From positions 1 to 59,984 of the forward strand of contig JAOAFT010000014.1 of the NCBI GenBank assembly GCA_026416125.1: a stretch of DNA of 59,984 nucleotides, written 5' to 3'. The DNA is from Bacteroidota bacterium. GTDB lineage: Bacteria > Bacteroidota > Ignavibacteria > UBA10030. Positions 1-59,984 of the stretch are shown here, one piece after another. The notes beneath the pieces were generated by a model. It saw only the letters and a list, made by a program, of their open reading frames with translations, was not told where the DNA came from and did no database searches. Positions within the stretch are counted from its first letter, which is position 1. Each line of letters starts with the position of its first letter. The position numbers and the translations under genes are program-made.

Positions 1-81
1 GTATCAGCACAGCTCGAAGCAGGTGTACCGATAACGCATTCGTACCGGATTGAACCAGCAAACAAGTTACACGGTGAGTAA
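1..81 (+). CDS. C-terminal end of an unidentified protein (truncated by window edge)
   Basis: Frame 1 of the plus strand is open from the first base to a TAA at 79-81 and gives 26 residues ending in ANKLHGE. The codons read like ordinary coding sequence, and the frame converges tail to tail with the minus-strand DUF4139 gene that ends at 186. The fragment is too short to assign to a family, so no function is proposed. The 104 bases after it show no clear terminator hairpin. Confidence 0.45.
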   Translation, partial: VSAQLEAGVPITHSYRIEPANKLHGE

Positions 82-185
82 GAATTAAAGGTTTTAGTTC
101 TCATTTCCTATTCAACAGCATCGCTCATTGAGCTTCCATACTCTTACTCATCATAATGATTGATAAAGTACTCAAGAACTTACAA

Positions 186-1661
186 TTACCATCGGTAACG
201 GAGTACAACAACCAGCAATCGCTCCTCTTCAGGTTTCAACTGTACTGTACATCGTATTGTTGACTGGTCAACGTTAGTCCATTGTTCATTCGATCTTACA
301 ATTGACCATTCGTGCCACCGCCAAGGATGTTCGTAAACAGTGACCGATACATTTTCTCTTTTATGATTCTTAAGACTTATTTCAATAGTTTCTTCTACGC
401 TATGCCCCGGAACAACAACTTTAAAATCCTTCTGAATTCGCTTACCCACAAGATCGAATGCATACCCTAAAAGCAAGCGAACCTCTTCATTTTTTGGAGT
501 GTGATCAATAATATCTTCACCAATAAATTGCACCTTTCTGTCCACATCTTGCTTATATACACGAACTTTTCCTTTGGGCAATGGGTACCCAAGTCTGTAC
601 TCTTCAGAATTTTTCACAAGAACATATACACCAACCTTCGATGTTGATTGATGTCCGAAACTGCCCTGATCACGATACGAAGGGTTGTGTTTCCACCATT
701 TCCAATCACTACTCAATCCATCGTACACATATAACTTTTCACCTTTGACTCCTCGTGCAGAGAGTAACTCTATTTGTTTTGTCTCGTTTGCACGAATATC
801 AGTTTTCTGTTGAAGTGTGTAGAGTTTATACTCAAAGAAGTCTCGTTGTTGGATACCTTCCTCAGCATGCGCATCAGCTTTTAGTGCCATACTACCAATG
901 CGTTGAAATTCTTGAGTCCGGAGGATAGTAAGATCCCCTGCAACAAGCTTAAGACTCGCATTCATAAAATGACTTCCTGTATTGTTCGTAATTGTTATCC
1001 ACCCTGTTACATCGAGCATAGTCTCTGTTTCAGACAGCACTGCGACGTATGAACACTCCCAATTAATTCGATGTGCAAGATAACTGAGCTCGAGAATATG
1101 GGTGCCAGCTTTCTTCACCAGGAGTTTCCACTCAAGTTGAGGTTTAAGAATTAATCCTTCTGGGAGCAATGGGAGGACAATTCGTCCTTCAGGTGCGATT
1201 TCAACTTTTCCATTGATACGCGCAATCATTGAACCAGTAGCAGTATACCCACCGTACGGCCCTCCATGCTGTGTCCAACCCGATGAGAGGAGAACCCCTT
1301 TCACCGTGAGCTCTTCCTTCGTCAAAGGATTGACACGGATAAACTCAATTTCTTTACCAAGGTATTTTTCCAACAATTTCGCTTGATGAATTAAATCGTA
1401 CTGGTAGCTTTGTTCAAGTACCCGAACATCATGTGGAGCAGTAAGGCTAACACAGTGGATGGTGGTCCCATCAATTGTCGCTGGTACATCTGGAACAACA
1501 ACTGTGATTGTTCCGCTTTGTAACCTAACAGAACGTTCCTCACGTATGAGTGCAAGATCCTGGTTATAGATTGTAAGATCTACAGTTTGTCGTTCGCTAG
1601 TATGGTGTTGAGCTATGAGAAGTATCGGGCACATTAGGAGAACTGTTGCAATGCATTTCAT
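186..1661 (-). CDS. DUF4139 domain-containing secreted protein
   Basis: The 491-residue product starts with a short signal peptide (about residues 1-18, hydrophobic LLMCPILLIAQ). The mature part is beta-rich and matches the general pattern of DUF4139 proteins: an N-terminal segment with the NQDLALIREER motif, then a long region with conserved tryptophans and a C-terminal stretch of beta strands. Family members are envelope-associated, and no catalytic activity is established. The ATG overlaps the stop of the PAP2 gene as TAATG, which suggests translational coupling at the end of a long minus-strand run. The assignment to DUF4139 is by pattern recall. Confidence 0.7.
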   Translation of the reverse strand: MKCIATVLLMCPILLIAQHHTSERQTVDLTIYNQDLALIREERSVRLQSGTITVVVPDVPATIDGTTIHCVSLTAPHDVRVLEQSYQYDLIHQAKLLEKYLGKEIEFIRVNPLTKEELTVKGVLLSSGWTQHGGPYGGYTATGSMIARINGKVEIAPEGRIVLPLLPEGLILKPQLEWKLLVKKAGTHILELSYLAHRINWECSYVAVLSETETMLDVTGWITITNNTGSHFMNASLKLVAGDLTILRTQEFQRIGSMALKADAHAEEGIQQRDFFEYKLYTLQQKTDIRANETKQIELLSARGVKGEKLYVYDGLSSDWKWWKHNPSYRDQGSFGHQSTSKVGVYVLVKNSEEYRLGYPLPKGKVRVYKQDVDRKVQFIGEDIIDHTPKNEEVRLLLGYAFDLVGKRIQKDFKVVVPGHSVEETIEISLKNHKRENVSVTVYEHPWRWHEWSIVRSNEQWTNVDQSTIRCTVQLKPEEERLLVVVLRYRW

Positions 1662-2590
1662 TACTCTCCTCCTTTAGTACTTGTTTCCATCGATTGCCTC
1701 ATGAACTCTGTAGTCCCCATTATTTTATAAAGGTACGGAGCAAGAAGCAAAGCAACAACTGCTGTTACAATGCCAACTACTGCGTCAGTAACATAATGGA
1801 ATCGGCAATAAAATGTTGCAATGTAGAGTGAAAGAATGATAGGTGTAAGAATCCAAAATGAAACCTTGTGGTAACGATAAGCCATGACCCACATTATTGT
1901 GGCTGCAGCTGCGTGGGGGCTTGGAATTGATCCACCAGGAAAGTGAAAGTGTGCTCGAATAAACTCTCCAAGGTATGTCCACAACCATCCTTCAAGATGA
2001 ACACGGTAAAGGTGCGGAATATGGTAGAGCGGACTAGCAACAGGATATACTATGAATCCAATATCACAGAGAATATTAGTGAGCCCAAGCGTAAAGAAGT
2101 AATCTTCCATAGCTGCTTTACCCTGCATGTAGTAAATAATCCCACAGAGTATTGGATACAGCGGAATATAGATGACATATGAAAACATCATCCACTCCGT
2201 AAGGGGTTTAGCAATGAATTGCTCCAACCATACAGTAGGTTGCACACCAAAAATCTTTTGTTCGAATTCAATAATGTTTTCATCAAGCCAGCGATCATGG
2301 ATGATTAACTGGAGTGGCCCCACAGCGCCAAAGAGGTATGCATATGCAAGGGTAACAGCTGCAACACGAAGAAAAAAATTAAAAAATCTCGATGGTGCTT
2401 TTTGACTCGTATACACTAATGTAATGTATCCAACGAGTGCAAATATATTTTTAATGAGAAGAATTTCCCACGAAGTAACTCGCTTCGAAAAAATAACGGT
2501 AATCAAAGAAAAGAGTAGAAGCGCACCAAGAATAAGAACATCTGTTGGTAGTAGTACAAAGGAGCTTGGAACACCTCTTCGCGAAGTCAT
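1661..2590 (-). CDS. PAP2-superfamily membrane phosphatase / inositolphosphotransferase-like protein
   Basis: The 309-residue integral membrane protein has several hydrophobic segments. Two of the three PAP2 signature motifs are clear: SIPSPH near residues 221-226, with the catalytic-type histidine, and CRFHYVTD near 262-269, with the nucleophile-type histidine. The first KxxxxxxRP motif is not evident, which fits the Aur1/Ipt1-like PAP2_3 branch. Such proteins act on phospholipid or isoprenoid phosphate esters at the membrane, and the substrate here is unknown. It lies 9 bases downstream of the CPBP-like gene and overlaps the DUF4139 gene by one base, so all three are probably co-transcribed. 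Confidence 0.75.
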   Translation of the reverse strand: MTSRRGVPSSFVLLPTDVLILGALLLFSLITVIFSKRVTSWEILLIKNIFALVGYITLVYTSQKAPSRFFNFFLRVAAVTLAYAYLFGAVGPLQLIIHDRWLDENIIEFEQKIFGVQPTVWLEQFIAKPLTEWMMFSYVIYIPLYPILCGIIYYMQGKAAMEDYFFTLGLTNILCDIGFIVYPVASPLYHIPHLYRVHLEGWLWTYLGEFIRAHFHFPGGSIPSPHAAAATIMWVMAYRYHKVSFWILTPIILSLYIATFYCRFHYVTDAVVGIVTAVVALLLAPYLYKIMGTTEFMRQSMETSTKGGE

Positions 2591-2599
2591 AGAAAAACA

Positions 2600-3322
2600 C
2601 TACCTTCCCAAGCAAATGAAAAAGTCAAGTGAAATACCAAGGATCCAATGCATAAGGAGAACATACAAGAGAGATCGTGAACGGAAAACGATCCACCCCC
2701 AAATGATACCACCGAGAATCGATGCATAAATTTCACCTGTTGGTTTACCTATGTGGAATAGCGTCGAAATCACTGTTTGGACAAGGATTGCATTCCAGTC
2801 ACCAAAATACTTTCTGAGTCCACACTGAATAAAACCACGCATCAATATTTCGTAACCAATGTAATAGAGCAAGTACAAAAATGAGTGGAGAAGAAATGCA
2901 GTTGAACATGTACACGCAGACCTATTAATCGGGTATTCTTTAACAAATTCAGGATTTTGTGCCGAAAAATATGAAAGAACTATAAACAGTGGAACCAATA
3001 CCCCAACTGTCAATATCCCATACTTCCAGTCTCCAACCTGAAAACCGTACTCTTTTAGTGATTCCCGAAATAAGAGCGAAATGATGAGTACTGGTATTAA
3101 CCCAAACATCAGAAATGCTGTAAGGAATGAGTATGTTGCCGCAAAGAGTGTAGTAGCATGCGATTGATCGTGTAGCGCGATATGAGTACTATAGTAAAGT
3201 GGTGAACAGAAATATCTCCATGTCACGATCAGGAGAGGAGAAAGAAGAAGAATTACTGTACTGTTTTGCTCTTGGCCACGAAAAATTTTTTGAATCGATA
3301 GTACTTCTCGGAACACACGCAT
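2600..3322 (-). CDS. CPBP/Abi-like intramembrane protease family protein (divergent motifs)
   Basis: The 240-residue, very hydrophobic protein has the spacing of a CPBP (CAAX protease and bacteriocin-processing) domain in its C-terminal half. Motif 1 reads YEILMRG near residues 157-163, where the usual pair EE is reduced to one glutamate. A histidine follows at about 190 in LFHIGK but lacks the usual phenylalanine four residues before it, and a third histidine is at about 225 in MHWILG. Activity as a glutamate intramembrane protease is therefore uncertain. Two bases separate it from the SDR gene upstream, and it is followed directly by the PAP2 gene. Confidence 0.6.
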   Translation of the reverse strand: MRVFREVLSIQKIFRGQEQNSTVILLLSPLLIVTWRYFCSPLYYSTHIALHDQSHATTLFAATYSFLTAFLMFGLIPVLIISLLFRESLKEYGFQVGDWKYGILTVGVLVPLFIVLSYFSAQNPEFVKEYPINRSACTCSTAFLLHSFLYLLYYIGYEILMRGFIQCGLRKYFGDWNAILVQTVISTLFHIGKPTGEIYASILGGIIWGWIVFRSRSLLYVLLMHWILGISLDFFICLGR

Positions 3323-3324
3323 AC

Positions 3325-4344
3325 TTATTTGTTCCCCTTGTGTTTTCTCTGTTCACACAACCATAGGTACGTTCGTCGTATTCCTTCTCGGAGTGGTGTT
3401 ATAGTATACCCCAGTTCTCGTTGAGCTTTTGCTGATGAATATGCCCAATCTGCAAGGAACGTTTCGACCCACCCTGGTGTTATTTGGGGATAAAATCCAA
3501 AAAGCTCTGCAGCGATCTTGTTCATCTTACCATAGAAGCGTGCACCCCACGGAGGCAAGTTGAATTGAACGTGATGCTTCCCACTTACTTCGTCAATGAT
3601 CGCAAAGAACTGTTTTAAGCTCACATTTTCACCACCAAGGATGTATCGTTCGCCAACTTTACCTCGCTCCATAGCACGAATGTGCCCCTCTACTAGATCG
3701 TCAACGTATACATAATTCCCAATGTTCTTCCCATTGTTCAATAATATAGGGAATTTCCCACGATCATAGAGATCGATCATCAGCGTTACCGAATTACCCT
3801 CTGTCAACTTGCCGGGACCATACACTCGTGTTGGATTAACGATAACAATTGGGAGTCCACGTTCTGCATATTCTAGCGCCACACGTTCTGCAAGTGTTTT
3901 AGTCTCTTCGTACTCGGTATAGAATCGTGGAGTTATGCGTTCCATTGTTTCATCACCAACAACACCTGGTGGTGTCGGACCAAATGTTACAATGGTAGAT
4001 GTAAGAACAATGCGTTCAATACCACACATTGCTGCAGCATTCAGTACGTTCCGCATGCCATCGACATTATACCGATAATAAAGCGAAGGATCGGAGGACC
4101 AATTTTTTGCATACGCAGCAAGGTGAAAAACATAAGAACATCCCTTCATACCTTGTACGAGTGAGTCAAAATCTGTAATATCTCCTTCGACAAATCGCAC
4201 CTGGTCTCTTAGAATTCCTGTTCGATTACTTGAAGGGCGACAGAGTGCATGGACATTGCATCCTCGCTCACTAAGAGTGGTGATGAGCTTAGATCCAATA
4301 AACCCAGTTGCACCAGTAACAAATATACATTTGGAGGTGTCCAT
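3325..4344 (-). CDS. NAD(P)-dependent epimerase/dehydratase (extended SDR)
   Basis: The protein is about 339 residues long from the ATG at 4344, which has AAGGAG at 4355-4360 upstream. A longer reading to 4374 would need a TTG start. The Rossmann motif TGATGFIG lies at residues 10-17, and the active-site YxxxK pair appears in EYEETK. The sequence resembles dihydroflavonol-reductase or 3-beta-HSD-like extended SDRs, which reduce or epimerise sugar, terpenoid or sterol-like substrates. The substrate cannot be read from the sequence. A strong hairpin lies between its ribosome-binding site and the upstream gene. Confidence 0.82.
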   Translation of the reverse strand: MDTSKCIFVTGATGFIGSKLITTLSERGCNVHALCRPSSNRTGILRDQVRFVEGDITDFDSLVQGMKGCSYVFHLAAYAKNWSSDPSLYYRYNVDGMRNVLNAAAMCGIERIVLTSTIVTFGPTPPGVVGDETMERITPRFYTEYEETKTLAERVALEYAERGLPIVIVNPTRVYGPGKLTEGNSVTLMIDLYDRGKFPILLNNGKNIGNYVYVDDLVEGHIRAMERGKVGERYILGGENVSLKQFFAIIDEVSGKHHVQFNLPPWGARFYGKMNKIAAELFGFYPQITPGWVETFLADWAYSSAKAQRELGYTITPLREGIRRTYLWLCEQRKHKGNK

Positions 4345-4359
4345 TGAAAAGCAACTCCT

Positions 4360-4394
4360 TGAGCTCTGCGCCAAGCGAAGGTGCGCAGAGCTCA
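4360..4394 (-). promoter_or_regulatory. 12-bp perfect hairpin abutting the SDR ribosome-binding site
   Basis: Positions 4360-4371 (TGAGCTCTGCGC on the plus strand) pair perfectly with 4383-4394 across an 11-base loop. On the minus strand the 3' arm ends in the first A of the AAGGAG ribosome-binding site for the SDR gene. No T-run follows, so it is not a typical intrinsic terminator. It may be an mRNA-stability or translation-control element, or a processing site within the operon. Confidence 0.55.
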
Positions 4395-4403
4395 GGATTA
4401 ATT

Positions 4404-4997
4404 TTACACTTGAACAGGCGGTTGTTGAGGAGTTGTTGAAGCTCGATGTATATCTACTGAATGAATGAGCGACTCTGCTATTTCAATTCCAATTCCTAGT
4501 CCGAACCCCATCCAAAGGCCATCGAGGAAATTTTTTTGGAATACCTCTGCGGACATTATCGTACCTTTAGATCCTACAAGTGAAATCAAATTTAATAGCA
4601 CAAATAGTTCCCCGAAAATAATTCCAACAATAATGAATTTCCAGTGTTTGAGGTACGATAGTTTCTTTTCAAATAAAAAGGCTAGAAGTACAACAGAGAC
4701 TGTGACACCGAATGAATAAATTAAAGCGTGTTTTACCGGCATAATGAATGTTATTGCAAGAAATAAGAGAACTCCGATAACCATTGCAGCTGAAATGCTA
4801 TTCGAAAGACCTTTCACATGGTAAAAGGCAAAAATACACGCGCTACTTAAGCCATAGGCTATATAGTAAGCGAATGCTGTCGATAGAGGTTCAAACACAT
4901 CACCACCATACACCATCAATCCTGCAATTAAGCTCCCCAATCCACCTAAAACAATAATAACCACTAATCTCCACAACTCAGAAAGAAATTTTTTCAT
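4404..4997 (-). CDS. Hypothetical six-segment membrane protein
   Basis: The 197-residue product has a basic N-terminus and about five or six hydrophobic segments, ending in a short polar tail rich in Q, P and T. The ATG is preceded by AGGAGGTA on the minus strand, a good ribosome-binding site. I do not recognise a named family; it loosely resembles small DUF4199-type membrane proteins of the Bacteroidota. It follows the DUF4175 gene by about 40 bases and precedes the hairpin in front of the SDR gene. Confidence 0.7.
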   Translation of the reverse strand: MKKFLSELWRLVVIIVLGGLGSLIAGLMVYGGDVFEPLSTAFAYYIAYGLSSACIFAFYHVKGLSNSISAAMVIGVLLFLAITFIMPVKHALIYSFGVTVSVVLLAFLFEKKLSYLKHWKFIIVGIIFGELFVLLNLISLVGSKGTIMSAEVFQKNFLDGLWMGFGLGIGIEIAESLIHSVDIHRASTTPQQPPVQV

Positions 4998-5039
4998 CGA
5001 TTACCTCCTACTTTTTATGTAAATAATTGCCTTTCCTTT

Positions 5040-8000
5040 TTAATGTACGCTCTTTTCTGTTTTTTCCAAAGCCTCAAAATACTTTTTTATAAGCTCTTGG
5101 TACTCTTTTGCATACCGTTGTTCTTTAAGCTTTATAAGTTCTTCGCTCAATCGAGATCGCATTCGAAGATCATCTGGAGTGATTTCTGGTGGAGATAGTC
5201 GTTTGTGTTGTTTCCCAGTTTCAGCGCGTCGACGTTGTTCGTAATCACGCTCACGTAGTGAACGAGACGCATCGAGAAGTCGTGAAAGGATTCGTTCTTG
5301 TTTCTGAAGTGTCTCTGTATTGATTTCACCTTGTTCAAGGTGAGAAATAACCTCTTTCATTTCTTCATCAATGCGATGTAGTTCACGTGCCAATCGTTGG
5401 TACTCACTGCTCTGTTGTGCTTCACGACGTAAGTCATCGAGCGACTTCCTGATTGCCTCCTGTTGTTGTGCTAACCTACGACCTTCTTGTGTTACTCCCA
5501 ATCCAAGGTGTTGTGTTTCGAGATTCAATGCCATCTGTTGACCAGCCATATGCTGAAGTTGTTGAAATAAACTTAGCCCTCCACCAGAGCCACCACCTTT
5601 CATTATCGATTGCATTGCACTATGGAATTGCATTGCAGCTGCGTTCATCGATTCCATTGCTCGTGACTGTTCCTTCGACGCTTGAATACCATTCCGATCG
5701 TGTAAGTACTCCAGTGCAGTGCGTATTCTGAGGAATGCTTCGCCGAGCGTTCGCCCCATTTCAGGTGTGATAACAAACGACTTCTTCGAAAGTTCATGAA
5801 GTGATTGAACAAGATTTTGAAGGGATTGTTGAATTTCAGCTTGTTGTTGAGCAATCTCTCCCAACCGTGGTGATCCATAGGGCGCTTTTTCAGACTCCTG
5901 CTGGAGCTCTTCTTGTTTTTTTGAAAGTTCCAATACGTTATACATTACTCGTCGCAACTCTGTGATGACGTATGATGATTGTTTCTGGAGCATTTGCTGA
6001 CGCATAGCATTGAGTTGTTTTTGAATATCACGCAAGGTTTGCTGAATGTGCTGTTGACGGGCATCTACTTGCTGCAAACCACCCCGTTGAATTGCATCTG
6101 CTACCTGTTCCATCTGTTGGGGAAGATGCTCTTTTTGAACATGATCAACAACTTTTCCCATACTATCTGCTGGCATCTCAATGAAATATTCTTCCATTTT
6201 CTGCTGGAGTACTTCCATCTCACGCTCAAGACGCCTCTGTTGTTCTGCGAGTTGCTTTTGCCGATGTGCAAGTGTACTCGCAGTAAGACTATCAGTTACA
6301 GTGTGAAGTTTTGCTCCGATATTCTCTTGTTCGTTAAGTATTTCGCTTACCCGTTTCAGCACTTCGTCAAGCTTTTGCTCAATGTGTAATCTTTTCAAAA
6401 GCTCAATGGTCCGTTCAATACTCTGCCTAAATTGTTCCTCATTCAGAACAAGCTGTTCCACAATCTGTTGCACTTGTTGCTTTTCCATCATTTGGAAAGA
6501 ACGTTGTAATTGCTGGAGCAATCGTTGTAATTCCTCAGAGTTCATTTGTTCAAACAATTGTTGCAACTCTAAGTATTTTTCTAATGTCGTTGGAGAAAGT
6601 ACATTCTGCTGCTCCATCGTGCGCCGAATATCATCGATTTGCTTTTTTGTATCTTCAATCTTCTTCTGTAGTTCTTCGTAACGTTGTACAACATTCTCCA
6701 CCTTCTTCTGTGTTTGCCAATCGAGTGGTTTTTCCTTCTTCAATTCTCGGTCGAGGGTTTCTATTTCTTTTTTTAACGTTCTTGCTTCGATCTGCACTTT
6801 CTGTAAATCGTCTAATCTTGCTTGATGTTCGTTACTGATATCTGCGAATACCTCGTCAAGCGATGGAAGTCGTAACAGGTATACATTACTTCTACTGCCT
6901 TTGGGTCCATTGATAGTGTCATTATCAAACACCTCGGCAAAGTATTCTACAACATCTTCAGGTACTAAACGAAGAGGGGTTAGATTCCATAGGTACTGTA
7001 TTTCGATTTCTGGACCGGTTGCAGTCAGAGGAACTGAAACGTATGAATATTGCTCATCTGGTTTCTCGAAACGCGATTGCACAACGCGATATCCAATCCT
7101 GAGCGAGGTAACCCCATAGTCATCACTTGCAACAATCTTGAGTTGCAGAAGAGTATTATCCGCAATATCAATATTTCTACCTGGTTCCTGAATAGTAACC
7201 TGAGGGAATTCATCAGGAAGAACACGAATACTATACCATACAGGATCTGCATTTGTTAGTCCTTCTGTATCAAGGAGTTGCACGGTGTATGAAGCATTCG
7301 TCCGCACCGTAAAATGAGAAGTAAACGAGAAACCATTGAGAACTGCAGCATTCGTACTCGAATCGTTGAATAACACTCTTGTACCCGCCAGCTCTTTGCT
7401 TGCCAACCCTGTCAAAGTCACGATAGTTCCGGGTAATGCAGTTATATCGCCAACAAAGTCATCCTGTAGCATTGCAGGGAGTTTAGAGTATGAGGGGTAC
7501 CTTAGGTGTACACGGAGCGAACGGAGAATAGGCCTATCACGAACACTCAGTGTACACTGTTCGCTCCGGATCGATTTCCACCCAACTTCATAAAATGTTG
7601 TAGTACGAAGAGCCTGGAGAACAGTTTTGTACTGAAAACTCGAATCGCGTTCAAGTATACGTTCTTCAATAACCTCTTGGTTTTCTTGGCGCAAGTACAA
7701 CGTTACATATGGTGGAGGTACGATGTATCTCTCAGATGTTGAGTGCACTGCAACAATAATACTGACACTGTCGCCTCGTACTATTTCTACAGAACCAGGA
7801 GTCAGGACAAAATAGAATGGTTGTGGTGGTGTAAATTCCTGTCGAAAGTGGAGAAGCCTGTACGCTGCACCCTTATACGTTGTTGAAAATATACTAACGA
7901 AAAAGAGTATACCGCCTACAACAATCATAAATCCATTTCGCACTTTTCGTATTCGAGAATAGTCAACAACAGTTGCAAAATCTATACTCTGCGTTTCGTC

Positions 8001-8405
8001 AAGAAAAGCACGTATAGCTGCTGCAACGAGTTGAGCAGAATGTGTATATGCAAGTACAGAGATATGTTTTGACAACTGAAGTAGATTCAACAGTCGATCT
8101 CGAACCATTGGAAAGTGTTGTCCGATACGATAGGCAATACGTTCATCGCTTTCACCAGGAAGCACTTTCACATGAATAAGAAATGGTCTGATAACAAACT
8201 GGAGGACAACAAAACTCACACACAGTAAGATTGCACTAAAGATGATAGTTCGTCCAACAGGGGAACAATTACACAGCGCTTCAATGGTCACACCGAAGAA
8301 ACTTATACCAACAATAAGAGTTGCAGCCACCCATAGAGACCGAATACACTCAACACGTGTTACTTTTGTTCTAACACGTTCAATATGTTGTTGAAGTTCG
8401 TTCAT
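5040..8405 (-). CDS. DUF4175-like membrane-anchored coiled-coil protein
   Basis: The protein is about 1121 residues long from the ATG at 8405; the codon before it is TTG. Two transmembrane segments lie near residues 23-43 and 51-73, and a third near 155-175. They are followed by beta-rich domains to about residue 510, then a very long glutamine- and glutamate-rich coiled coil to the C-terminus. A GGGSGGG linker occurs near residue 935. This layout matches DUF4175 proteins, which accompany MoxR, VWA and DUF4159 genes; their biochemical function is unknown. The gene begins three bases after the DUF4159 stop. Confidence 0.75.
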   Translation of the reverse strand: MNELQQHIERVRTKVTRVECIRSLWVAATLIVGISFFGVTIEALCNCSPVGRTIIFSAILLCVSFVVLQFVIRPFLIHVKVLPGESDERIAYRIGQHFPMVRDRLLNLLQLSKHISVLAYTHSAQLVAAAIRAFLDETQSIDFATVVDYSRIRKVRNGFMIVVGGILFFVSIFSTTYKGAAYRLLHFRQEFTPPQPFYFVLTPGSVEIVRGDSVSIIVAVHSTSERYIVPPPYVTLYLRQENQEVIEERILERDSSFQYKTVLQALRTTTFYEVGWKSIRSEQCTLSVRDRPILRSLRVHLRYPSYSKLPAMLQDDFVGDITALPGTIVTLTGLASKELAGTRVLFNDSSTNAAVLNGFSFTSHFTVRTNASYTVQLLDTEGLTNADPVWYSIRVLPDEFPQVTIQEPGRNIDIADNTLLQLKIVASDDYGVTSLRIGYRVVQSRFEKPDEQYSYVSVPLTATGPEIEIQYLWNLTPLRLVPEDVVEYFAEVFDNDTINGPKGSRSNVYLLRLPSLDEVFADISNEHQARLDDLQKVQIEARTLKKEIETLDRELKKEKPLDWQTQKKVENVVQRYEELQKKIEDTKKQIDDIRRTMEQQNVLSPTTLEKYLELQQLFEQMNSEELQRLLQQLQRSFQMMEKQQVQQIVEQLVLNEEQFRQSIERTIELLKRLHIEQKLDEVLKRVSEILNEQENIGAKLHTVTDSLTASTLAHRQKQLAEQQRRLEREMEVLQQKMEEYFIEMPADSMGKVVDHVQKEHLPQQMEQVADAIQRGGLQQVDARQQHIQQTLRDIQKQLNAMRQQMLQKQSSYVITELRRVMYNVLELSKKQEELQQESEKAPYGSPRLGEIAQQQAEIQQSLQNLVQSLHELSKKSFVITPEMGRTLGEAFLRIRTALEYLHDRNGIQASKEQSRAMESMNAAAMQFHSAMQSIMKGGGSGGGLSLFQQLQHMAGQQMALNLETQHLGLGVTQEGRRLAQQQEAIRKSLDDLRREAQQSSEYQRLARELHRIDEEMKEVISHLEQGEINTETLQKQERILSRLLDASRSLRERDYEQRRRAETGKQHKRLSPPEITPDDLRMRSRLSEELIKLKEQRYAKEYQELIKKYFEALEKTEKSVH

Positions 8406-8408
8406 CAA

Positions 8409-9086
8409 TTAATGTGTCATTACCCATACAAGGATGTTTGTACCAAACTGGAGTGCTTTTTCGCGAACCTCTGGGGGATCATGATGAATTTCCGGATCTG
8501 CCCATCCGTCGCTTGGATTTGATTCAAATGTATAGAAAACTACGAGTCGTCCTTCATAAAAAATCCCAAAACCTTGGGGAGGATTGTCATCATGTGCATG
8601 GATCTTCGGAACACCACTGGGAAATTCAAACCAACAATGGTAAAGCGGATGTGAAAATGGTAATTCTACCAATGGAGTATTGGGAAAAACTTTTTGTATT
8701 TCTCGCCGAAACGCTTTATCTAAACCATAGTCATCATCAACGTAGAGAAATCCACCTCGGGTAAGGTATTCCCGCAACCGTTGCACTTCAGTCTCAGAAA
8801 ATACTATGTTCCCATGGCCTGTCATGAAAAGCATTGGGTATGTAAAAAGTTTCTCACTTGATAACTCAACAAACTCATAGGTAGGCACAGCATCTATTCC
8901 AGCATGAACTCGAGCATACGATAGAAGATTAATTTCTGCAGATGGATCGTTGTACCAATCACTGCCTCCACTATACTTTAGTCTTCCAATACGAAATTGA
9001 CTCTCAATTTGAGCCAGGAGAATTATGGAAGTAAGTCCTTGGAATAAAATAACACTTGTAAGTCGCTTCACGCTACAGTAAACCAT
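8409..9086 (-). CDS. DUF4159 domain-containing protein
   Basis: The protein is about 225 residues long from the ATG at 9086, which has GGAGG at 9091-9095, four bases upstream. Translation from the longer start at 9110 is less likely. A hydrophobic signal segment is followed by a single domain with a conserved FMTGHG motif, GGFLYVDDDYG, and HDDNPPQGFGI near the middle, as expected for DUF4159, a glutamine-amidotransferase-like fold. Members lie beside MoxR, VWA and DUF4175 genes. The coding region overlaps the end of the VWA gene by 14 bases, so the two are translationally linked. Confidence 0.82.
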   Translation of the reverse strand: MVYCSVKRLTSVILFQGLTSIILLAQIESQFRIGRLKYSGGSDWYNDPSAEINLLSYARVHAGIDAVPTYEFVELSSEKLFTYPMLFMTGHGNIVFSETEVQRLREYLTRGGFLYVDDDYGLDKAFRREIQKVFPNTPLVELPFSHPLYHCWFEFPSGVPKIHAHDDNPPQGFGIFYEGRLVVFYTFESNPSDGWADPEIHHDPPEVREKALQFGTNILVWVMTH

Positions 9087-11235
9087 AGTTCCTCCGGAGA
9101 ATCCATTCACTTGTAAATATAAACACTCCTACAACTAACATCCAAAGTGCGCTTCTAAGATCAATTTCCACAACTTCATCTCTCATTACTGGTTTACTTG
9201 ATAATCGGCTTTGCAGTAAAGGAAAAAGGCGTTGGATGTCGTGAGCTTCAACAAATGTACCACCTGTTCGTGTTGCAAGAAGTTGAAGAAGCTGCTTATT
9301 CATCGTAAGTTCTCGAAATTCATCACTCGATTCACCAACAAAAAATTTTCCATTTACTGTACTCACACTAAGATTATGAACCGTTACACGTGCACGGTAC
9401 GAATAGTTCCCTGTAGGTAATTGGTCGAGTGCCCCTTCATACTGCCCATTTCCGAGAGGTGTTAAGATACATTCATACAGTTCGTTATTATTAGTTACTG
9501 CAACAATGACTTCTGCGTTATCAATAGAACGATAGGCTTCATCGTACAATTGAGCCTCGAATTCCACTTTCTCACTCGTAACAAATTGTCGTTTTACTGG
9601 CTGGACGCGGATGCGTTGCTCATCGTCGTTCGTAGTAAGCCATTGGAGCAGTGTGCGGACAAATCGATCATACACATATCCTCCCATGACATCAGGATTC
9701 ATGAGCATTCTCCACCTCCAAAGTCCATAACCGAGCAGAACACAGGACTTTCTGCTACCAACAGTCTGCACAACAATGAATGGTTGGAGTTGAGTATTTC
9801 CACTCTTAGATTCTGCAATTACTTGAGCACCGGGTTTTACTGTTACAGAAAGCGGTACTGTATAGTATGGTGGAAATTCACTCCATGTGGCACGAATATC
9901 CTTCTGTTGATCAATGGCTATGATTGGATGTACTTCCATACCGGGTACAATAGAGGGGAACACAACCTTTTCAGCTTGTATATTGCCCCTTATTTCTATT
10001 GGTACCAGTGATAGTAAAAACTTCATTTTTTCAAAATCGACTGTTCGACTTACCATCCACAGAAGAGGTTTATTCATTTGAGAACACAGTGAACACAATT
10101 CTTGAAGCTGCTCCGTGGATGTTGCAACCGTTGGGTACCCAAGAAAGAACACGCAATCCGATTGTTCGATGTGCCGTGGTGTGAATTGTGGTCGAATAGT
10201 ACCACTTGGGTGTTGAACAAAAAGTACTACACGAAGCAACGTATCAAGCTCTAACGAACGCCGCATAAATGCAACATCCGGTGATGGCGATCCTGCTACA
10301 ACTGTAATTGTTCGTTTTGATTTCAATACCTTAATATCGAACGAACCGCGGTTATTTTTGTACGTTACTTCGCCACGATGCTGTGAAACAAGTACATTAT
10401 ACGTGTGCACGCCTTCTTTTGTTGGCACGAAAAACAACTCAACCGGATATTCCTGTTTCTCTTCCGATACTTCTACTGTGTGCATTGCAACAGTACCAGA
10501 TTCATCCCGTACCTGAACCGATACTCGTTCATTTGTAAATCCTGTGCTTCGCACTGTAATATGGACAGGTACTCGTGAATGGCTATAGCACACTTCGTTT
10601 GAGCGTATTTTTTCAATCGCTATATCTCGTTGAACAATTGTATCACCAACACCTACTGTGTAAATCGGAACACCTAGCTGGACCGCTTCGTAGAGCGGTG
10701 ATACACTTGCTGTACTGTTACCATCACTAATGAGTACAACTCCAATAACATCTTGCTTAGCGACAACAGTTTTAAGCTCCTGGAGTGCTCGCGGGAGATT
10801 AGTTTCTTCCCCATTGAACTCTAATGAATCAATTGAAGAAAATGCTACTTGCTTGAGTTTACTATCAAAACTGTACGCATGGAGTAAGGCATTTCGAAAG
10901 TGCTCTTTCCATTCGAACCGACTCAATAGTGAGCGAACTACTTCATTGCGTTTCCCGTCTGTATCGCTTACAGTCATACTCTTTGAGTTATCGACAAGAA
11001 TGACAATTGACGGTAGAACACTACGCTTCCAAAGAACACTGATAAGTGGCTGTGAAAGTAACAACAGGAGTATAGAGAAGCCACACCACCGAAGAGTCAT
11101 GAGGAGAACACGGCGATTCATAGGAAGTGGTGGTACCGTCCTTCGATAATACCACCATGACAGAAAAGCAACCACAAGAAGTAGGAATATAATAACGATT
11201 TTTGGTATAGATGTTGCCCACGATATGCTTGGCAT
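9073..11235 (-). CDS. BatA-like VWA-domain membrane protein with periplasmic domains
   Basis: The 720-residue protein has two N-terminal transmembrane segments (about 10-29 and 45-67) and one at the extreme C-terminus (about 696-713). Between them lies a von Willebrand A domain whose metal-site motif DNSKSM starts at residue 82, with VVLISDGNS further on. It is followed by CARDB/Ig-like and glutamine-amidotransferase-like regions. This is the usual partner of MoxR ATPases, which probably remodel such VWA proteins. It sits between the subtilase and DUF4159 genes in the same operon. No DUF58 gene is found nearby. Confidence 0.8.
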   Translation of the reverse strand: MPSISWATSIPKIVIIFLLLVVAFLSWWYYRRTVPPLPMNRRVLLMTLRWCGFSILLLLLSQPLISVLWKRSVLPSIVILVDNSKSMTVSDTDGKRNEVVRSLLSRFEWKEHFRNALLHAYSFDSKLKQVAFSSIDSLEFNGEETNLPRALQELKTVVAKQDVIGVVLISDGNSTASVSPLYEAVQLGVPIYTVGVGDTIVQRDIAIEKIRSNEVCYSHSRVPVHITVRSTGFTNERVSVQVRDESGTVAMHTVEVSEEKQEYPVELFFVPTKEGVHTYNVLVSQHRGEVTYKNNRGSFDIKVLKSKRTITVVAGSPSPDVAFMRRSLELDTLLRVVLFVQHPSGTIRPQFTPRHIEQSDCVFFLGYPTVATSTEQLQELCSLCSQMNKPLLWMVSRTVDFEKMKFLLSLVPIEIRGNIQAEKVVFPSIVPGMEVHPIIAIDQQKDIRATWSEFPPYYTVPLSVTVKPGAQVIAESKSGNTQLQPFIVVQTVGSRKSCVLLGYGLWRWRMLMNPDVMGGYVYDRFVRTLLQWLTTNDDEQRIRVQPVKRQFVTSEKVEFEAQLYDEAYRSIDNAEVIVAVTNNNELYECILTPLGNGQYEGALDQLPTGNYSYRARVTVHNLSVSTVNGKFFVGESSDEFRELTMNKQLLQLLATRTGGTFVEAHDIQRLFPLLQSRLSSKPVMRDEVVEIDLRSALWMLVVGVFIFTSEWILRRNYGLL

Positions 11236-11251
11236 AGTGTTTCCTACTTCA

Positions 11252-13333
11252 CTACCTCAAGTAAAGTATTTTTCTGGTCACTGCGTACGATCGAGCTTTT
11301 AACCTACAGAAATATACTCCAGATGTCACATAGTGTCCATCATCACTCAATCCGTTCCACTGTTTAGCGTAGCGTCCACGCTCTAACCAACCCGATGCAA
11401 GTGTCTTAATTCGTTTACCAAGTACATTGTAAATAGCAACCTCTACTTCGGATGTTTGGCCAATATCAAACAGTATTGTGGTCGTGCTGTTAAATGGATT
11501 AGGATAATTCTGGAAGAGAATATACTCTCGTGGAAGTAAGTGTTCACCAATAGGCCGCTGAATAGACTTACCAGTAGTTTCTTTCACGTAGATGTAACCT
11601 CTAGGTGCAATAGTTCCTAGAGTAGTTGGAACAAAACAGGTAAAGAGTGAATCGACACTCCGACGGAATTTTGCAACACTGTATGGTTCATCGGCATGGA
11701 AGTGGTAGTAGAATAATATCGAATCTTCCACAAGTGATGTCTTTGCAAGGATGATTGTTGCAACAATGTACCCTGAATCTGTTTGCGTCATTGATGGAGT
11801 ATTTGAGACAACTGGACCCAAGGAAAGCGCTGCCGCGAATGCATCAACTCGACCATACCCATAGTAATTATTGGGGTATACTACTGAAGCGAGTGTGTCA
11901 TGAATTTGCTGTGCAGTTGCAAGGATTGCAGAACGGATTTCCATTGCTGTTGCATATGGATGTGCAGAAAGTACCAATGCTGCTGCACCTGCAACAAGTG
12001 GTGCTGCAAAGGAAGTACCACTTGCAGAACTCACATACCCATTAGTCCCACGTGGGTCAACAGCGGTAATCAACGATCCCTGTGCAACAACATCTGGTTT
12101 AATTCTGCCATCGGCAGTTGGCCCAGTACTGCTAAAATATGCAAGTGTTCCCGTGGAGTATAATGCCCCTACTGCAAGGATGCTATCCGCATCGGCAGGT
12201 GTTGTAATAGAGCCAGTCCCTGCTTTTGTACCCCATACAATAGTTGTTACTTTTCCAAGACTATCCCGGCGCACAAGCGTATCTCGTTTAGCCCACCCTT
12301 CATTTCCTGCTGAAACAACAACGAGAACCCCCTTACGAGCAGCAATCTGTACTGCACGTGTTGTTGGAGCTGTACGTCCATCTTTCATCGAGTATACAAT
12401 ATCACCTGGATCGTAGAGACCATTTCCGCGAGCATAGGTTCCTGTAGGATCAAAATCATCGTACCCCAACGACGCGGAAACAATGTCAACCCCCTGTCGC
12501 TCTAGCCATTCTAATCCCTCTATGAAATTATCTTCCTCAGCAGCGACTTCAATGCTATCAATCTCAGTTTTCGCAAGGTAGAACGAAGCACCGTATGCTA
12601 CACCAACGAGTTTCCCTTGTTCATATCCTCCTACAACTGAAAGTGTTTGTGCACCGTGATTTCCCTGTGTTGCGTATTCGCCAAACGACCGAGACGTATT
12701 GTTATCACGCTGAACAAAGTCATACTCACCAAGAACGATTGTTGTACGAAATGCTGAATGAGTACGATAGTTCTGAAAACCATCGTCGAGCATTCCTATA
12801 AGTACGTTCTTCCCTGTAACCCATGCTTTGTGAAGAGGGAGAGCATTCACAGAACGGACTTGACGGAGAGAAGATCCATATACAGCATCCTCAGTAGTAC
12901 TTGCAGAATACTCGGAATGTTTGAGTATAACTCTATCGACTGGTCGTCGCTTACTCTGCGAAACAGTACGAAGGGAATGTACAAACGGGAACCGGAGTAT
13001 CCTCGATTGCTGATCCTTCGTTGCAAGCACCGATACAGCATTGAGCCATCGCGAACGAGAACGTACCTGTGCTCCGGTACTCTGAATTTGTACAACTGCA
13101 CCTTCATCAACTGGATAATCGAAATCATCAATGAGACAATCCTGTGAACAACTTTTGGCTCGCCGTTGAAGAGCTCGATCTGTTATTCCTAAGCCATGTG
13201 GCGTATACCCAGTAGTAACCGTTTTCGTAGTGAGAAATACCCAATACCGCTGTTGGGCACGTACATCTGAATCTTCACAGTGGAGAAGAAGAAGCAACAA
13301 CAGTGTAAGAAAACGTGAGATGCATATTCTCAT
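11252..13333 (-). CDS. Secreted S8 subtilisin-like protease with T9SS sorting domain
   Basis: The 693-residue precursor has an N-terminal signal peptide and a peptidase S8 domain with the catalytic triad visible: Asp in GMLDDGF (about 181), His in NHGAQT (about 226) and Ser in GTSFAAP (about 438). The C-terminus carries a type A T9SS sorting domain, with the NYPNPFN motif near residue 612 and a GVYFCRL-KILYLR ending. It should be exported by the Sec system and then by T9SS to the surface or medium. Its ATG overlaps the MoxR stop as ATGA. Its presence between MoxR and VWA genes is unusual. Confidence 0.9.
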   Translation of the reverse strand: MRICISRFLTLLLLLLLHCEDSDVRAQQRYWVFLTTKTVTTGYTPHGLGITDRALQRRAKSCSQDCLIDDFDYPVDEGAVVQIQSTGAQVRSRSRWLNAVSVLATKDQQSRILRFPFVHSLRTVSQSKRRPVDRVILKHSEYSASTTEDAVYGSSLRQVRSVNALPLHKAWVTGKNVLIGMLDDGFQNYRTHSAFRTTIVLGEYDFVQRDNNTSRSFGEYATQGNHGAQTLSVVGGYEQGKLVGVAYGASFYLAKTEIDSIEVAAEEDNFIEGLEWLERQGVDIVSASLGYDDFDPTGTYARGNGLYDPGDIVYSMKDGRTAPTTRAVQIAARKGVLVVVSAGNEGWAKRDTLVRRDSLGKVTTIVWGTKAGTGSITTPADADSILAVGALYSTGTLAYFSSTGPTADGRIKPDVVAQGSLITAVDPRGTNGYVSSASGTSFAAPLVAGAAALVLSAHPYATAMEIRSAILATAQQIHDTLASVVYPNNYYGYGRVDAFAAALSLGPVVSNTPSMTQTDSGYIVATIILAKTSLVEDSILFYYHFHADEPYSVAKFRRSVDSLFTCFVPTTLGTIAPRGYIYVKETTGKSIQRPIGEHLLPREYILFQNYPNPFNSTTTILFDIGQTSEVEVAIYNVLGKRIKTLASGWLERGRYAKQWNGLSDDGHYVTSGVYFCRLKARSYAVTRKILYLR

Positions 13334-14340
13334 TGGTTTACAGGCGTTTCATCCAACAACCGTTTAACAATCTCGTACGATGAGATCCCTTCTGCTTCAG
13401 CACTAAAGTTTGTGATAATCCGATGGCGTAGAACAGGAGCTGCGATTGCTCGAACATCATCAATATCTGGTGTGAAGCGTCTGTGGAGAATTGCACGTGC
13501 TTTCGCGCCAAGAATGAGATACTGCGACGCACGTGGACCAGCTCCCCAACGAATCCATTTTTTGATGTACGATGGTGCACTTTGTGTAGTCGGACGTGTA
13601 CTATTCACTAAACGTACAGCATATTCTATTACGTTATCGGCAACAGGTACTCTCTTTACGAGTTCTTGAAACGCTATAATTTCAGATGCTCCCATCACCT
13701 TCTTTATTTCTGGTTCATATGAACTTGTTGTCTGTTTTACAATACGAAGTTCATCATGAAACGTTGGGTATTCAAGCCACACATTGAGCATGAACCGATC
13801 GAGTTGCGCTTCTGGTAATGGATAGGTACCTTCTTGTTCGATTGGATTTTGCGTTGCAAGCACAAAGAACGGCTCATCGAGTACATATGTTGTTCCAGCA
13901 GCGGTAACATGGTGTTCTTGCATTGCTTCGAGAAGGGCTGATTGTGTTTTAGGTGGTGTTCTGTTTATTTCATCAGCGAGGATTACATTTGCAAAAATCG
14001 GGCCTCGTACAAAGCGAAATGTTCGAGTTTGTGTTGCTGGATTTTCATCGAGAATTTCTGTTCCTGTAATATCCCCTGGCATAAGATCCGGAGTAAATTG
14101 AATTCGACTAAACTTGAGTGCCAACGCTTCAGCCAAGGTTTTTACGAGTAGAGTCTTTGCCAATCCCGGCACGCCAATTAATAAGCAATGCCCACGACTG
14201 AGTAGTGTTATGCATAGGTACTCAAAAACCTCTTCATACCCTACAATAACCTTTGCTACTTCACCCTTGAGCTCCTGATACAGATCAGCAAGCGTATATA
14301 CAGACGCAACATCACCTTCCACTGTCAATGGCTTCCCCAC
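13330..14340 (-). CDS. MoxR-family AAA+ ATPase
   Basis: The 336-residue protein has the MoxR/RavA layout. Walker A is GVPGLAKT at residues 56-63, Walker B and its extension are VILADEINRTPP near 119-130, and the segment NPIEQEGTYPLPEAQLDRF, typical of MoxR proteins, follows. A C-terminal lid domain completes it. MoxR ATPases act as chaperones for VWA-domain partners. It is the first gene of a tightly packed set (subtilase, VWA, DUF4159, DUF4175) and lies about 20 bases after the SurA-like gene. Confidence 0.92.
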   Translation of the reverse strand: MGKPLTVEGDVASVYTLADLYQELKGEVAKVIVGYEEVFEYLCITLLSRGHCLLIGVPGLAKTLLVKTLAEALALKFSRIQFTPDLMPGDITGTEILDENPATQTRTFRFVRGPIFANVILADEINRTPPKTQSALLEAMQEHHVTAAGTTYVLDEPFFVLATQNPIEQEGTYPLPEAQLDRFMLNVWLEYPTFHDELRIVKQTTSSYEPEIKKVMGASEIIAFQELVKRVPVADNVIEYAVRLVNSTRPTTQSAPSYIKKWIRWGAGPRASQYLILGAKARAILHRRFTPDIDDVRAIAAPVLRHRIITNFSAEAEGISSYEIVKRLLDETPVNQ

Positions 14341-14363
14341 ATCTCACCTTTGATTGTATGTTC

Positions 14364-15647
14364 TCACTGTAGATCACTAACTTTTATTTCAACATAAATG
14401 TCGTGTTTCAATTCCTTAATCCACTGATCATACCATTTATTCCGTTTCATGTAGAGAGCGAGCTGCTCGAGCCGTCGATAGTCGTCTTGAAGATTCATTG
14501 CATGCGATGGTTTTCGTTTCCGCAACCACACAATGTGGTATCCTTGAGTTAATCCTGTAGTAATCGGCGATGGATCACTAATTTCTCCTTCGGACATATT
14601 CTGGAGCATTCGAACAAGGTCAGTATTTAACTGATCAGCGGTAAATGTTCCAAGATCTCCACCAATCGATTTTGTTTCGTTATCTTCGGAGTACTTGCGA
14701 GCTAATTCAGCAAACGACTCACCTGATTGTGCCCGTTGCTTCAGCATTCGAAGGTGCGCAACCACTGCAGAATCATTTACAGGATTCTTCTCAACACGGA
14801 GAAGAATGTGCCGTGCATGAACAGATTCGCCACGCCGTTCAAGCAACTGCACTATATGGAAACCAAACTGTGTTTTGATGACATTCGATATTTCACCCTC
14901 CTTGAGAGAAAAAACAACTTCTTCAAAATCCCTCACGTAGTCTCCTCGTTTTGCCCACCCTAAATCCCCTCCGCTTGACGCTGTTGCATCAACAGAATAT
15001 CGTCGAGCAAATTCTCCAAAATCCCCACCTGCACGAATGCTATCTAAAATCGCTCGAAGAAAATTCATCGTTCGTACCTCAGCAGTTGAATCTGGTTTGG
15101 GATAGGACACAATATGGCTAATCGTATATTCTTCTGGCACTGGTGGAAGACTATCCTTATACGCTAGATAGAATTCCTCAACTTCTCTTCGAGTCACTGT
15201 TATCTTATCCTCTCGTTGTTGCCGTACACGTTGTACCAGCAATTGGTTTCGTATTTCATCACGGTACTCACGTTTAATACGAGCTATCGACTTCCCATAT
15301 AGCTGTTCCAACCGCTGCTCGGATCCAAGCTGCCGTACAAGATTTTGAATTTGAGCTTCTAGAGTTCGTGTAACTTCATCATCCTTCACTTCGATACTAT
15401 CGATGCGTGCTTGTGCAAGTGTCAATTTTTCGTTGATCATCGCATCGAGCACTTGTTTTTTTAAGCCAGGAGTCGAGGGATCAATCCTATTTTGCATTGC
15501 TACAAACGTTAGGCGGTCATTCAATTCTGACTCTGTAATAATCTCCTTATCCACTACTGCTACAATTCGATCGATAAGACTTTGTCCCCACAGTGGGAGT
15601 GGTGTAATTATCACTACAAGCATCAACAAGTGTATAACGTTCTTCAT
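14364..15647 (-). CDS. SurA-like periplasmic peptidyl-prolyl isomerase/chaperone
   Basis: The 427-residue protein has a signal peptide (about 1-21), a SurA-type N-terminal helical domain (about 24-160, with ELNDRLTFVA), and two tandem parvulin (PPIC) rotamase domains near 175-270 and 280-380. The signatures are GGDFGEFARRYS-GGDLGWAKRGD and ESFAELARKYS-GGDLGTFTADQL. SurA proteins chaperone unfolded outer-membrane proteins in the periplasm. It is the third of three consecutive parvulin-type genes and is followed directly by moxR. Confidence 0.9.
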   Translation of the reverse strand: MKNVIHLLMLVVIITPLPLWGQSLIDRIVAVVDKEIITESELNDRLTFVAMQNRIDPSTPGLKKQVLDAMINEKLTLAQARIDSIEVKDDEVTRTLEAQIQNLVRQLGSEQRLEQLYGKSIARIKREYRDEIRNQLLVQRVRQQREDKITVTRREVEEFYLAYKDSLPPVPEEYTISHIVSYPKPDSTAEVRTMNFLRAILDSIRAGGDFGEFARRYSVDATASSGGDLGWAKRGDYVRDFEEVVFSLKEGEISNVIKTQFGFHIVQLLERRGESVHARHILLRVEKNPVNDSAVVAHLRMLKQRAQSGESFAELARKYSEDNETKSIGGDLGTFTADQLNTDLVRMLQNMSEGEISDPSPITTGLTQGYHIVWLRKRKPSHAMNLQDDYRRLEQLALYMKRNKWYDQWIKELKHDIYVEIKVSDLQ

Positions 15648-15666
15648 AGACGTTCCTTAAGTACTA

Positions 15667-16509
15667 CTAAAGTGTAAGGCTATCGCTCCCTGATGTATAA
15701 ATATGAATTGTATGTTTTTTCCGAAGGGCAGTTACAAGTGAATCGTATACCATCTTTCGTTGCTCTATAACAAGCCGCGCTCGGATTTTATTTTCGACGT
15801 AAGGCAAATCAGCTTGTTGGCCTTGTTTACTATATTTCCAAACACAAAGGATATAGAAACCATCCGTCGTGCTAATTGGGAATGATACTTCTCTTTCTTT
15901 GATCGTCGTTGCAACTCGCCATAACTCTGGAGGAATCAACGTCGCTTGCGAAAAGTACATTGAATCTATTCGTACATCCGGGGTCGTTGAAAGTTGCTGC
16001 AATGCTACATTCCAAGGAGTACCTTTGACCACTGTATTACGGAACTCCGTAGCAACATCTCGATTTTTGAACAATACATAACTTAACAAGACAACATCGT
16101 GCTGTAAGAGAAAATCCTTTTTATTCTTCTCATAGTACTCTTGCACAGTTATAAAAGGGATGTCTCCAGGCTGAATAGAGTACACCTCTTTCTTCAGTAA
16201 CTCATTGATCACAAGTTGTCGACGAACCTCTGCTACACGACGTTCTACATCTTCAGACTTGTCGAGCCCCTGAGCGATTGCCTCTTGGTAGAGAATTTCA
16301 TCGCGCAGCCATCGTTGAACGTACTGCTGAATTTGAAACTGCGATAGTTCCTTCGTTGTATCAAGATCAGCACGAATTGATTCTAATGTAAGTGTTTCGT
16401 TATCGAGGCGAGCAACAGGGGTGTGTGCAGGTTGTTCTTTACTACACCCCACAACTATGAGCACTGCAGCAATAAGGCTACTGAGCACGTTTCCTTGTAA
16501 AGGCTTCAC
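15667..16509 (-). CDS. Parvulin-like lipoprotein (SurA/PrsA type), second of three
   Basis: The 280-residue product carries a lipoprotein signal with the lipobox VVGC at about residues 19-22. It then has a SurA_N-like helical region with a LNDET-type start, here LDNETLTLESI. The C-terminal part resembles a degenerate rotamase domain: it has no intact GGDLG motif, so it may be chaperone only. The start is a GTG at 16509, overlapping the upstream gene by 32 bases; an alternative GTG at 16488 is possible. The gene is embedded between two clear parvulin-domain genes. Confidence 0.75.
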   Translation of the reverse strand: MKPLQGNVLSSLIAAVLIVVGCSKEQPAHTPVARLDNETLTLESIRADLDTTKELSQFQIQQYVQRWLRDEILYQEAIAQGLDKSEDVERRVAEVRRQLVINELLKKEVYSIQPGDIPFITVQEYYEKNKKDFLLQHDVVLLSYVLFKNRDVATEFRNTVVKGTPWNVALQQLSTTPDVRIDSMYFSQATLIPPELWRVATTIKEREVSFPISTTDGFYILCVWKYSKQGQQADLPYVENKIRARLVIEQRKMVYDSLVTALRKKHTIHIYTSGSDSLTL

Positions 16510-18463
16510 GTAACACGTCCATGTTTTCTTTAACTTGATATTTTTGCCGTAATTCTTGTACCCACGCTTGTTTCAGTTTTTCTGCCATATAATCTTGGTA
16601 TGCCCCGATAAGCTCTGGTGTTGCCTCTTCAAATGTCTTAACTCTCGCACTGTCGAATGCAAGAGTCTTAATAATAGACCATCCAGCTTGGTAGCGGAAT
16701 GGCTCAGAGACACTATCAACTGCCATCTTCGAGGCACGCTCATAGAGTGGATTTACTGTATACGCTTGAAATCCCCACACACCTTGTTTCTCTTTATATC
16801 CAGCACGTACGGTCATCTTCTCAGCAAGAGCTAAGAAATCTTCTCCCTTCTTAATTCGTTGGTAGAGTGCTTTTGCGAGACTATCGCTGAGAACGTAAAT
16901 TTCTGCAAAATTCACACGATCGGGCCATCGATATTTTTCTTTCCGCGGTTCATAGAACTCCCGAAGCACAGAGTCGTTCACAGTAATTGCGTTCCAAATT
17001 TTTTCCTGCTCAATGCGATAAAGCACAATGCCATCCTGGTATTCACGAAGCAATTTTTCTAATTCAGGATACGCAGGAATTCGACTCAGCGCATATTGTT
17101 CAAGTCCAGCTGTTTCAGCAATTTTTTTCACAAGTTTTTCCACATTGGTTTTTGTTAACTGCGTACCACTCATTTCTTGATTATTGTTTATTTTCTCGAG
17201 CACATCATCAACTGTGTAGTTGTTCGCTCGTGTTTGAATAAGTATTGCACGGAGTAATTCTACATCCACTGTATCTCGCCAATTCTTCTCTGCTGGTGTT
17301 TTCGTTGTATCGAATGCAACAGAAAGTTTTTCTAATACCGAATCAACGATTCGTACGTTGTACTCACGATTCAACTTGTCTACTAAACGCTTATGATCAC
17401 TTTGGTAGCGTGTTTGTTGGTACGTTGTACGAAGATCTTTCTCAAGCTCTGAGAACGGGGGAAGTGGTTTCAAACTCTTAACTTTGAAAATATGGTAACC
17501 ATAGTGAAACCCTACTGGTTCTGTCACTGAGTCAACCGGTGTGTTAAATAAAAGCGTTCCTACTTCTGTTGCTAACCGATCACGCGTGTAGGCTCCAACA
17601 AATCCACCATTATACTTTGAATTATAATCCATACTGTATCGGGCTGCTGCAGTGTCAAAGGGTAATCCACTCTTAATTTCTCGGTAAATTGCCCATATAC
17701 TATCTCGTACTTTTGCGGAATCCATTTGTTCAGAGATCTCAAGCACAATATGAGCTATGCCCATTATTCCCTTATTAGGACAACGATCAGTGACTTTGAT
17801 GATATGGTACCCATACTGGGTACGTACAGGAACTTTCGTGTATTCACCAGCTTTTAGTGCGTAGCAGGCATCTTCAAATTCACCAACCATGCGACCACTG
17901 GTAAAGTACCCTAAATCCCCATTGTTTCGTTGCACCGATACATCTTGCGAATACTGGCGAGCAAGTGAATCAAATGAGCGGTACGGTACTTCGGCAATGA
18001 TATTCATCGCTCGCTCATACGCTTGTGCGGTATCTTCCGGCTGTGCATCAGGATGGACACGAATAAGGACATGGCTCGCTCGCACTAATTCCTTCCGTCG
18101 CTCGTAGAATTGCTGAACTGCTGGTTGAACAAGTTCTCGTTCAAGAATGTAGGATTGAGCAACTGATGAGCGGTAAAGTTTGATTTCCTTTTGTAATTCT
18201 GGATCATTCAGAAGACCTTTGTCGTACGCTTCTTTCACTTTCAACCGATAGTTTACCATAAGGTCAAGGAAATTTTTACGTTCTTCAAGAGTTGTTTTTT
18301 CACACTGTTCCCATCCACCATTGTTTTTTACGTAGTCATTTTCGAACTCACGGAGCGTATACTTTTCATCACCAATTGTTGCAACAGTTGGATTCGACGG
18401 TGAACACCCCCCCAGTGCTAGAAGAAAGAAGCCTACATAACAGAGAATGGTAATATTTTTCAT
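16478..18463 (-). CDS. Parvulin-domain peptidyl-prolyl isomerase lipoprotein, first of three
   Basis: The product is about 661 residues long from the ATG at 18463. GAGGG at 18469-18473 supports this start over the longer one at 18484. A lipobox LGGC is visible about 18 residues in. Two PPIC rotamase domains follow, with RASHVLIRVHP-GDLGYFTSGRMV and AHIVLEI-GGFVGAYTRDRL, and a third PPIC-like segment near the C-terminus. It is probably a periplasm-facing, outer-membrane-anchored folding factor. It begins the three-gene parvulin set downstream of the Gld-like transporter genes. Confidence 0.87.
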   Translation of the reverse strand: MKNITILCYVGFFLLALGGCSPSNPTVATIGDEKYTLREFENDYVKNNGGWEQCEKTTLEERKNFLDLMVNYRLKVKEAYDKGLLNDPELQKEIKLYRSSVAQSYILERELVQPAVQQFYERRKELVRASHVLIRVHPDAQPEDTAQAYERAMNIIAEVPYRSFDSLARQYSQDVSVQRNNGDLGYFTSGRMVGEFEDACYALKAGEYTKVPVRTQYGYHIIKVTDRCPNKGIMGIAHIVLEISEQMDSAKVRDSIWAIYREIKSGLPFDTAAARYSMDYNSKYNGGFVGAYTRDRLATEVGTLLFNTPVDSVTEPVGFHYGYHIFKVKSLKPLPPFSELEKDLRTTYQQTRYQSDHKRLVDKLNREYNVRIVDSVLEKLSVAFDTTKTPAEKNWRDTVDVELLRAILIQTRANNYTVDDVLEKINNNQEMSGTQLTKTNVEKLVKKIAETAGLEQYALSRIPAYPELEKLLREYQDGIVLYRIEQEKIWNAITVNDSVLREFYEPRKEKYRWPDRVNFAEIYVLSDSLAKALYQRIKKGEDFLALAEKMTVRAGYKEKQGVWGFQAYTVNPLYERASKMAVDSVSEPFRYQAGWSIIKTLAFDSARVKTFEEATPELIGAYQDYMAEKLKQAWVQELRQKYQVKENMDVLREAFTRKRAQ

Positions 18464-18554
18464 AGAATCCCTCATTATCAACATTAATTTGTCCCAGTAT
18501 CAATTACAAAAAAGTAAAGAAAAAACGTACGGCAAGCAAGAAATAGTTTCTATA

Positions 18555-19451
18555 TTAAAGTGTGTTGGCTTTTGAAAGGAATTCTTTTTTCCGTTTTAAT
18601 ACTTGCTCTGCACGCCATCGTTCAACAATGAACACATTATCACTCGCCGATGTACGAACGTAGTACCTATTTGACTGCTTATCGAATGCAAACTGGAGCT
18701 GAATACCTGTGTATGAAATTTGCGCTGTTGGTTTTGGAAACATTTTAAGGGTATCTGCAAAATCATCCGTTTGGAAGTTCGATAGTGCACTGAGTACACC
18801 TTGTACTGTGCTTTCGTTCACCTTTTCTTTCCCAAGTACCCAGACACTATCTTCTAACTGGAGTGTAAAAGATGTATCACCGTACTGGTACGTAATGGAT
18901 TTAATATTCTCACGAATTGCAGAGGCAATCGTTTTATCACGCCACTCACGTACATTCCGACGCAATTGAAATTCAGAGATCCCTTCAGCCACATAGACTT
19001 CGGGTGAAGTACCTTTCCGTACATACGTTTGCATATACGATTGTGCCATTTTCCCTACAATGCAATCAACAACTTCCTTCTCCCCTTGCCACATTGTTAC
19101 CCGCGCACCTGAACTATCAACGCGAAAGAGTGCGTGTTTCTCAGGTCTTTCTGAAACAAGCGTTTTCACTACGAGTTCCTTTACCTGGTGAATGAGTTGA
19201 GCAATAGCTTGCTGGTTTGCTTTATATCGAAGTGGTTGAGTAATGTACCACTCGCCTCCTTGTTTCTCAAACAGAATTGCCTGTTGTGTTGAACTTTGAA
19301 CCTGAATCTTGGTAACAGCTGCAGAATCGACTGTGAATAACTGTTCCCCTACATCGGTTTTACTTAGTTCACCAGGTTTTTGCAAAACAAGAAAAGCTAG
19401 AATAAGGAGTACAAGAAAAGTCCCGATAAGTATTGTAAGTTGTCGTTTCAT
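18555..19451 (-). CDS. DUF4340 domain-containing membrane-anchored protein
   Basis: The protein is about 298 residues long from the ATG at 19451, which has GAGGG upstream. A single N-terminal transmembrane segment (about residues 5-22) is followed by a periplasmic domain with the pattern EWYITQPLRYKAN and LFRVDSSGA, typical of DUF4340. Such proteins are usually encoded beside GldG-like ABC transporter subunits, as here, where the gldG-like gene ends 50 bases upstream. The role is unknown beyond association with that transporter. Confidence 0.8.
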   Translation of the reverse strand: MKRQLTILIGTFLVLLILAFLVLQKPGELSKTDVGEQLFTVDSAAVTKIQVQSSTQQAILFEKQGGEWYITQPLRYKANQQAIAQLIHQVKELVVKTLVSERPEKHALFRVDSSGARVTMWQGEKEVVDCIVGKMAQSYMQTYVRKGTSPEVYVAEGISEFQLRRNVREWRDKTIASAIRENIKSITYQYGDTSFTLQLEDSVWVLGKEKVNESTVQGVLSALSNFQTDDFADTLKMFPKPTAQISYTGIQLQFAFDKQSNRYYVRTSASDNVFIVERWRAEQVLKRKKEFLSKANTL

Positions 19452-19501
19452 AGAACCCTCATCGATCAATCCTACACTCATCAATCATAGTTTCTAACCT
19501 T

Positions 19502-21067
19502 TTACACTTGAGTTTCCATTGCTTTCTTCCACGCAACTCGTCTCCGCCATCGCAATAACCCATAGCCTATAACAAGTACAGGCGGAATAAGAAGATTCCC
19601 ATACTTGAGAACTTTCTTCATTGTATCAGAAACTTGCTCAAGTGGTGGTTGGGAAACATCTTTCGAACGGATTGTTATCAACCCTGCGTCGTCTGCAAGG
19701 TAGTCGACAATGTTAACAAAAAACGAGAAATTCCCTTTTGAACTCAAGAATTCATCCTTCATAAAATCACCGTCCCCAACAACAATAATACGTGTGTCCT
19801 TACTCTTTGTAAGTTGTGGAACAAGTGATTTTCCTTGGAAGTAACTCTGAAATGAACCTGAGAGTACAACCGCAAGCGGTATACCATGTTCAGACAACTC
19901 TTGCTGTGTATACCGATGGAATGGATCAAGTACAAAAAATCCACTTTGCCGACCACTGTACTTCGAAGAACGGATAAGGACTTCAGCTGCAATACCTTTG
20001 CGTGTTACACCTGTAGTATCCAGGGAGCTTACAAAAAAGAATATAATACTCTCTAAATCCTTAACCATAGGATTGGTGCGATCCATTGAGCTTGCCATCG
20101 GCAAATATGGGAATGGAATTTGGCTCTGTATTCGGAAAGGACCTTGTTGTTGTATTACACTGATATGGGCACATTGCGCATCGCGTACTAAATCGGCATT
20201 GATCCGCACACCATAGTGTTCCAGTAACGATTCAACTCCAAGTTCTTGTGGTTGTGCAAACCGTTGCTGGAGGGATGCGTTCACTTTATTCAACAAAAAC
20301 GCTACTTTTCCGCCACGCATGATATACTGATCGAGAGCATAGAGGGACGAATCTGAAAATTTTTGTTGTGGCGCTATAATGAGTAATGCTTCAATATCCA
20401 GTGGTACCGTAGCTGTTGATGAACTTAAATTCACTGGTACCAATTCATACTGCTTTGCGAGTTCTTGGTACACACGCTGGAGTGACGATAACTCTGGCTC
20501 TTGATGTCCTGTTGTATACCCTATTCGCTTCTTGATACGTGTAGTTAACCGTTTGATTGTAGAACTTATATCGTACTCTAACGTACTGAGATTTTGAACA
20601 ACAGGAAGAACTTCTTTTTTATCCTCGTAGTAGAACACCAAACCGAGGAACGCTCTCTTCACTTCAAATTTATCCTCTTTAATCACCTGCACTTCAACAG
20701 GAGGTATACCAGCCTGCTGAGCTTCTTGTTCAGCTTTTTCTCCCTCTGGGTTAATAAATTCAAATTGAATATTTCCCTTCCCGTACGCCTTGTACTCATT
20801 CAGGATATCGAGTACTTGCCGACGATTGGCATTATAGGGTGCGGGGAGATCTTCTGTGAAGTAGGCTTTTATAGAAACTTTATCATCTAAATTTCTTACG
20901 AGTGCTTTACTTGCATCGGATAATGTATAGACGCCTGCTTTCGTTAAGTCTAAACGCCAAAAAAGGCGTACCGAAATAAAGTTTAGAACAACAAGAATTC
21001 CAAATATTAGTCCTAGACGAATTAGTGCTTGCGATTTTTTTGTATTCATAGCCTTCTTTTCTCCCAT
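19502..21067 (-). CDS. GldG-like ABC transporter auxiliary subunit
   Basis: The protein is about 521 residues long. A start at 21067 forms TAATG with the permease stop; an ATG at 21073 is also in frame. It has one N-terminal transmembrane segment, then the signature DLTKAGVYTLSDASKALVRNL, an extracytoplasmic ABC_transp_aux domain, and a C-terminal transmembrane segment (about 495-512). It resembles the gliding-motility GldG protein, but the same family occurs in non-gliding bacteria, so a motility role is not implied. It lies in a GldA-F-G-DUF4340 order. Confidence 0.85.
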   Translation of the reverse strand: MGEKKAMNTKKSQALIRLGLIFGILVVLNFISVRLFWRLDLTKAGVYTLSDASKALVRNLDDKVSIKAYFTEDLPAPYNANRRQVLDILNEYKAYGKGNIQFEFINPEGEKAEQEAQQAGIPPVEVQVIKEDKFEVKRAFLGLVFYYEDKKEVLPVVQNLSTLEYDISSTIKRLTTRIKKRIGYTTGHQEPELSSLQRVYQELAKQYELVPVNLSSSTATVPLDIEALLIIAPQQKFSDSSLYALDQYIMRGGKVAFLLNKVNASLQQRFAQPQELGVESLLEHYGVRINADLVRDAQCAHISVIQQQGPFRIQSQIPFPYLPMASSMDRTNPMVKDLESIIFFFVSSLDTTGVTRKGIAAEVLIRSSKYSGRQSGFFVLDPFHRYTQQELSEHGIPLAVVLSGSFQSYFQGKSLVPQLTKSKDTRIIVVGDGDFMKDEFLSSKGNFSFFVNIVDYLADDAGLITIRSKDVSQPPLEQVSDTMKKVLKYGNLLIPPVLVIGYGLLRWRRRVAWKKAMETQV

Positions 21068-21801
21068 TACCATTTCCGACGTTCAAGCATAACAACAGCA
21101 AGGTAGAGTGAAAACCCTAACAATGATAGAAAGTACACTAGATCGCGAGTATCAATGACACCACGTGCAATGCTAGAAAAGTGGTAATCGATCCCAAGAT
21201 ACTCTACAACACTTGTGAGAAATCCTGGCACGAAAATCAAAATTTTATCAAACCAGTAAAGTAACGCCATAATGAGAAATGCAACGATGAACGCAACGAT
21301 CTGATTTTCGGTAAGAGTGGAAGCAAACAACCCAATAGCAACATACACTCCAGCCATTAATAGCAACCCCAGGTATCCACCAATAACAGTACCGTGGTCA
21401 ACGTTCCCTAATAACGCTACTGTGAGGTAGTAGAGCAAGGTTGGCACTAGCGCAATTGCTATGAGAAGCCATGCAGCACAGAACTTTCCAAGAACAATTT
21501 CCCAGTCTTCCAACGGTTTTGTTGTTAAGAGTTCAATCGTCCCGATTTTCTTTTCCTCAGCCATTAACCGCATCGTAATCGCAGGCACTACAAACAAGAA
21601 CACCGACGGTACCCATTCAAAGAAAATCCGTAACGATGCAATATTCAGCAGAAAAAGACTGTTCGTATACACCCACCCGATAATGACAAGGAATACGACA
21701 AGAACAACATATGCCACAGCAGAATTGAAATAAGATCGTAATTCTTTCTGGCATATTGTACGAACATTTGTAAAGCGTGGTAATTGTACATTCCTACTCA
21801 T
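21067..21801 (-). CDS. GldF-like ABC-2 type permease
   Basis: The 244-residue protein has six hydrophobic segments and the ABC-2 permease pattern, including PAITMRLMAEEKKIGTIELL, the conserved cytoplasmic loop that meets the ATPase. It matches GldF-type permeases. AAGGA lies nine bases before the ATG. The gene follows the ATPase gene by 20 bases and its stop overlaps the GldG-like start, so the three form one transporter. The substrate is unknown. Confidence 0.87.
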   Translation of the reverse strand: MSRNVQLPRFTNVRTICQKELRSYFNSAVAYVVLVVFLVIIGWVYTNSLFLLNIASLRIFFEWVPSVFLFVVPAITMRLMAEEKKIGTIELLTTKPLEDWEIVLGKFCAAWLLIAIALVPTLLYYLTVALLGNVDHGTVIGGYLGLLLMAGVYVAIGLFASTLTENQIVAFIVAFLIMALLYWFDKILIFVPGFLTSVVEYLGIDYHFSSIARGVIDTRDLVYFLSLLGFSLYLAVVMLERRKW

Positions 21802-21821
21802 ATGTTTGCTTCCTTCACCTG

Positions 21822-22781
21822 TTATTGTTCCTGTTTTGTAAGCTTGTGGAAGACTTCTTCGAGACTTGTTGTTTTACGAGATAGTTCGATCAAAACCCAC
21901 CCTTCGTGGACACACATGCGGAACAGAGACTCTCGAACATCGACACCTTTCGCAGTACGGACAACGAAACGATGAGTTGCGTTCTCAGCCCCAGTATACT
22001 CAACGGCATCAACAGAAGGTATGGATTGAAGTTTCGGATAAACCTCTGTCATTGGATTTGCGGAAACTGCATCCGGTAGCTTCAATTCTACCGTAACAAC
22101 TTCCGCACCGTGAAATTCTTGTCTTAACTGCTCAAGCGTACCATCAGCAACTATAACTCCTTCGTTGATAATAATTACACGGTCACATGTAGCCTGTACT
22201 TCTGAAAGAATGTGTGTAGAGAGTATCACTGTCTTTGCTCGACCAAGTTGACGAATAAGATTTCGGATTTCAATAATCTGGTTAGGGTCTAGACCACTCG
22301 TCGGTTCATCGAGTATAAGCACATCAGGGTCATGTATCATCGCTTGTGCTAATCCAACACGTTGACGATACCCTTTCGAAAGCTCACCTATGTCCTTGTA
22401 TCGTACACTCCCTAAACCACACACATCAATCATCTCTTTCATCCTGTTCTTTAGTGAGGCTCCATTCATTTGATGAAGTTTCCCGGTATACTCAAGGTAC
22501 TCCATAACATTCATATCAAGGTAGAGTGGGTTGTTTTCTGGGAGGTACCCAATTTTTCTCCGTACCTCAAGTGATTGGGTATGAATGTCATATCCTTCAA
22601 CCTCTACTGACCCTGATGTTGGTGGCATATAACAGGTAATAATCTTCATTGTTGTGGTTTTCCCAGCTCCATTTGGCCCGAGGAAACCGAGAATTTCACC
22701 GGTCTTAACATCGAACGAGATGTTATCAACCGCTTTTTCTGAACCGTAGTATTTCGTTAAATTTCGTACTGCTATCGCCAT
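21822..22781 (-). CDS. GldA-like ABC transporter ATP-binding protein
   Basis: The 319-residue ATPase shows Walker A GPNGAGKT (about 34-41), the signature LSKGYRQRVGLAQAM and Walker B VLILDEPTSGLDP. The C-terminal extension after about residue 220 is typical of GldA and NosF-like subunits. AAGG precedes the ATG. It is the first gene of the long minus-strand run that continues, with short gaps, to the start of the window. The 350 bases upstream are AT-rich and noncoding. Confidence 0.9.
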   Translation of the reverse strand: MAIAVRNLTKYYGSEKAVDNISFDVKTGEILGFLGPNGAGKTTTMKIITCYMPPTSGSVEVEGYDIHTQSLEVRRKIGYLPENNPLYLDMNVMEYLEYTGKLHQMNGASLKNRMKEMIDVCGLGSVRYKDIGELSKGYRQRVGLAQAMIHDPDVLILDEPTSGLDPNQIIEIRNLIRQLGRAKTVILSTHILSEVQATCDRVIIINEGVIVADGTLEQLRQEFHGAEVVTVELKLPDAVSANPMTEVYPKLQSIPSVDAVEYTGAENATHRFVVRTAKGVDVRESLFRMCVHEGWVLIELSRKTTSLEEVFHKLTKQEQ

Positions 22782-22803
22782 ATGCCTTCATCCATTAAAT
22801 TGT

Positions 22804-22833
22804 TGATAGGATTATTCGAAATGCTCTACAATG
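22804..22833 (+). promoter_or_regulatory. Possible sigma-70 promoter upstream of the tRNA region
   Basis: TTGATA at 22804-22809 and TACAAT at 22828-22833 are separated by 18 bases. If used, the transcript would start near 22840 and run through about 230 noncoding bases to the terminator-like hairpin at 23073-23100. The match is good but isolated, in AT-rich sequence where chance matches are common. Confidence 0.3.
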
Positions 22834-23033
22834 TTATTGAAAAAGAAAAATATTTTCAACCTCTTCTTTTTTCTACTACCAACGAACTTAAATTGAAATA
22901 GACAACAATACCAAGCAAAAAGTTCCTGAGCAAAGAATATCAATCTCTATTATGTTTGTTCGACCACATTTTTCAACATGGCTGTTGTCCACAAACAGTT
23001 TTGATTATTCATTAAAGAAATAATGTTTCTACC

Positions 23034-23062
23034 TTGATATTCGATTGAAGTTTTACTATATT
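23034..23062 (+). promoter_or_regulatory. Sigma-70-like promoter for the tRNA-His/tRNA-Glu unit
   Basis: TTGATA at 23034-23039 and TATATT at 23057-23062 are separated by exactly 17 bases. It is the closest strong promoter match upstream of the tRNAs. Transcription would start near 23069, so the hairpin at 23073-23100 would be the first structure in the RNA. Confidence 0.55.
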
Positions 23063-23072
23063 GAACTATCGT

Positions 23073-23110
23073 AAAGCCTGTTATGTATGTAACGGGCTTT
23101 CTTGTTCTTT
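23073..23110 (+). terminator. Terminator-like hairpin just before tRNA-His
   Basis: AAAGCCTGTTA (23073-23083) pairs with TAACGGGCTTT (23090-23100), an 11-bp stem with one T-G pair and a six-base loop, followed by CTTGTTCTTT. It looks like an intrinsic terminator on the plus strand. No plus-strand gene lies upstream, so it ends a noncoding transcript, insulates the tRNAs, or acts as a 5' leader structure. Confidence 0.55.
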
Positions 23111-23127
23111 ATTCAGTACCTTTTTAT

Positions 23128-23202
23128 GGTGGCCGTAGTTCAGTTGGTTAGAACGCCAGGTTGTGGCCCTGGAGGTCGTGGGTTCAACTCCCACCGGTCA
23201 CC
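23128..23202 (+). tRNA. tRNA-His (GTG anticodon)
   Basis: The sequence folds into a cloverleaf: acceptor stem GTGGCCG/CGGTCAC with an extra 5' G (23128) opposite C at the discriminator position, the hallmark of tRNA-His. The D arm has AGTTGGTTA, the anticodon loop holds GTG, and the T arm is GTGGG-TTCAACT-CCCAC. CCA is not encoded. It is followed 17 bases later by tRNA-Glu. Confidence 0.95.
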
Positions 23203-23219
23203 CGTGTGTGAAAGAGTTT

Positions 23220-23292
23220 GCCCCCATCGTCTAGAGGCCTAGGACACGAGCTTTTCAAGCTTGGAACACGAGTTCGAATCTCGTTGGGGGCA
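23220..23292 (+). tRNA. tRNA-Glu (TTC anticodon)
   Basis: The acceptor stem GCCCCCA pairs with TGGGGGC, followed by A as the discriminator base. The anticodon stem CGAGC/GCTTG encloses TTTTCAA, giving anticodon TTC for glutamate codons GAA/GAG. The T arm ACGAG-TTCGAAT-CTCGT is standard. CCA is not encoded. It is probably co-transcribed with the preceding tRNA-His. Confidence 0.95.
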
Positions 23293-23394
23293 CTCATTAA
23301 AGTGTATATTCGTTTTTATCGTTTGAGTATTTGAGTACTAGTTCACAGAATTTCCTTTATTCCCCCGCCCCCTTTAATTAATAAAGAACTTTCT

Positions 23395-24168
23395 TTAATA
23401 AAGTGATCCAAATTGCACTAAAAGCGCAATACCACCAAAATCATATGTGAGTCCGTTATCCATAACTTCAATTCCCCTTGGAAAGTATGCAAAGTAGTAC
23501 CGCACACTTATACCAGTGATAGTGTTCTTACCTACGCTGAAGTATGCTCCAACTCCAAGAAATCCTCCAAGGGTTGTATGCATTTTTCCATACTTTAGAC
23601 TACTAAAGAATTCGGTTTTCTCTGTAACAGGGATATTCCCACCTGACCACGGATCATACACAATGCTTCTTTTTGAATATGGAAAAACATACATCATAGT
23701 TGGCCCAAGCCCTCCATGAAGGAAAGGGCGAAACGAATCGACAATATACTCACGAAACAAACGGTGATAGAGTACGACATGGAGAGGAAACATTAAGAGG
23801 CGGTTTTTTTTTCCAAGCACGTACGTATCACCATAGTAATAGTCGTACTGCTCAACTTCAGTGGGATCTTTGGCTCCTGAAATTGCAAGAGATATACTCC
23901 ATGCCCATTCTTTGTTAATGTCTGACCGGTAAAATCCACCGAGTCCAAAACCATTATCTGAAAGCATGAGATCAATACCCCATCCAGTTGTATACGGTCT
24001 GAATTCACTTGAGCGATCGAATAAGTTTCGACTAGGTGTGAACACGTACGTCGTATCAGGCTGTGATGGCAGTTGTGCAAGAAGGATCGTTGTTGAACTA
24101 TTGAGAAACCATACGACTAGTATCCCACATCGAATGAAGGGATGTTTCATTAGTGCTACCCTTGTCAT
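23395..24168 (-). CDS. Hypothetical outer-membrane beta-barrel protein
   Basis: The 257-residue product has a signal peptide (about 1-31, ending in LLAQ) and a mature part made of alternating aromatic and glycine-rich strands (GLGGFYRSDINKEWAW, LHGGLGPTMMYVF, YGKMHTTLGGFLGVG). It ends in a strand with a terminal aromatic residue (VQFGSLY), as in outer-membrane barrels. The ATG overlaps the stop of the RlmI-like gene as ATGA. No closer family is recognised. Confidence 0.65.
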   Translation of the reverse strand: MTRVALMKHPFIRCGILVVWFLNSSTTILLAQLPSQPDTTYVFTPSRNLFDRSSEFRPYTTGWGIDLMLSDNGFGLGGFYRSDINKEWAWSISLAISGAKDPTEVEQYDYYYGDTYVLGKKNRLLMFPLHVVLYHRLFREYIVDSFRPFLHGGLGPTMMYVFPYSKRSIVYDPWSGGNIPVTEKTEFFSSLKYGKMHTTLGGFLGVGAYFSVGKNTITGISVRYYFAYFPRGIEVMDNGLTYDFGGIALLVQFGSLY

Positions 24169-25334
24169 TGAACAGCAAAAACTGCAAACTTTAAGTACTG
24201 TGTTTCAGGCATTGCAAGAAGTACAGGATGATCAGGTGCCGCTCCATGATACTCAATAAGCTGAAGTGTACGCCCGACCTTTAACGCAGCTTGGTGAACA
24301 ACATCAAGGAACGCTTCCTCTGTAATGTGGTGTGAACACGATGCAGTTGCGAGTATTCCAGGTGACTTTAATACTTTTAAAGCAAAAATATGAAGCTTTT
24401 TGTACCCTCTGAGTGCTGTGGCTACAGTTTTTTTGTTTTTTGTAAACGATGGTGGATCTAGTATGACAACATCGAATGTTACCGCATTTTCAGCTGCTTT
24501 CGAGAGGTACTCAAAAACATCCGAATGAACAAATGTTACATGTTTTGCGTTGTTCATTCGAGCATTCACCTTTGCACGTTCGAGTGTTGACTCTGAAATA
24601 TCAACACCAACGACTTCTGTTGCACCAGCTGCGGCAGCGTGGAGTGCAAACCCACCATCATTGCAGAAACAATCGAGCACTCTACGGTCAGAAACATACC
24701 GCCGAAGCGTACGTCGATTCTCTCGCTGGTCGAGAAACAATCCTGTCTTCTGGCCCCGAAGAACATCGACAACAAATCGTACATCATCTTCACAGTAAAT
24801 TGTTTCTCCAGGTGTTCCCCGCAACACTTTTACCTCTTGTGATAATTGCTCTAGTGTACGGAGCGAAATGTCATTCCGAGCAATAATAGCTTTAGGGTGA
24901 AACAACGAATCCAAGACATCACAAATCATTTGTATACATCGTTCCATTCCTACAGATACAATTTGAAGAACAATGTACTCATTGTATCGATCAACAATAA
25001 GCCCTGGAAGGAAATCACTCTCCCCATGAACCATGCGATACGTTGTGGATGACGGATAGAGTCTTGTACGAAGTTCATTTGCTTGTTCGATTCTTTTTGT
25101 AAAAAAATCATAGGAAATCTGTTCCACCGCTTTCGATAAGAAGCGTACTGCTATCAACGAATGTGGATTGTAGAACCCTATTCCAAGGAACGTATCATCA
25201 TGACGGAGCACTACTACAACATCGCCAGCTGCAGGAACACCGCGAACACTCGCGATTTCATTACTAAATACCCACAAATGCCCTTGAAGTATCCTCTTTT
25301 CTTCATTCTTCTTTAAAACTACCTGCTTCTCCAT
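24165..25334 (-). CDS. RlmI-like class I rRNA methyltransferase (PUA + SAM domains)
   Basis: The protein is about 389 residues long from the ATG at 25334; the longer reading to 25358 is unlikely because a promoter lies there. An N-terminal PUA domain (RILQGHLWVFSNEI) is followed by an RlmI-type middle domain and a SAM-dependent methyltransferase domain with VLDCFCNDGGFALHAAAAG and the catalytic-type motif VILDPPSFTKNKK. Relatives methylate cytosine C5 in 23S rRNA. There is no ribosome-binding site, and the -10 box ends only six bases before the ATG, which suggests a leaderless mRNA. Confidence 0.85.
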   Translation of the reverse strand: MEKQVVLKKNEEKRILQGHLWVFSNEIASVRGVPAAGDVVVVLRHDDTFLGIGFYNPHSLIAVRFLSKAVEQISYDFFTKRIEQANELRTRLYPSSTTYRMVHGESDFLPGLIVDRYNEYIVLQIVSVGMERCIQMICDVLDSLFHPKAIIARNDISLRTLEQLSQEVKVLRGTPGETIYCEDDVRFVVDVLRGQKTGLFLDQRENRRTLRRYVSDRRVLDCFCNDGGFALHAAAAGATEVVGVDISESTLERAKVNARMNNAKHVTFVHSDVFEYLSKAAENAVTFDVVILDPPSFTKNKKTVATALRGYKKLHIFALKVLKSPGILATASCSHHITEEAFLDVVHQAALKVGRTLQLIEYHGAAPDHPVLLAMPETQYLKFAVFAVQ

Positions 25335-25340
25335 ATTATC

Positions 25341-25369
25341 AAAGTAGAGAGTTTTCAAGCTGAAGTCAA
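25341..25369 (-). promoter_or_regulatory. Promoter of the RlmI-like gene (leaderless arrangement)
   Basis: On the minus strand TTGACT (25364-25369) and TACTTT (25341-25346) are separated by 17 bases, and the ATG starts at 25334, only six bases after the -10 box. Transcription would start at or near the A of the ATG. No Shine-Dalgarno sequence is present. Confidence 0.45.
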
Positions 25370-25545
25370 GTAAAAGACATTTACATTACACAACAACTTA
25401 CCCCTCGTATGCTAATTCATGCAAAACCTTTTCATACCTTCTATACGAATAAACAAAACTGCTCAAGATTCCATGGAATAGTTGATAGAATACAGTTCAA
25501 CGACGAACCTTTGCAAGCACCTGAAGTACATTAATGTATCCAACC

Positions 25546-25574
25546 TTGTAACTCACTCCAGCATTCAATATATT
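25546..25574 (+). promoter_or_regulatory. Promoter of the TPR lipoprotein gene (near-leaderless)
   Basis: TTGTAA (25546-25551) and TATATT (25569-25574) are separated by 17 bases. The ATG at 25585 is ten bases after the -10 box, so the leader would be about four bases long. No Shine-Dalgarno sequence precedes the ATG. Confidence 0.5.
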
Positions 25575-25584
25575 GTGTAATGGT

Positions 25585-27318
25585 ATGAGTAATCAACAAA
25601 AAATACCCTTTTTACAAGCAGTTTTCCTATGGACATGTTTGACATGCCTTGGGTGCGCTCCCTCGATTTTACCAACACAAAACGAAAAAAACATTCGTGT
25701 CATTACACATCTGCAAAAACAGCAAAACAGAGAAGAAGCACTGAAACGATTTATCAATGGCGTGGCATACGATGCTAAAGGTCTCTATGCAGAAGCTATT
25801 CTTGAATACCAAGAAGCACTGCAGTACGATACCAACGCTGCAATCTACTATGCCCTCTCACGTGACTATGCTCTTCTTAACAAACCTTCACGTGCTGCTG
25901 AAATGGCTCGAGAAGCTATCCGGTTAGAGCCCCACAATATTACGTACCGTGAAAACCTCGCATCGCTCTACATTGCTACATACCAATTCGACTTAGCAAT
26001 TGCTGAGTATGAGCGAATCCTTACTCTTGACTCAACGTACACAGCAGCATGGTATACCTTAGCTCAACTGTACCAACGCCAGCGACCTTTAAAAGCGCTT
26101 GAACTGTATGAATATATTCTTGAACGCGATGGTGACCAGATCGATATTCTCTTCCAGTGTGCCTCAATTTACCAGTCTCTCGAAAAATACGACAAAGCAC
26201 TCGAATACTATAAACGAATGATCACCATCGATCCGAGCAATAGAGCCCTCAAACGCCAAGTTGCTGAACTTTTCCTTCGTATAAACAATCTAGACGAAGC
26301 AGCAACGATACTCGAACAACTTCTCGAAACGGAGCCAAACGATCCTGAGGTTATTGCAACACTTGCTGATGTACGCTTGCAACAACGACAATTCAAAAAA
26401 GCAATCGACCTTTATAACCGACTTCTCGCAATGAACCTTAACGACTACGAAATTAAACTGCGAATAGCAGTTGGTTTTTTCGGGCTTGCTGAAGAAGATA
26501 CAACTGTATTTTCAAAAGCACATCAACTCTTCAAAGAACTTGAACAGACATCGCAAACCGATTGGCGACCATTGTGGTATCTCGGAGCACTTGCAGCACG
26601 TCAGCGAAATGATTCCCTCGCTCAACTCTACTTTACACGCGTAACCCAACTCGCAGAATGGAATACAGATGCATGGTGGTATCTTGCAACATCATCCTTT
26701 GAACAAGGCAAAAACGGTGAAACACTAGAATTGATTGATCGCGCATTGAAAGCAACATCGAAAGATTACCGTTTCTACTTCCTGAAAGGGCTTGTGTACC
26801 AACGACTGGAAGAGATCGACAAAGCTATTGAACACCTTGAAAAAGCACGAACGCTTAATCCGAAAGATGTTGGGGTTCTAAGTTCACTCGCACTCCTCTA
26901 TGACAATCGTAAGGAATTCAATAAATCCGACAGCCTGTATGAAGAAGCGCTTCGAATCGATCCAAAATCACATCTCGTACTAAACAATTACAGCTACAGT
27001 CTCTGCGAACGAAATCTTCAGCTCGAACGATGTTTGCAAATGGCTCACGAAGCTATTACAGCTGAACCAAACAATGCCGCCTACCTCGATACGTACGGTT
27101 GGATTCTCTACAAACTTGGACGTTATGAAGAAGCTGTTGAATACATTGAACGCGCAATTGCTACCGGAAGCGCGAGCGCTGTTGTTCACGAACACTTAGG
27201 CGATGTATACTTTAAACTAGGGAAACAAGATAAAGCTCTTGAGTGGTGGAAACGTGCCCTTGAACTAACTCCAAAGAATGAAGAACTAAAGAAAAAAATT
27301 GAACGAGGTGCACTGTGA
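25585..27318 (+). CDS. TPR-repeat lipoprotein
   Basis: The protein is about 577 residues long from the ATG at 25585; an upstream in-frame TTG overlaps the promoter. A lipobox CLGC is followed by about a dozen tetratricopeptide repeats covering almost the entire mature protein (for example YAEAILEYQEALQYDT, YDKALEYYKRMITIDPSN, IDKAIEHLEKARTLNPKD). TPR lipoproteins of this kind serve as envelope scaffolds, and the partner is unknown. It is followed by DUF4292 and EnvC-like genes with overlapping stops and starts, a gene order I recall from other Bacteroidota. Confidence 0.87.
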   Translation: MSNQQKIPFLQAVFLWTCLTCLGCAPSILPTQNEKNIRVITHLQKQQNREEALKRFINGVAYDAKGLYAEAILEYQEALQYDTNAAIYYALSRDYALLNKPSRAAEMAREAIRLEPHNITYRENLASLYIATYQFDLAIAEYERILTLDSTYTAAWYTLAQLYQRQRPLKALELYEYILERDGDQIDILFQCASIYQSLEKYDKALEYYKRMITIDPSNRALKRQVAELFLRINNLDEAATILEQLLETEPNDPEVIATLADVRLQQRQFKKAIDLYNRLLAMNLNDYEIKLRIAVGFFGLAEEDTTVFSKAHQLFKELEQTSQTDWRPLWYLGALAARQRNDSLAQLYFTRVTQLAEWNTDAWWYLATSSFEQGKNGETLELIDRALKATSKDYRFYFLKGLVYQRLEEIDKAIEHLEKARTLNPKDVGVLSSLALLYDNRKEFNKSDSLYEEALRIDPKSHLVLNNYSYSLCERNLQLERCLQMAHEAITAEPNNAAYLDTYGWILYKLGRYEEAVEYIERAIATGSASAVVHEHLGDVYFKLGKQDKALEWWKRALELTPKNEELKKKIERGAL

Positions 27319-28076
27319 GATTTCCTACCTGCATAGTTACATGCTCATTTCTTGTATTTGTTGGTTGTGCACCTGAACAAATTACTCAACGATTTTCCTA
27401 CACAAATTTCCTCGAAATTTATTCTACACGTTCCTTAACTCTCAGTCCTTTTTTCGCCGAAGGGAAGCTCACTGTCGAAACACCATCATTTGCCCATACC
27501 GGTTCATTCACAGTTTACCTCAAACGACCTGATACTTTATTCCTGCTCATTCAAGGACCTTTTGGCTTGAAAATCGGTTCCGGACTCTTCACCCCAACGT
27601 CTTTCATGTTCTATAATAGCATCCAGAATCAACTTATCACAGGTGCACCAACTATAGAAAATCTTTCACGTATTTTCCATATACCCCTGACATTTAATGA
27701 TTTACTCGATATGTTCGTTGGTGGTTCACTCTTTACAGACGATAGGCGACCACCTGATGATGTCTCATTCGAGCCTGAACTCACAATCCTTACCTACTCC
27801 GACGCTCATGGAATACGGAAATACTGGATCGATAACTCAACACACCAATTGCACAGAGTGCAGATCTACAACAGTACAAACTCATTACTTCTGGAGCAAA
27901 CATACAAAAATTTTCACGATGTGCAAAGTACGAAGGTACCTTACTCAATTCAAGTAGTGAATGTTCCAAACAATCAACGTATTGCTCTTTCCTACTCAAC
28001 AGTATCTACTCAAAACCACTGGTCAAAGAGCTTTCAAGTTACCTATCCTGAAAACGCAGAACGAATTCGTTGGTAA
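27315..28076 (+). CDS. DUF4292 family lipoprotein
   Basis: The 253-residue protein starts at a GTG overlapping the TPR gene stop (GTGA). The lipobox FVGC is at about residues 15-18. The mature domain has the DUF4292 pattern: AEGKLTVETPSF, FTVYLKRPDTLFLLIQGPFGLKIG, and a LolA-like series of beta strands (IQNQLITGAP, FNDLLDMFVGG). A LolA/LolB-like lipid- or lipoprotein-binding role in the periplasm is possible but unproven. It sits between the TPR lipoprotein and the EnvC-like protein. Confidence 0.78.
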   Translation: MRFPTCIVTCSFLVFVGCAPEQITQRFSYTNFLEIYSTRSLTLSPFFAEGKLTVETPSFAHTGSFTVYLKRPDTLFLLIQGPFGLKIGSGLFTPTSFMFYNSIQNQLITGAPTIENLSRIFHIPLTFNDLLDMFVGGSLFTDDRRPPDDVSFEPELTILTYSDAHGIRKYWIDNSTHQLHRVQIYNSTNSLLLEQTYKNFHDVQSTKVPYSIQVVNVPNNQRIALSYSTVSTQNHWSKSFQVTYPENAERIRW

Positions 28077-29320
28077 TGCGCATACAAGTATTTCTCAAAA
28101 TAGTTTTTACTCTTACTGTTTTCTCAACTACACTATTCTCACAACGGAGTTCATCTGAGCTCCAACGAAAACAACGAGAACTTCAATCTCTCCGTGATGA
28201 AATTAAGAAGTATGAACAACGTTTAACCGATAGCGAACGACGAGAAAAACAAACTCTTGAACACCTCGACGACCTTGAACACCAATCAAATCTCATTAAA
28301 AAGCTTATCCGTACATTAAAAGAAGAAGAAGCTGTACTTAAAATCGAAATTGATACCGTAAAGAATGCGATCAATGAGCTTGAGAAACAACTTCAATATC
28401 TTAAATCACACTATGCTAATTACGTTCGTTCGGTGTATAAGAACGGTCGAATGTACGATATCGAACTGCTTTTCTCATCGAATTCTATTAATCAAATGTA
28501 CATCCGTATACAGTACCTGAAACGATTCTCTGAACAACGTGTACGTGATATGAATGCAATCGAAGCAAAAAAATTAGAACTCGAATCGAAAAATATTGAA
28601 TTACAGGATAAACTCCAACGTGAACATCGGCTCATTGCTGAAAAATTGCGAGAAGAAGAAACTCTCCGTAAACGGTACGCTGAACGTCAGGAATTACTTG
28701 TAAAAATTCGGAAAGATAAAATCACCTATAGAAAACAACTTCAACGGAAAACAACAGCATACAAGCAAATTGAACAACTCATTGCCGAACTCATTGAGAA
28801 AGAACGTCTTCGGAAGGAAAAAGAAGAAGCTGAACGGCGCGAGCGAGAACGGCTGTTAGCTAGTAAAGAACAGAATGTAAAATTACCAACACCATCTCTA
28901 GCAGCAACCGGTACATTTTCACTCAAGTATGGGAAACTACGTTGGCCAGTTGAGCGTGGTACAATTCACGCACGTTTTGGTACAAATATTCACCCAATTC
29001 TAAAAACCGTAACACAGAATACTGGAATTGATATTGCAACACCTGTGGGCTCAAATGTATATGCCGTCGCCGATGGTGAAGTTGTTGCAATTTCATTTAT
29101 TCCCGGCTTTGGGAACGTTATCATCCTTACTCATACGGATGGTTACAGAACCGTTTATGCACAGCTTGCTGATGTTCTTGTAAGCGAAGGACAAAAGGTA
29201 CAAGAGGGTACTATTATAGGAAAAAGTGGCGATACTGTTGATCGACCACTTATACATTTTGAGATCTGGAAAGATCGTGAGAAGCTTGATCCTGAACGTT
29301 GGCTCCTAACTCAACGGTAA
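28076..29320 (+). CDS. EnvC-like murein hydrolase activator with degenerate LytM domain
   Basis: The protein is about 414 residues long from the ATG at 28076, which overlaps the DUF4292 stop as TAATG. A signal peptide is followed by a long coiled coil (about 22-265) and a C-terminal LytM/M23 domain. The zinc ligands are not all conserved: the HxxxD motif reads NTGID and the HxH motif reads LIH before FEIW. E. coli EnvC has a comparably degenerate site and activates amidases rather than cutting peptidoglycan. The gene ends the TPR-DUF4292-EnvC unit. Confidence 0.83.
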   Translation: MRIQVFLKIVFTLTVFSTTLFSQRSSSELQRKQRELQSLRDEIKKYEQRLTDSERREKQTLEHLDDLEHQSNLIKKLIRTLKEEEAVLKIEIDTVKNAINELEKQLQYLKSHYANYVRSVYKNGRMYDIELLFSSNSINQMYIRIQYLKRFSEQRVRDMNAIEAKKLELESKNIELQDKLQREHRLIAEKLREEETLRKRYAERQELLVKIRKDKITYRKQLQRKTTAYKQIEQLIAELIEKERLRKEKEEAERRERERLLASKEQNVKLPTPSLAATGTFSLKYGKLRWPVERGTIHARFGTNIHPILKTVTQNTGIDIATPVGSNVYAVADGEVVAISFIPGFGNVIILTHTDGYRTVYAQLADVLVSEGQKVQEGTIIGKSGDTVDRPLIHFEIWKDREKLDPERWLLTQR

Positions 29321-29331
29321 CTCCTCGTACC

Positions 29332-29360
29332 TTGACGACCACTCTTCCAACCACTATATT
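29332..29360 (+). promoter_or_regulatory. Promoter of uvrB (leaderless arrangement)
   Basis: TTGACG (29332-29337) and TATATT (29355-29360) are separated by 17 bases. The ATG of uvrB at 29369 is eight bases after the -10 box, leaving a leader of about two bases and no room for a ribosome-binding site. No LexA-like palindrome was recognised. Confidence 0.6.
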
Positions 29361-29368
29361 ACGTTGGT

Positions 29369-31387
29369 ATGCCGTATAAACTCCATACACACTTACAACC
29401 CGCAGGTGATCAACCAGACGCTATCCGACAACTTGTTGATGGAGTGAAGCGAGGAGAACGGTGGCAAACACTTCTTGGTGTTACAGGGAGTGGTAAAACT
29501 TTTACGATCTCCAATGTTATCCAACACTTCGATATGCCCGTGCTGGTAATGTCCCATAATAAAACGCTTGCGGCACAACTCTATGCAGAGTTCAAGTCTT
29601 TCTTTCCACAAAACCGTGTCGAATTTTTTATTAGTTATTATGACTATTACCAGCCTGAGGCGTACGTCCCATCAACAGATACGTACATAGCCAAAGACTC
29701 ATCTATCAATGATGAAATTGATCGACTGCGGCTTCGTGCTACAAGTGCACTCTTAAGTGGTAACCCTAACGTTATTGTTGTTGCTTCCGTCAGTTGTATC
29801 TACAGCATTGGTGCACCCGATGAATGGCTTGCTCAAACACTCCAGGTACGGCGTGGCGACCATATAAGCCGTCAAACTCTCCTTCGACGACTAATTGATC
29901 TTCTCTATGCCCGAAACGATTATGAATTTGCCCGCGGCACCTTCCGTGTACGTGGTGACATTATCGATATCATCCCTGGCTTCGAGAATGAAGAAGCCAT
30001 TCGCATTGAGTTCTTTGGAGACGAAATTGAGCGCATCTGTTACATTAATAAGTTCGATGGAACAATTATCGGAGAAACCGACTACGAAATCATATATCCC
30101 GCAAAACAATTCATTACCTCTCGCCAAACCATAGAACGTGCTATCACTGATATCTACAAAGAACTCGAAGACCGTGTTAAAGAGCTTCGAGCTATGGGAA
30201 AATTTATAGAAGCACAACGTCTCGAACAACGTACTCGATTCGATATTGAAATGCTCCGAGAAGTTGGGTATTGTTCTGGAATAGAGAATTACTCGCGTCA
30301 CCTTGCAGGCAGACCACCTGGTTCTCGTCCGGCATGCCTTCTCGATTACTTTCCAAAAAAATTCCTTACAGTCATTGATGAATCACACGTCACAGTACCT
30401 CAAATCCGAGGAATGTACGCGGGAGATCGAGCACGGAAAGAAACCCTGGTCGAGTATGGGTTTCGCCTCCCTTCAGCCCTTGATAACAGACCACTTACTT
30501 TCGAAGAATGGGAATCTCTCGTTAACCAAGTTATTTTTGTCAGTGCTACCCCTGGACCTTATGAGCTTGAAAAATGTAAGGGCGTGGTTGTGGAACAAGT
30601 CATACGTCCAACAGGTATAGTAGATCCCGAAGTTGAAGTACGTCCTAGTAAACACCAAATCGATGATCTCATTGCTGAAATTAGATCCCGCGCTTCACGC
30701 GGTGAACGCACACTCGTTACAACACTTACCAAACGGATGGCAGAAGATTTAACAGAATATCTTCTCAATATCGGTATCAAAGTACGCTACATTCATTCTG
30801 AAGTTGACGCACTCGAGCGTGTCGAAACGCTCCGCGACTTACGACTTGGCGAATTCGATGTTCTTATTGGTGTCAATCTGCTACGGGAAGGACTCGACTT
30901 GCCAGAAGTATCTCTCGTTGCCATCCTCGATGCTGACAAAGAGGGTTTTTTGCGCTCTGAACGTTCACTCATTCAAACAGCGGGAAGAACCGCACGGAAT
31001 GTCAACGGAAAAGTTATTCTCTATGCTGATACAATTACACACTCGATGAAAGCAATGATCACCGAAACTGAACGTCGACGAGCAAAACAACTCGCTTTCA
31101 ACAAACAACACAACATTAACCCAAAAACAATATATAAGAGTATCGATGAAATTCTTGCAGCTACTACAATTGCAGATGTCAGAACGAAACGCGACGAACG
31201 AGCTTCAAAGTATCGTTCTTCAATGGTATCAGATACTGTTGTACGGTACCTCACACCAGAGCAAAAAAAAGATCTCATCGAGGATTTAACACGACAAATG
31301 AAACAAGCTGCGAAAGACCTTGAATTCGAACGTGCAGCGATGTTGCGTGACGAAATTCAAAAACTTCAACTTTCATTAAAAGAGTAA
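29369..31387 (+). CDS. uvrB: Excinuclease ABC subunit B
   Basis: The 672-residue protein is full length for UvrB. It shows Walker A GVTGSGKT (about 37-44), the beta-hairpin region [18 protein letters not shown], the DEAD-like DESHVT motif, helicase motif [11 protein letters not shown] and a C-terminal UVR domain (about 635-670) that contacts UvrC. UvrB verifies DNA lesions delivered by UvrA and recruits UvrC in nucleotide excision repair. It has its own strong promoter and is followed by a comF-like gene 22 bases downstream. Confidence 0.97.
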
Positions 31388-31409
31388 CACGATAACTTCG
31401 GGGTATTGT

Positions 31410-32144
31410 ATGGCTCATTCACTACCTATATACGTCCGTCTCTCAACAACAGTACTCCATAATTTTGTAACTACAGTAGTAAATTTTATATTCCCTCCTA
31501 CCTGCATTGTTTGTTCTCGGCCTCTTCCCAACCTGGTGTGTCAAGACTGCTGGGAAGCTCTTCCATCCATTGCAAACGATCCTGCCCTCTTTGCAAACAC
31601 ACTGAGAAAGCTTACAACAGATTCTACAATACAAACATTAGTGTCATGCTACATTTTCGAATATCAGGGACCACTCCAGCAGATTATCCATGCGTTAAAG
31701 TATCGCGGATATTCCTCGGTCGGAATTCAACTTGGAGAATTGCTCGGTACTTCAATTCGTGAGTCCGGTCTTACTGCAGATCTTATCATCCCAGTCCCAC
31801 TCCACAAACGAAAACAACGCGAACGAGGATATAACCAAGCTGAATGCATTGCGAAAGGTATGGCAAAAGTCCTTACCATTCCCTACAATACATCAATACT
31901 TACTCGACACCGCTATACCAAATCGCAAACCAAACTGACAGTCACAGAGCGAGAATACAACATGAAAAACGCCTTTAGTGTTAATCCACAATGGTTACCT
32001 TGCCTTTCCCATAAAACCTGTATAGTTGTTGATGATGTTATCACAACTGGCGCTACAATTAAAGCTTGTGCAAACGCCCTCTCCCAAGCACAACCAGCCT
32101 CGATCATTGCAGCATCTGTAGCAATTGCTCATTCCACTTTTTGA
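31410..32144 (+). CDS. ComF-family phosphoribosyltransferase-like protein
   Basis: The 244-residue protein has the ComF/GntX layout. An N-terminal zinc-binding segment with CIVC and CQDC pairs (about 30-50) is followed by a phosphoribosyltransferase domain with RGYNQAE and the PRPP-loop motif VVDDVITTGAT. ComF proteins support uptake of transforming DNA in some bacteria; elsewhere the role is unknown. It is probably co-transcribed with uvrB. The following 159 bases are AT-rich and noncoding. Confidence 0.87.
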   Translation: MAHSLPIYVRLSTTVLHNFVTTVVNFIFPPTCIVCSRPLPNLVCQDCWEALPSIANDPALFANTLRKLTTDSTIQTLVSCYIFEYQGPLQQIIHALKYRGYSSVGIQLGELLGTSIRESGLTADLIIPVPLHKRKQRERGYNQAECIAKGMAKVLTIPYNTSILTRHRYTKSQTKLTVTEREYNMKNAFSVNPQWLPCLSHKTCIVVDDVITTGATIKACANALSQAQPASIIAASVAIAHSTF

Positions 32145-32303
32145 ATATAACTTTTACATTTCTACAATTCACTACCGACCTTGTAAGAAAATTTATGCTT
32201 ATCCTTTATTTTTCATCAAAATCCAAACTTGTGCAGGGAAATGGTTTGGAATAAGAATTGTAAAATTACCTCATAAGTAAAACGATAAATATGGAGTTAG
32301 AAA

Positions 32304-33314
32304 ATGGAAAACATTGTTTTAAAACCATCAGAACATCGTGTAACACCTATTGATGAAAAGAAAAAAGCAGTCAGCGAAATTCTTAAACGTGTCGATCAAC
32401 TCATAAAGAAAAATGATCTAGACCGTGCATTAATCGAACTCGCTCATGCAAAAGAGTACGACCCACGAAACGTTTATGCACTCGCTCTCGAAGAGCGTAT
32501 TGCTTTGCTTAAAGAAGAACAAAAACAGTATCACAATTCTGTAGAAAAACATGATCTACTACAAACACAAGTTCGAGAATCAAATGAATCTTCCATAATT
32601 AATAATGAAAATGATCATTGTAACAAAACTTCTTTAGGGGGACAAGAAGCGCATCCAACACAACAAGAACTTCAAAAGTACTTTGGATTTTTAATCGAAT
32701 CTCTCCGACAAGGACACGAGAATCCAGAACTTGAACGGCACCTGAGTGAGATGAGAAAGCAATACAAAATTTCCGATAACTTACACCAAACTGTACGACA
32801 AGAAGCACTGAAGTATATGGTAGAACACCATCCGAAAAATACCAATCTGTCTACAAGTCAACCAAACAGCAAAGTTCAGAAGCAACGTGATAAAATTCTT
32901 ATAATCGATGACGATCCGAAACTCCTCGAGCTCTTAACACAATCTCTTATGGACCATGGATATGAAGTAATAGCCCTTGCTACCTCTGACGAAGCATACG
33001 CACTTCTCCGGAAATTCACCCCAGATCTAATCCTCTGTGACATAAACTTAGAAACATCAACAATGGGTGGATTTACGTTCTACGAAAAGATTCAGGAGTT
33101 TCATCATCTCCACCATGTACCATTTATTTTCCTCACCGGATTAACTGATGCAGCTATCGTTCGGACGGGAAAAGAAATCGGTGTAGATGATTATCTCACA
33201 AAGCCAATCACTGAAGATGCGCTCCTCGCTACTATCCGTGGAAAACTCAAGCGCTTCAAACAATTACGTACATTCTTTTCACAGAAACCTGCTGTCTCTA
33301 TGGCAACTCCCTAA
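32304..33314 (+). CDS. Response regulator with TPR-like N-terminus and C-terminal receiver domain
   Basis: The 336-residue protein reverses the usual order. Residues 1-75 form a TPR-like helical segment (LDRALIELAHAKEYDPRNVYALALEER), a variable polar linker follows, and the receiver domain lies at about 193-320. It has the acidic pair DDD, the phosphoacceptor Asp in LILCDINL, a conserved Thr in FLTG and Lys in LTKP. There is no DNA-binding output domain, so it probably signals by protein contact. GGAG lies eight bases before the ATG. It converges with the split helicase. Confidence 0.8.
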   Translation: MENIVLKPSEHRVTPIDEKKKAVSEILKRVDQLIKKNDLDRALIELAHAKEYDPRNVYALALEERIALLKEEQKQYHNSVEKHDLLQTQVRESNESSIINNENDHCNKTSLGGQEAHPTQQELQKYFGFLIESLRQGHENPELERHLSEMRKQYKISDNLHQTVRQEALKYMVEHHPKNTNLSTSQPNSKVQKQRDKILIIDDDPKLLELLTQSLMDHGYEVIALATSDEAYALLRKFTPDLILCDINLETSTMGGFTFYEKIQEFHHLHHVPFIFLTGLTDAAIVRTGKEIGVDDYLTKPITEDALLATIRGKLKRFKQLRTFFSQKPAVSMATP

Positions 33315-33346
33315 TTCAACAACGCTTGTGTGTTTCTCTGTATCTA

Positions 33347-34378
33347 CTATGTAACAACCCATGGTTCAAGGAGTGAACTATCAATTCCTTCGAGGAATCG
33401 TGAAGGTTTGGTAAGTATAACACCTGTATCTCGATCGTAGACATTCATTGGATACGTAATGATAAGGTGTTCTTTCGCACGCGTACATGCAACATACATT
33501 AATCGACGTTCCTCTTCCATCTCCTCCTCACGTATTGCAGCACGGAGCGCAGGGAAACGTCCATCGAGCGCATAGATAATAAACACAACTCGCCATTCTA
33601 ATCCTTTTGCGCTGTGCACAGTCGAAAGTGTGAGGAACTCCCGTTCGTGGCCAGGTGATTCAATATCAACAATACTATTCGTTGGTGGCTCAAGAGTAAT
33701 GTCTGTAAGGAGTTCACCAATCGTTTCGTACCGTTCAGCAATGTTTTGGAATATTTCAAGGTCTTTTCGCCTCTTCATAAAGTCATCGTACTTATCTTTC
33801 AATAGCGGTTCATAGTACTGGATAATGTTGAACACTTTTTCGGCTGGTGTACGAAATTGTACCATCGTCGTACAAAGCATTTCAAACAATTGACGAATTG
33901 TCGAAGGATATTTGTTGTAGCCCATCCAGAACTTTGTTGTTGTTGTAATTGGTTCTTGAAATTCTTTCGATAAACTAACACGATTCTCAAGAATATCATT
34001 CACAACTTTCTCGGCTGTACGAGGGCCAACACCATCGAGAAGTAAAAGAATTCGATTCCACGAAACCACATCACGAGAATTTTCAAGTACCCGTAAGTAT
34101 GCCACAACATCTTTAACATGAGCTGTCTCAATGAATTTAAAACCGCCATACTTTCGAAAAGGAATATTAGCTTTTGCTAATTCAAGCTCTAAATCAAATG
34201 AATGGAACGATGAACGAAATAGTACCGCAATCTCCTCTAGCGGAATTCCCATTTCACGAAATTCAAGGATCTTTTGTACAACGTACCTCGATTGCATATT
34301 CTCAGTTTCTGCTGCAACAAGTTGGGGGAGGGCCCCACCCTCTTTTTTTGTAAAGAGTACTTTTGTATACATCCGCAT
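33347..34378 (-). CDS. UvrD/PcrA-family helicase, C-terminal half (domain 2)
   Basis: This frame carries the second half of an SF1A helicase: the motif IV-V region (IAVLFRSSFHS, GFKFIETAHVKDVVAYLRVL), motif V TVHSAKGLEWRVVFI and motif VI RRLMYVACTRAKEHL. It lacks an ATP-binding Walker A motif, which lies in the neighbouring frame upstream. I place the start at the ATG at 34378, seven bases after the TAG of the N-terminal half and preceded by GGAGTAGGA. The frame is open back to an ATG at 34414. Together the halves make a protein of about normal UvrD length. Confidence 0.8.
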   Translation of the reverse strand: MRMYTKVLFTKKEGGALPQLVAAETENMQSRYVVQKILEFREMGIPLEEIAVLFRSSFHSFDLELELAKANIPFRKYGGFKFIETAHVKDVVAYLRVLENSRDVVSWNRILLLLDGVGPRTAEKVVNDILENRVSLSKEFQEPITTTTKFWMGYNKYPSTIRQLFEMLCTTMVQFRTPAEKVFNIIQYYEPLLKDKYDDFMKRRKDLEIFQNIAERYETIGELLTDITLEPPTNSIVDIESPGHEREFLTLSTVHSAKGLEWRVVFIIYALDGRFPALRAAIREEEMEEERRLMYVACTRAKEHLIITYPMNVYDRDTGVILTKPSRFLEGIDSSLLEPWVVT

Positions 34379-34385
34379 TCTTGTC

Positions 34386-35390
34386 CTACTCCGAACTGTG
34401 CTTGAGAATATCATTTCGATTTAAAATAGCATTTGCTAAGTTCAATATAGGTTGTGTACTCCGAAAGTTCTCTTCAAGTTTAATTATTTTACAGTCTGGA
34501 TATTCGTTTGGAAATGTGAGGATGTTATGAATAGTAGAACCACGAAATGAGTAAATACATTGCGCATCGTCACCAACAACCATAATGTTCCGGTGAGCCT
34601 GCGATAAAAGCTTAATAATTTCTGCTTGAATACGATTCGTATCCTGATACTCATCAACCATAACATAGCGGAATCGTTCTTCAAGTACACGGCGCACATC
34701 GTCGTGTTCACGAAGTAATGTTGCACAATTGAAGAGGAGATCGTCGTAATCCATCAAATTGTGCTGTCGTTTGTAGTGGACATATACTTGGTAAAGCTTC
34801 TGAATGTCCTCTTCGAGTTCGAGAAATTGTGGATACTCGTTGAGTAAAAGTTGAGGGAGTGGTACAAGGGTATTCACTGAGCGACTGTAGAGATCATAGA
34901 GTGTCTCCTTTCGTGGAAAGCGTTTTTCCTTTGCATCATATTTCAATTTTGTTCGGAGAAGATTCACAACATCCTCTGCATCTGTTTGATCTAAAATTGT
35001 ATAGTTTGTTTCGTACCCAACGAGCTTTGCATAGCGACGGAGTATCGAATTTGCAAACGAATGGAACGTACCTCCGGAAACGTGTTCACACCGCCTATCG
35101 AGGAGCAACGAGGCTTTACGGAGCATTTCTTGTGCTGCTTTTCGTGTAAAGGTAAGCAAGAGGATTGTGTCCGGCTTCACTCCACATTCAACAAGGTACG
35201 CTACGCGGTATACAATTGTTCGGGTTTTTCCTGTACCAGCACCTGCGATAATAAGATGAGGCCCTTCGGTAGAGGTGACTGCTTCATACTGTGCTTCATT
35301 AAGTTCACGTCGATAGTCAATTCGAAAATGTTCAGGTTTTACTAATCGGAGTGGTGTGGTTTTCTGTGATTGCAACACATACTTCTTCAT
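34386..35390 (-). CDS. UvrD/PcrA-family helicase, N-terminal half (domain 1)
   Basis: This frame holds the first half of the helicase: the Q-motif LNEAQYEAV, Walker A GAGTGKTRT, motif Ia LTFTRKAAQEM, motif II VMVDEYQDTN, motif III VVGDDAQCIYSFRG and motif IV LEENFRSTQ. It stops at a TAG (34388-34386) shortly after ANAILNRN, just where UvrD proteins continue into domain 2. An upstream TTG reading to 35441 exists, but the ATG at 35390 is more likely. It may be one gene broken by a frameshift or a genuine two-polypeptide helicase. Confidence 0.8.
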   Translation of the reverse strand: MKKYVLQSQKTTPLRLVKPEHFRIDYRRELNEAQYEAVTSTEGPHLIIAGAGTGKTRTIVYRVAYLVECGVKPDTILLLTFTRKAAQEMLRKASLLLDRRCEHVSGGTFHSFANSILRRYAKLVGYETNYTILDQTDAEDVVNLLRTKLKYDAKEKRFPRKETLYDLYSRSVNTLVPLPQLLLNEYPQFLELEEDIQKLYQVYVHYKRQHNLMDYDDLLFNCATLLREHDDVRRVLEERFRYVMVDEYQDTNRIQAEIIKLLSQAHRNIMVVGDDAQCIYSFRGSTIHNILTFPNEYPDCKIIKLEENFRSTQPILNLANAILNRNDILKHSSE

Positions 35391-35548
35391 AGCATACAAT
35401 GTAAGAATTTTTTGTCGAAAAATTGAAGATTTTACCTCCAATCTTCTTGAGTTTTCAGAAACAAAGATGTACGTTTAGAGTAAAAGGGTACAAGCAACTA
35501 TTACCATCAATACCAAATCTAACGAACAACTAATATCACGTAATAGCT

Positions 35549-36796
35549 ATGAATATACTCGTTTTAAATTGTGGAAGCTCCTCACTCAAGTTTCAAATCA
35601 TCGAAACAGATCTCAAGAAAATAGAAAAGAACGAAGATAAACAACTAGCAAAAGGACTCATTGAACGTATCGGGAGCCAAGCTCTTGTTACCCTCCAGGC
35701 AGATGGTGCACCACCAGTGAAGCATGCTGCACCTCTTCGTGATCATCGATCAGCACTCGATCACATTATTAAATGGATTATTTCCGATGATTCAAAGATT
35801 CCCAATATCCAATCGCTTGCTGATATTCATGCAATTGGCCATAGAGTTGTCCATGGTGCAGAACGATTCACTAATTCTACTATCATCACCGATGCTGTTA
35901 TTCGCGGAATTGAGGATTGCATTGACCTTGCTCCACTCCACAATCCAGCAAATTTGAAAGGTATCTTAGCTGCACGGGAGGTTTTTGGACCTGGTGTACC
36001 ACAAGTAGCTGTCTTCGATACATCGTTCCATGCAACAATGCCAGAGACATCTTTCCTCTATGCAATTCCATACCAACTCTACCGTCGTCACAAAATTCGC
36101 CGGTACGGGTTTCACGGTACTTCCCATCGCTACGTCGCTTTTCGTTACCGTCAACTAACAGGAAAATCACGAGAGGAAACAAACATCATCACACTCCACC
36201 TCGGTAATGGATGTTCTGCGTGTGCAATCAAGCATGGTTCTTCATTTGACACATCGATGGGGTTATCACCACTCGAAGGTCTTGTTATGGGTACACGTGG
36301 TGGAGATCTCGATCCTGCAGTTATCGAGTTTCTCGTGCACAAAGAAGGAATGTCGATGGTTGAAATTGACAATCTCCTTAACAAACAATCTGGTCTTCTC
36401 GGAATCTCTGGTTTGACAAACGACATGAGAGATCTCCTAGCAGAAGCCCATGAACATCAAGATCGTCGTGCAATGCTTGCTATTAACATTTTTGTGCAAC
36501 GCGCAAAGAAGTACATTGGCGCTTACTTAGCTGAAATGAATGGTGCTGATGGTCTTGTGTTCACAGGAGGTATTGGTGAGAATGCCGCACCTATTCGTCA
36601 ACTCATTTGTGACAATATGCAGTGGTTAGGTATTGAAATCGACGAAAAAGTAAACGCCGAAATGGTCGGTGGAAAAGAAGGTGATATTAGTACTAAGAAG
36701 AGTCGAGTAAAAGTTTTCGTTATCCCAACAAACGAAGAACTTCTTATCGCGCGCGATACTGCACGGTGTGTTCTTAGTACACCAGAGACAAAGTAA
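35549..36796 (+). CDS. ackA: Acetate kinase
   Basis: The 415-residue protein begins with the ASKHA signature ILVLNCGSSSLKF and contains HRVVHGAE, FDTSFHATMP, RRYGFHGTSH and FTGGIGENA, all characteristic of acetate kinase. It interconverts acetate plus ATP and acetyl phosphate, in central carbon metabolism. No phosphate acetyltransferase gene is nearby. No convincing ribosome-binding site lies before the ATG; a TAATAT box lies 12 bases upstream but no good -35 box was found. It stands alone on the plus strand. Confidence 0.96.
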   Translation: MNILVLNCGSSSLKFQIIETDLKKIEKNEDKQLAKGLIERIGSQALVTLQADGAPPVKHAAPLRDHRSALDHIIKWIISDDSKIPNIQSLADIHAIGHRVVHGAERFTNSTIITDAVIRGIEDCIDLAPLHNPANLKGILAAREVFGPGVPQVAVFDTSFHATMPETSFLYAIPYQLYRRHKIRRYGFHGTSHRYVAFRYRQLTGKSREETNIITLHLGNGCSACAIKHGSSFDTSMGLSPLEGLVMGTRGGDLDPAVIEFLVHKEGMSMVEIDNLLNKQSGLLGISGLTNDMRDLLAEAHEHQDRRAMLAINIFVQRAKKYIGAYLAEMNGADGLVFTGGIGENAAPIRQLICDNMQWLGIEIDEKVNAEMVGGKEGDISTKKSRVKVFVIPTNEELLIARDTARCVLSTPETK

Positions 36797-36865
36797 TTGC
36801 CTCCTCAAATCTAAGCAGCAAAGCATGCACCCAGTTTCAACTTGAGGTTTGAAGGTGGAGAGCAC

Positions 36866-38347
36866 CTACCAATGAATCCGAAAAATATAAATCGTTTGAT
36901 TTTTATTGAATCGAGGATTGAGTTGGTAGAAAACATTGTCAAGGAAACTTGGCTGGATAGTTGCTTCATACAACAAGTCCCGACCGAGGGATCGCTCAAA
37001 CTTTTCTTTCCTTTCAATGGCTTTCGGACCAAAACATATCACGTAGTTAGGGCACTTTCCTGCAGTAAGAATTTTTGCAACCACACTATCAATATGAGCA
37101 TCGCTATGAATTTCAAAGATGCATTTCGTGTATTGTCCAGTATAAAATTGTGGCATTTGTGTTATTCCTACATCACCTGCCACTAATACGAAACCAGTGA
37201 GGTGCTTACCATATAAGTAATACATTGTTTCAACTCGTGCACGTTTTGAGTAGTACGTACTAAAAACCACCAACAGCACAATGTTTATTACCCAAAACCA
37301 ACCCCACAAACCTTTCACCAACCATTTGTTTCGTTCCCAAAATCGGGACAGTTTCACTAAATCCACCCATCCCATTACCGAAAGCATGAGTATTTGAGGT
37401 ACCACCGAAAAAACAAACCGTTCCTGCTTATTAGGAAATAAAGAGAGAAACAGGAAAAATGCCAGTGTAGAAAAAAAGATGAGTGACGATCGTTTCCATT
37501 CACGAACGTAACCATAGAGAAGGAAAAAGCTCATCGGTGGTATGAATGCACCAATGAGAAGCAACAAATAGTTGTACCAATTTCCCGTTGTGTACTCTGT
37601 GCTGTGTGTAAGATTGTAGCGGGTGTATTCGAGTACAGCTGCAAATGGATATCCCCACGCAAACGTATCGGCACTTCCTTGAATGAGAAGTGCTGCTGTA
37701 ATCCCCCCGAGCGCTAAGTACGATGTTTCTCTCCATCTTTTTTGGAAGAGCCAGAAAATTCCAATGGTCATCGGCATCAATATGGTTTGGTAGCGAAAAA
37801 CAAAACCTAGTCCAAAAAGAATACCAGACCACCATGCATATTTTTTCCCTTCATTCGCTCTCAGTGCATAGTACATCCCAGCCATTATGGGAGGGATACA
37901 CACAACCTCAATGAGATTACGAACACTAATGAACGGGAAAGGCCAAAAGAGAGCGAGGACTACTCCCGTGTACCAAGCTGTGTGTGCTGATGAGAGATGT
38001 CGAACAATACGGTATCCAAAATACACGATCAACAAAGAGTAAAGAGCATGGAGTAGTCGAACAAGAAGCATTACTTTTTTAGGATCTACAATACCAACTC
38101 CTTTGAGGATGTAAAACAAACCATAGTGTAATGCTGGATAAACAATACTGTGGCCATGGACCCCTCCACGATTTTCCCAATATGAACTATCATGCATGAT
38201 GATAAATGGTTGTTCGATTGGCCCAAAGTGATCATCATGCATACCATACCCTTGGGATGCAAACACAGCAATAAGTCGAGGTACTAGTGCTATAAGAAGG
38301 AGTGACCGAAGAGGATGTAATTGCAAGTGTGAAAGAAGTACCTTCAT
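36866..38347 (-). CDS. GT-C glycosyltransferase, GT22 (Alg9/PIG-B)-like
   Basis: The 493-residue membrane protein has about ten transmembrane segments and an acidic pair near the N-terminus in GYGMHDDHF, the DxD-type site of GT-C enzymes. PNKQERFVF near residue 300 resembles the HKExRF motif of GT22 mannosyltransferases. Such enzymes transfer sugars from polyprenyl-phosphate donors to glycolipids or glycans. It is the last gene of the porX-tsaE-tsaB-accD-panC run, ten bases after the nucleotidyltransferase gene. The exact acceptor is unknown. Confidence 0.78.
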   Translation of the reverse strand: MKVLLSHLQLHPLRSLLLIALVPRLIAVFASQGYGMHDDHFGPIEQPFIIMHDSSYWENRGGVHGHSIVYPALHYGLFYILKGVGIVDPKKVMLLVRLLHALYSLLIVYFGYRIVRHLSSAHTAWYTGVVLALFWPFPFISVRNLIEVVCIPPIMAGMYYALRANEGKKYAWWSGILFGLGFVFRYQTILMPMTIGIFWLFQKRWRETSYLALGGITAALLIQGSADTFAWGYPFAAVLEYTRYNLTHSTEYTTGNWYNYLLLLIGAFIPPMSFFLLYGYVREWKRSSLIFFSTLAFFLFLSLFPNKQERFVFSVVPQILMLSVMGWVDLVKLSRFWERNKWLVKGLWGWFWVINIVLLVVFSTYYSKRARVETMYYLYGKHLTGFVLVAGDVGITQMPQFYTGQYTKCIFEIHSDAHIDSVVAKILTAGKCPNYVICFGPKAIERKEKFERSLGRDLLYEATIQPSFLDNVFYQLNPRFNKNQTIYIFRIHW

Positions 38348-38357
38348 CCAAATCCCT

Positions 38358-39116
38358 TTAGTTTGAATTCAAGCGACTTTCGACAATGTTCCTCACAGTA
38401 TCAAGTTGTTCAGGAGTATTGACACCAAAAATTTCGAATTCGTCTTTTGTCGGAAGGGCAGCAATTTGATACCTATGGTCCGAAAAGTACCCAAAAACAT
38501 CTGTTAAATAATACTCTTTCTGCACGTTGTTTGGTCGGAGTGTTTCAAGTGCTTCAAACAGCGGTGCTGATTGGAATACATAAATACCTGAGTTAATTTC
38601 GCAAATTGCCCTCTCTTCTTCTGTAGCATCTTTTTGCTCAACAATTTTTTGCACCCTCCCATCTGGAGCTCGGACAATCCGTCCATACCCGGTTGGATCC
38701 ACGACATGGGCCGTAAGAATTGTACCTACAGCATTCATTTCTCTGTGGTACTGAATGAGTCGCACGAGGCTTTCTTGACGTAAGAGAGGAACATCTCCTG
38801 AGAGAACTACAATGTCGCCACTGAATCCATTTAGGACTGGCTTCGTTTGCATCACTGCGTGGCCAGTACCACGTTGTTCTGCTTGTGTAACGATCTCGGC
38901 CTTAGGATGTGAGTGTCGAACGTACTGAATAACTGTATCTCGTTGGTATCCAACAACCGTTAAAACTCGTTCAGAGCCAATAGCAAAAGCTACATCGAGC
39001 ACATAGTGAATCATTGGTTTTCCAAGAACTTCATACATGACCTTTGCCTTCGATGGGTCATTCATGCGGGTACCTTTTCCCGCAGCCATGATAATTGTTA
39101 CGAGATGTCGTTCCAT
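38358..39116 (-). CDS. GlmU-like sugar nucleotidyltransferase (N-terminal domain only)
   Basis: The 252-residue protein matches the uridylyltransferase half of GlmU: the signature IIMAAGKGTRM, then KVMYEVLGKPM, QRGTGHAVMQ, LSGDVPLL and YGRIV. It lacks the left-handed beta-helix acetyltransferase half, which in full GlmU makes GlcNAc-1-phosphate from GlcN-1-phosphate. It probably forms UDP-GlcNAc or a related nucleotide sugar. The acetyltransferase step must be encoded elsewhere. The gene starts four bases after panC. Confidence 0.85.
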   Translation of the reverse strand: MERHLVTIIMAAGKGTRMNDPSKAKVMYEVLGKPMIHYVLDVAFAIGSERVLTVVGYQRDTVIQYVRHSHPKAEIVTQAEQRGTGHAVMQTKPVLNGFSGDIVVLSGDVPLLRQESLVRLIQYHREMNAVGTILTAHVVDPTGYGRIVRAPDGRVQKIVEQKDATEEERAICEINSGIYVFQSAPLFEALETLRPNNVQKEYYLTDVFGYFSDHRYQIAALPTKDEFEIFGVNTPEQLDTVRNIVESRLNSN

Positions 39117-39119
39117 ACA

Positions 39120-39971
39120 TTAATCCCGGTGTATAAGTAGGTTGTCAATAAGCCGTGTTGAACCATATCGGACAGCAAGTGCAACAAGGACAGTTCCTTG
39201 AGGAACAGTAGTCAGTTCTTCAAACGTTGCAGGATCGATGAATGCAATGTAATCGATTTGTGTCGGGTTACTTTCCTCAAGGATTGTACGCATTTCGTTC
39301 CGAATAACATCCCATGTGAAAAAACCTTCGAGGATTCGTTTCTTCGAATGCTGTAATGCCCTGTAAAGTGCTGTTGCTCGCTCACGTTCAGCTGGTGAGA
39401 GATAGGTATTGCGCGAACTCAATGCAAGACCATTTACTTCGCGAACGATTGGTGCAACTACAATTTCAATGTCGAAATTCAACTCACTAACCATTTTTTT
39501 TATGATAAATGCTTGCTGTGCATCTTTTTGACCAAATACTGCAACATGTGGTCTTGTGATGTTAAAGAGTTTCGCTACAACTGTTGTTACTCCACGGAAA
39601 TGAGTGGGACGGAATGCACCTTCAAACCGTTGTGTAACATCACCACAGTCAATGAATGTACTATGCTGTTGTGTGTACATCTCTTCAACCGATGGATGGA
39701 AAATGATATGAGCACCTGCATTTTCAGCAAGTTCAACATCCCTCTTGAAATCCCGCGGATATCGGGTATAATCTTCGTTTGGTGCAAACTGCGTTGGATT
39801 TACAAACACTGATACGACGACCACATCACCTAACACACGTGCGCGAGAAATCAAACTTTCGTGACCAGCATGTAAATACCCCATAGTTGGAACAAGTACA
39901 ATGCGTTGACCACTCTTGCGGAGTCGCTCTGCTTCGCGTTGCATCGATAAAACATCCGTTACGATTCTCAC
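39120..39971 (-). CDS. panC: Pantothenate synthetase
   Basis: The 283-residue protein has the full PanC signature set: VPTMGYLHAGH with the HIGH-like nucleotide-binding motif, NPTQFAPNEDYTRYPR, GVTTVVAKLFN, FGQKDAQQ and LSSRNTYLS. It condenses pantoate with beta-alanine using ATP, the last step to pantothenate and hence coenzyme A. Its neighbour accD uses acetyl-CoA, so the cluster has a CoA/lipid flavour. It starts 15 bases after accD. Confidence 0.96.
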   Translation of the reverse strand: MRIVTDVLSMQREAERLRKSGQRIVLVPTMGYLHAGHESLISRARVLGDVVVVSVFVNPTQFAPNEDYTRYPRDFKRDVELAENAGAHIIFHPSVEEMYTQQHSTFIDCGDVTQRFEGAFRPTHFRGVTTVVAKLFNITRPHVAVFGQKDAQQAFIIKKMVSELNFDIEIVVAPIVREVNGLALSSRNTYLSPAERERATALYRALQHSKKRILEGFFTWDVIRNEMRTILEESNPTQIDYIAFIDPATFEELTTVPQGTVLVALAVRYGSTRLIDNLLIHRD

Positions 39972-39986
39972 GTGTACGGTGCCTCC

Positions 39987-40829
39987 TCACGAAGCAAAGT
40001 GGCGAAGCAGTTTTGTAATAGTCTCTTTCAACTCCTTTCGATGAACAACCATATCAATAAACCCTTTCTCAAGCAAGAATTCAGATCGCTGAAAACCTTT
40101 GGGTAAGTCTTTCCCAATCGTTTGCCGAATAACACGAGGACCAGCAAATCCAATAAGTGCTCCGGGTTCTGCAATGTGTACGTCTCCGAGCATTGCAAAA
40201 CTTGCTGTTACACCTCCCGTTGTCGGATCTGTTAGCACAGAAATGTACGGAATACGGGCTTCGGCAAGCTGTGCAAGCTTGGCGCTCGTTTTAGCCATCT
40301 GCATAAGTGAAAGTGCAGCTTCCATCATTCGAGCACCACCACTTGATGAAATAATGATGAGAGGATGTTTTTTCTTTCGAGCAAGATCTACAGCACGTGC
40401 AACCTTTTCCCCAACTACTGACCCCATACTTCCTCCAATGAACGAAAAATCCATGCACGCAATTACAATTGGAATACCATTTATTTTCCCTGTGCCAGTA
40501 CGCACTGCTTCTGTTAACCCTGTCTTTTTCATAGATTCTTCAATACGTTGGCTATACGGTTTTGTATCTACAAATTGCAAAGGATCGACAGATCGAATAT
40601 TTTTTTCCGTTTCTTTGAACGTACCATCATCTAATAGTATTTCGAAATACTCTTTACTTCCAATTCGAAAATGGTAATTGCACTTCGCACAAGTGTAAAA
40701 ATTCTCTTCTAACTGTTTTTTATGGATGATCTCACCGCAATTTTCACACTTTGTCCATAAACCATCCGGTATGTCTTTCTTACCATTCTCAGATGAGATA
40801 TTTTCTTTCGACCTTTTAAACCATGCCAT
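39987..40829 (-). CDS. accD: Acetyl-CoA carboxylase carboxyltransferase subunit beta
   Basis: The protein is about 280 residues long from the ATG at 40829, which has GGAG seven bases upstream. It opens MAWFKRSK and has a C4 zinc finger (CENC, 15 residues, CAKC) near residues 27-48. The carboxyltransferase core has [21 protein letters not shown] and ADPTTGG-type motif [17 protein letters not shown]. With AccA it transfers carboxyl from biotin to acetyl-CoA, giving malonyl-CoA for fatty acid synthesis. The longer reading to 40856 is not supported. Confidence 0.95.
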
Positions 40830-40861
40830 AACGCTCTCCTCAATAAGTACGTGCACTCCTT

Positions 40862-41515
40862 TTACTTTGTACGAGATTTCACGATGAAATCTTTTAAATA
40901 TAGTGGTTCAACATACGCTATATCGGCACACCGCCCTTTTTCAAGATACTTTTTACCAATACGTGCTATAGCTGTGCCGTGGAGGTACTCATAAATCGAT
41001 TCAACGTGTTGTAAAGGAAACGCAGACCTAATCTTCTCGATATGATCAGTCACAATAATTTCACAATCACGGAGGAGTTCAAGCACCTTTGAAAACGAAA
41101 CGACTGTAACAGGAAAAACTTCATCTACTTCATCACCATGAATAGTGCAACACCCTACGTACCAATCACCCTGTTTCGCATCAATACAAACCCCAATTGG
41201 AAAAGAGTCAAGATGGCGTTCTCGATATGACCAGACTACTCCGTGAATCGTTGGTACAGTCACTAAAGGAATAGACAAACTGTAACATAACCCTTTTGCA
41301 GTACTTAACCCAATACGTAACCCTGTAAATGACCCAGGACCACTTGATACTGCTATTGCATCGAGATTTTGCACTGAGCAAAGTTCATTGATAAGTACTA
41401 ATACCTGCTCAGAATGAACATTCGGCTCAAAAAGCGACCGTTCACGACTTTCACGTTCAGTTAGAATCCCGACAGAACAAACACTCTGTGATGTTTCAAT
41501 CCCTAATATCGTCAC
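40862..41515 (-). CDS. tsaB: tRNA threonylcarbamoyladenosine biosynthesis protein TsaB
   Basis: The 217-residue protein has the TsaB (YeaZ) pattern: [15 protein letters not shown] at the N-terminus and [20 protein letters not shown] in the middle. It is a catalytically inactive ASKHA protein that supports TsaD in making the t6A modification at position 37 of ANN-decoding tRNAs. It follows tsaE by three bases, so the two partners of the same complex are co-transcribed. Confidence 0.93.
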
Positions 41516-41518
41516 AAC

Positions 41519-41968
41519 TTACCTCTCCTGCAACTGCTCAATACGGATTATTCTCTCACTTTCATTCTTACCAAATAAAAAGTGAACTTCATACCGATAC
41601 AATGGCAACACATCGTTACACCGCTCTGCCCATTCGATACAACTTATACCATCGCTGTAAAGAATTTCTTCGTATCCAAGTTCATATAATTCGAGAGCCG
41701 ATTGAAACCGATACAAATCTAGGTGATTAATCCATAGAGGTTTTCCACTACGATCTTTTCCTTCGTACCGCGTATAGACAACGAATGTCGGGCTTATGAC
41801 AACACTTGTTGCTCCAAATGCTTCACAAATACCTTTCACAAACTGTGTCTTTCCCGTACCTAAATCCCCATAGAGTGCTACAATATCACCGCGTTTCAAC
41901 TGACTGGCAAATGTATTTGCCACTGCTCGGGTTTCCTCAGGTGTTACTGTATAAAATTCTTTTTTCAT
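41519..41968 (-). CDS. tsaE: tRNA threonylcarbamoyladenosine biosynthesis ATPase TsaE
   Basis: The 149-residue protein has Walker A GDLGTGKTQFVKG near residues 35-47, SPTFV(V), and the characteristic INHLDLYR motif. TsaE is the ATPase that drives the TsaB-TsaD complex in t6A synthesis. Its start overlaps the stop of porX by four bases, an adjacency I recall from other Bacteroidota. Confidence 0.94.
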   Translation of the reverse strand: MKKEFYTVTPEETRAVANTFASQLKRGDIVALYGDLGTGKTQFVKGICEAFGATSVVISPTFVVYTRYEGKDRSGKPLWINHLDLYRFQSALELYELGYEEILYSDGISCIEWAERCNDVLPLYRYEVHFLFGKNESERIIRIEQLQER

Positions 41969-43527
41969 CGAGAACGCAAACGAACAAGTGGCAAAATCAT
42001 CTCTTCAAGTGAAATCCCCCCATGTTGAAACGAGTCACGGTATTGCTGAAGGTACTTGTGGTAATCAGTAGGATAAACAAAGTAGTAATCTTCCTTTGCA
42101 AAGATATAGTTTGTTGTGCTGCTTACCGATGGAAGTCTATAGTCCTGTGGATGCTTGACGATGAATGCGTGTTTTGACTCGACTTTCAGGTTTCTCCCTA
42201 ATTTGAATCGTAAGTTTGTTGAGGTTTCACGATCAGCTACAACCTTCGTGCCCCGCAAACAACGAATGCTTCCATGGTCTGTTGTGAGAATAATAGATAC
42301 ATTTTTCTGAGTACTAAGGGTTTTTAGCATTCCCAGAAGTGAGGAATACTGAAACCACGTAGAAGTGAGAGAACGGTATGCTGCCTCATCGGGAATAATT
42401 TCTCTAAGTAATTGGGAATCTGAGCGTCCATGCGCGAGCATGTCAACAAAATTTACTACAATAGCAATAACTTGTGAAGATAAGTACGAAAGGATATTAC
42501 TTTCAATTGTTTTCCCAAATTCCGGATCCAAAATCTTTATGTACTTGGGTTCACTTTTCAATTGTAAACGCTTACGTTCAAAAAGGCTTGTAAGTAACTC
42601 GTGTTCATATCGATTGCAACTATTCTCATCACTATCGATGTTACTCCACAGATCAGAGAAATACTTTGCTAAATCCGCTGGGAACAACCCACTAAAAATT
42701 GCGTTCCTCGCATACGGTGTTGCTGTTGGTAGAATGCTCAGGTAAAACTCTTTATCAATAGCGAAGTACTCCCGGAGAATTTCTTCCATCATTAACCACT
42801 GGTCATATCGTAAACAATCGACAACGATGAATACGACAGTTTTCCCACTTTTTACTTCTGGGAAAATGTATCGCGGCACAATATCAGGGGAAAGTGCAAT
42901 CTCTCTATTTTCTGTCTCAAGAAATGACCGGTACGTCCGTTCAATGTACTTTCCAAAAGCTGCATTACATTCACGTTTTTGATCAAATAGACTTTGTTGT
43001 AACCCGACATCAGGATGACGATCAAGTTCCAAGTCCCATTCAACGAGCCTTTTATAAAGGTCAATCCATTCAGAAAGGGACAATTCACTTTGAAGTGCAT
43101 TGCTGATATGCTGAAACTCTTCAATGTAACTCCGCGAGACGTGTTCGGAGGCAATTTTTTTTGCCTCGAATACCCGCTTGCATGCAAGAATGAGTTGACT
43201 TGGATTTACTGGCTTGATAAGGTAGTCTGTAATTTTACTCCCAAGCGCTTCTTCCATCAATGATTCTGTTTCATTCTTCGTAACCATAATTACTGGGATA
43301 GAGGGTGAACATTCTTTAATTGCTGTAAGCGTTTCAAGGCCCCCGATACCAGGCATCATTTCATCTAAAAACACAAGATCGAAGTGTTTAGACTTTACAA
43401 GTTCTATACCATCTTCACCATTTGTGGCAGTTTCGACAATGTACCCCCGCTGTTCTAAAAGTTGAATATGAGATCGAAGAAGGTTGATTTCGTCGTCTAT
43501 CCAAAGTATTGTTTTTTGTTTTATCAT
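41965..43527 (-). CDS. porX: PorX-type response regulator with PglZ domain
   Basis: The 520-residue protein has an N-terminal receiver domain (acidic pair at residues 11-12, phosphoacceptor Asp in LVFLDEMMPG, Thr in VTKN, Lys in LIKPVN) and a C-terminal PglZ/alkaline-phosphatase-like domain (VVDCLRYDQW, NFVDMLAHGRSD, TTDHGSIR). This combination defines PorX, the regulator of T9SS in Porphyromonas and relatives. The ATG has no ribosome-binding site and a promoter ends eight bases upstream, so the mRNA may be leaderless. It heads a run through tsaE, tsaB, accD and panC. Confidence 0.9.
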   Translation of the reverse strand: MIKQKTILWIDDEINLLRSHIQLLEQRGYIVETATNGEDGIELVKSKHFDLVFLDEMMPGIGGLETLTAIKECSPSIPVIMVTKNETESLMEEALGSKITDYLIKPVNPSQLILACKRVFEAKKIASEHVSRSYIEEFQHISNALQSELSLSEWIDLYKRLVEWDLELDRHPDVGLQQSLFDQKRECNAAFGKYIERTYRSFLETENREIALSPDIVPRYIFPEVKSGKTVVFIVVDCLRYDQWLMMEEILREYFAIDKEFYLSILPTATPYARNAIFSGLFPADLAKYFSDLWSNIDSDENSCNRYEHELLTSLFERKRLQLKSEPKYIKILDPEFGKTIESNILSYLSSQVIAIVVNFVDMLAHGRSDSQLLREIIPDEAAYRSLTSTWFQYSSLLGMLKTLSTQKNVSIILTTDHGSIRCLRGTKVVADRETSTNLRFKLGRNLKVESKHAFIVKHPQDYRLPSVSSTTNYIFAKEDYYFVYPTDYHKYLQQYRDSFQHGGISLEEMILPLVRLRSR

Positions 43528-43535
43528 ACCAAATA

Positions 43536-43564
43536 AAAATACCGATTAAAGAAACTATTCGCAA
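43536..43564 (-). promoter_or_regulatory. Promoter of porX (near-leaderless)
   Basis: On the minus strand TTGCGA (43559-43564) and TATTTT (43536-43541) are 17 bases apart. The ATG at 43527 begins eight bases after the -10 box, and no Shine-Dalgarno sequence is present. The region lies just after the glnN terminator. Confidence 0.45.
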
Positions 43565-43596
43565 TGTATTAGCCGGGATATATACGTGGGGAGAAA

Positions 43597-43628
43597 GATA
43601 AAAAAGCCTGAGCTCACAATGCTCAGGC
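43597..43628 (-). terminator. Intrinsic terminator of glnN
   Basis: On the minus strand GCCTGAGC (43628-43621) pairs with GCTCAGGC (43613-43606) across a seven-base loop and is followed by TTTTTTATC. It is 32 bases past the glnN stop and separates it from the porX operon. Confidence 0.9.
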
Positions 43629-43659
43629 GTAATGTTGGTATCGACTATTCTTTTTAGAA

Positions 43660-45768
43660 TTATACCCTAAAGAGTAGATCCGCATATGTTGGCATAGGCC
43701 AGTATGAACTATCAACTATTGTTTCGAGTGTATCAGCATCGTTTCGTACTTTACTCATTGTGGCAAATACAACATCGCGGTAGTATTGTGCTTTTTTGAA
43801 AACACCATCATTTGGTACTTCAGTAACAACCTTCTCCAATTTCGAGGTGTTTGTACCAAGTGAATCGATTGTTGCAGTAAGTTTCTTCAAGAGCGCTTCT
43901 GTCTCACTTGAATTCACTCCAGCACTCTTGAGCGATGTAGCACTTGATGCTACTACCCCAGCAAATTTAATCGAAGCAGGAAGGATTTGCCGCCGTGTCA
44001 TTTCGATCATTGTCAATGCTTCGATATTAATTGTTTTGATATAGTTTTCTAAATAGATCTCATATCGAGCATGGAGTTCTTCTTTGGTAAGGACATTGTG
44101 CTTTTCAAAAGTACGAACCACTTTTTCATCAATCCATGCTGGAATTGCATCAACGGTTGATTGAATGTTTGGTAACCCTCGCCGTTCTGCTTCTTTTACC
44201 CACTCTTCTGAGTAATTATTACCATTGAAGATAATACGGCGGTGCTTCTTGATTATTTCTTTGACAATGTTTTGGACTTCATCATCGACATTCGTTGCTT
44301 TCTCAAGTCGATCAGCAATGCGTGAGAGAACTTCAGCAACGATAGTATTCAGGACCATATTAGGATCAGCAATCGATGCAGAAGACGGCACCATGCGGAA
44401 CTCAAACTTGTTTCCGGTGAATGCAAATGGAGATGTTCGGTTTCTATCAGTAGAATCCTTGGGCAAGGCTGGTAATGTTGAAACACCTAACTTAATCTCA
44501 CCGCCAAGTTTCGCACTTTTAACGCCACCATTTGCAATTTGTTCTAAAATCTCCGTGAGCGGATCTCCAAGAAATATCGAAACAATTGCTGGTGGCGCTT
44601 CATTTGCACCGAGTCGATGATCATTACCGGGATTAGCAATTGATGCCCTTAGCAGTTCAGCATAGTCATCAACGGCCTCGATGACTGCTGCAAGGAACAG
44701 GAGGAATTGTTCATTCTCGTGAGGAGTTTTTCCAGGATCGAGAAGGTTTTGGCCATCGTTTGTACTCATTGACCAGTTGTTATGCTTCCCAGATCCATTC
44801 ACTCCAGCGAATGGTTTTTCATGGAGTAAACACACAAGTCCATGGCGATTGGCAACTTTACGTAAAATTTCCATAACCAACTGGTTGTGGTCTGTTGCAA
44901 TGTTCGTCGTTGAAAAAATCGGTGCTATTTCATGCTGAGCAGGAGCAACTTCGTTGTGCTTCGTTTTTGCCATTACGCCTAACTTCCAAAGCTCTTGATC
45001 AACTTCAGCCATGAAGTTTGCAATACGTTCTTTTAATGTTACAAAGTAGTGATCTTCTAATTCTTGCCCTTTTGGTGGTTTCGCACCAAAAAGTGTTCGT
45101 CCCGTCAAAATAAGATCCAGTCGTTTCTCGAAAAGTTTCTTGTCAATAACAAAATACTCTTGTTCTGGACCTACGGTTGTTGTCACCTTTTTGACTGTTT
45201 GGTTTCCAAGCGCTCGAAGTACTCGAACAGCTTGCCGTGAAAGCGCTTCCATCGAGCGGAGCAACGGTGTTTTCTTATCCAGTGCTTCTCCGGTGTATGA
45301 GCAAAATGCAGTTGGAATGCAAAGCGTATTGTCCTTAATAAAAGCAGGGGAGGTACAATCCCATGCCGTGTATCCTCGTGCTTCAAATGTAGCACGAAGC
45401 CCACCAGAAGGGAACGAGGAGGCATCTGGCTCACCTTTTATAAGCTCTTTCCCTGAAAACTCCATGATCACCTTTCCATCACCAGTGGGTGATATAAAAG
45501 AATCATGTTTTTCAGCTGTAACTCCTGTCATTGGTTGGAACCAGTGCGTAAAATGTGTCGCTCCTTTTTCTATTGCCCAATCCTTCATAGCATTTGCAAC
45601 AATGTCTGCAACAGCTGGATCAAGCGGTACCCCTTCGTCAATAGTACGTCGGAGTGCTTTGTAAGTACTTTTCGGTAAACGGGTTCGCATCACTGCATCG
45701 TTAAAAACATTACAACCGAATGTGCTCTCAATTGTCTCCTGCAGTGGTATACCATTCTCTTTAACCAT
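43660..45768 (-). CDS. glnN: Type III glutamine synthetase
   Basis: The 702-residue protein has the length and motifs of [58 protein letters not shown], a glutamate-rich [20 protein letters not shown] and the C-terminal [16 protein letters not shown]. It makes glutamine from glutamate, ammonia and ATP. AGGAGG is eight bases before the ATG, and a near-consensus sigma-70 promoter lies about 50-75 bases upstream. The gene is monocistronic, with a strong terminator. Confidence 0.96.
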
Positions 45769-45814
45769 AACAATTCCTCCTGATATGGAACATTACTTAA
45801 TTATATTCATTTTC

Positions 45815-45843
45815 AATATAACAATATTAATTTAGGTTGTCAA
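45815..45843 (-). promoter_or_regulatory. Near-consensus sigma-70 promoter of glnN
   Basis: On the minus strand TTGACA (45838-45843) and TATATT (45815-45820) are separated by exactly 17 bases. Transcription would start near 45808, giving a leader of about 40 bases with AGGAGG before the glnN ATG. Nitrogen-control sites were not recognised. Confidence 0.75.
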
Positions 45844-46101
45844 CTGTTTTATTTAAAATAATTTAGGTATTAAGATATTTTAAGATTACTTATGTATTGC
45901 CAATTGTATTGGATTTCTCGAAACCTTGGCAGGTATAAATGTAGGTTTTCTCTTAAAGCTAACTATTGGTTGGTAAGTTTACTTTCCAGGCTACTTGTTA
46001 AGAACTGATAGACTGTTTCTATTAATGGGTGTGTAAATCGTTTTTTCCAGTGACTAGGAAACCACTTTCAACTTCCATCCTGTGAACTATCGATTACCTC
46101 A
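45844..46101 (-). other. AT-rich noncoding gap between glnN and the PorV-like gene
   Basis: No open frame with coding character, no RNA gene and no strong hairpin was seen. Short arms (TTTCC/GGAAA) followed by AAAAAAC on the minus strand near 46040-46060 might weakly terminate the PorV-like gene. Confidence 0.4.
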
Positions 46102-47127
46102 TTATTCTCGCTTGTACTTTTGTTCCTGGATCATAAAACGAAGCGATATTCTATGTGTATCACCGAGTGAGTTTTCTTTTCCAAACCTTGCGTATGCGTA
46201 ATCGATATCGAGTTTTCTCAAATGCAATCCAGCTCCAATTGTTAATTGCCGTACATCGCTGTAGCCTACACGGAGTGCAATTGTTTTTTTGTAATCAAAT
46301 TCTAGCCCCACGTGTGGATCAATACTAACGGGACCAATGTAACCAATCGACGCAGTTTTCCTGTTTTCAAAACGTATATCAACATCAATCGCCGGTGATA
46401 AAATTCCTCCAAAAATCTCGTAGCAATATGCAACACCAAGTTTCACTGTTGGAGATATGAGCTCGTTTGTACCTGTTGACCAGGCAATGAGTGTTGTCGT
46501 ACCATCTTGAATTGTACCACCGAGGTATACATCTGGTAGAGGTGAGTAAAGAATACCTGCATCGAATCCTATTCCTAACGCTGTAGCATTGGCAATCGAA
46601 TGACGAATAATTTTTACATTGAATCCATAGGAAAAAGTTTCGTTGGATTGTATAGCATACGTTATAAAGAAAGCCCAATGAGCAGCAGTGAAGTATGTTA
46701 TTTTATCGTAATCCAATCGAACAGCATTCGAATATTGATCTGGTGGTACTGGATTACCATTGATATCTACGCCGGCCAATCGTGTATCGGCAATGTTCTC
46801 GACTCCCAACCGTAAAGCACTAAAACCAAGGCTAGTTTCTGTGCCAACTGGAATTGCAACAGCACCAAAATCGTAGTTTACCAATCCAGCAAAACGTTCC
46901 TCGTGCATCAAGAGTAATTCTGGATATTGGATCTGTGAGAGTCCGGCAGGATTCCAATAACTCGCAGATGCATCCCGGGCCAGTGCCACGTAGGCTCCAC
47001 CAAGTGCAAGTGCTCTCCCTCCAGCACCGAGAGCTAAAAATTCGCCTCCATATTTCGCAATATGTTGTGCAAGGCTTGTGCCATATAGTATAAAACTAGC
47101 GATTGTAATAATCACTTTCCGTTTCAT
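46102..47127 (-). CDS. PorV/PorQ-family outer-membrane protein
   Basis: The 341-residue protein has a signal peptide (about 1-20) followed by the PorV-like start AKYGGEFLALGAGGRALALGGAYVALARDASASYWNPAGL, split here as GGEFLALGAGGRALALG and SYWNPAGLS, then repeated barrel strands. PorV and PorQ are FadL-like barrels that help T9SS release or anchor cargo; many paralogues exist, so this one is not assigned to PorV itself. GAGG is six bases before the ATG. It fits with porX and the T9SS subtilase in this window. Confidence 0.82.
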   Translation of the reverse strand: MKRKVIITIASFILYGTSLAQHIAKYGGEFLALGAGGRALALGGAYVALARDASASYWNPAGLSQIQYPELLLMHEERFAGLVNYDFGAVAIPVGTETSLGFSALRLGVENIADTRLAGVDINGNPVPPDQYSNAVRLDYDKITYFTAAHWAFFITYAIQSNETFSYGFNVKIIRHSIANATALGIGFDAGILYSPLPDVYLGGTIQDGTTTLIAWSTGTNELISPTVKLGVAYCYEIFGGILSPAIDVDIRFENRKTASIGYIGPVSIDPHVGLEFDYKKTIALRVGYSDVRQLTIGAGLHLRKLDIDYAYARFGKENSLGDTHRISLRFMIQEQKYKRE

Positions 47128-47160
47128 ACATTACCTCAATTATTCACAAATTAAAATGAG

Positions 47161-47181
47161 AAAACCCGACGTTGGGTCGGG
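47161..47181 (-). terminator. Orphan terminator-like hairpin upstream of the PorV-like gene
   Basis: CCCGAC (47165-47170) pairs with GTCGGG (47176-47181) around a five-base loop. On the minus strand the stem is followed by TTTTCTCATTTT, as in an intrinsic terminator. No minus-strand gene lies upstream before the plus-strand gene at 47509, so it may end a small RNA or act in the leader of the PorV-like gene. Confidence 0.5.
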
Positions 47182-47377
47182 CTTCCTGCAAACGTAACAT
47201 CTCTTCTAACGTGTACCACAACGCACTAACAATGAAATATCGTACCTCTCCTCTAACAATAATACCCATTTACGTGTAAGGTAATAGTTCAAGTACTCAG
47301 AAGCAAGCAATCCATTATGCTCCGTTGGTATGGATGTATGGATATAATGAGTACTATGGACCAACAATTAAAAATAC

Positions 47378-47406
47378 TTGCACTTCTCTTATTCGGTTGC
47401 TATACT
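47378..47406 (+). promoter_or_regulatory. Promoter of the tryptophanase-like gene
   Basis: TTGCAC (47378-47383) and TATACT (47401-47406) are 17 bases apart. The transcript would start near 47413, leaving a leader of about 95 bases. No TnaC-like leader peptide with tryptophan was found in it. Confidence 0.6.
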
Positions 47407-47508
47407 TAGGTAAAGTGCTGGATGGTTTGAAACAGATTCTTCTCTGTTTGCCCTTCCTGCAGTACTCAAGTACAACGTTACATAAACAACCATTAGAAAG
47501 GGATGTGT

Positions 47509-48969
47509 ATGTCTGAAATGCGTGTAAAGTTTTCAAACGGCGAGTTTGTTCCCCTCGAGATGCATAAAGTACGTGTGGTTCAAAAACTCAATCTTCTCCC
47601 TATCGATGAACGACTTAAGGCCATTGAGGAAGCAGGATTCAACACATTCCTTCTTCAAAACAAACACGTGTTTCTCGATATGCTCACAGACAGCGGTACA
47701 AATGCAATGAGCGATCAGCAAATTGCATCAATGATGGTAGCTGATGATGCATATGCAGGTTCAGCATCCTTTGAGCGATTACATCAAGCAATAAAAGATG
47801 TTTTCAATAAACAATACTTCCTTCCTGTACACCAAGGACGAGCAGCAGAGCATATCATATCCCAAACGTTTATACGGAAGAATTCAGGTCAATGTATTCC
47901 GATGAATTACCACTTTACCACTACAAAAGCACATGTGGAACTCGCTGGTGGCAAAGTACTTGAACTCTACACAGACGAAGCATTGAACCTCAAGAGTTCC
48001 CACCCCTTCAAAGGTAACATCGATATTGAAAAACTCCGTGCTCTCATTGAAACCAATGGAAAGGAGCGAATTCCTTACATCCGTATGGAAGCAGGAACGA
48101 ACCTCATTGGTGGTCAACCATTTTCCATTGAAAACTTGCGACAGGTCCGAGATCTTACCCAACAAGCTGGAATTCTCCTTGTTCTCGATGTTAGCTTGAT
48201 TGGCGAAAATATTTACTTCGTAAAGCAACGTGAAAAAGAATTTCACAATAAAAGTATCAAAGAAATAATGCACACTATGTGCGATTTAGCCGATATCATC
48301 TACTTCTCGGGGAGAAAGGTAAGTTGTACTCGCGGTGGCGGTATTGCTACAAATGATTACTCCCTTTATCTCGCTATGCGCGACTTGGTACCTCTATTCG
48401 AAGGATTTCTCACGTATGGTGGTATGTCCGTACGAGAAATTGAAGCTATGGCTGTTGGCCTCTACGAAACGCTCGATGAAACAGTCATTAGCCATTCTCC
48501 ACAGTTCATCAAGTACCTTGTTGAGAGGCTCGATGAACGAGGAGTACCTGTCGTGACCCCTCCTGGTGGATTAGGATGCCATATCGATGCACGATCGTTT
48601 CTCCCACACATTCCTTCTCTACAATATCCAGCTGGTGCCCTTGCTGCTGCTTTGTATATAGTCTCCGGAATCCGTGGTATGGAACGCGGTACAATATCAA
48701 CCGATCGTGATGAACATGGAAACGAAGTTCCTGCTGATTGTGAACTTCTGCGTCTTGCTGTACCTCGACGCGTTTTTACACTTTCTCAAATCAAGTACGT
48801 TGAAGATAGAGTTGCGTGGCTCTACAAGAATCGAGATCTTGTCGGTGGTTTAAAATTCGTCGAGGAACCCAAAGTACTCCGCTTCTTCGTTGGACGATTA
48901 GCGCCAACCACCGATTGGACTCATAAGCTTGTTGAAAAATTCAAAGAAGAGTTTGGAGAGAGTCTCTAG
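47509..48969 (+). CDS. Tryptophanase / tyrosine phenol-lyase family PLP enzyme (divergent)
   Basis: The protein is about 486 residues long from the ATG at 47509, seven bases after AAAGG. It aligns by eye over its whole length with beta-eliminating lyases: LTDSGTNAMSDQQ, VHQGRAAEH, NYHFTTTKAH, TYGGMSVREIEAMAVG, LLRLAVPRRVFT. The PLP lysine is in FSGRKVSC (about 270) instead of the usual SAKKD, and the PLP-binding DATR is DVSL (about 227-230). Such enzymes split tryptophan or tyrosine into indole or phenol, pyruvate and ammonia, but the substrate here is open. Its stop overlaps that of the convergent kinase gene. Confidence 0.78.
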   Translation: MSEMRVKFSNGEFVPLEMHKVRVVQKLNLLPIDERLKAIEEAGFNTFLLQNKHVFLDMLTDSGTNAMSDQQIASMMVADDAYAGSASFERLHQAIKDVFNKQYFLPVHQGRAAEHIISQTFIRKNSGQCIPMNYHFTTTKAHVELAGGKVLELYTDEALNLKSSHPFKGNIDIEKLRALIETNGKERIPYIRMEAGTNLIGGQPFSIENLRQVRDLTQQAGILLVLDVSLIGENIYFVKQREKEFHNKSIKEIMHTMCDLADIIYFSGRKVSCTRGGGIATNDYSLYLAMRDLVPLFEGFLTYGGMSVREIEAMAVGLYETLDETVISHSPQFIKYLVERLDERGVPVVTPPGGLGCHIDARSFLPHIPSLQYPAGALAAALYIVSGIRGMERGTISTDRDEHGNEVPADCELLRLAVPRRVFTLSQIKYVEDRVAWLYKNRDLVGGLKFVEEPKVLRFFVGRLAPTTDWTHKLVEKFKEEFGESL

Positions 48970-50954
48970 CTCATATGGAGTGGGATGACAACGGTAAATG
49001 TTGATCCCTTACCTTCTGTTGAGGTAACTTCGATTGTACCGTTGTGATGAAAGACAATTTGCTGTGCCAATGGGAGCCCCATTCCTGTTCCTGATGGCTT
49101 TGTTGTAACGTAGAGATCGAATATTTTACCGAGCATGTCTTTGGAAATTCCAATTCCTGTATCTTTTACGCTTAAGAGGAGTTTACTGTTCTCTATAGCT
49201 GCAGAGAGAAGAATGCTTCCACCAGGTGGTGTTGCATCGAGAGCATTTTGAAAAAGGTTAAGTACAACTTGCGTAATTTGCTCAGCATCGAAGTGCGCAT
49301 ATCCTTCGTACGTACACTTCACGGAACACTGAACTCCTCGTTGTTGAGCAAGCGGTATCAAAAGTGTTGAAAGATGTGTGAGAAACTCTTTCACATTGAC
49401 CGGACTCATATGCGGCTTAGGGACACGCGCGAAAGTAAGGAATTGATGAACAATACCATTGAGTCGGTGGAGTTCTTTGTTGAGTACTTCGAGGAGTGAA
49501 CGGTAGGTTTGCGCTCCTTTCTTGGGTGTAAATTCTGTTGCCAATCGCTGGATAAGTAAACTCACCGCATTCAGTGGATTTCGAATTTCATGTGCGACAG
49601 CAGATGCGAGCTCGCCCATTGCACTGAATTTCTCTTTACGATGGAGTTCATATTCAAGTTTTTTTACCTCTGTCCTATCGCGTACAACGGCTGTTATTGT
49701 ATGATCTGTTCGTGTAACTGCTATGGAAAGTGTCCGGTCTTTACCATCAGGGAATTGAGTTGTTATTTCTTGCAGATAGTCAAGTGATAACAACTTGTCA
49801 ATAATGTAAGTATAGTTCGTAAGCCCTGTCGTGTAGTGTTTACCAACGACATCATCACCGCGGATACCAAAGAGCTTTTCTGCTTGACGGTTGAAAAATA
49901 CAACTATACCATCTCTATCAATTGTGAGGACTGCATCCTGCATATGTTCGAGGAGAGTATGAGTATAACGCTCCATTCTCTCAATCCGTTGGTAATTTCG
50001 GAGTACCCTCCGGTTTGCTTCAATGGCAAGGAATAAAATTGTTACAAAAATGAGAGAAAGTACCATTGAACGATAAAACATTCGTTTTTCAAGATCGTGG
50101 AGTTTATTCAAAGAGAGCCCAATGCGAATTACACCAAAAGTTTCTCCGTATACAGTAAAAGGACGAATAACTTCATACACTGTACTGTTTGTATACTTCA
50201 AAGTCCGCACTTCTGTCTTATTGCTCTCCATGACAAAGGTAAGAAGCGAATCGCTCGTAAAGGTTGTAAGACCTTCTATAGCACCACTCGCTGCTAAAAG
50301 ACCAATAGAATCTTGAATAGCAACATAAACAACATCTTTACTTCGAATGATATCCCGCAATAACTTTCCAATACCGAACGTTTTTCGCAATTCTCCAAAT
50401 AACGATGAATGAACTTCAACAAGAATTATCCCTTGACGTGGACTTTGCCGTGCAATTGCTACAGCATAGTGCAATATTGTGTCATTATCATAGACTCTTG
50501 GATGGATAGTCTCTCTCTCAATAGTACGATTGAAGACGGGTGCTAATATAGCTTTAAGAGCGTCTAACACTTCTTTTCTCGCTAAAGAGTCAGTATCATA
50601 CTCTACACGAGATGGAGTGCGAAAAATTCGTATACGAGCAAGGTTATTTATTTGAGCAAAGCGCCTTAATACTTCTTCCGTAATCTCTCCTTGGGAATCG
50701 AGATATGCTAGGTACCGTGCATTGTTTGAAAGGCGCTCTTGTAACTCATATTCAAAGGCTTCTGTTGCTAACAGAATGTTTTCACCACTTTGATTCATCG
50801 CTTCCGCAATAAAAAATGCCTCTTCGGTAAGAAGTTCATAGAGCATTGAACGATTGTTCTTATAATCGAGTATGTAAGAAAAAAGAAGTAATGCAATAAT
50901 AAGAAGGGCTAGTGGGATATAGTACCGTTCAAACGAGTGTGTTGGTATTTTCAT
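48966..50954 (-). CDS. PAS-domain sensor histidine kinase (NtrB/AtoS-like)
   Basis: The 662-residue kinase has a transmembrane segment near 13-31, a large periplasmic sensor (about 32-292), a second transmembrane segment (about 297-313), a PAS domain (about 330-430), and HisKA with the H-box VAHEIRNPLN. The HATPase domain follows, with N-box NLFQNALDA, G1 DTGIGI and G2 GTGMGL. It is probably the partner of the sigma-54 regulator at 53072-54421, as kinases of this type pair with NtrC-like proteins. It ends a cluster with a barrel protein and two small secreted proteins. Confidence 0.9.
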   Translation of the reverse strand: MKIPTHSFERYYIPLALLIIALLLFSYILDYKNNRSMLYELLTEEAFFIAEAMNQSGENILLATEAFEYELQERLSNNARYLAYLDSQGEITEEVLRRFAQINNLARIRIFRTPSRVEYDTDSLARKEVLDALKAILAPVFNRTIERETIHPRVYDNDTILHYAVAIARQSPRQGIILVEVHSSLFGELRKTFGIGKLLRDIIRSKDVVYVAIQDSIGLLAASGAIEGLTTFTSDSLLTFVMESNKTEVRTLKYTNSTVYEVIRPFTVYGETFGVIRIGLSLNKLHDLEKRMFYRSMVLSLIFVTILFLAIEANRRVLRNYQRIERMERYTHTLLEHMQDAVLTIDRDGIVVFFNRQAEKLFGIRGDDVVGKHYTTGLTNYTYIIDKLLSLDYLQEITTQFPDGKDRTLSIAVTRTDHTITAVVRDRTEVKKLEYELHRKEKFSAMGELASAVAHEIRNPLNAVSLLIQRLATEFTPKKGAQTYRSLLEVLNKELHRLNGIVHQFLTFARVPKPHMSPVNVKEFLTHLSTLLIPLAQQRGVQCSVKCTYEGYAHFDAEQITQVVLNLFQNALDATPPGGSILLSAAIENSKLLLSVKDTGIGISKDMLGKIFDLYVTTKPSGTGMGLPLAQQIVFHHNGTIEVTSTEGKGSTFTVVIPLHMS

Positions 50955-50988
50955 AAAGCTGTTTTCGTAATACTCTACGTTCTAAACT

Positions 50989-52161
50989 CTAGAACACCAC
51001 CGTACACACGAGTCGTAAAGGTTTATTTGTGTAATCGTAGAAGGGATCATTTGAATTATTACGAATATACTCAAATGTTCCGAAAAGCTTAACAGGGCCA
51101 AATTCCTTTTCAACGTGGACTCCAACGATTGTACGTCTATCACGACGTTTCACACTACTGCTGTTTTGAGGATCAGAAACTGTAAGGGAAGTATATTGAC
51201 GATCGTGATGTGAATACATAAGTCGTAGTTTACTGTCCCATGGTAAAACCTGTGTCAGCATCAATGAACTAAAAAGTCCCTCGTAACCATAGCTATTATC
51301 AAAGAGTTCATCATCTGGTAATGAGCCAAACTCGGAAAGGAAATACCGTGATTCTTTATTAATAGCCCACTGATACTGTGCAGTAATAGAAAGACCAGTC
51401 GTAGAGGTAATACCTTGCGCACAACGAATCAGACCAATGATTTGTGAAGTTCCCGCAGCATCTTCCGTCACCACCTGAGTATGTGGTTGAAGTTCAATGA
51501 GAACTTGTTGTCCACCACCTCCTTGACCACGACCCGTTCCTGCCGTTACTGTTATTGTATCAATCACCGTACGTGTATACGTAACTGGATCGTATAGCTT
51601 CGTGCACCAATGAACACGCACTATGCATGTTGTACGTGTACTCCCATAGAAAGCAGTTTGTAGTGCTAAAACGTGTTCGTTAAAATTGAAATTCACAAGC
51701 TCCGAAAAACGTAACCGACTATATTCATAGGTAACACTTGAGGATAGATTGTCATTCCACCAATATTCACCTTCACCATATACATTCCACAACGAGTGAT
51801 TAAAGAGTGTATAATAACCCTTCCCATGACGCTGCATAAACATTCCACGAAACGAAAGCGTAGTTTTATCACCAAAAACTGATGGAGCATAGTTAAGTGA
51901 TGTATGCTGGAGCACTACATTTCGCTCATTGTACAGTGCATACCGTTCGTACATGGCTCCATAGGACACTGAGAATGCGTGGGCCTCCCCCACGGAGTAA
52001 CCCACTTCAAGCTCAAGAACTGTAACATTATCTCCAAGTTGTAATGTGTTATTATCAAGGTTATCATCAATGAGGTGCGATATCGTACCACTACCTTCAA
52101 ACTGGGCAAAGACTACCTGCGTGGAACATACGATTGCGAGAAGTGCACGATGAATGTTCAT
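50989..52161 (-). CDS. Hypothetical outer-membrane beta-barrel protein
   Basis: The 390-residue protein has a signal peptide (about 1-19, ending VFAQ) and a mature region of amphipathic strands with many aromatic residues (VSYGAMYERYALY, TLSFRGMFMQRHG, SSVTYEYSRLRF), ending KPLRLVCTVVF with the terminal aromatic residue typical of barrels. There is a glycine-rich GTGRGQGGGGQ insert near residue 206. The ATG overlaps the stop of the 99-residue gene as ATGA. It may be the outer-membrane part of the small-protein/kinase cluster. No named family was recognised. Confidence 0.7.
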   Translation of the reverse strand: MNIHRALLAIVCSTQVVFAQFEGSGTISHLIDDNLDNNTLQLGDNVTVLELEVGYSVGEAHAFSVSYGAMYERYALYNERNVVLQHTSLNYAPSVFGDKTTLSFRGMFMQRHGKGYYTLFNHSLWNVYGEGEYWWNDNLSSSVTYEYSRLRFSELVNFNFNEHVLALQTAFYGSTRTTCIVRVHWCTKLYDPVTYTRTVIDTITVTAGTGRGQGGGGQQVLIELQPHTQVVTEDAAGTSQIIGLIRCAQGITSTTGLSITAQYQWAINKESRYFLSEFGSLPDDELFDNSYGYEGLFSSLMLTQVLPWDSKLRLMYSHHDRQYTSLTVSDPQNSSSVKRRDRRTIVGVHVEKEFGPVKLFGTFEYIRNNSNDPFYDYTNKPLRLVCTVVF

Positions 52162-52457
52162 CGTCGACCTCGCCGTTGCTGACTTGATTTACCTTGAGGT
52201 GATAGAGAATTTCTTGTTTCTCCACCAGAACCATGATTAGATTTTCCATACTGTGTCTGTTCACGGAGGACTTTCTTCTTAAACCCCAATCCTTCCGTCC
52301 GTTCATCTGCTATACCATCACCATCTTCATCAATAAAGTGTGCACGCGCTCGTTTTTGTTGGTGTTGGTTTGTCGTTGTTGTATCGGGAGGTGACGCCGC
52401 AACACTGTACGAAGTAACCACCACTATGAGAAGTATCACAATCACTACCTTTTCCAT
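52158..52457 (-). CDS. Small secreted protein with DxDGDG calcium-type loop
   Basis: The 99-residue product has a signal peptide (about 1-21) and a short mature part containing FIDEDGDGIADER, a DxDxDG loop like those of EF-hand, dockerin or thrombospondin type 3 repeats. Its C-terminus is rich in G, Q, K and R. GAGGGG is six bases before the ATG. It lies just after a strong terminator and overlaps the barrel gene, so its expression probably depends on read-through. The paralogue-like gene upstream shares the loop. Confidence 0.7.
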   Translation of the reverse strand: MEKVVIVILLIVVVTSYSVAASPPDTTTTNQHQQKRARAHFIDEDGDGIADERTEGLGFKKKVLREQTQYGKSNHGSGGETRNSLSPQGKSSQQRRGRR

Positions 52458-52470
52458 AATACACCCCTCG

Positions 52471-52503
52471 TAAAAAAGTAATCGGAGGGTGTACCCCTCC
52501 GAT
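52471..52503 (-). terminator. Intrinsic terminator between the two small DxDGDG genes
   Basis: ATCGGAGGG (52481-52489) pairs perfectly with CCCTCCGAT (52495-52503) across a five-base loop. On the minus strand the stem is followed by TACTTTTTTACG. It lies 24 bases after the 141-residue reading frame and just before the start region of the next gene, so it probably tunes expression within the cluster. Confidence 0.85.
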
Positions 52504-52526
52504 ATTTATAAACCAATGGTTATTGA

Positions 52527-52895
52527 TTACTTTTTACCTGTACCCTTCTTTGCACCATAACCAGTTCCATCTTTAGGACCAACACCTTTGTTGCCTGTGC
52601 CATCTCCTGGTCCATGCTTCTTTCCTTCTTTATTTTTCTCGTGGGTTTGTACAGCTACTTTGTTCTGTGCTTTAGTAGTATTTTTATTGTCACAAACACC
52701 ATCACCGTCTTTATCGATAAAACGCGTACCTCGTTGAGTTGTCCCAGAAGCACTTTGAACTTCGGCTTTAATTGCTTCTTTCGTTCTCGTTTTTATCTGA
52801 GCTTTCTCTTGAGTTTGTGTTTGCTCTTGAGTTTGGGCAAGTGTTATCCCAATTAGAAAGAAAACCGCTATTAGTGAGAGAATAATTCGTTTCAT
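52527..52895 (-). CDS. Small secreted Lys/Gly-rich protein with DxDGDG loop
   Basis: From the ATG at 52895, with AAGGAG nine bases upstream, the product is about 122 residues. A signal peptide (about 1-20, ending TLAQ) is followed by a TQEQ-rich stretch, the loop FIDKDGDGVCDN and a C-terminal GPGDGTGNKGVGPKDGTG repeat region. The longer reading to 52952 would overlap the candidate sigma-54 promoter. The glycine motif recalls DUF5320-type small proteins near metal genes, but this is a loose similarity. It is terminated by a strong hairpin. Confidence 0.75.
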   Translation of the reverse strand: MKRIILSLIAVFFLIGITLAQTQEQTQTQEKAQIKTRTKEAIKAEVQSASGTTQRGTRFIDKDGDGVCDNKNTTKAQNKVAVQTHEKNKEGKKHGPGDGTGNKGVGPKDGTGYGAKKGTGKK

Positions 52896-52949
52896 ACTTC
52901 TACTCCTTATGTTAATGATGTACATTGTGTTATTGTCACCTCGAATTAA

Positions 52950-52965
52950 CACAAGGAGTATACCA
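52950..52965 (-). promoter_or_regulatory. Possible sigma-54 promoter of the small-protein cluster
   Basis: On the minus strand TGGTATACTCCTTGTG resembles the -24/-12 consensus TGGCACGnnnnTTGCW: TGG and TTG are at the correct spacing, but the highly conserved C after TTG is T. It lies 55-70 bases before the ATG of the first small secreted protein and directly downstream of the gene for a sigma-54 activator. Confidence 0.35.
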
Positions 52966-53071
52966 CCAATTTCTTTTCAAAAACATGAAAAATCGTATTA
53001 TAACTTTCAAACTGAACACGTCATTTCGTATATAATGTCGAACAGTTTCGTCAAAAATGTCGAAATTAAGT

Positions 53072-54421
53072 TTATTTGACTCCCCACTTTCGCAACCTAT
53101 ACCGTAAATTCCTTTCTGAAATTCCAAGGGATTCAGCTGCTTTTGTTTGGTTGTTGTTAAAACGTCGAAGTGCTTCGAAAATTAAATCTTTCTCGAGCTT
53201 CTCTACACGCTCAGGAAGTGTGAGCGAATCGTGTTTTGCTAAATTTTCATGTTGATATCCCTTTAGTACTTGTGGTAAATCATCGGTTGTGATGAGAGTT
53301 CCTCTGCTCATGAGCACTGCACGTTGAACTATGTTTTCCAATTCACGGACATTTCCTGGATAATCGTAACGAAGTAGGAGTTCCCATGCCTCTTTCGAAA
53401 ACGAGAGCGGACCTTTCTGATACTCTTTCGAAAATCGCTGGAGGGTATATTCAAGAAGAGGGGGTATATCTTCTCGACGATGACGAAGCGGTGGGATATC
53501 GATCGTTACGACGTTGAGCCGATAGTATAAATCTTCGCGGAATGTTCCTTGACGAATAGCACTTTCGAGGTCTCGATTTGTTGCAGCGAGAATTCGTACA
53601 TCGACCGTCAACGTATCGTTGCCACCAACACGTTCAAATTGTTTTTCTTGAAGGACTCGGAGTAATTTAACTTGTGTACTGAGTGGCATATCGCCAACCT
53701 CATCGAGAAAAAGCGATCCCCCTTGAGCAATTTCAAAGCGACCGCGGCGCAATTTTTCTGCACCTGTAAAGGCACCTCTTTCATGTCCAAAAAGTTCACT
53801 CTCGAGGATGTTTTCATTGAGTGCAGCACAATTTACTGCAATGAATGGCTTCTCTTTTCGATCACTTGCAAAATGTATTGCTCGTGCAATAAGTTCCTTC
53901 CCTGTTCCACTTTCTCCACGGATCAAAACCGTTGCTGAGCTCTTAGCAACACGACCAGCAACGTTAAGAACATTTTCCATTGCCTTTGAAGAGGAGATAA
54001 TACCAGCAAACGAGTAGTGCTGCGTTAACTGTTCACGGAGAAGTTGATTTTCAGACTTCAACGTTATCAATGCTTCGATCCGTTGAAGGACAAGAAGTAC
54101 TTCATCGATATTTAGTGGTTTTGTTAAATAGTCGTGAGCCCCTTCTCGCATAGCCTGCACAGCACCTTCGATTGAGCCAAATGCTGTAAGAATAACAACA
54201 ACTGGTTCTGGGTGTAACTTTTTGAGTCTTCGAAGAAGATCAAGACCATTCCCATCGGGCATTTTATAATCGGTAAGAACAACATCAATGAGTGTCTTTT
54301 GAAATACTCCAAGTGCTTCACTCACATCGCCAGCTTCTACCACATTGTGGCTGTGCCTACGCAGCTGAGAGGCTAACAAAGAACGTTGGATGCGTTCATC
54401 ATCAACAAGGAGAATATTCAT
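53072..54421 (-). CDS. Sigma-54-dependent response regulator (NtrC/AtoC family)
   Basis: The 449-residue protein has a receiver domain (VDDE, phosphoacceptor in VVLTDYKMPDG, Lys in LTKPLN), an AAA+ domain with Walker A GESGTGKE and the sigma-54 contact loop GAFTGA, Walker B GGSLFLDEVGDM, and a C-terminal Fis-type helix-turn-helix (NNNQTKAAESLGISERNLRYRL). It should activate RpoN-dependent promoters when phosphorylated, probably by the kinase at 48966-50954. It lies 14 bases downstream of the exporter gene. Confidence 0.95.
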   Translation of the reverse strand: MNILLVDDERIQRSLLASQLRRHSHNVVEAGDVSEALGVFQKTLIDVVLTDYKMPDGNGLDLLRRLKKLHPEPVVVILTAFGSIEGAVQAMREGAHDYLTKPLNIDEVLLVLQRIEALITLKSENQLLREQLTQHYSFAGIISSSKAMENVLNVAGRVAKSSATVLIRGESGTGKELIARAIHFASDRKEKPFIAVNCAALNENILESELFGHERGAFTGAEKLRRGRFEIAQGGSLFLDEVGDMPLSTQVKLLRVLQEKQFERVGGNDTLTVDVRILAATNRDLESAIRQGTFREDLYYRLNVVTIDIPPLRHRREDIPPLLEYTLQRFSKEYQKGPLSFSKEAWELLLRYDYPGNVRELENIVQRAVLMSRGTLITTDDLPQVLKGYQHENLAKHDSLTLPERVEKLEKDLIFEALRRFNNNQTKAAESLGISERNLRYRLRKWGVK

Positions 54422-54435
54422 GGTGTTTGTCTTCT

Positions 54436-55278
54436 CTATAAACCGACACTGTATAAAATTAACCCAATGATAAGTCCAAAAACAACATTAAATGCCTTAA
54501 CCAGAAGCGAATCGCGCACTGAGTAGGAAAGCATTGGGAGCATGCTATGTCCATCTTGGACAATACAACTGGTGATGAGAACAGAAAACGGTATTGCTCC
54601 ATTTGCAAAAAGAGTAACAAACAACAAATGAGGTCCTGACTCTGGAATAATTCCAATGAGAGCGCTAAGGAAAAGCACAATGAGCGTATATTGTGAACTC
54701 AGATCATCAAGGTTCCAAGTGTCGATTCCAACTTTGACAACCAATAACGCAGCAAATGTCCACAGTACGGTTTTCACTAAGTGTTGTCGAATAATATGTT
54801 GCCATATGTGTTCTTTGATATAGTGTGTCACACCATACTCGTGGGTATGGATTAAAACTTCACGACAATCCGCACATGTAGAAATACCGAAACGACGAAC
54901 AAATCTATCCACTATCCACCCCAATAGAATTCCAAGGATAAATAAGATTCCAATGAGAAGAATAGCCGTCTTTGGAAATAATGCCAACATAACAAACGCT
55001 TCATCACCCGAAGTCGCTACCATTGAACCAACAAGAGCACCAAAACTAATCATCCCGTGAATGTACAAAGAGACATTGGTAAAACCACCAACACACCCAG
55101 GAATGCTTCCAAGGAATGAACTAAGAACATACTGACGCCACTGCTGTCGATGCTTCAAAAACAACGCAACTCTCCCTCGTGACCAGAGATTAATAAGATC
55201 AACAACAATCATCATTAAGAGCACTAAAAAAGTAATTTGAAAAGTTTCCACAAGAACTTCTTGCAAGATTACTCCCAT
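54436..55278 (-). CDS. ArsP_2-like putative heavy-metal/metalloid exporter
   Basis: The 280-residue membrane protein has about eight to ten hydrophobic segments arranged as two halves, with the motifs GSIPGCVGGF and IPESGPHLLF in equivalent positions. A cysteine pair, CADC, and a histidine-rich segment (HTHEYGVTHYIKEHIWQHIIRQH) lie in the central loop. This fits the family named putative 10TM heavy-metal exporter. GAGG precedes the ATG. It is co-directional with the sigma-54 regulator. The actual metal is unknown. Confidence 0.7.
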   Translation of the reverse strand: MGVILQEVLVETFQITFLVLLMMIVVDLINLWSRGRVALFLKHRQQWRQYVLSSFLGSIPGCVGGFTNVSLYIHGMISFGALVGSMVATSGDEAFVMLALFPKTAILLIGILFILGILLGWIVDRFVRRFGISTCADCREVLIHTHEYGVTHYIKEHIWQHIIRQHLVKTVLWTFAALLVVKVGIDTWNLDDLSSQYTLIVLFLSALIGIIPESGPHLLFVTLFANGAIPFSVLITSCIVQDGHSMLPMLSYSVRDSLLVKAFNVVFGLIIGLILYSVGL

Positions 55279-55308
55279 AGGTACCTCTTCGAAAAAGGAT
55301 CAAAGATA

Positions 55309-55461
55309 TTATTTATATGAGTTCGAGTATACAATACCACCCTCTGAAATGGTAACTTCTAAACCGCTAGAACCATGCAAAACTTGCACATGCTCTGGAA
55401 AAATATTTCCGTTTGCTGTACCCTTTACAAGGGCGGTGAACGTATACTCTATTTTATTCAT
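55309..55461 (-). CDS. Possible 50-residue small protein or gene remnant
   Basis: An ATG at 55461 opens 50 codons, with a composition like coding sequence and a beta-rich translation (EYTFTALVKGT, GNIFPEHVQVL, LEVTISEGGIVY). The frame stays open a little further upstream, with a TTG option, and no good ribosome-binding site is present. It could be a real small gene or the 3' end of a lost one. No family was recognised. Confidence 0.3.
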   Translation of the reverse strand: MNKIEYTFTALVKGTANGNIFPEHVQVLHGSSGLEVTISEGGIVYSNSYK

Positions 55462-55790
55462 GGAATTAAGTAGCAATTGATCTGTCTTCCTTCATGAACC
55501 TACAATGTAGGGAGCTAATACGTCGAGATCTGCCTCTCTAGTCCATCTTTAATTGTTTCTTAAAGCAAAGGATACCCTTAACACTACACAGTCCTTTAAG
55601 TACTCGAGTACATTTCGCAGGGTTCCTCATAAAATAAGGTAAAGCAACCCTCAACTGACGAAGCTATCAATCCACAATAGATATTTTTGATCGGTGTGTG
55701 TTGGCAACTTCTGTGACAATAAACGTTTGCTCATCGTGTCCAAGCACTCTCTGTATCATTCAATATCCTTCGCACCACTATCTTTGTTCA
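55462..55790. other. Noncoding gap between the exporter and DUF134 genes
   Basis: No coding frame, RNA gene or strong hairpin could be supported on either strand. The stretch may hold decayed coding sequence, but no family could be read from it. Confidence 0.35.
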
Positions 55791-56174
55791 TCACTCACTA
55801 CACCGCGGACATTGAAATGAACTTACTTCTTTCTGTGGTACAATCCAATCGTGCCGACAAGATTGACAATAAATACGTCGCCGACGAGTACGAATTACTG
55901 GTCCTGTTTCAATTTCCAATGCTTTTGCATGGATAAGAGCATCTGCCACTTTTTGGTGTGCTCGTTCAAGTATTCGTCCAAATGTTTGCCTGGATACATT
56001 CATCGCAACTGCCGCTTCGCTTTGTTCATAACCATAGAGATCAGCGAGTCGAAGCGCCTCCACTTCATCTGCAGTAATAGTAATTCGTTCTCCTGCATTG
56101 CAATGCTCAGAAGGTTGAAATACTTTCCACTGTGGTGGTGTTGCGACGTACCGTTCTTTATAAGGGCGTGCCAT
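55791..56174 (-). CDS. DUF134 family DNA-binding protein with C-terminal zinc ribbon
   Basis: The 127-residue protein starts MARPYKERYV and has the DUF134 pattern: ITADEVEALRLADLYGYEQSEAAVAMNVSRQTFGRILERAHQKVADAL, a helix-turn-helix resembling sigma region 4, followed by a C-terminal zinc-ribbon with CQSC and CPRC pairs. Members are predicted regulators, often near metal-related genes. It is divergent from copZ-copA and has a 20-bp palindrome right at its predicted transcription start, which suggests autoregulation. Copper response is an inference from position only. Confidence 0.88.
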   Translation of the reverse strand: MARPYKERYVATPPQWKVFQPSEHCNAGERITITADEVEALRLADLYGYEQSEAAVAMNVSRQTFGRILERAHQKVADALIHAKALEIETGPVIRTRRRRIYCQSCRHDWIVPQKEVSSFQCPRCSE

Positions 56175-56193
56175 ACCTTTCTACCATTTTCAC

Positions 56194-56213
56194 TTATGGG
56201 CATATGCTCATAA
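56194..56213. promoter_or_regulatory. 20-bp palindromic operator candidate at the DUF134 start site
   Basis: TTATGGGCATATGCTCATAA is an inverted repeat with 10-base arms and one mismatch. It lies 20 bases before the DUF134 ATG and immediately downstream of a possible -10 box, which is where a repressor would block transcription. Confidence 0.5.
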
Positions 56214-56214
56214 C

Positions 56215-56243
56215 AATATGAATATTTATTCTTCGAAAATCAA
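56215..56243 (-). promoter_or_regulatory. Possible promoter of the DUF134 gene
   Basis: On the minus strand TTGATT (56238-56243) and CATATT (56215-56220) are separated by 17 bases. The palindrome at 56194-56213 follows it directly. Confidence 0.4.
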
Positions 56244-56363
56244 TCTATCGTCAATACTGATCAATCTCTCACATTGTAGTATATAGAGTCGTCTTTCATA
56301 AATGACTTTTATGAGCAATTATACATCGTTGCAAAGCCCGTTAACCAACCCCATTCCTAGTAC

Positions 56364-56379
56364 AAAAATGGACATTTTT
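56364..56379. promoter_or_regulatory. Inverted repeat upstream of copZ-copA (operator candidate)
   Basis: AAAAATG (56364-56370) and CATTTTT (56373-56379) form a perfect inverted repeat with a two-base spacer. TATAAT follows at 56389-56394, so the repeat overlaps the -35/spacer region of the presumed copZ promoter. The copZ ATG is about 110 bases downstream. Confidence 0.4.
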
Positions 56380-56503
56380 CTGTAGTTTTATAATACATTA
56401 TTCCTAAAGCATGAACAAGGAATTTCCCCATTTCTTTAGTTCTATAATTGATTCTTTTCACTGTTTTTATCGTCTAAGAAGTAAGAACAAGAACAGGAGA
56501 TTT

Positions 56504-56713
56504 ATGGAACAACGACAATTAACAATAAGCGGAATGGGCTGTAAACACTGTATAGATCATGTAAAGAATGCACTGAATCAAATAGAAGGCGTTATAGTAG
56601 AAAACGTCGAGATAGGAAAAGCAACGATTCATCTCGATGCAACTACTGTTACAGAACAAATGATACGTGAAGCTCTTACCAATGCAGGTTATATACTCGA
56701 AGGTATACAATGA
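56504..56713 (+). CDS. copZ: CopZ-like heavy-metal-associated (HMA) chaperone
   Basis: From the ATG at 56504, with AGGAG four bases upstream, the protein is 69 residues. It has the HMA motif GMGCKHC at residues 10-16, followed by the ferredoxin-like fold pattern ([22 protein letters not shown]). It should bind Cu(I) through the two cysteines and hand it to the adjacent ATPase. The longer reading from 56411 has no supporting signals. It overlaps copA by four bases. Confidence 0.9.
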
Positions 56714-58926
56714 AAACGTACAAAACATTGACGCTTCCTTTACGAGGAATGACCTGTGCAAGTTGTGTGGCACGCGTTGAAAAGTCTTTGAAGAATATTG
56801 ATGGTATTGCTTCTGTACAAGTAAATCTTGCAACAGAAACAGTTACACTGAAAATCGATTCGGATCGTATCACACTTGAAATGCTGTCACAAGCAGTAGA
56901 GCGTACTGGGTACCACCTTGATACTTCAGAATTTGAGAGTACCTCTAAAGCGGTTGAAGTACAACAGCAGAACCATGTTCAACAACTCCGACGCGATGTT
57001 GTATGGAGTGCACTCTTAATGCTCCCAGTGTTCATTCTGAGCATGACCAGTATGAATTCTTCAATCCGCTCACTTATTCCTATGAGTACAGGAGAACTTA
57101 ATATCATCCTCTTTATCCTAACAACACCTATTATTGTATTCGCTGGAAAGCATTTTTTTATCCCTGCATGGACCCTCGCATTGCGTTGGAGTACAGATAT
57201 GAACACACTGGTAGCTTTAGGGATAGGAAGTGCATATCTCTACAGTACACTTGTAACTTTCATCCCTTACAGTCTTTCACAGAACACTAATCAGGAAGTG
57301 TACTTTGATTCAGCAGCAACAATCACTGTCCTCGTACTTCTAGGCCGTTTCTTGGAAACACGTGCCAAACATCGCTCGACGGAATCTATTCGCTCATTAA
57401 TGAGTCTTCAGCCAAAGTTTGCACGCGTTCTCCGCAATGGAAGCGAATACGACATTCCTATTGAATCAGTTCTCGAAGGCGATCATATACGAGTTAAACC
57501 TGGTGAAAAAATTCCAGTTGATGGAGTCATCATTGATGGAGTGTCATTTGTGGACGAATCAATGATGACTGGTGAAAGTATTCCTGTATCAAAATCTAAA
57601 GGTGACGTAGTGCTTGCAGGAACACTCAACACAACAGGAAGTTTTATTCTCCGTGCAACAGCTGTTGGGAGCAATACTCGTATTGCACAAATTATCCACT
57701 ACGTTCACCAAGCACACAGTTCAAAAGCACCTGTTCAACGGTTTGCAGACACTGTAGCATCGATCTTTGTACCCATTGTCATTGGCATCGCAGTCCTTAC
57801 TTTTGGTGGGTGGTATGTTCTGGGTGGAGCACACCTCTCCCAGGCTCTTATTCATGCAATTGCAGTTCTTGTTATTGCATGTCCATGCGCGTTAGGATTA
57901 GCAACACCTACAGCAATTATTGTTGGCATCGGGAAAGGTGCAACAGAGGGAATTTACATACGAAATGCAGAGAGTCTGGAACGCAGCGAGAACGTTGACA
58001 TCGTGATCTTCGATAAGACTGGTACTCTCACAAAGGGATACCTTACTGTATACGGTGTACAGAGTCTCGATGGCACCACACAGGAAGAAATTCTCCATGT
58101 TGCTGCTTCCCTTGAACAGTACTCAGAACATCCTTTAGCAAAAGCCCTCGTACTGCATGCTCTCTCGAATTCAATCCAATTAAGCAAGTGTGAAGAATTT
58201 GAAGCTATCCCCGGATTTGGTGTTCGAGGAACCCTCAACGGGACACGCGTTGCTGTGGGAAACATGGAGTTCATTCAGCAAATGTTAAGAACATCTGTTA
58301 CTCCTGTCCATTCTACTTTTGATGAAGCAGCAATTCTCATTTACGTTGCATTTGGCACTCGTGTTATTGGGGTTATTGAACTCGGTGACACTGTACGCGA
58401 GGAAGCATCTGAAGTTGTTCATGAATTGTACAAGCGAGGGTATGATGTACTCCTGATGACTGGAGACAACGAGCAATCAGCTCAGGCTCTTGCTAAACGA
58501 ATCGGAATACAAACTGTTTTCGCGGGAGTAACACCAGAAGAGAAAGCTCAACGTATTCAAGAGTACCAACACCATGGGAAAATGATTGCTATGGTTGGTG
58601 ATGGAATCAACGATGCTCCTGCTCTAGCCCAGGCAGATGTAAGCATTGCAATGGGGTCTGGTACTGATGTGGCAATGGAAACAGCTGATATTACCATTGT
58701 GAACACAAACCTTCGAAGCATTATTAAAGCACTGGTTCTCTCACGAGCAACGATGCACACAATCAAACAAAATTTATTCTGGGCATTTTTCTACAACACA
58801 ATGAGTATTCCACTCGCTGCGTTTGGACTCTTAAATCCTATGATTGCAGCACTAACAATGGCATTGAGCTCTGTGAGTGTTGTAACAAACTCATTGCGAT
58901 TACGGCATACATTACGGTACACTTAG
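56710..58926 (+). CDS. copA: Copper-translocating P1B-type ATPase
   Basis: The 738-residue protein has one N-terminal HMA domain (GMTCASC at 13-19), an actuator domain with MTGES, the transmembrane metal site ACPCALG (about 390), the phosphorylation motif DKTGT (about 435), SEHPLAKA and the hinge [26 protein letters not shown], read here in parts as GDGINDAP and AMGSGTD. It exports Cu(I) from the cytoplasm using ATP. It forms an operon with copZ. No CueR or CsoR gene is nearby. Confidence 0.95.
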
Positions 58927-58996
58927 TACCACATGCATAAGATCCTGTGAACTATGGTATTTTTCTACAAATCTCTTCTGTATATGTTCATTGTAA

Positions 58997-59840
58997 TCAG
59001 CGATTCTTAAGCACTGCGTCGATTAGTGGTTTACTTCCACAAAATTGGACACAGAGTTTCATCGAATAGTCAGTACTACCACGCTCGAGTTATAGTCGTA
59101 GAATACTTGTGCCGAAGTGGATCGAAGAGCCCTTTCGCTGAATACCTTAAAAATGTACCAGCGTTGAGTACCTTGGCCTACATAGAGTTATAATACCATG
59201 CACTGTTTGAGAGAAGCATGTACTGCGGTACTGCATACTAATCTCGGGGAGTAATCCTATGCGTTGAGGTAAGGTATGTTCAAATGCTTCCGTTGCTTGG
59301 AGCTCGGTTGTTGTGAGTGTGTGCTAATCCACGTCAAGGAATGCAGTGGCAAGGTACTGAACCACCGTAAAACCATTGTTAACTGTTTTTACTCTTCTGA
59401 ATTATTCCTATCAAATGATCAGGGAACGGAATTCCTATTTGGTAGTGTCGAGCATAAAGGTGTAACATTTCTGGCTCTAATGCCCAATGCTCCATGATTT
59501 GCGAAGGAAGTCCGACAAAGTCGCGAAGAATTGCAGTACCAGCAAGTCGCTTGTACGTAACACTCGAGAGCAGGCCATGTAACAAAGGTCAGAATTCATC
59601 GAAGAGCGTTTCCACTTCTTAGAACCTCAAGATCGATGATCTCTCTGCAGTTGTACGAGTAAAATTCCTGACATTGTAAATCGGAGTTGTAACTATAGAA
59701 TCACCAATATGATGTTGAACGCGGAAGGATCCTATCCACACACCAACACGCGTACCACTGCGTTAAAAGTAATCTGAAAAAAGACGTCAGATGTGTGTAC
59801 CTTTCAAACGTCGAACCTCGCAGACCTCAACTTCTGGGTA
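58997..59840 (-). pseudogene. Decayed M3-family peptidase (Dcp/oligopeptidase-like), C-terminal part
   Basis: Translating the minus strand in several frames recovers an almost continuous match to the C-terminal 280 or so residues of M3 metallopeptidases: VEVCEVRRLKGTHI, RVGVWIGSFRVQHHIGDS, EVETLF, LHGLLSSVTYKRLAGT, RDFVGLPSQIMEHWALEPE, GFTVVQYLATAFLDVD, RIGLLPEIS and LERGSTDYSM-LKNR then TGA. At least six in-frame stops and several frameshifts interrupt it. The zinc motif HEFGHA is now DEF-stop-PL, so the gene is dead. The 5' part is missing where a T9SS fragment begins. Confidence 0.85.
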
Positions 59841-59874
59841 GTATGAAGGTACATCATCTCAAAACTGTATACTG

Positions 59875-59973
59875 TACAACCTCGATGCAACAGGACTTGC
59901 ATCGGGCATTTACTTCTACAAAATGGAAGCCAATGGTGTTTCCCTTATTAAGAAGCTTATGTTGTTGAAGTAA
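59875..59973 (+). pseudogene. Orphan T9SS type A sorting-domain fragment
   Basis: The plus strand encodes LYNLDATGLASGIYFYKMEA and then NGVSLIKKLMLLK before a TAA at 59971-59973. This is the C-terminal end of a T9SS type A sorting domain. The frame is closed by a TAG at 59839-59841, and the sequence before that belongs to the M3 pseudogene on the other strand. It is therefore the last remnant of a lost secreted protein. Confidence 0.75.
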
Positions 59974-59984
59974 CGCTCCTGGTA

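Follow-up and report, generated by a model that had tools for sequence, protein, structure and literature searches.

The window, i.e. the whole stretch of 59,984 nucleotides that was analysed, encodes on its minus strand a UvrD-family helicase that, according to the reading of its open reading frames (ORFs), is divided over two ORFs in different frames. The upstream gene (34386..35390, ATG at 35390 and TAG at 34388-34386) encodes 334 amino acids which comprise domains 1A and 1B with motifs I, Ia, II and III as well as the strand-helix of motif IV, and it covers the whole UvrD-helicase profile of Pfam (PF00580, E 3.8e-78). Its last approximately 34 residues (34389..34490, minus strand) are predicted to form a strand (residues 301-305) and a helix (residues 313-332) and contain motif IV with Arg310, the counterpart of PcrA Arg287. 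The downstream gene (33347..34378, minus strand) starts with the ATG at 34378 and encodes 343 amino acids with the remaining part of domain 2A, domain 2B and motifs V and VI; it is assigned to UvrD_C (E 9e-48). The two products are referred to as N-half and C-half. An earlier note on this DNA had described a UvrD helicase split into two intact halves in different frames, which is confirmed by the ORFs and the Pfam assignments.

The TAG of the N-half gene and the ATG of the C-half gene are separated by seven bases (34379..34385, minus strand), a gap whose length, frame and sequence are not conserved in the relatives. The ATG is preceded by GGAGTAGGA (34384..34392, minus strand), which by its sequence is Shine-Dalgarno-like and overlaps the stop codon. 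A restart of translation at this position, as proposed in the earlier note, may therefore be possible. Similar motifs precede the C-half in a minority of the relatives (11 of 64 junctions). The longest ORF in the C-half frame opens further upstream at ATG 34414 inside the N-half gene, and the overlap of up to 29 bases that had been noted before is thereby reproduced. In homologs of the C-half the first residue corresponds to position 34378 or 34372, which is 7 or 13 bases past the stop. The start MRMYTK from the window corresponds to MRTYTK in a close relative (L006) and to M(R)xYxKxL in the homologs. Judged from these homologs, ATG 34378 appears to be the better start of the C-half than ATG 34414.

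The C-half gene is convergent with a plus-strand gene (32304-33314) encoding a 336-aa protein with an apparent TPR-like region and a receiver domain; the two stop codons are 32 bases apart. The window also encodes a 520-aa response regulator (41965-43527, minus strand) in which a receiver domain is combined with a PglZ-like part at the C-terminus and which by eye resembles PorX of the type IX secretion system of Bacteroidota.

Within the relatives of the window pair, motifs I, III and IV are present in all 40 N-halves, and the same is true for motif II if DEFQD is allowed. Searched as strict strings, motif V was found in 56 and motif VI in 54 of 57 C-halves, and the exceptions that were inspected (L013 and L022) are single small changes. 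Residues N308, R310 and S311 of the N-half are invariant in 35 rows of split and fused proteins. In PcrA numbering the N-half aligns with residues 11-303 and the C-half with roughly 304-650; as R310 does with PcrA R287, the motif VI arginine of the C-half aligns with PcrA R610. The AlphaFold model of the N-half (pLDDT 87) has its best PDB match in 3pjr (Z 33.8). Its 1A/1B core exceeds a pLDDT of 90, the values for residues 301-334 go down to 50-76, and in several rows the structural matches of low rmsd end at residue 311-312. The model of the C-half (pLDDT 80) matches residues 290-646 of UvrD with Z 23.9, and against PcrA/UvrD it gives Z 24.2 and 23.9. The four-domain fold of 1A, 1B, 2A and 2B is thus predicted half by half, each half having been modelled as a single chain.

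With the NCBIfam profile of PcrA the halves score 284 and 178 bits, where the curated cut-off is 911, and the scores remain far below the equivalog cut-offs for PcrA, UvrD and Rep (TIGR01073, TIGR01075 and TIGR01074). The split helicase is a third UvrD-type protein beside the canonical single-chain copy of 749 aa in the same cell. Throughout the split clade its domains are distributed over two genes. Homology and fold fit, and what is absent is the usual but non-catalytic single chain. Therefore we regard the pair as a variant of the UvrD/Rep family of SF1A helicases.

The C-half was searched for in 99 relatives, then in 294 genomes of the class and then in 98 genomes of the same order, all of the compared genomes being draft MAGs. 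At E<=1e-90 it was found in 63 of the 98 genomes of the order, and in none of them in a fused form. In each intact ortholog of the order the C-half stands in a frame of its own, about 330-450 aa long, and never in a fused one; the only frame of 690 aa (G020) has a TGA just ahead of the ATG and is thus broken as well. The same break is seen in six genomes from a second order (family f9). Outside the split clade a single frame of 657-758 aa is found in 98 listed genomes of the class, and orthologs from Desulfobacterota, Myxococcota, Acidobacteriota and others are fused as well. The public records carrying the split pair (loci L081-L091) are MAGs of uncultured Ignavibacteria/Bacteroidota. One contig (C31 of G009) contains the helicase pair twice, at 35573-37758 (plus strand) and 87569-89754 (minus strand), with identical scores and in inverted orientation, which is either a real inverted repeat or an assembly artefact.

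These data bear on the explanation favoured in the earlier note, namely that a small insertion had broken the frame, and more generally on a recent frameshift or indel in one gene of this genome, which would make it a pseudogene or an error of assembly. The window pair looks as a fresh indel would look, with two halves 7 bases apart in different frames. However, the comparison with close relatives revealed no single frame, and every ortholog from the order, like six genomes from another one, shows the same break. Moreover, some relatives carry whole genes between the halves. For both halves dN/dS is 0.01-0.08 among congeners with unsaturated dS; both are under strong purifying selection. We consider a recent indel, a pseudogene or an assembly error to be ruled out by the conserved break and the low dN/dS, with virtually no probability left for them.

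The region between the halves is highly variable. At 59 junctions the spacer from stop to start ranges from -4 to 7231 nt and occupies all three frames (22, 19 and 18 cases). The N-half is terminated by an in-frame stop at all 59 of them, and the C-half starts with ATG in 52, GTG in six and TTG in one case (ATG or GTG at 58 of 59). The linker lengths given in the earlier note (43 bases against about 15 in PcrA/Rep) hold, and the about 28 extra bases deduced from them are correct for the window genome but, given the range of the spacers, not in general. Even within one genus (g8) spacers of 0, 1, 1, 51 and 106 nt occur. The spacers of family f1 are largely noncoding. The spacer of L025 (G021) holds an ORF assigned to 23S_rRNA_IVP (PF05635), which is not located within any rRNA gene. 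Most genomes of f6 carry a homocysteine S-methyltransferase gene between the halves, and f3 and part of f2 a gene for a lipoprotein of about 265 aa (L084, 2219-3013; L090, 2186-2989), for which no Pfam match was found. In L090 this gene overlaps the N-half and the C-half by 4 nt each, as in a tight operon. No conserved element was seen in the spacers, and their contents are unrelated between relatives. The spacer of L027 contains tandem copies of approximately 130 nt, and short CTGACTC-like repeats are present in those of L017, L018 and L025, which suggests that the spacer freely tolerates insertions.

In some genomes the halves are far apart. In G077 (f6) they are separated by 7.2 kb with two ORFs on the opposite strand that resemble real genes. 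In f9 each of the six genomes encodes the two halves on separate contigs; this means that they are unlinked only where enough contig flanks each half, i.e. in G100, G119 and G145, while the halves of G128 could be close. If the N-half is located upstream of the C-half, as it is in the other families, the contig extents give minimum separations of about 23 kb, 13 kb and 7 kb for G100, G119 and G145, respectively.

A full-length protein could still be made by recoding, i.e. by a programmed frameshift, by ribosome bypass or by an intron-like element, and a test for +1 frameshifting had been proposed in the earlier note. In several genomes the halves nearly touch or overlap (-4 to +5 nt), which makes frameshifting or reinitiation conceivable. 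A programmed frameshift or bypass is characterized by a conserved recoding site and a short fixed junction, whereas here length, frame and sequence of the spacer vary even inside genera, and the C-half has a proper start codon nearly everywhere. The +1 frameshifting is contradicted by halves that are parted by opposite-strand genes (L161) or reside on different contigs (f9). Because of these contigs, and of the 7.2 kb with opposite-strand ORFs in G077, no single mRNA or recoding event can join halves that are placed like these. Frameshift or bypass is therefore ruled out by the variable spacers and the unlinked halves, and we regard recoding in general as highly improbable. That we deal with two separate conserved genes is near certain.

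The split has a single origin. In a tree of 88 concatenated proteins, which was obtained by a quick search and has some long branches elsewhere, the split proteins of f1, f2, f3, f5, f6 and f9 group together on one side of one branch with an SH-aLRT support of 100. The fused proteins of family f20 are the sister of this split clade, so that the change from fused to split is one event on the tree. Across the cut site the fused f20 proteins read ..NEIIDRAREKYTKVLYT.., i.e. RAREKYTK without a linker. The N-halves of f6, f9, f3 and f2 terminate in R(A/G)R(E/D) or ALD followed by the stop, and most of the matching C-halves open with MxRHK(Y/F)xKxL. The comparison of the fused RAREKYTK with the split RARE-stop and MxRHK indicates that the cut was placed between E and K and that no residue was lost. 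The short new start M-x-R-H is common even to the unlinked genes of f9. In f1 the tails of the N-halves have drifted and the start of the C-half has shifted to MYYKEL.

Both halves are retained or lost together. Orthologs counted by hand for the order (98 genomes) gave 65 genomes with both halves, 28 with neither and five with one only (Fisher p 7e-19, shared ancestry being ignored). Three of the latter (G075, G096 and G051) are truncated at the end of a contig, and in G078 the upstream sequence is shorter than the spacer of its genus; four of the five are thus explicable by contig ends. In the fifth (G084), a MAG that is 61% complete, the N-half is present and the C-half was not found. The evolutionary rates of N-half and C-half are similar.

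The co-retention is of importance for the question whether the two polypeptides form one motor or whether each half has taken over a new independent role. The ability of the halves to drift apart in the genome would fit independent roles. On the other hand, each half holds a part of the ATP site only, yet the motifs of both are conserved, and the joint retention and loss as well as the similar rates also speak against separate functions. Hence we rate independent roles as unlikely, and one assembled two-chain motor as the likely product of the two genes.

Taken together, the data point very probably to an ancient and fixed gene fission which gave rise to a two-subunit SF1A helicase with its ATP site between the chains. 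One gene for a UvrD/Rep-like helicase would have been converted into genes for two separately translated subunits, A (334 aa) with 1A, 1B and the strand-helix of motif IV, and B (343 aa) with the rest of 2A and 2B. The SF1A chain has a single crossing between domains 1 and 2, which is where the cut is placed, and for this reason a single cut can yield two continuous polypeptides. In Rep, domain 2A begins close to the motif IV arginine at residue 277, and the N-half would thus carry the first helix of 2A. Subunit A might bind to B in such a way that its C-terminal strand-helix fills in the missing part of domain 2A in B and keeps the two chains together. The ATP site would be formed in trans: A would supply Walker A/B, motif III and the arginine of motif IV, and B would supply motif V and the arginine of motif VI. 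PcrA R287 and R610 both contact the gamma-phosphate of ATP, and with these arginines divided between the halves each half alone should be inactive. That the nucleotide sits between 1A and 2A is established for the SF1A family (PMC3797037; PMC13238157). The heterodimer would act as one UvrD monomer and serve DNA maintenance as a 3'-5' ssDNA translocase/helicase, alongside the ordinary single-chain PcrA of the cell.

UvrD-type helicases are textbook single-chain motors, and it has long been debated whether their working form is a monomer or a dimer. A monomer that was cut between its motor lobes and has long been kept so offers a separable natural motor with which the purpose of the covalent link can be probed. 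We hold it as probable that this is a natural two-chain SF1 motor whose ATP site lies between subunits from separate genes and which has persisted while at least two bacterial orders diversified, its genes being unlinked in one of them. Assembly could then be a control point and subunit dosage a new regulatory variable. Annotation pipelines may label such pairs as frameshifted pseudogenes or as two 'partial' helicases.

In the open-access literature, to which the search extended, no published case of a natural two-chain UvrD or of a split SF1 helicase core was found. One paper considered as a precedent for a 'split helicase' (PMC4824171) was rejected, since by title and abstract it deals with neurotoxin gene clusters. 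In comparison to PcrA, UvrD and Rep, the set of domains and motifs and their order are unchanged in the pair, with an identity to PcrA of 37% for the N-half and 31% for the C-half over the aligned structure. It differs in being encoded by two genes as two chains and in lacking the C-terminal extension after motif VI. The fused orthologs from other orders of the class (for example L168-L170, family f20) have 57-64% identity per half; in contrast to the split pair these are single frames of 657-758 aa, in which the motif IV helix leads straight into the next segment. The PcrA entries 1qhh and 2pjr also hold several separate chains per PDB entry, so the PcrA fold has been seen with a broken chain. 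These cuts, which we take to arise from proteolysis, are located at other places, and PcrA is encoded by one gene. A helicase-containing DNA enzyme that is naturally made of two chains is reverse gyrase, which is split in two polypeptides in Nanoarchaeum equitans and Methanopyrus kandleri, in the former at the boundary between helicase and topoisomerase and in the latter off the domain borders (PMC8185306). Unlike reverse gyrase, the UvrD-type pair is cut within the motor core, between one RecA-like lobe and the other.
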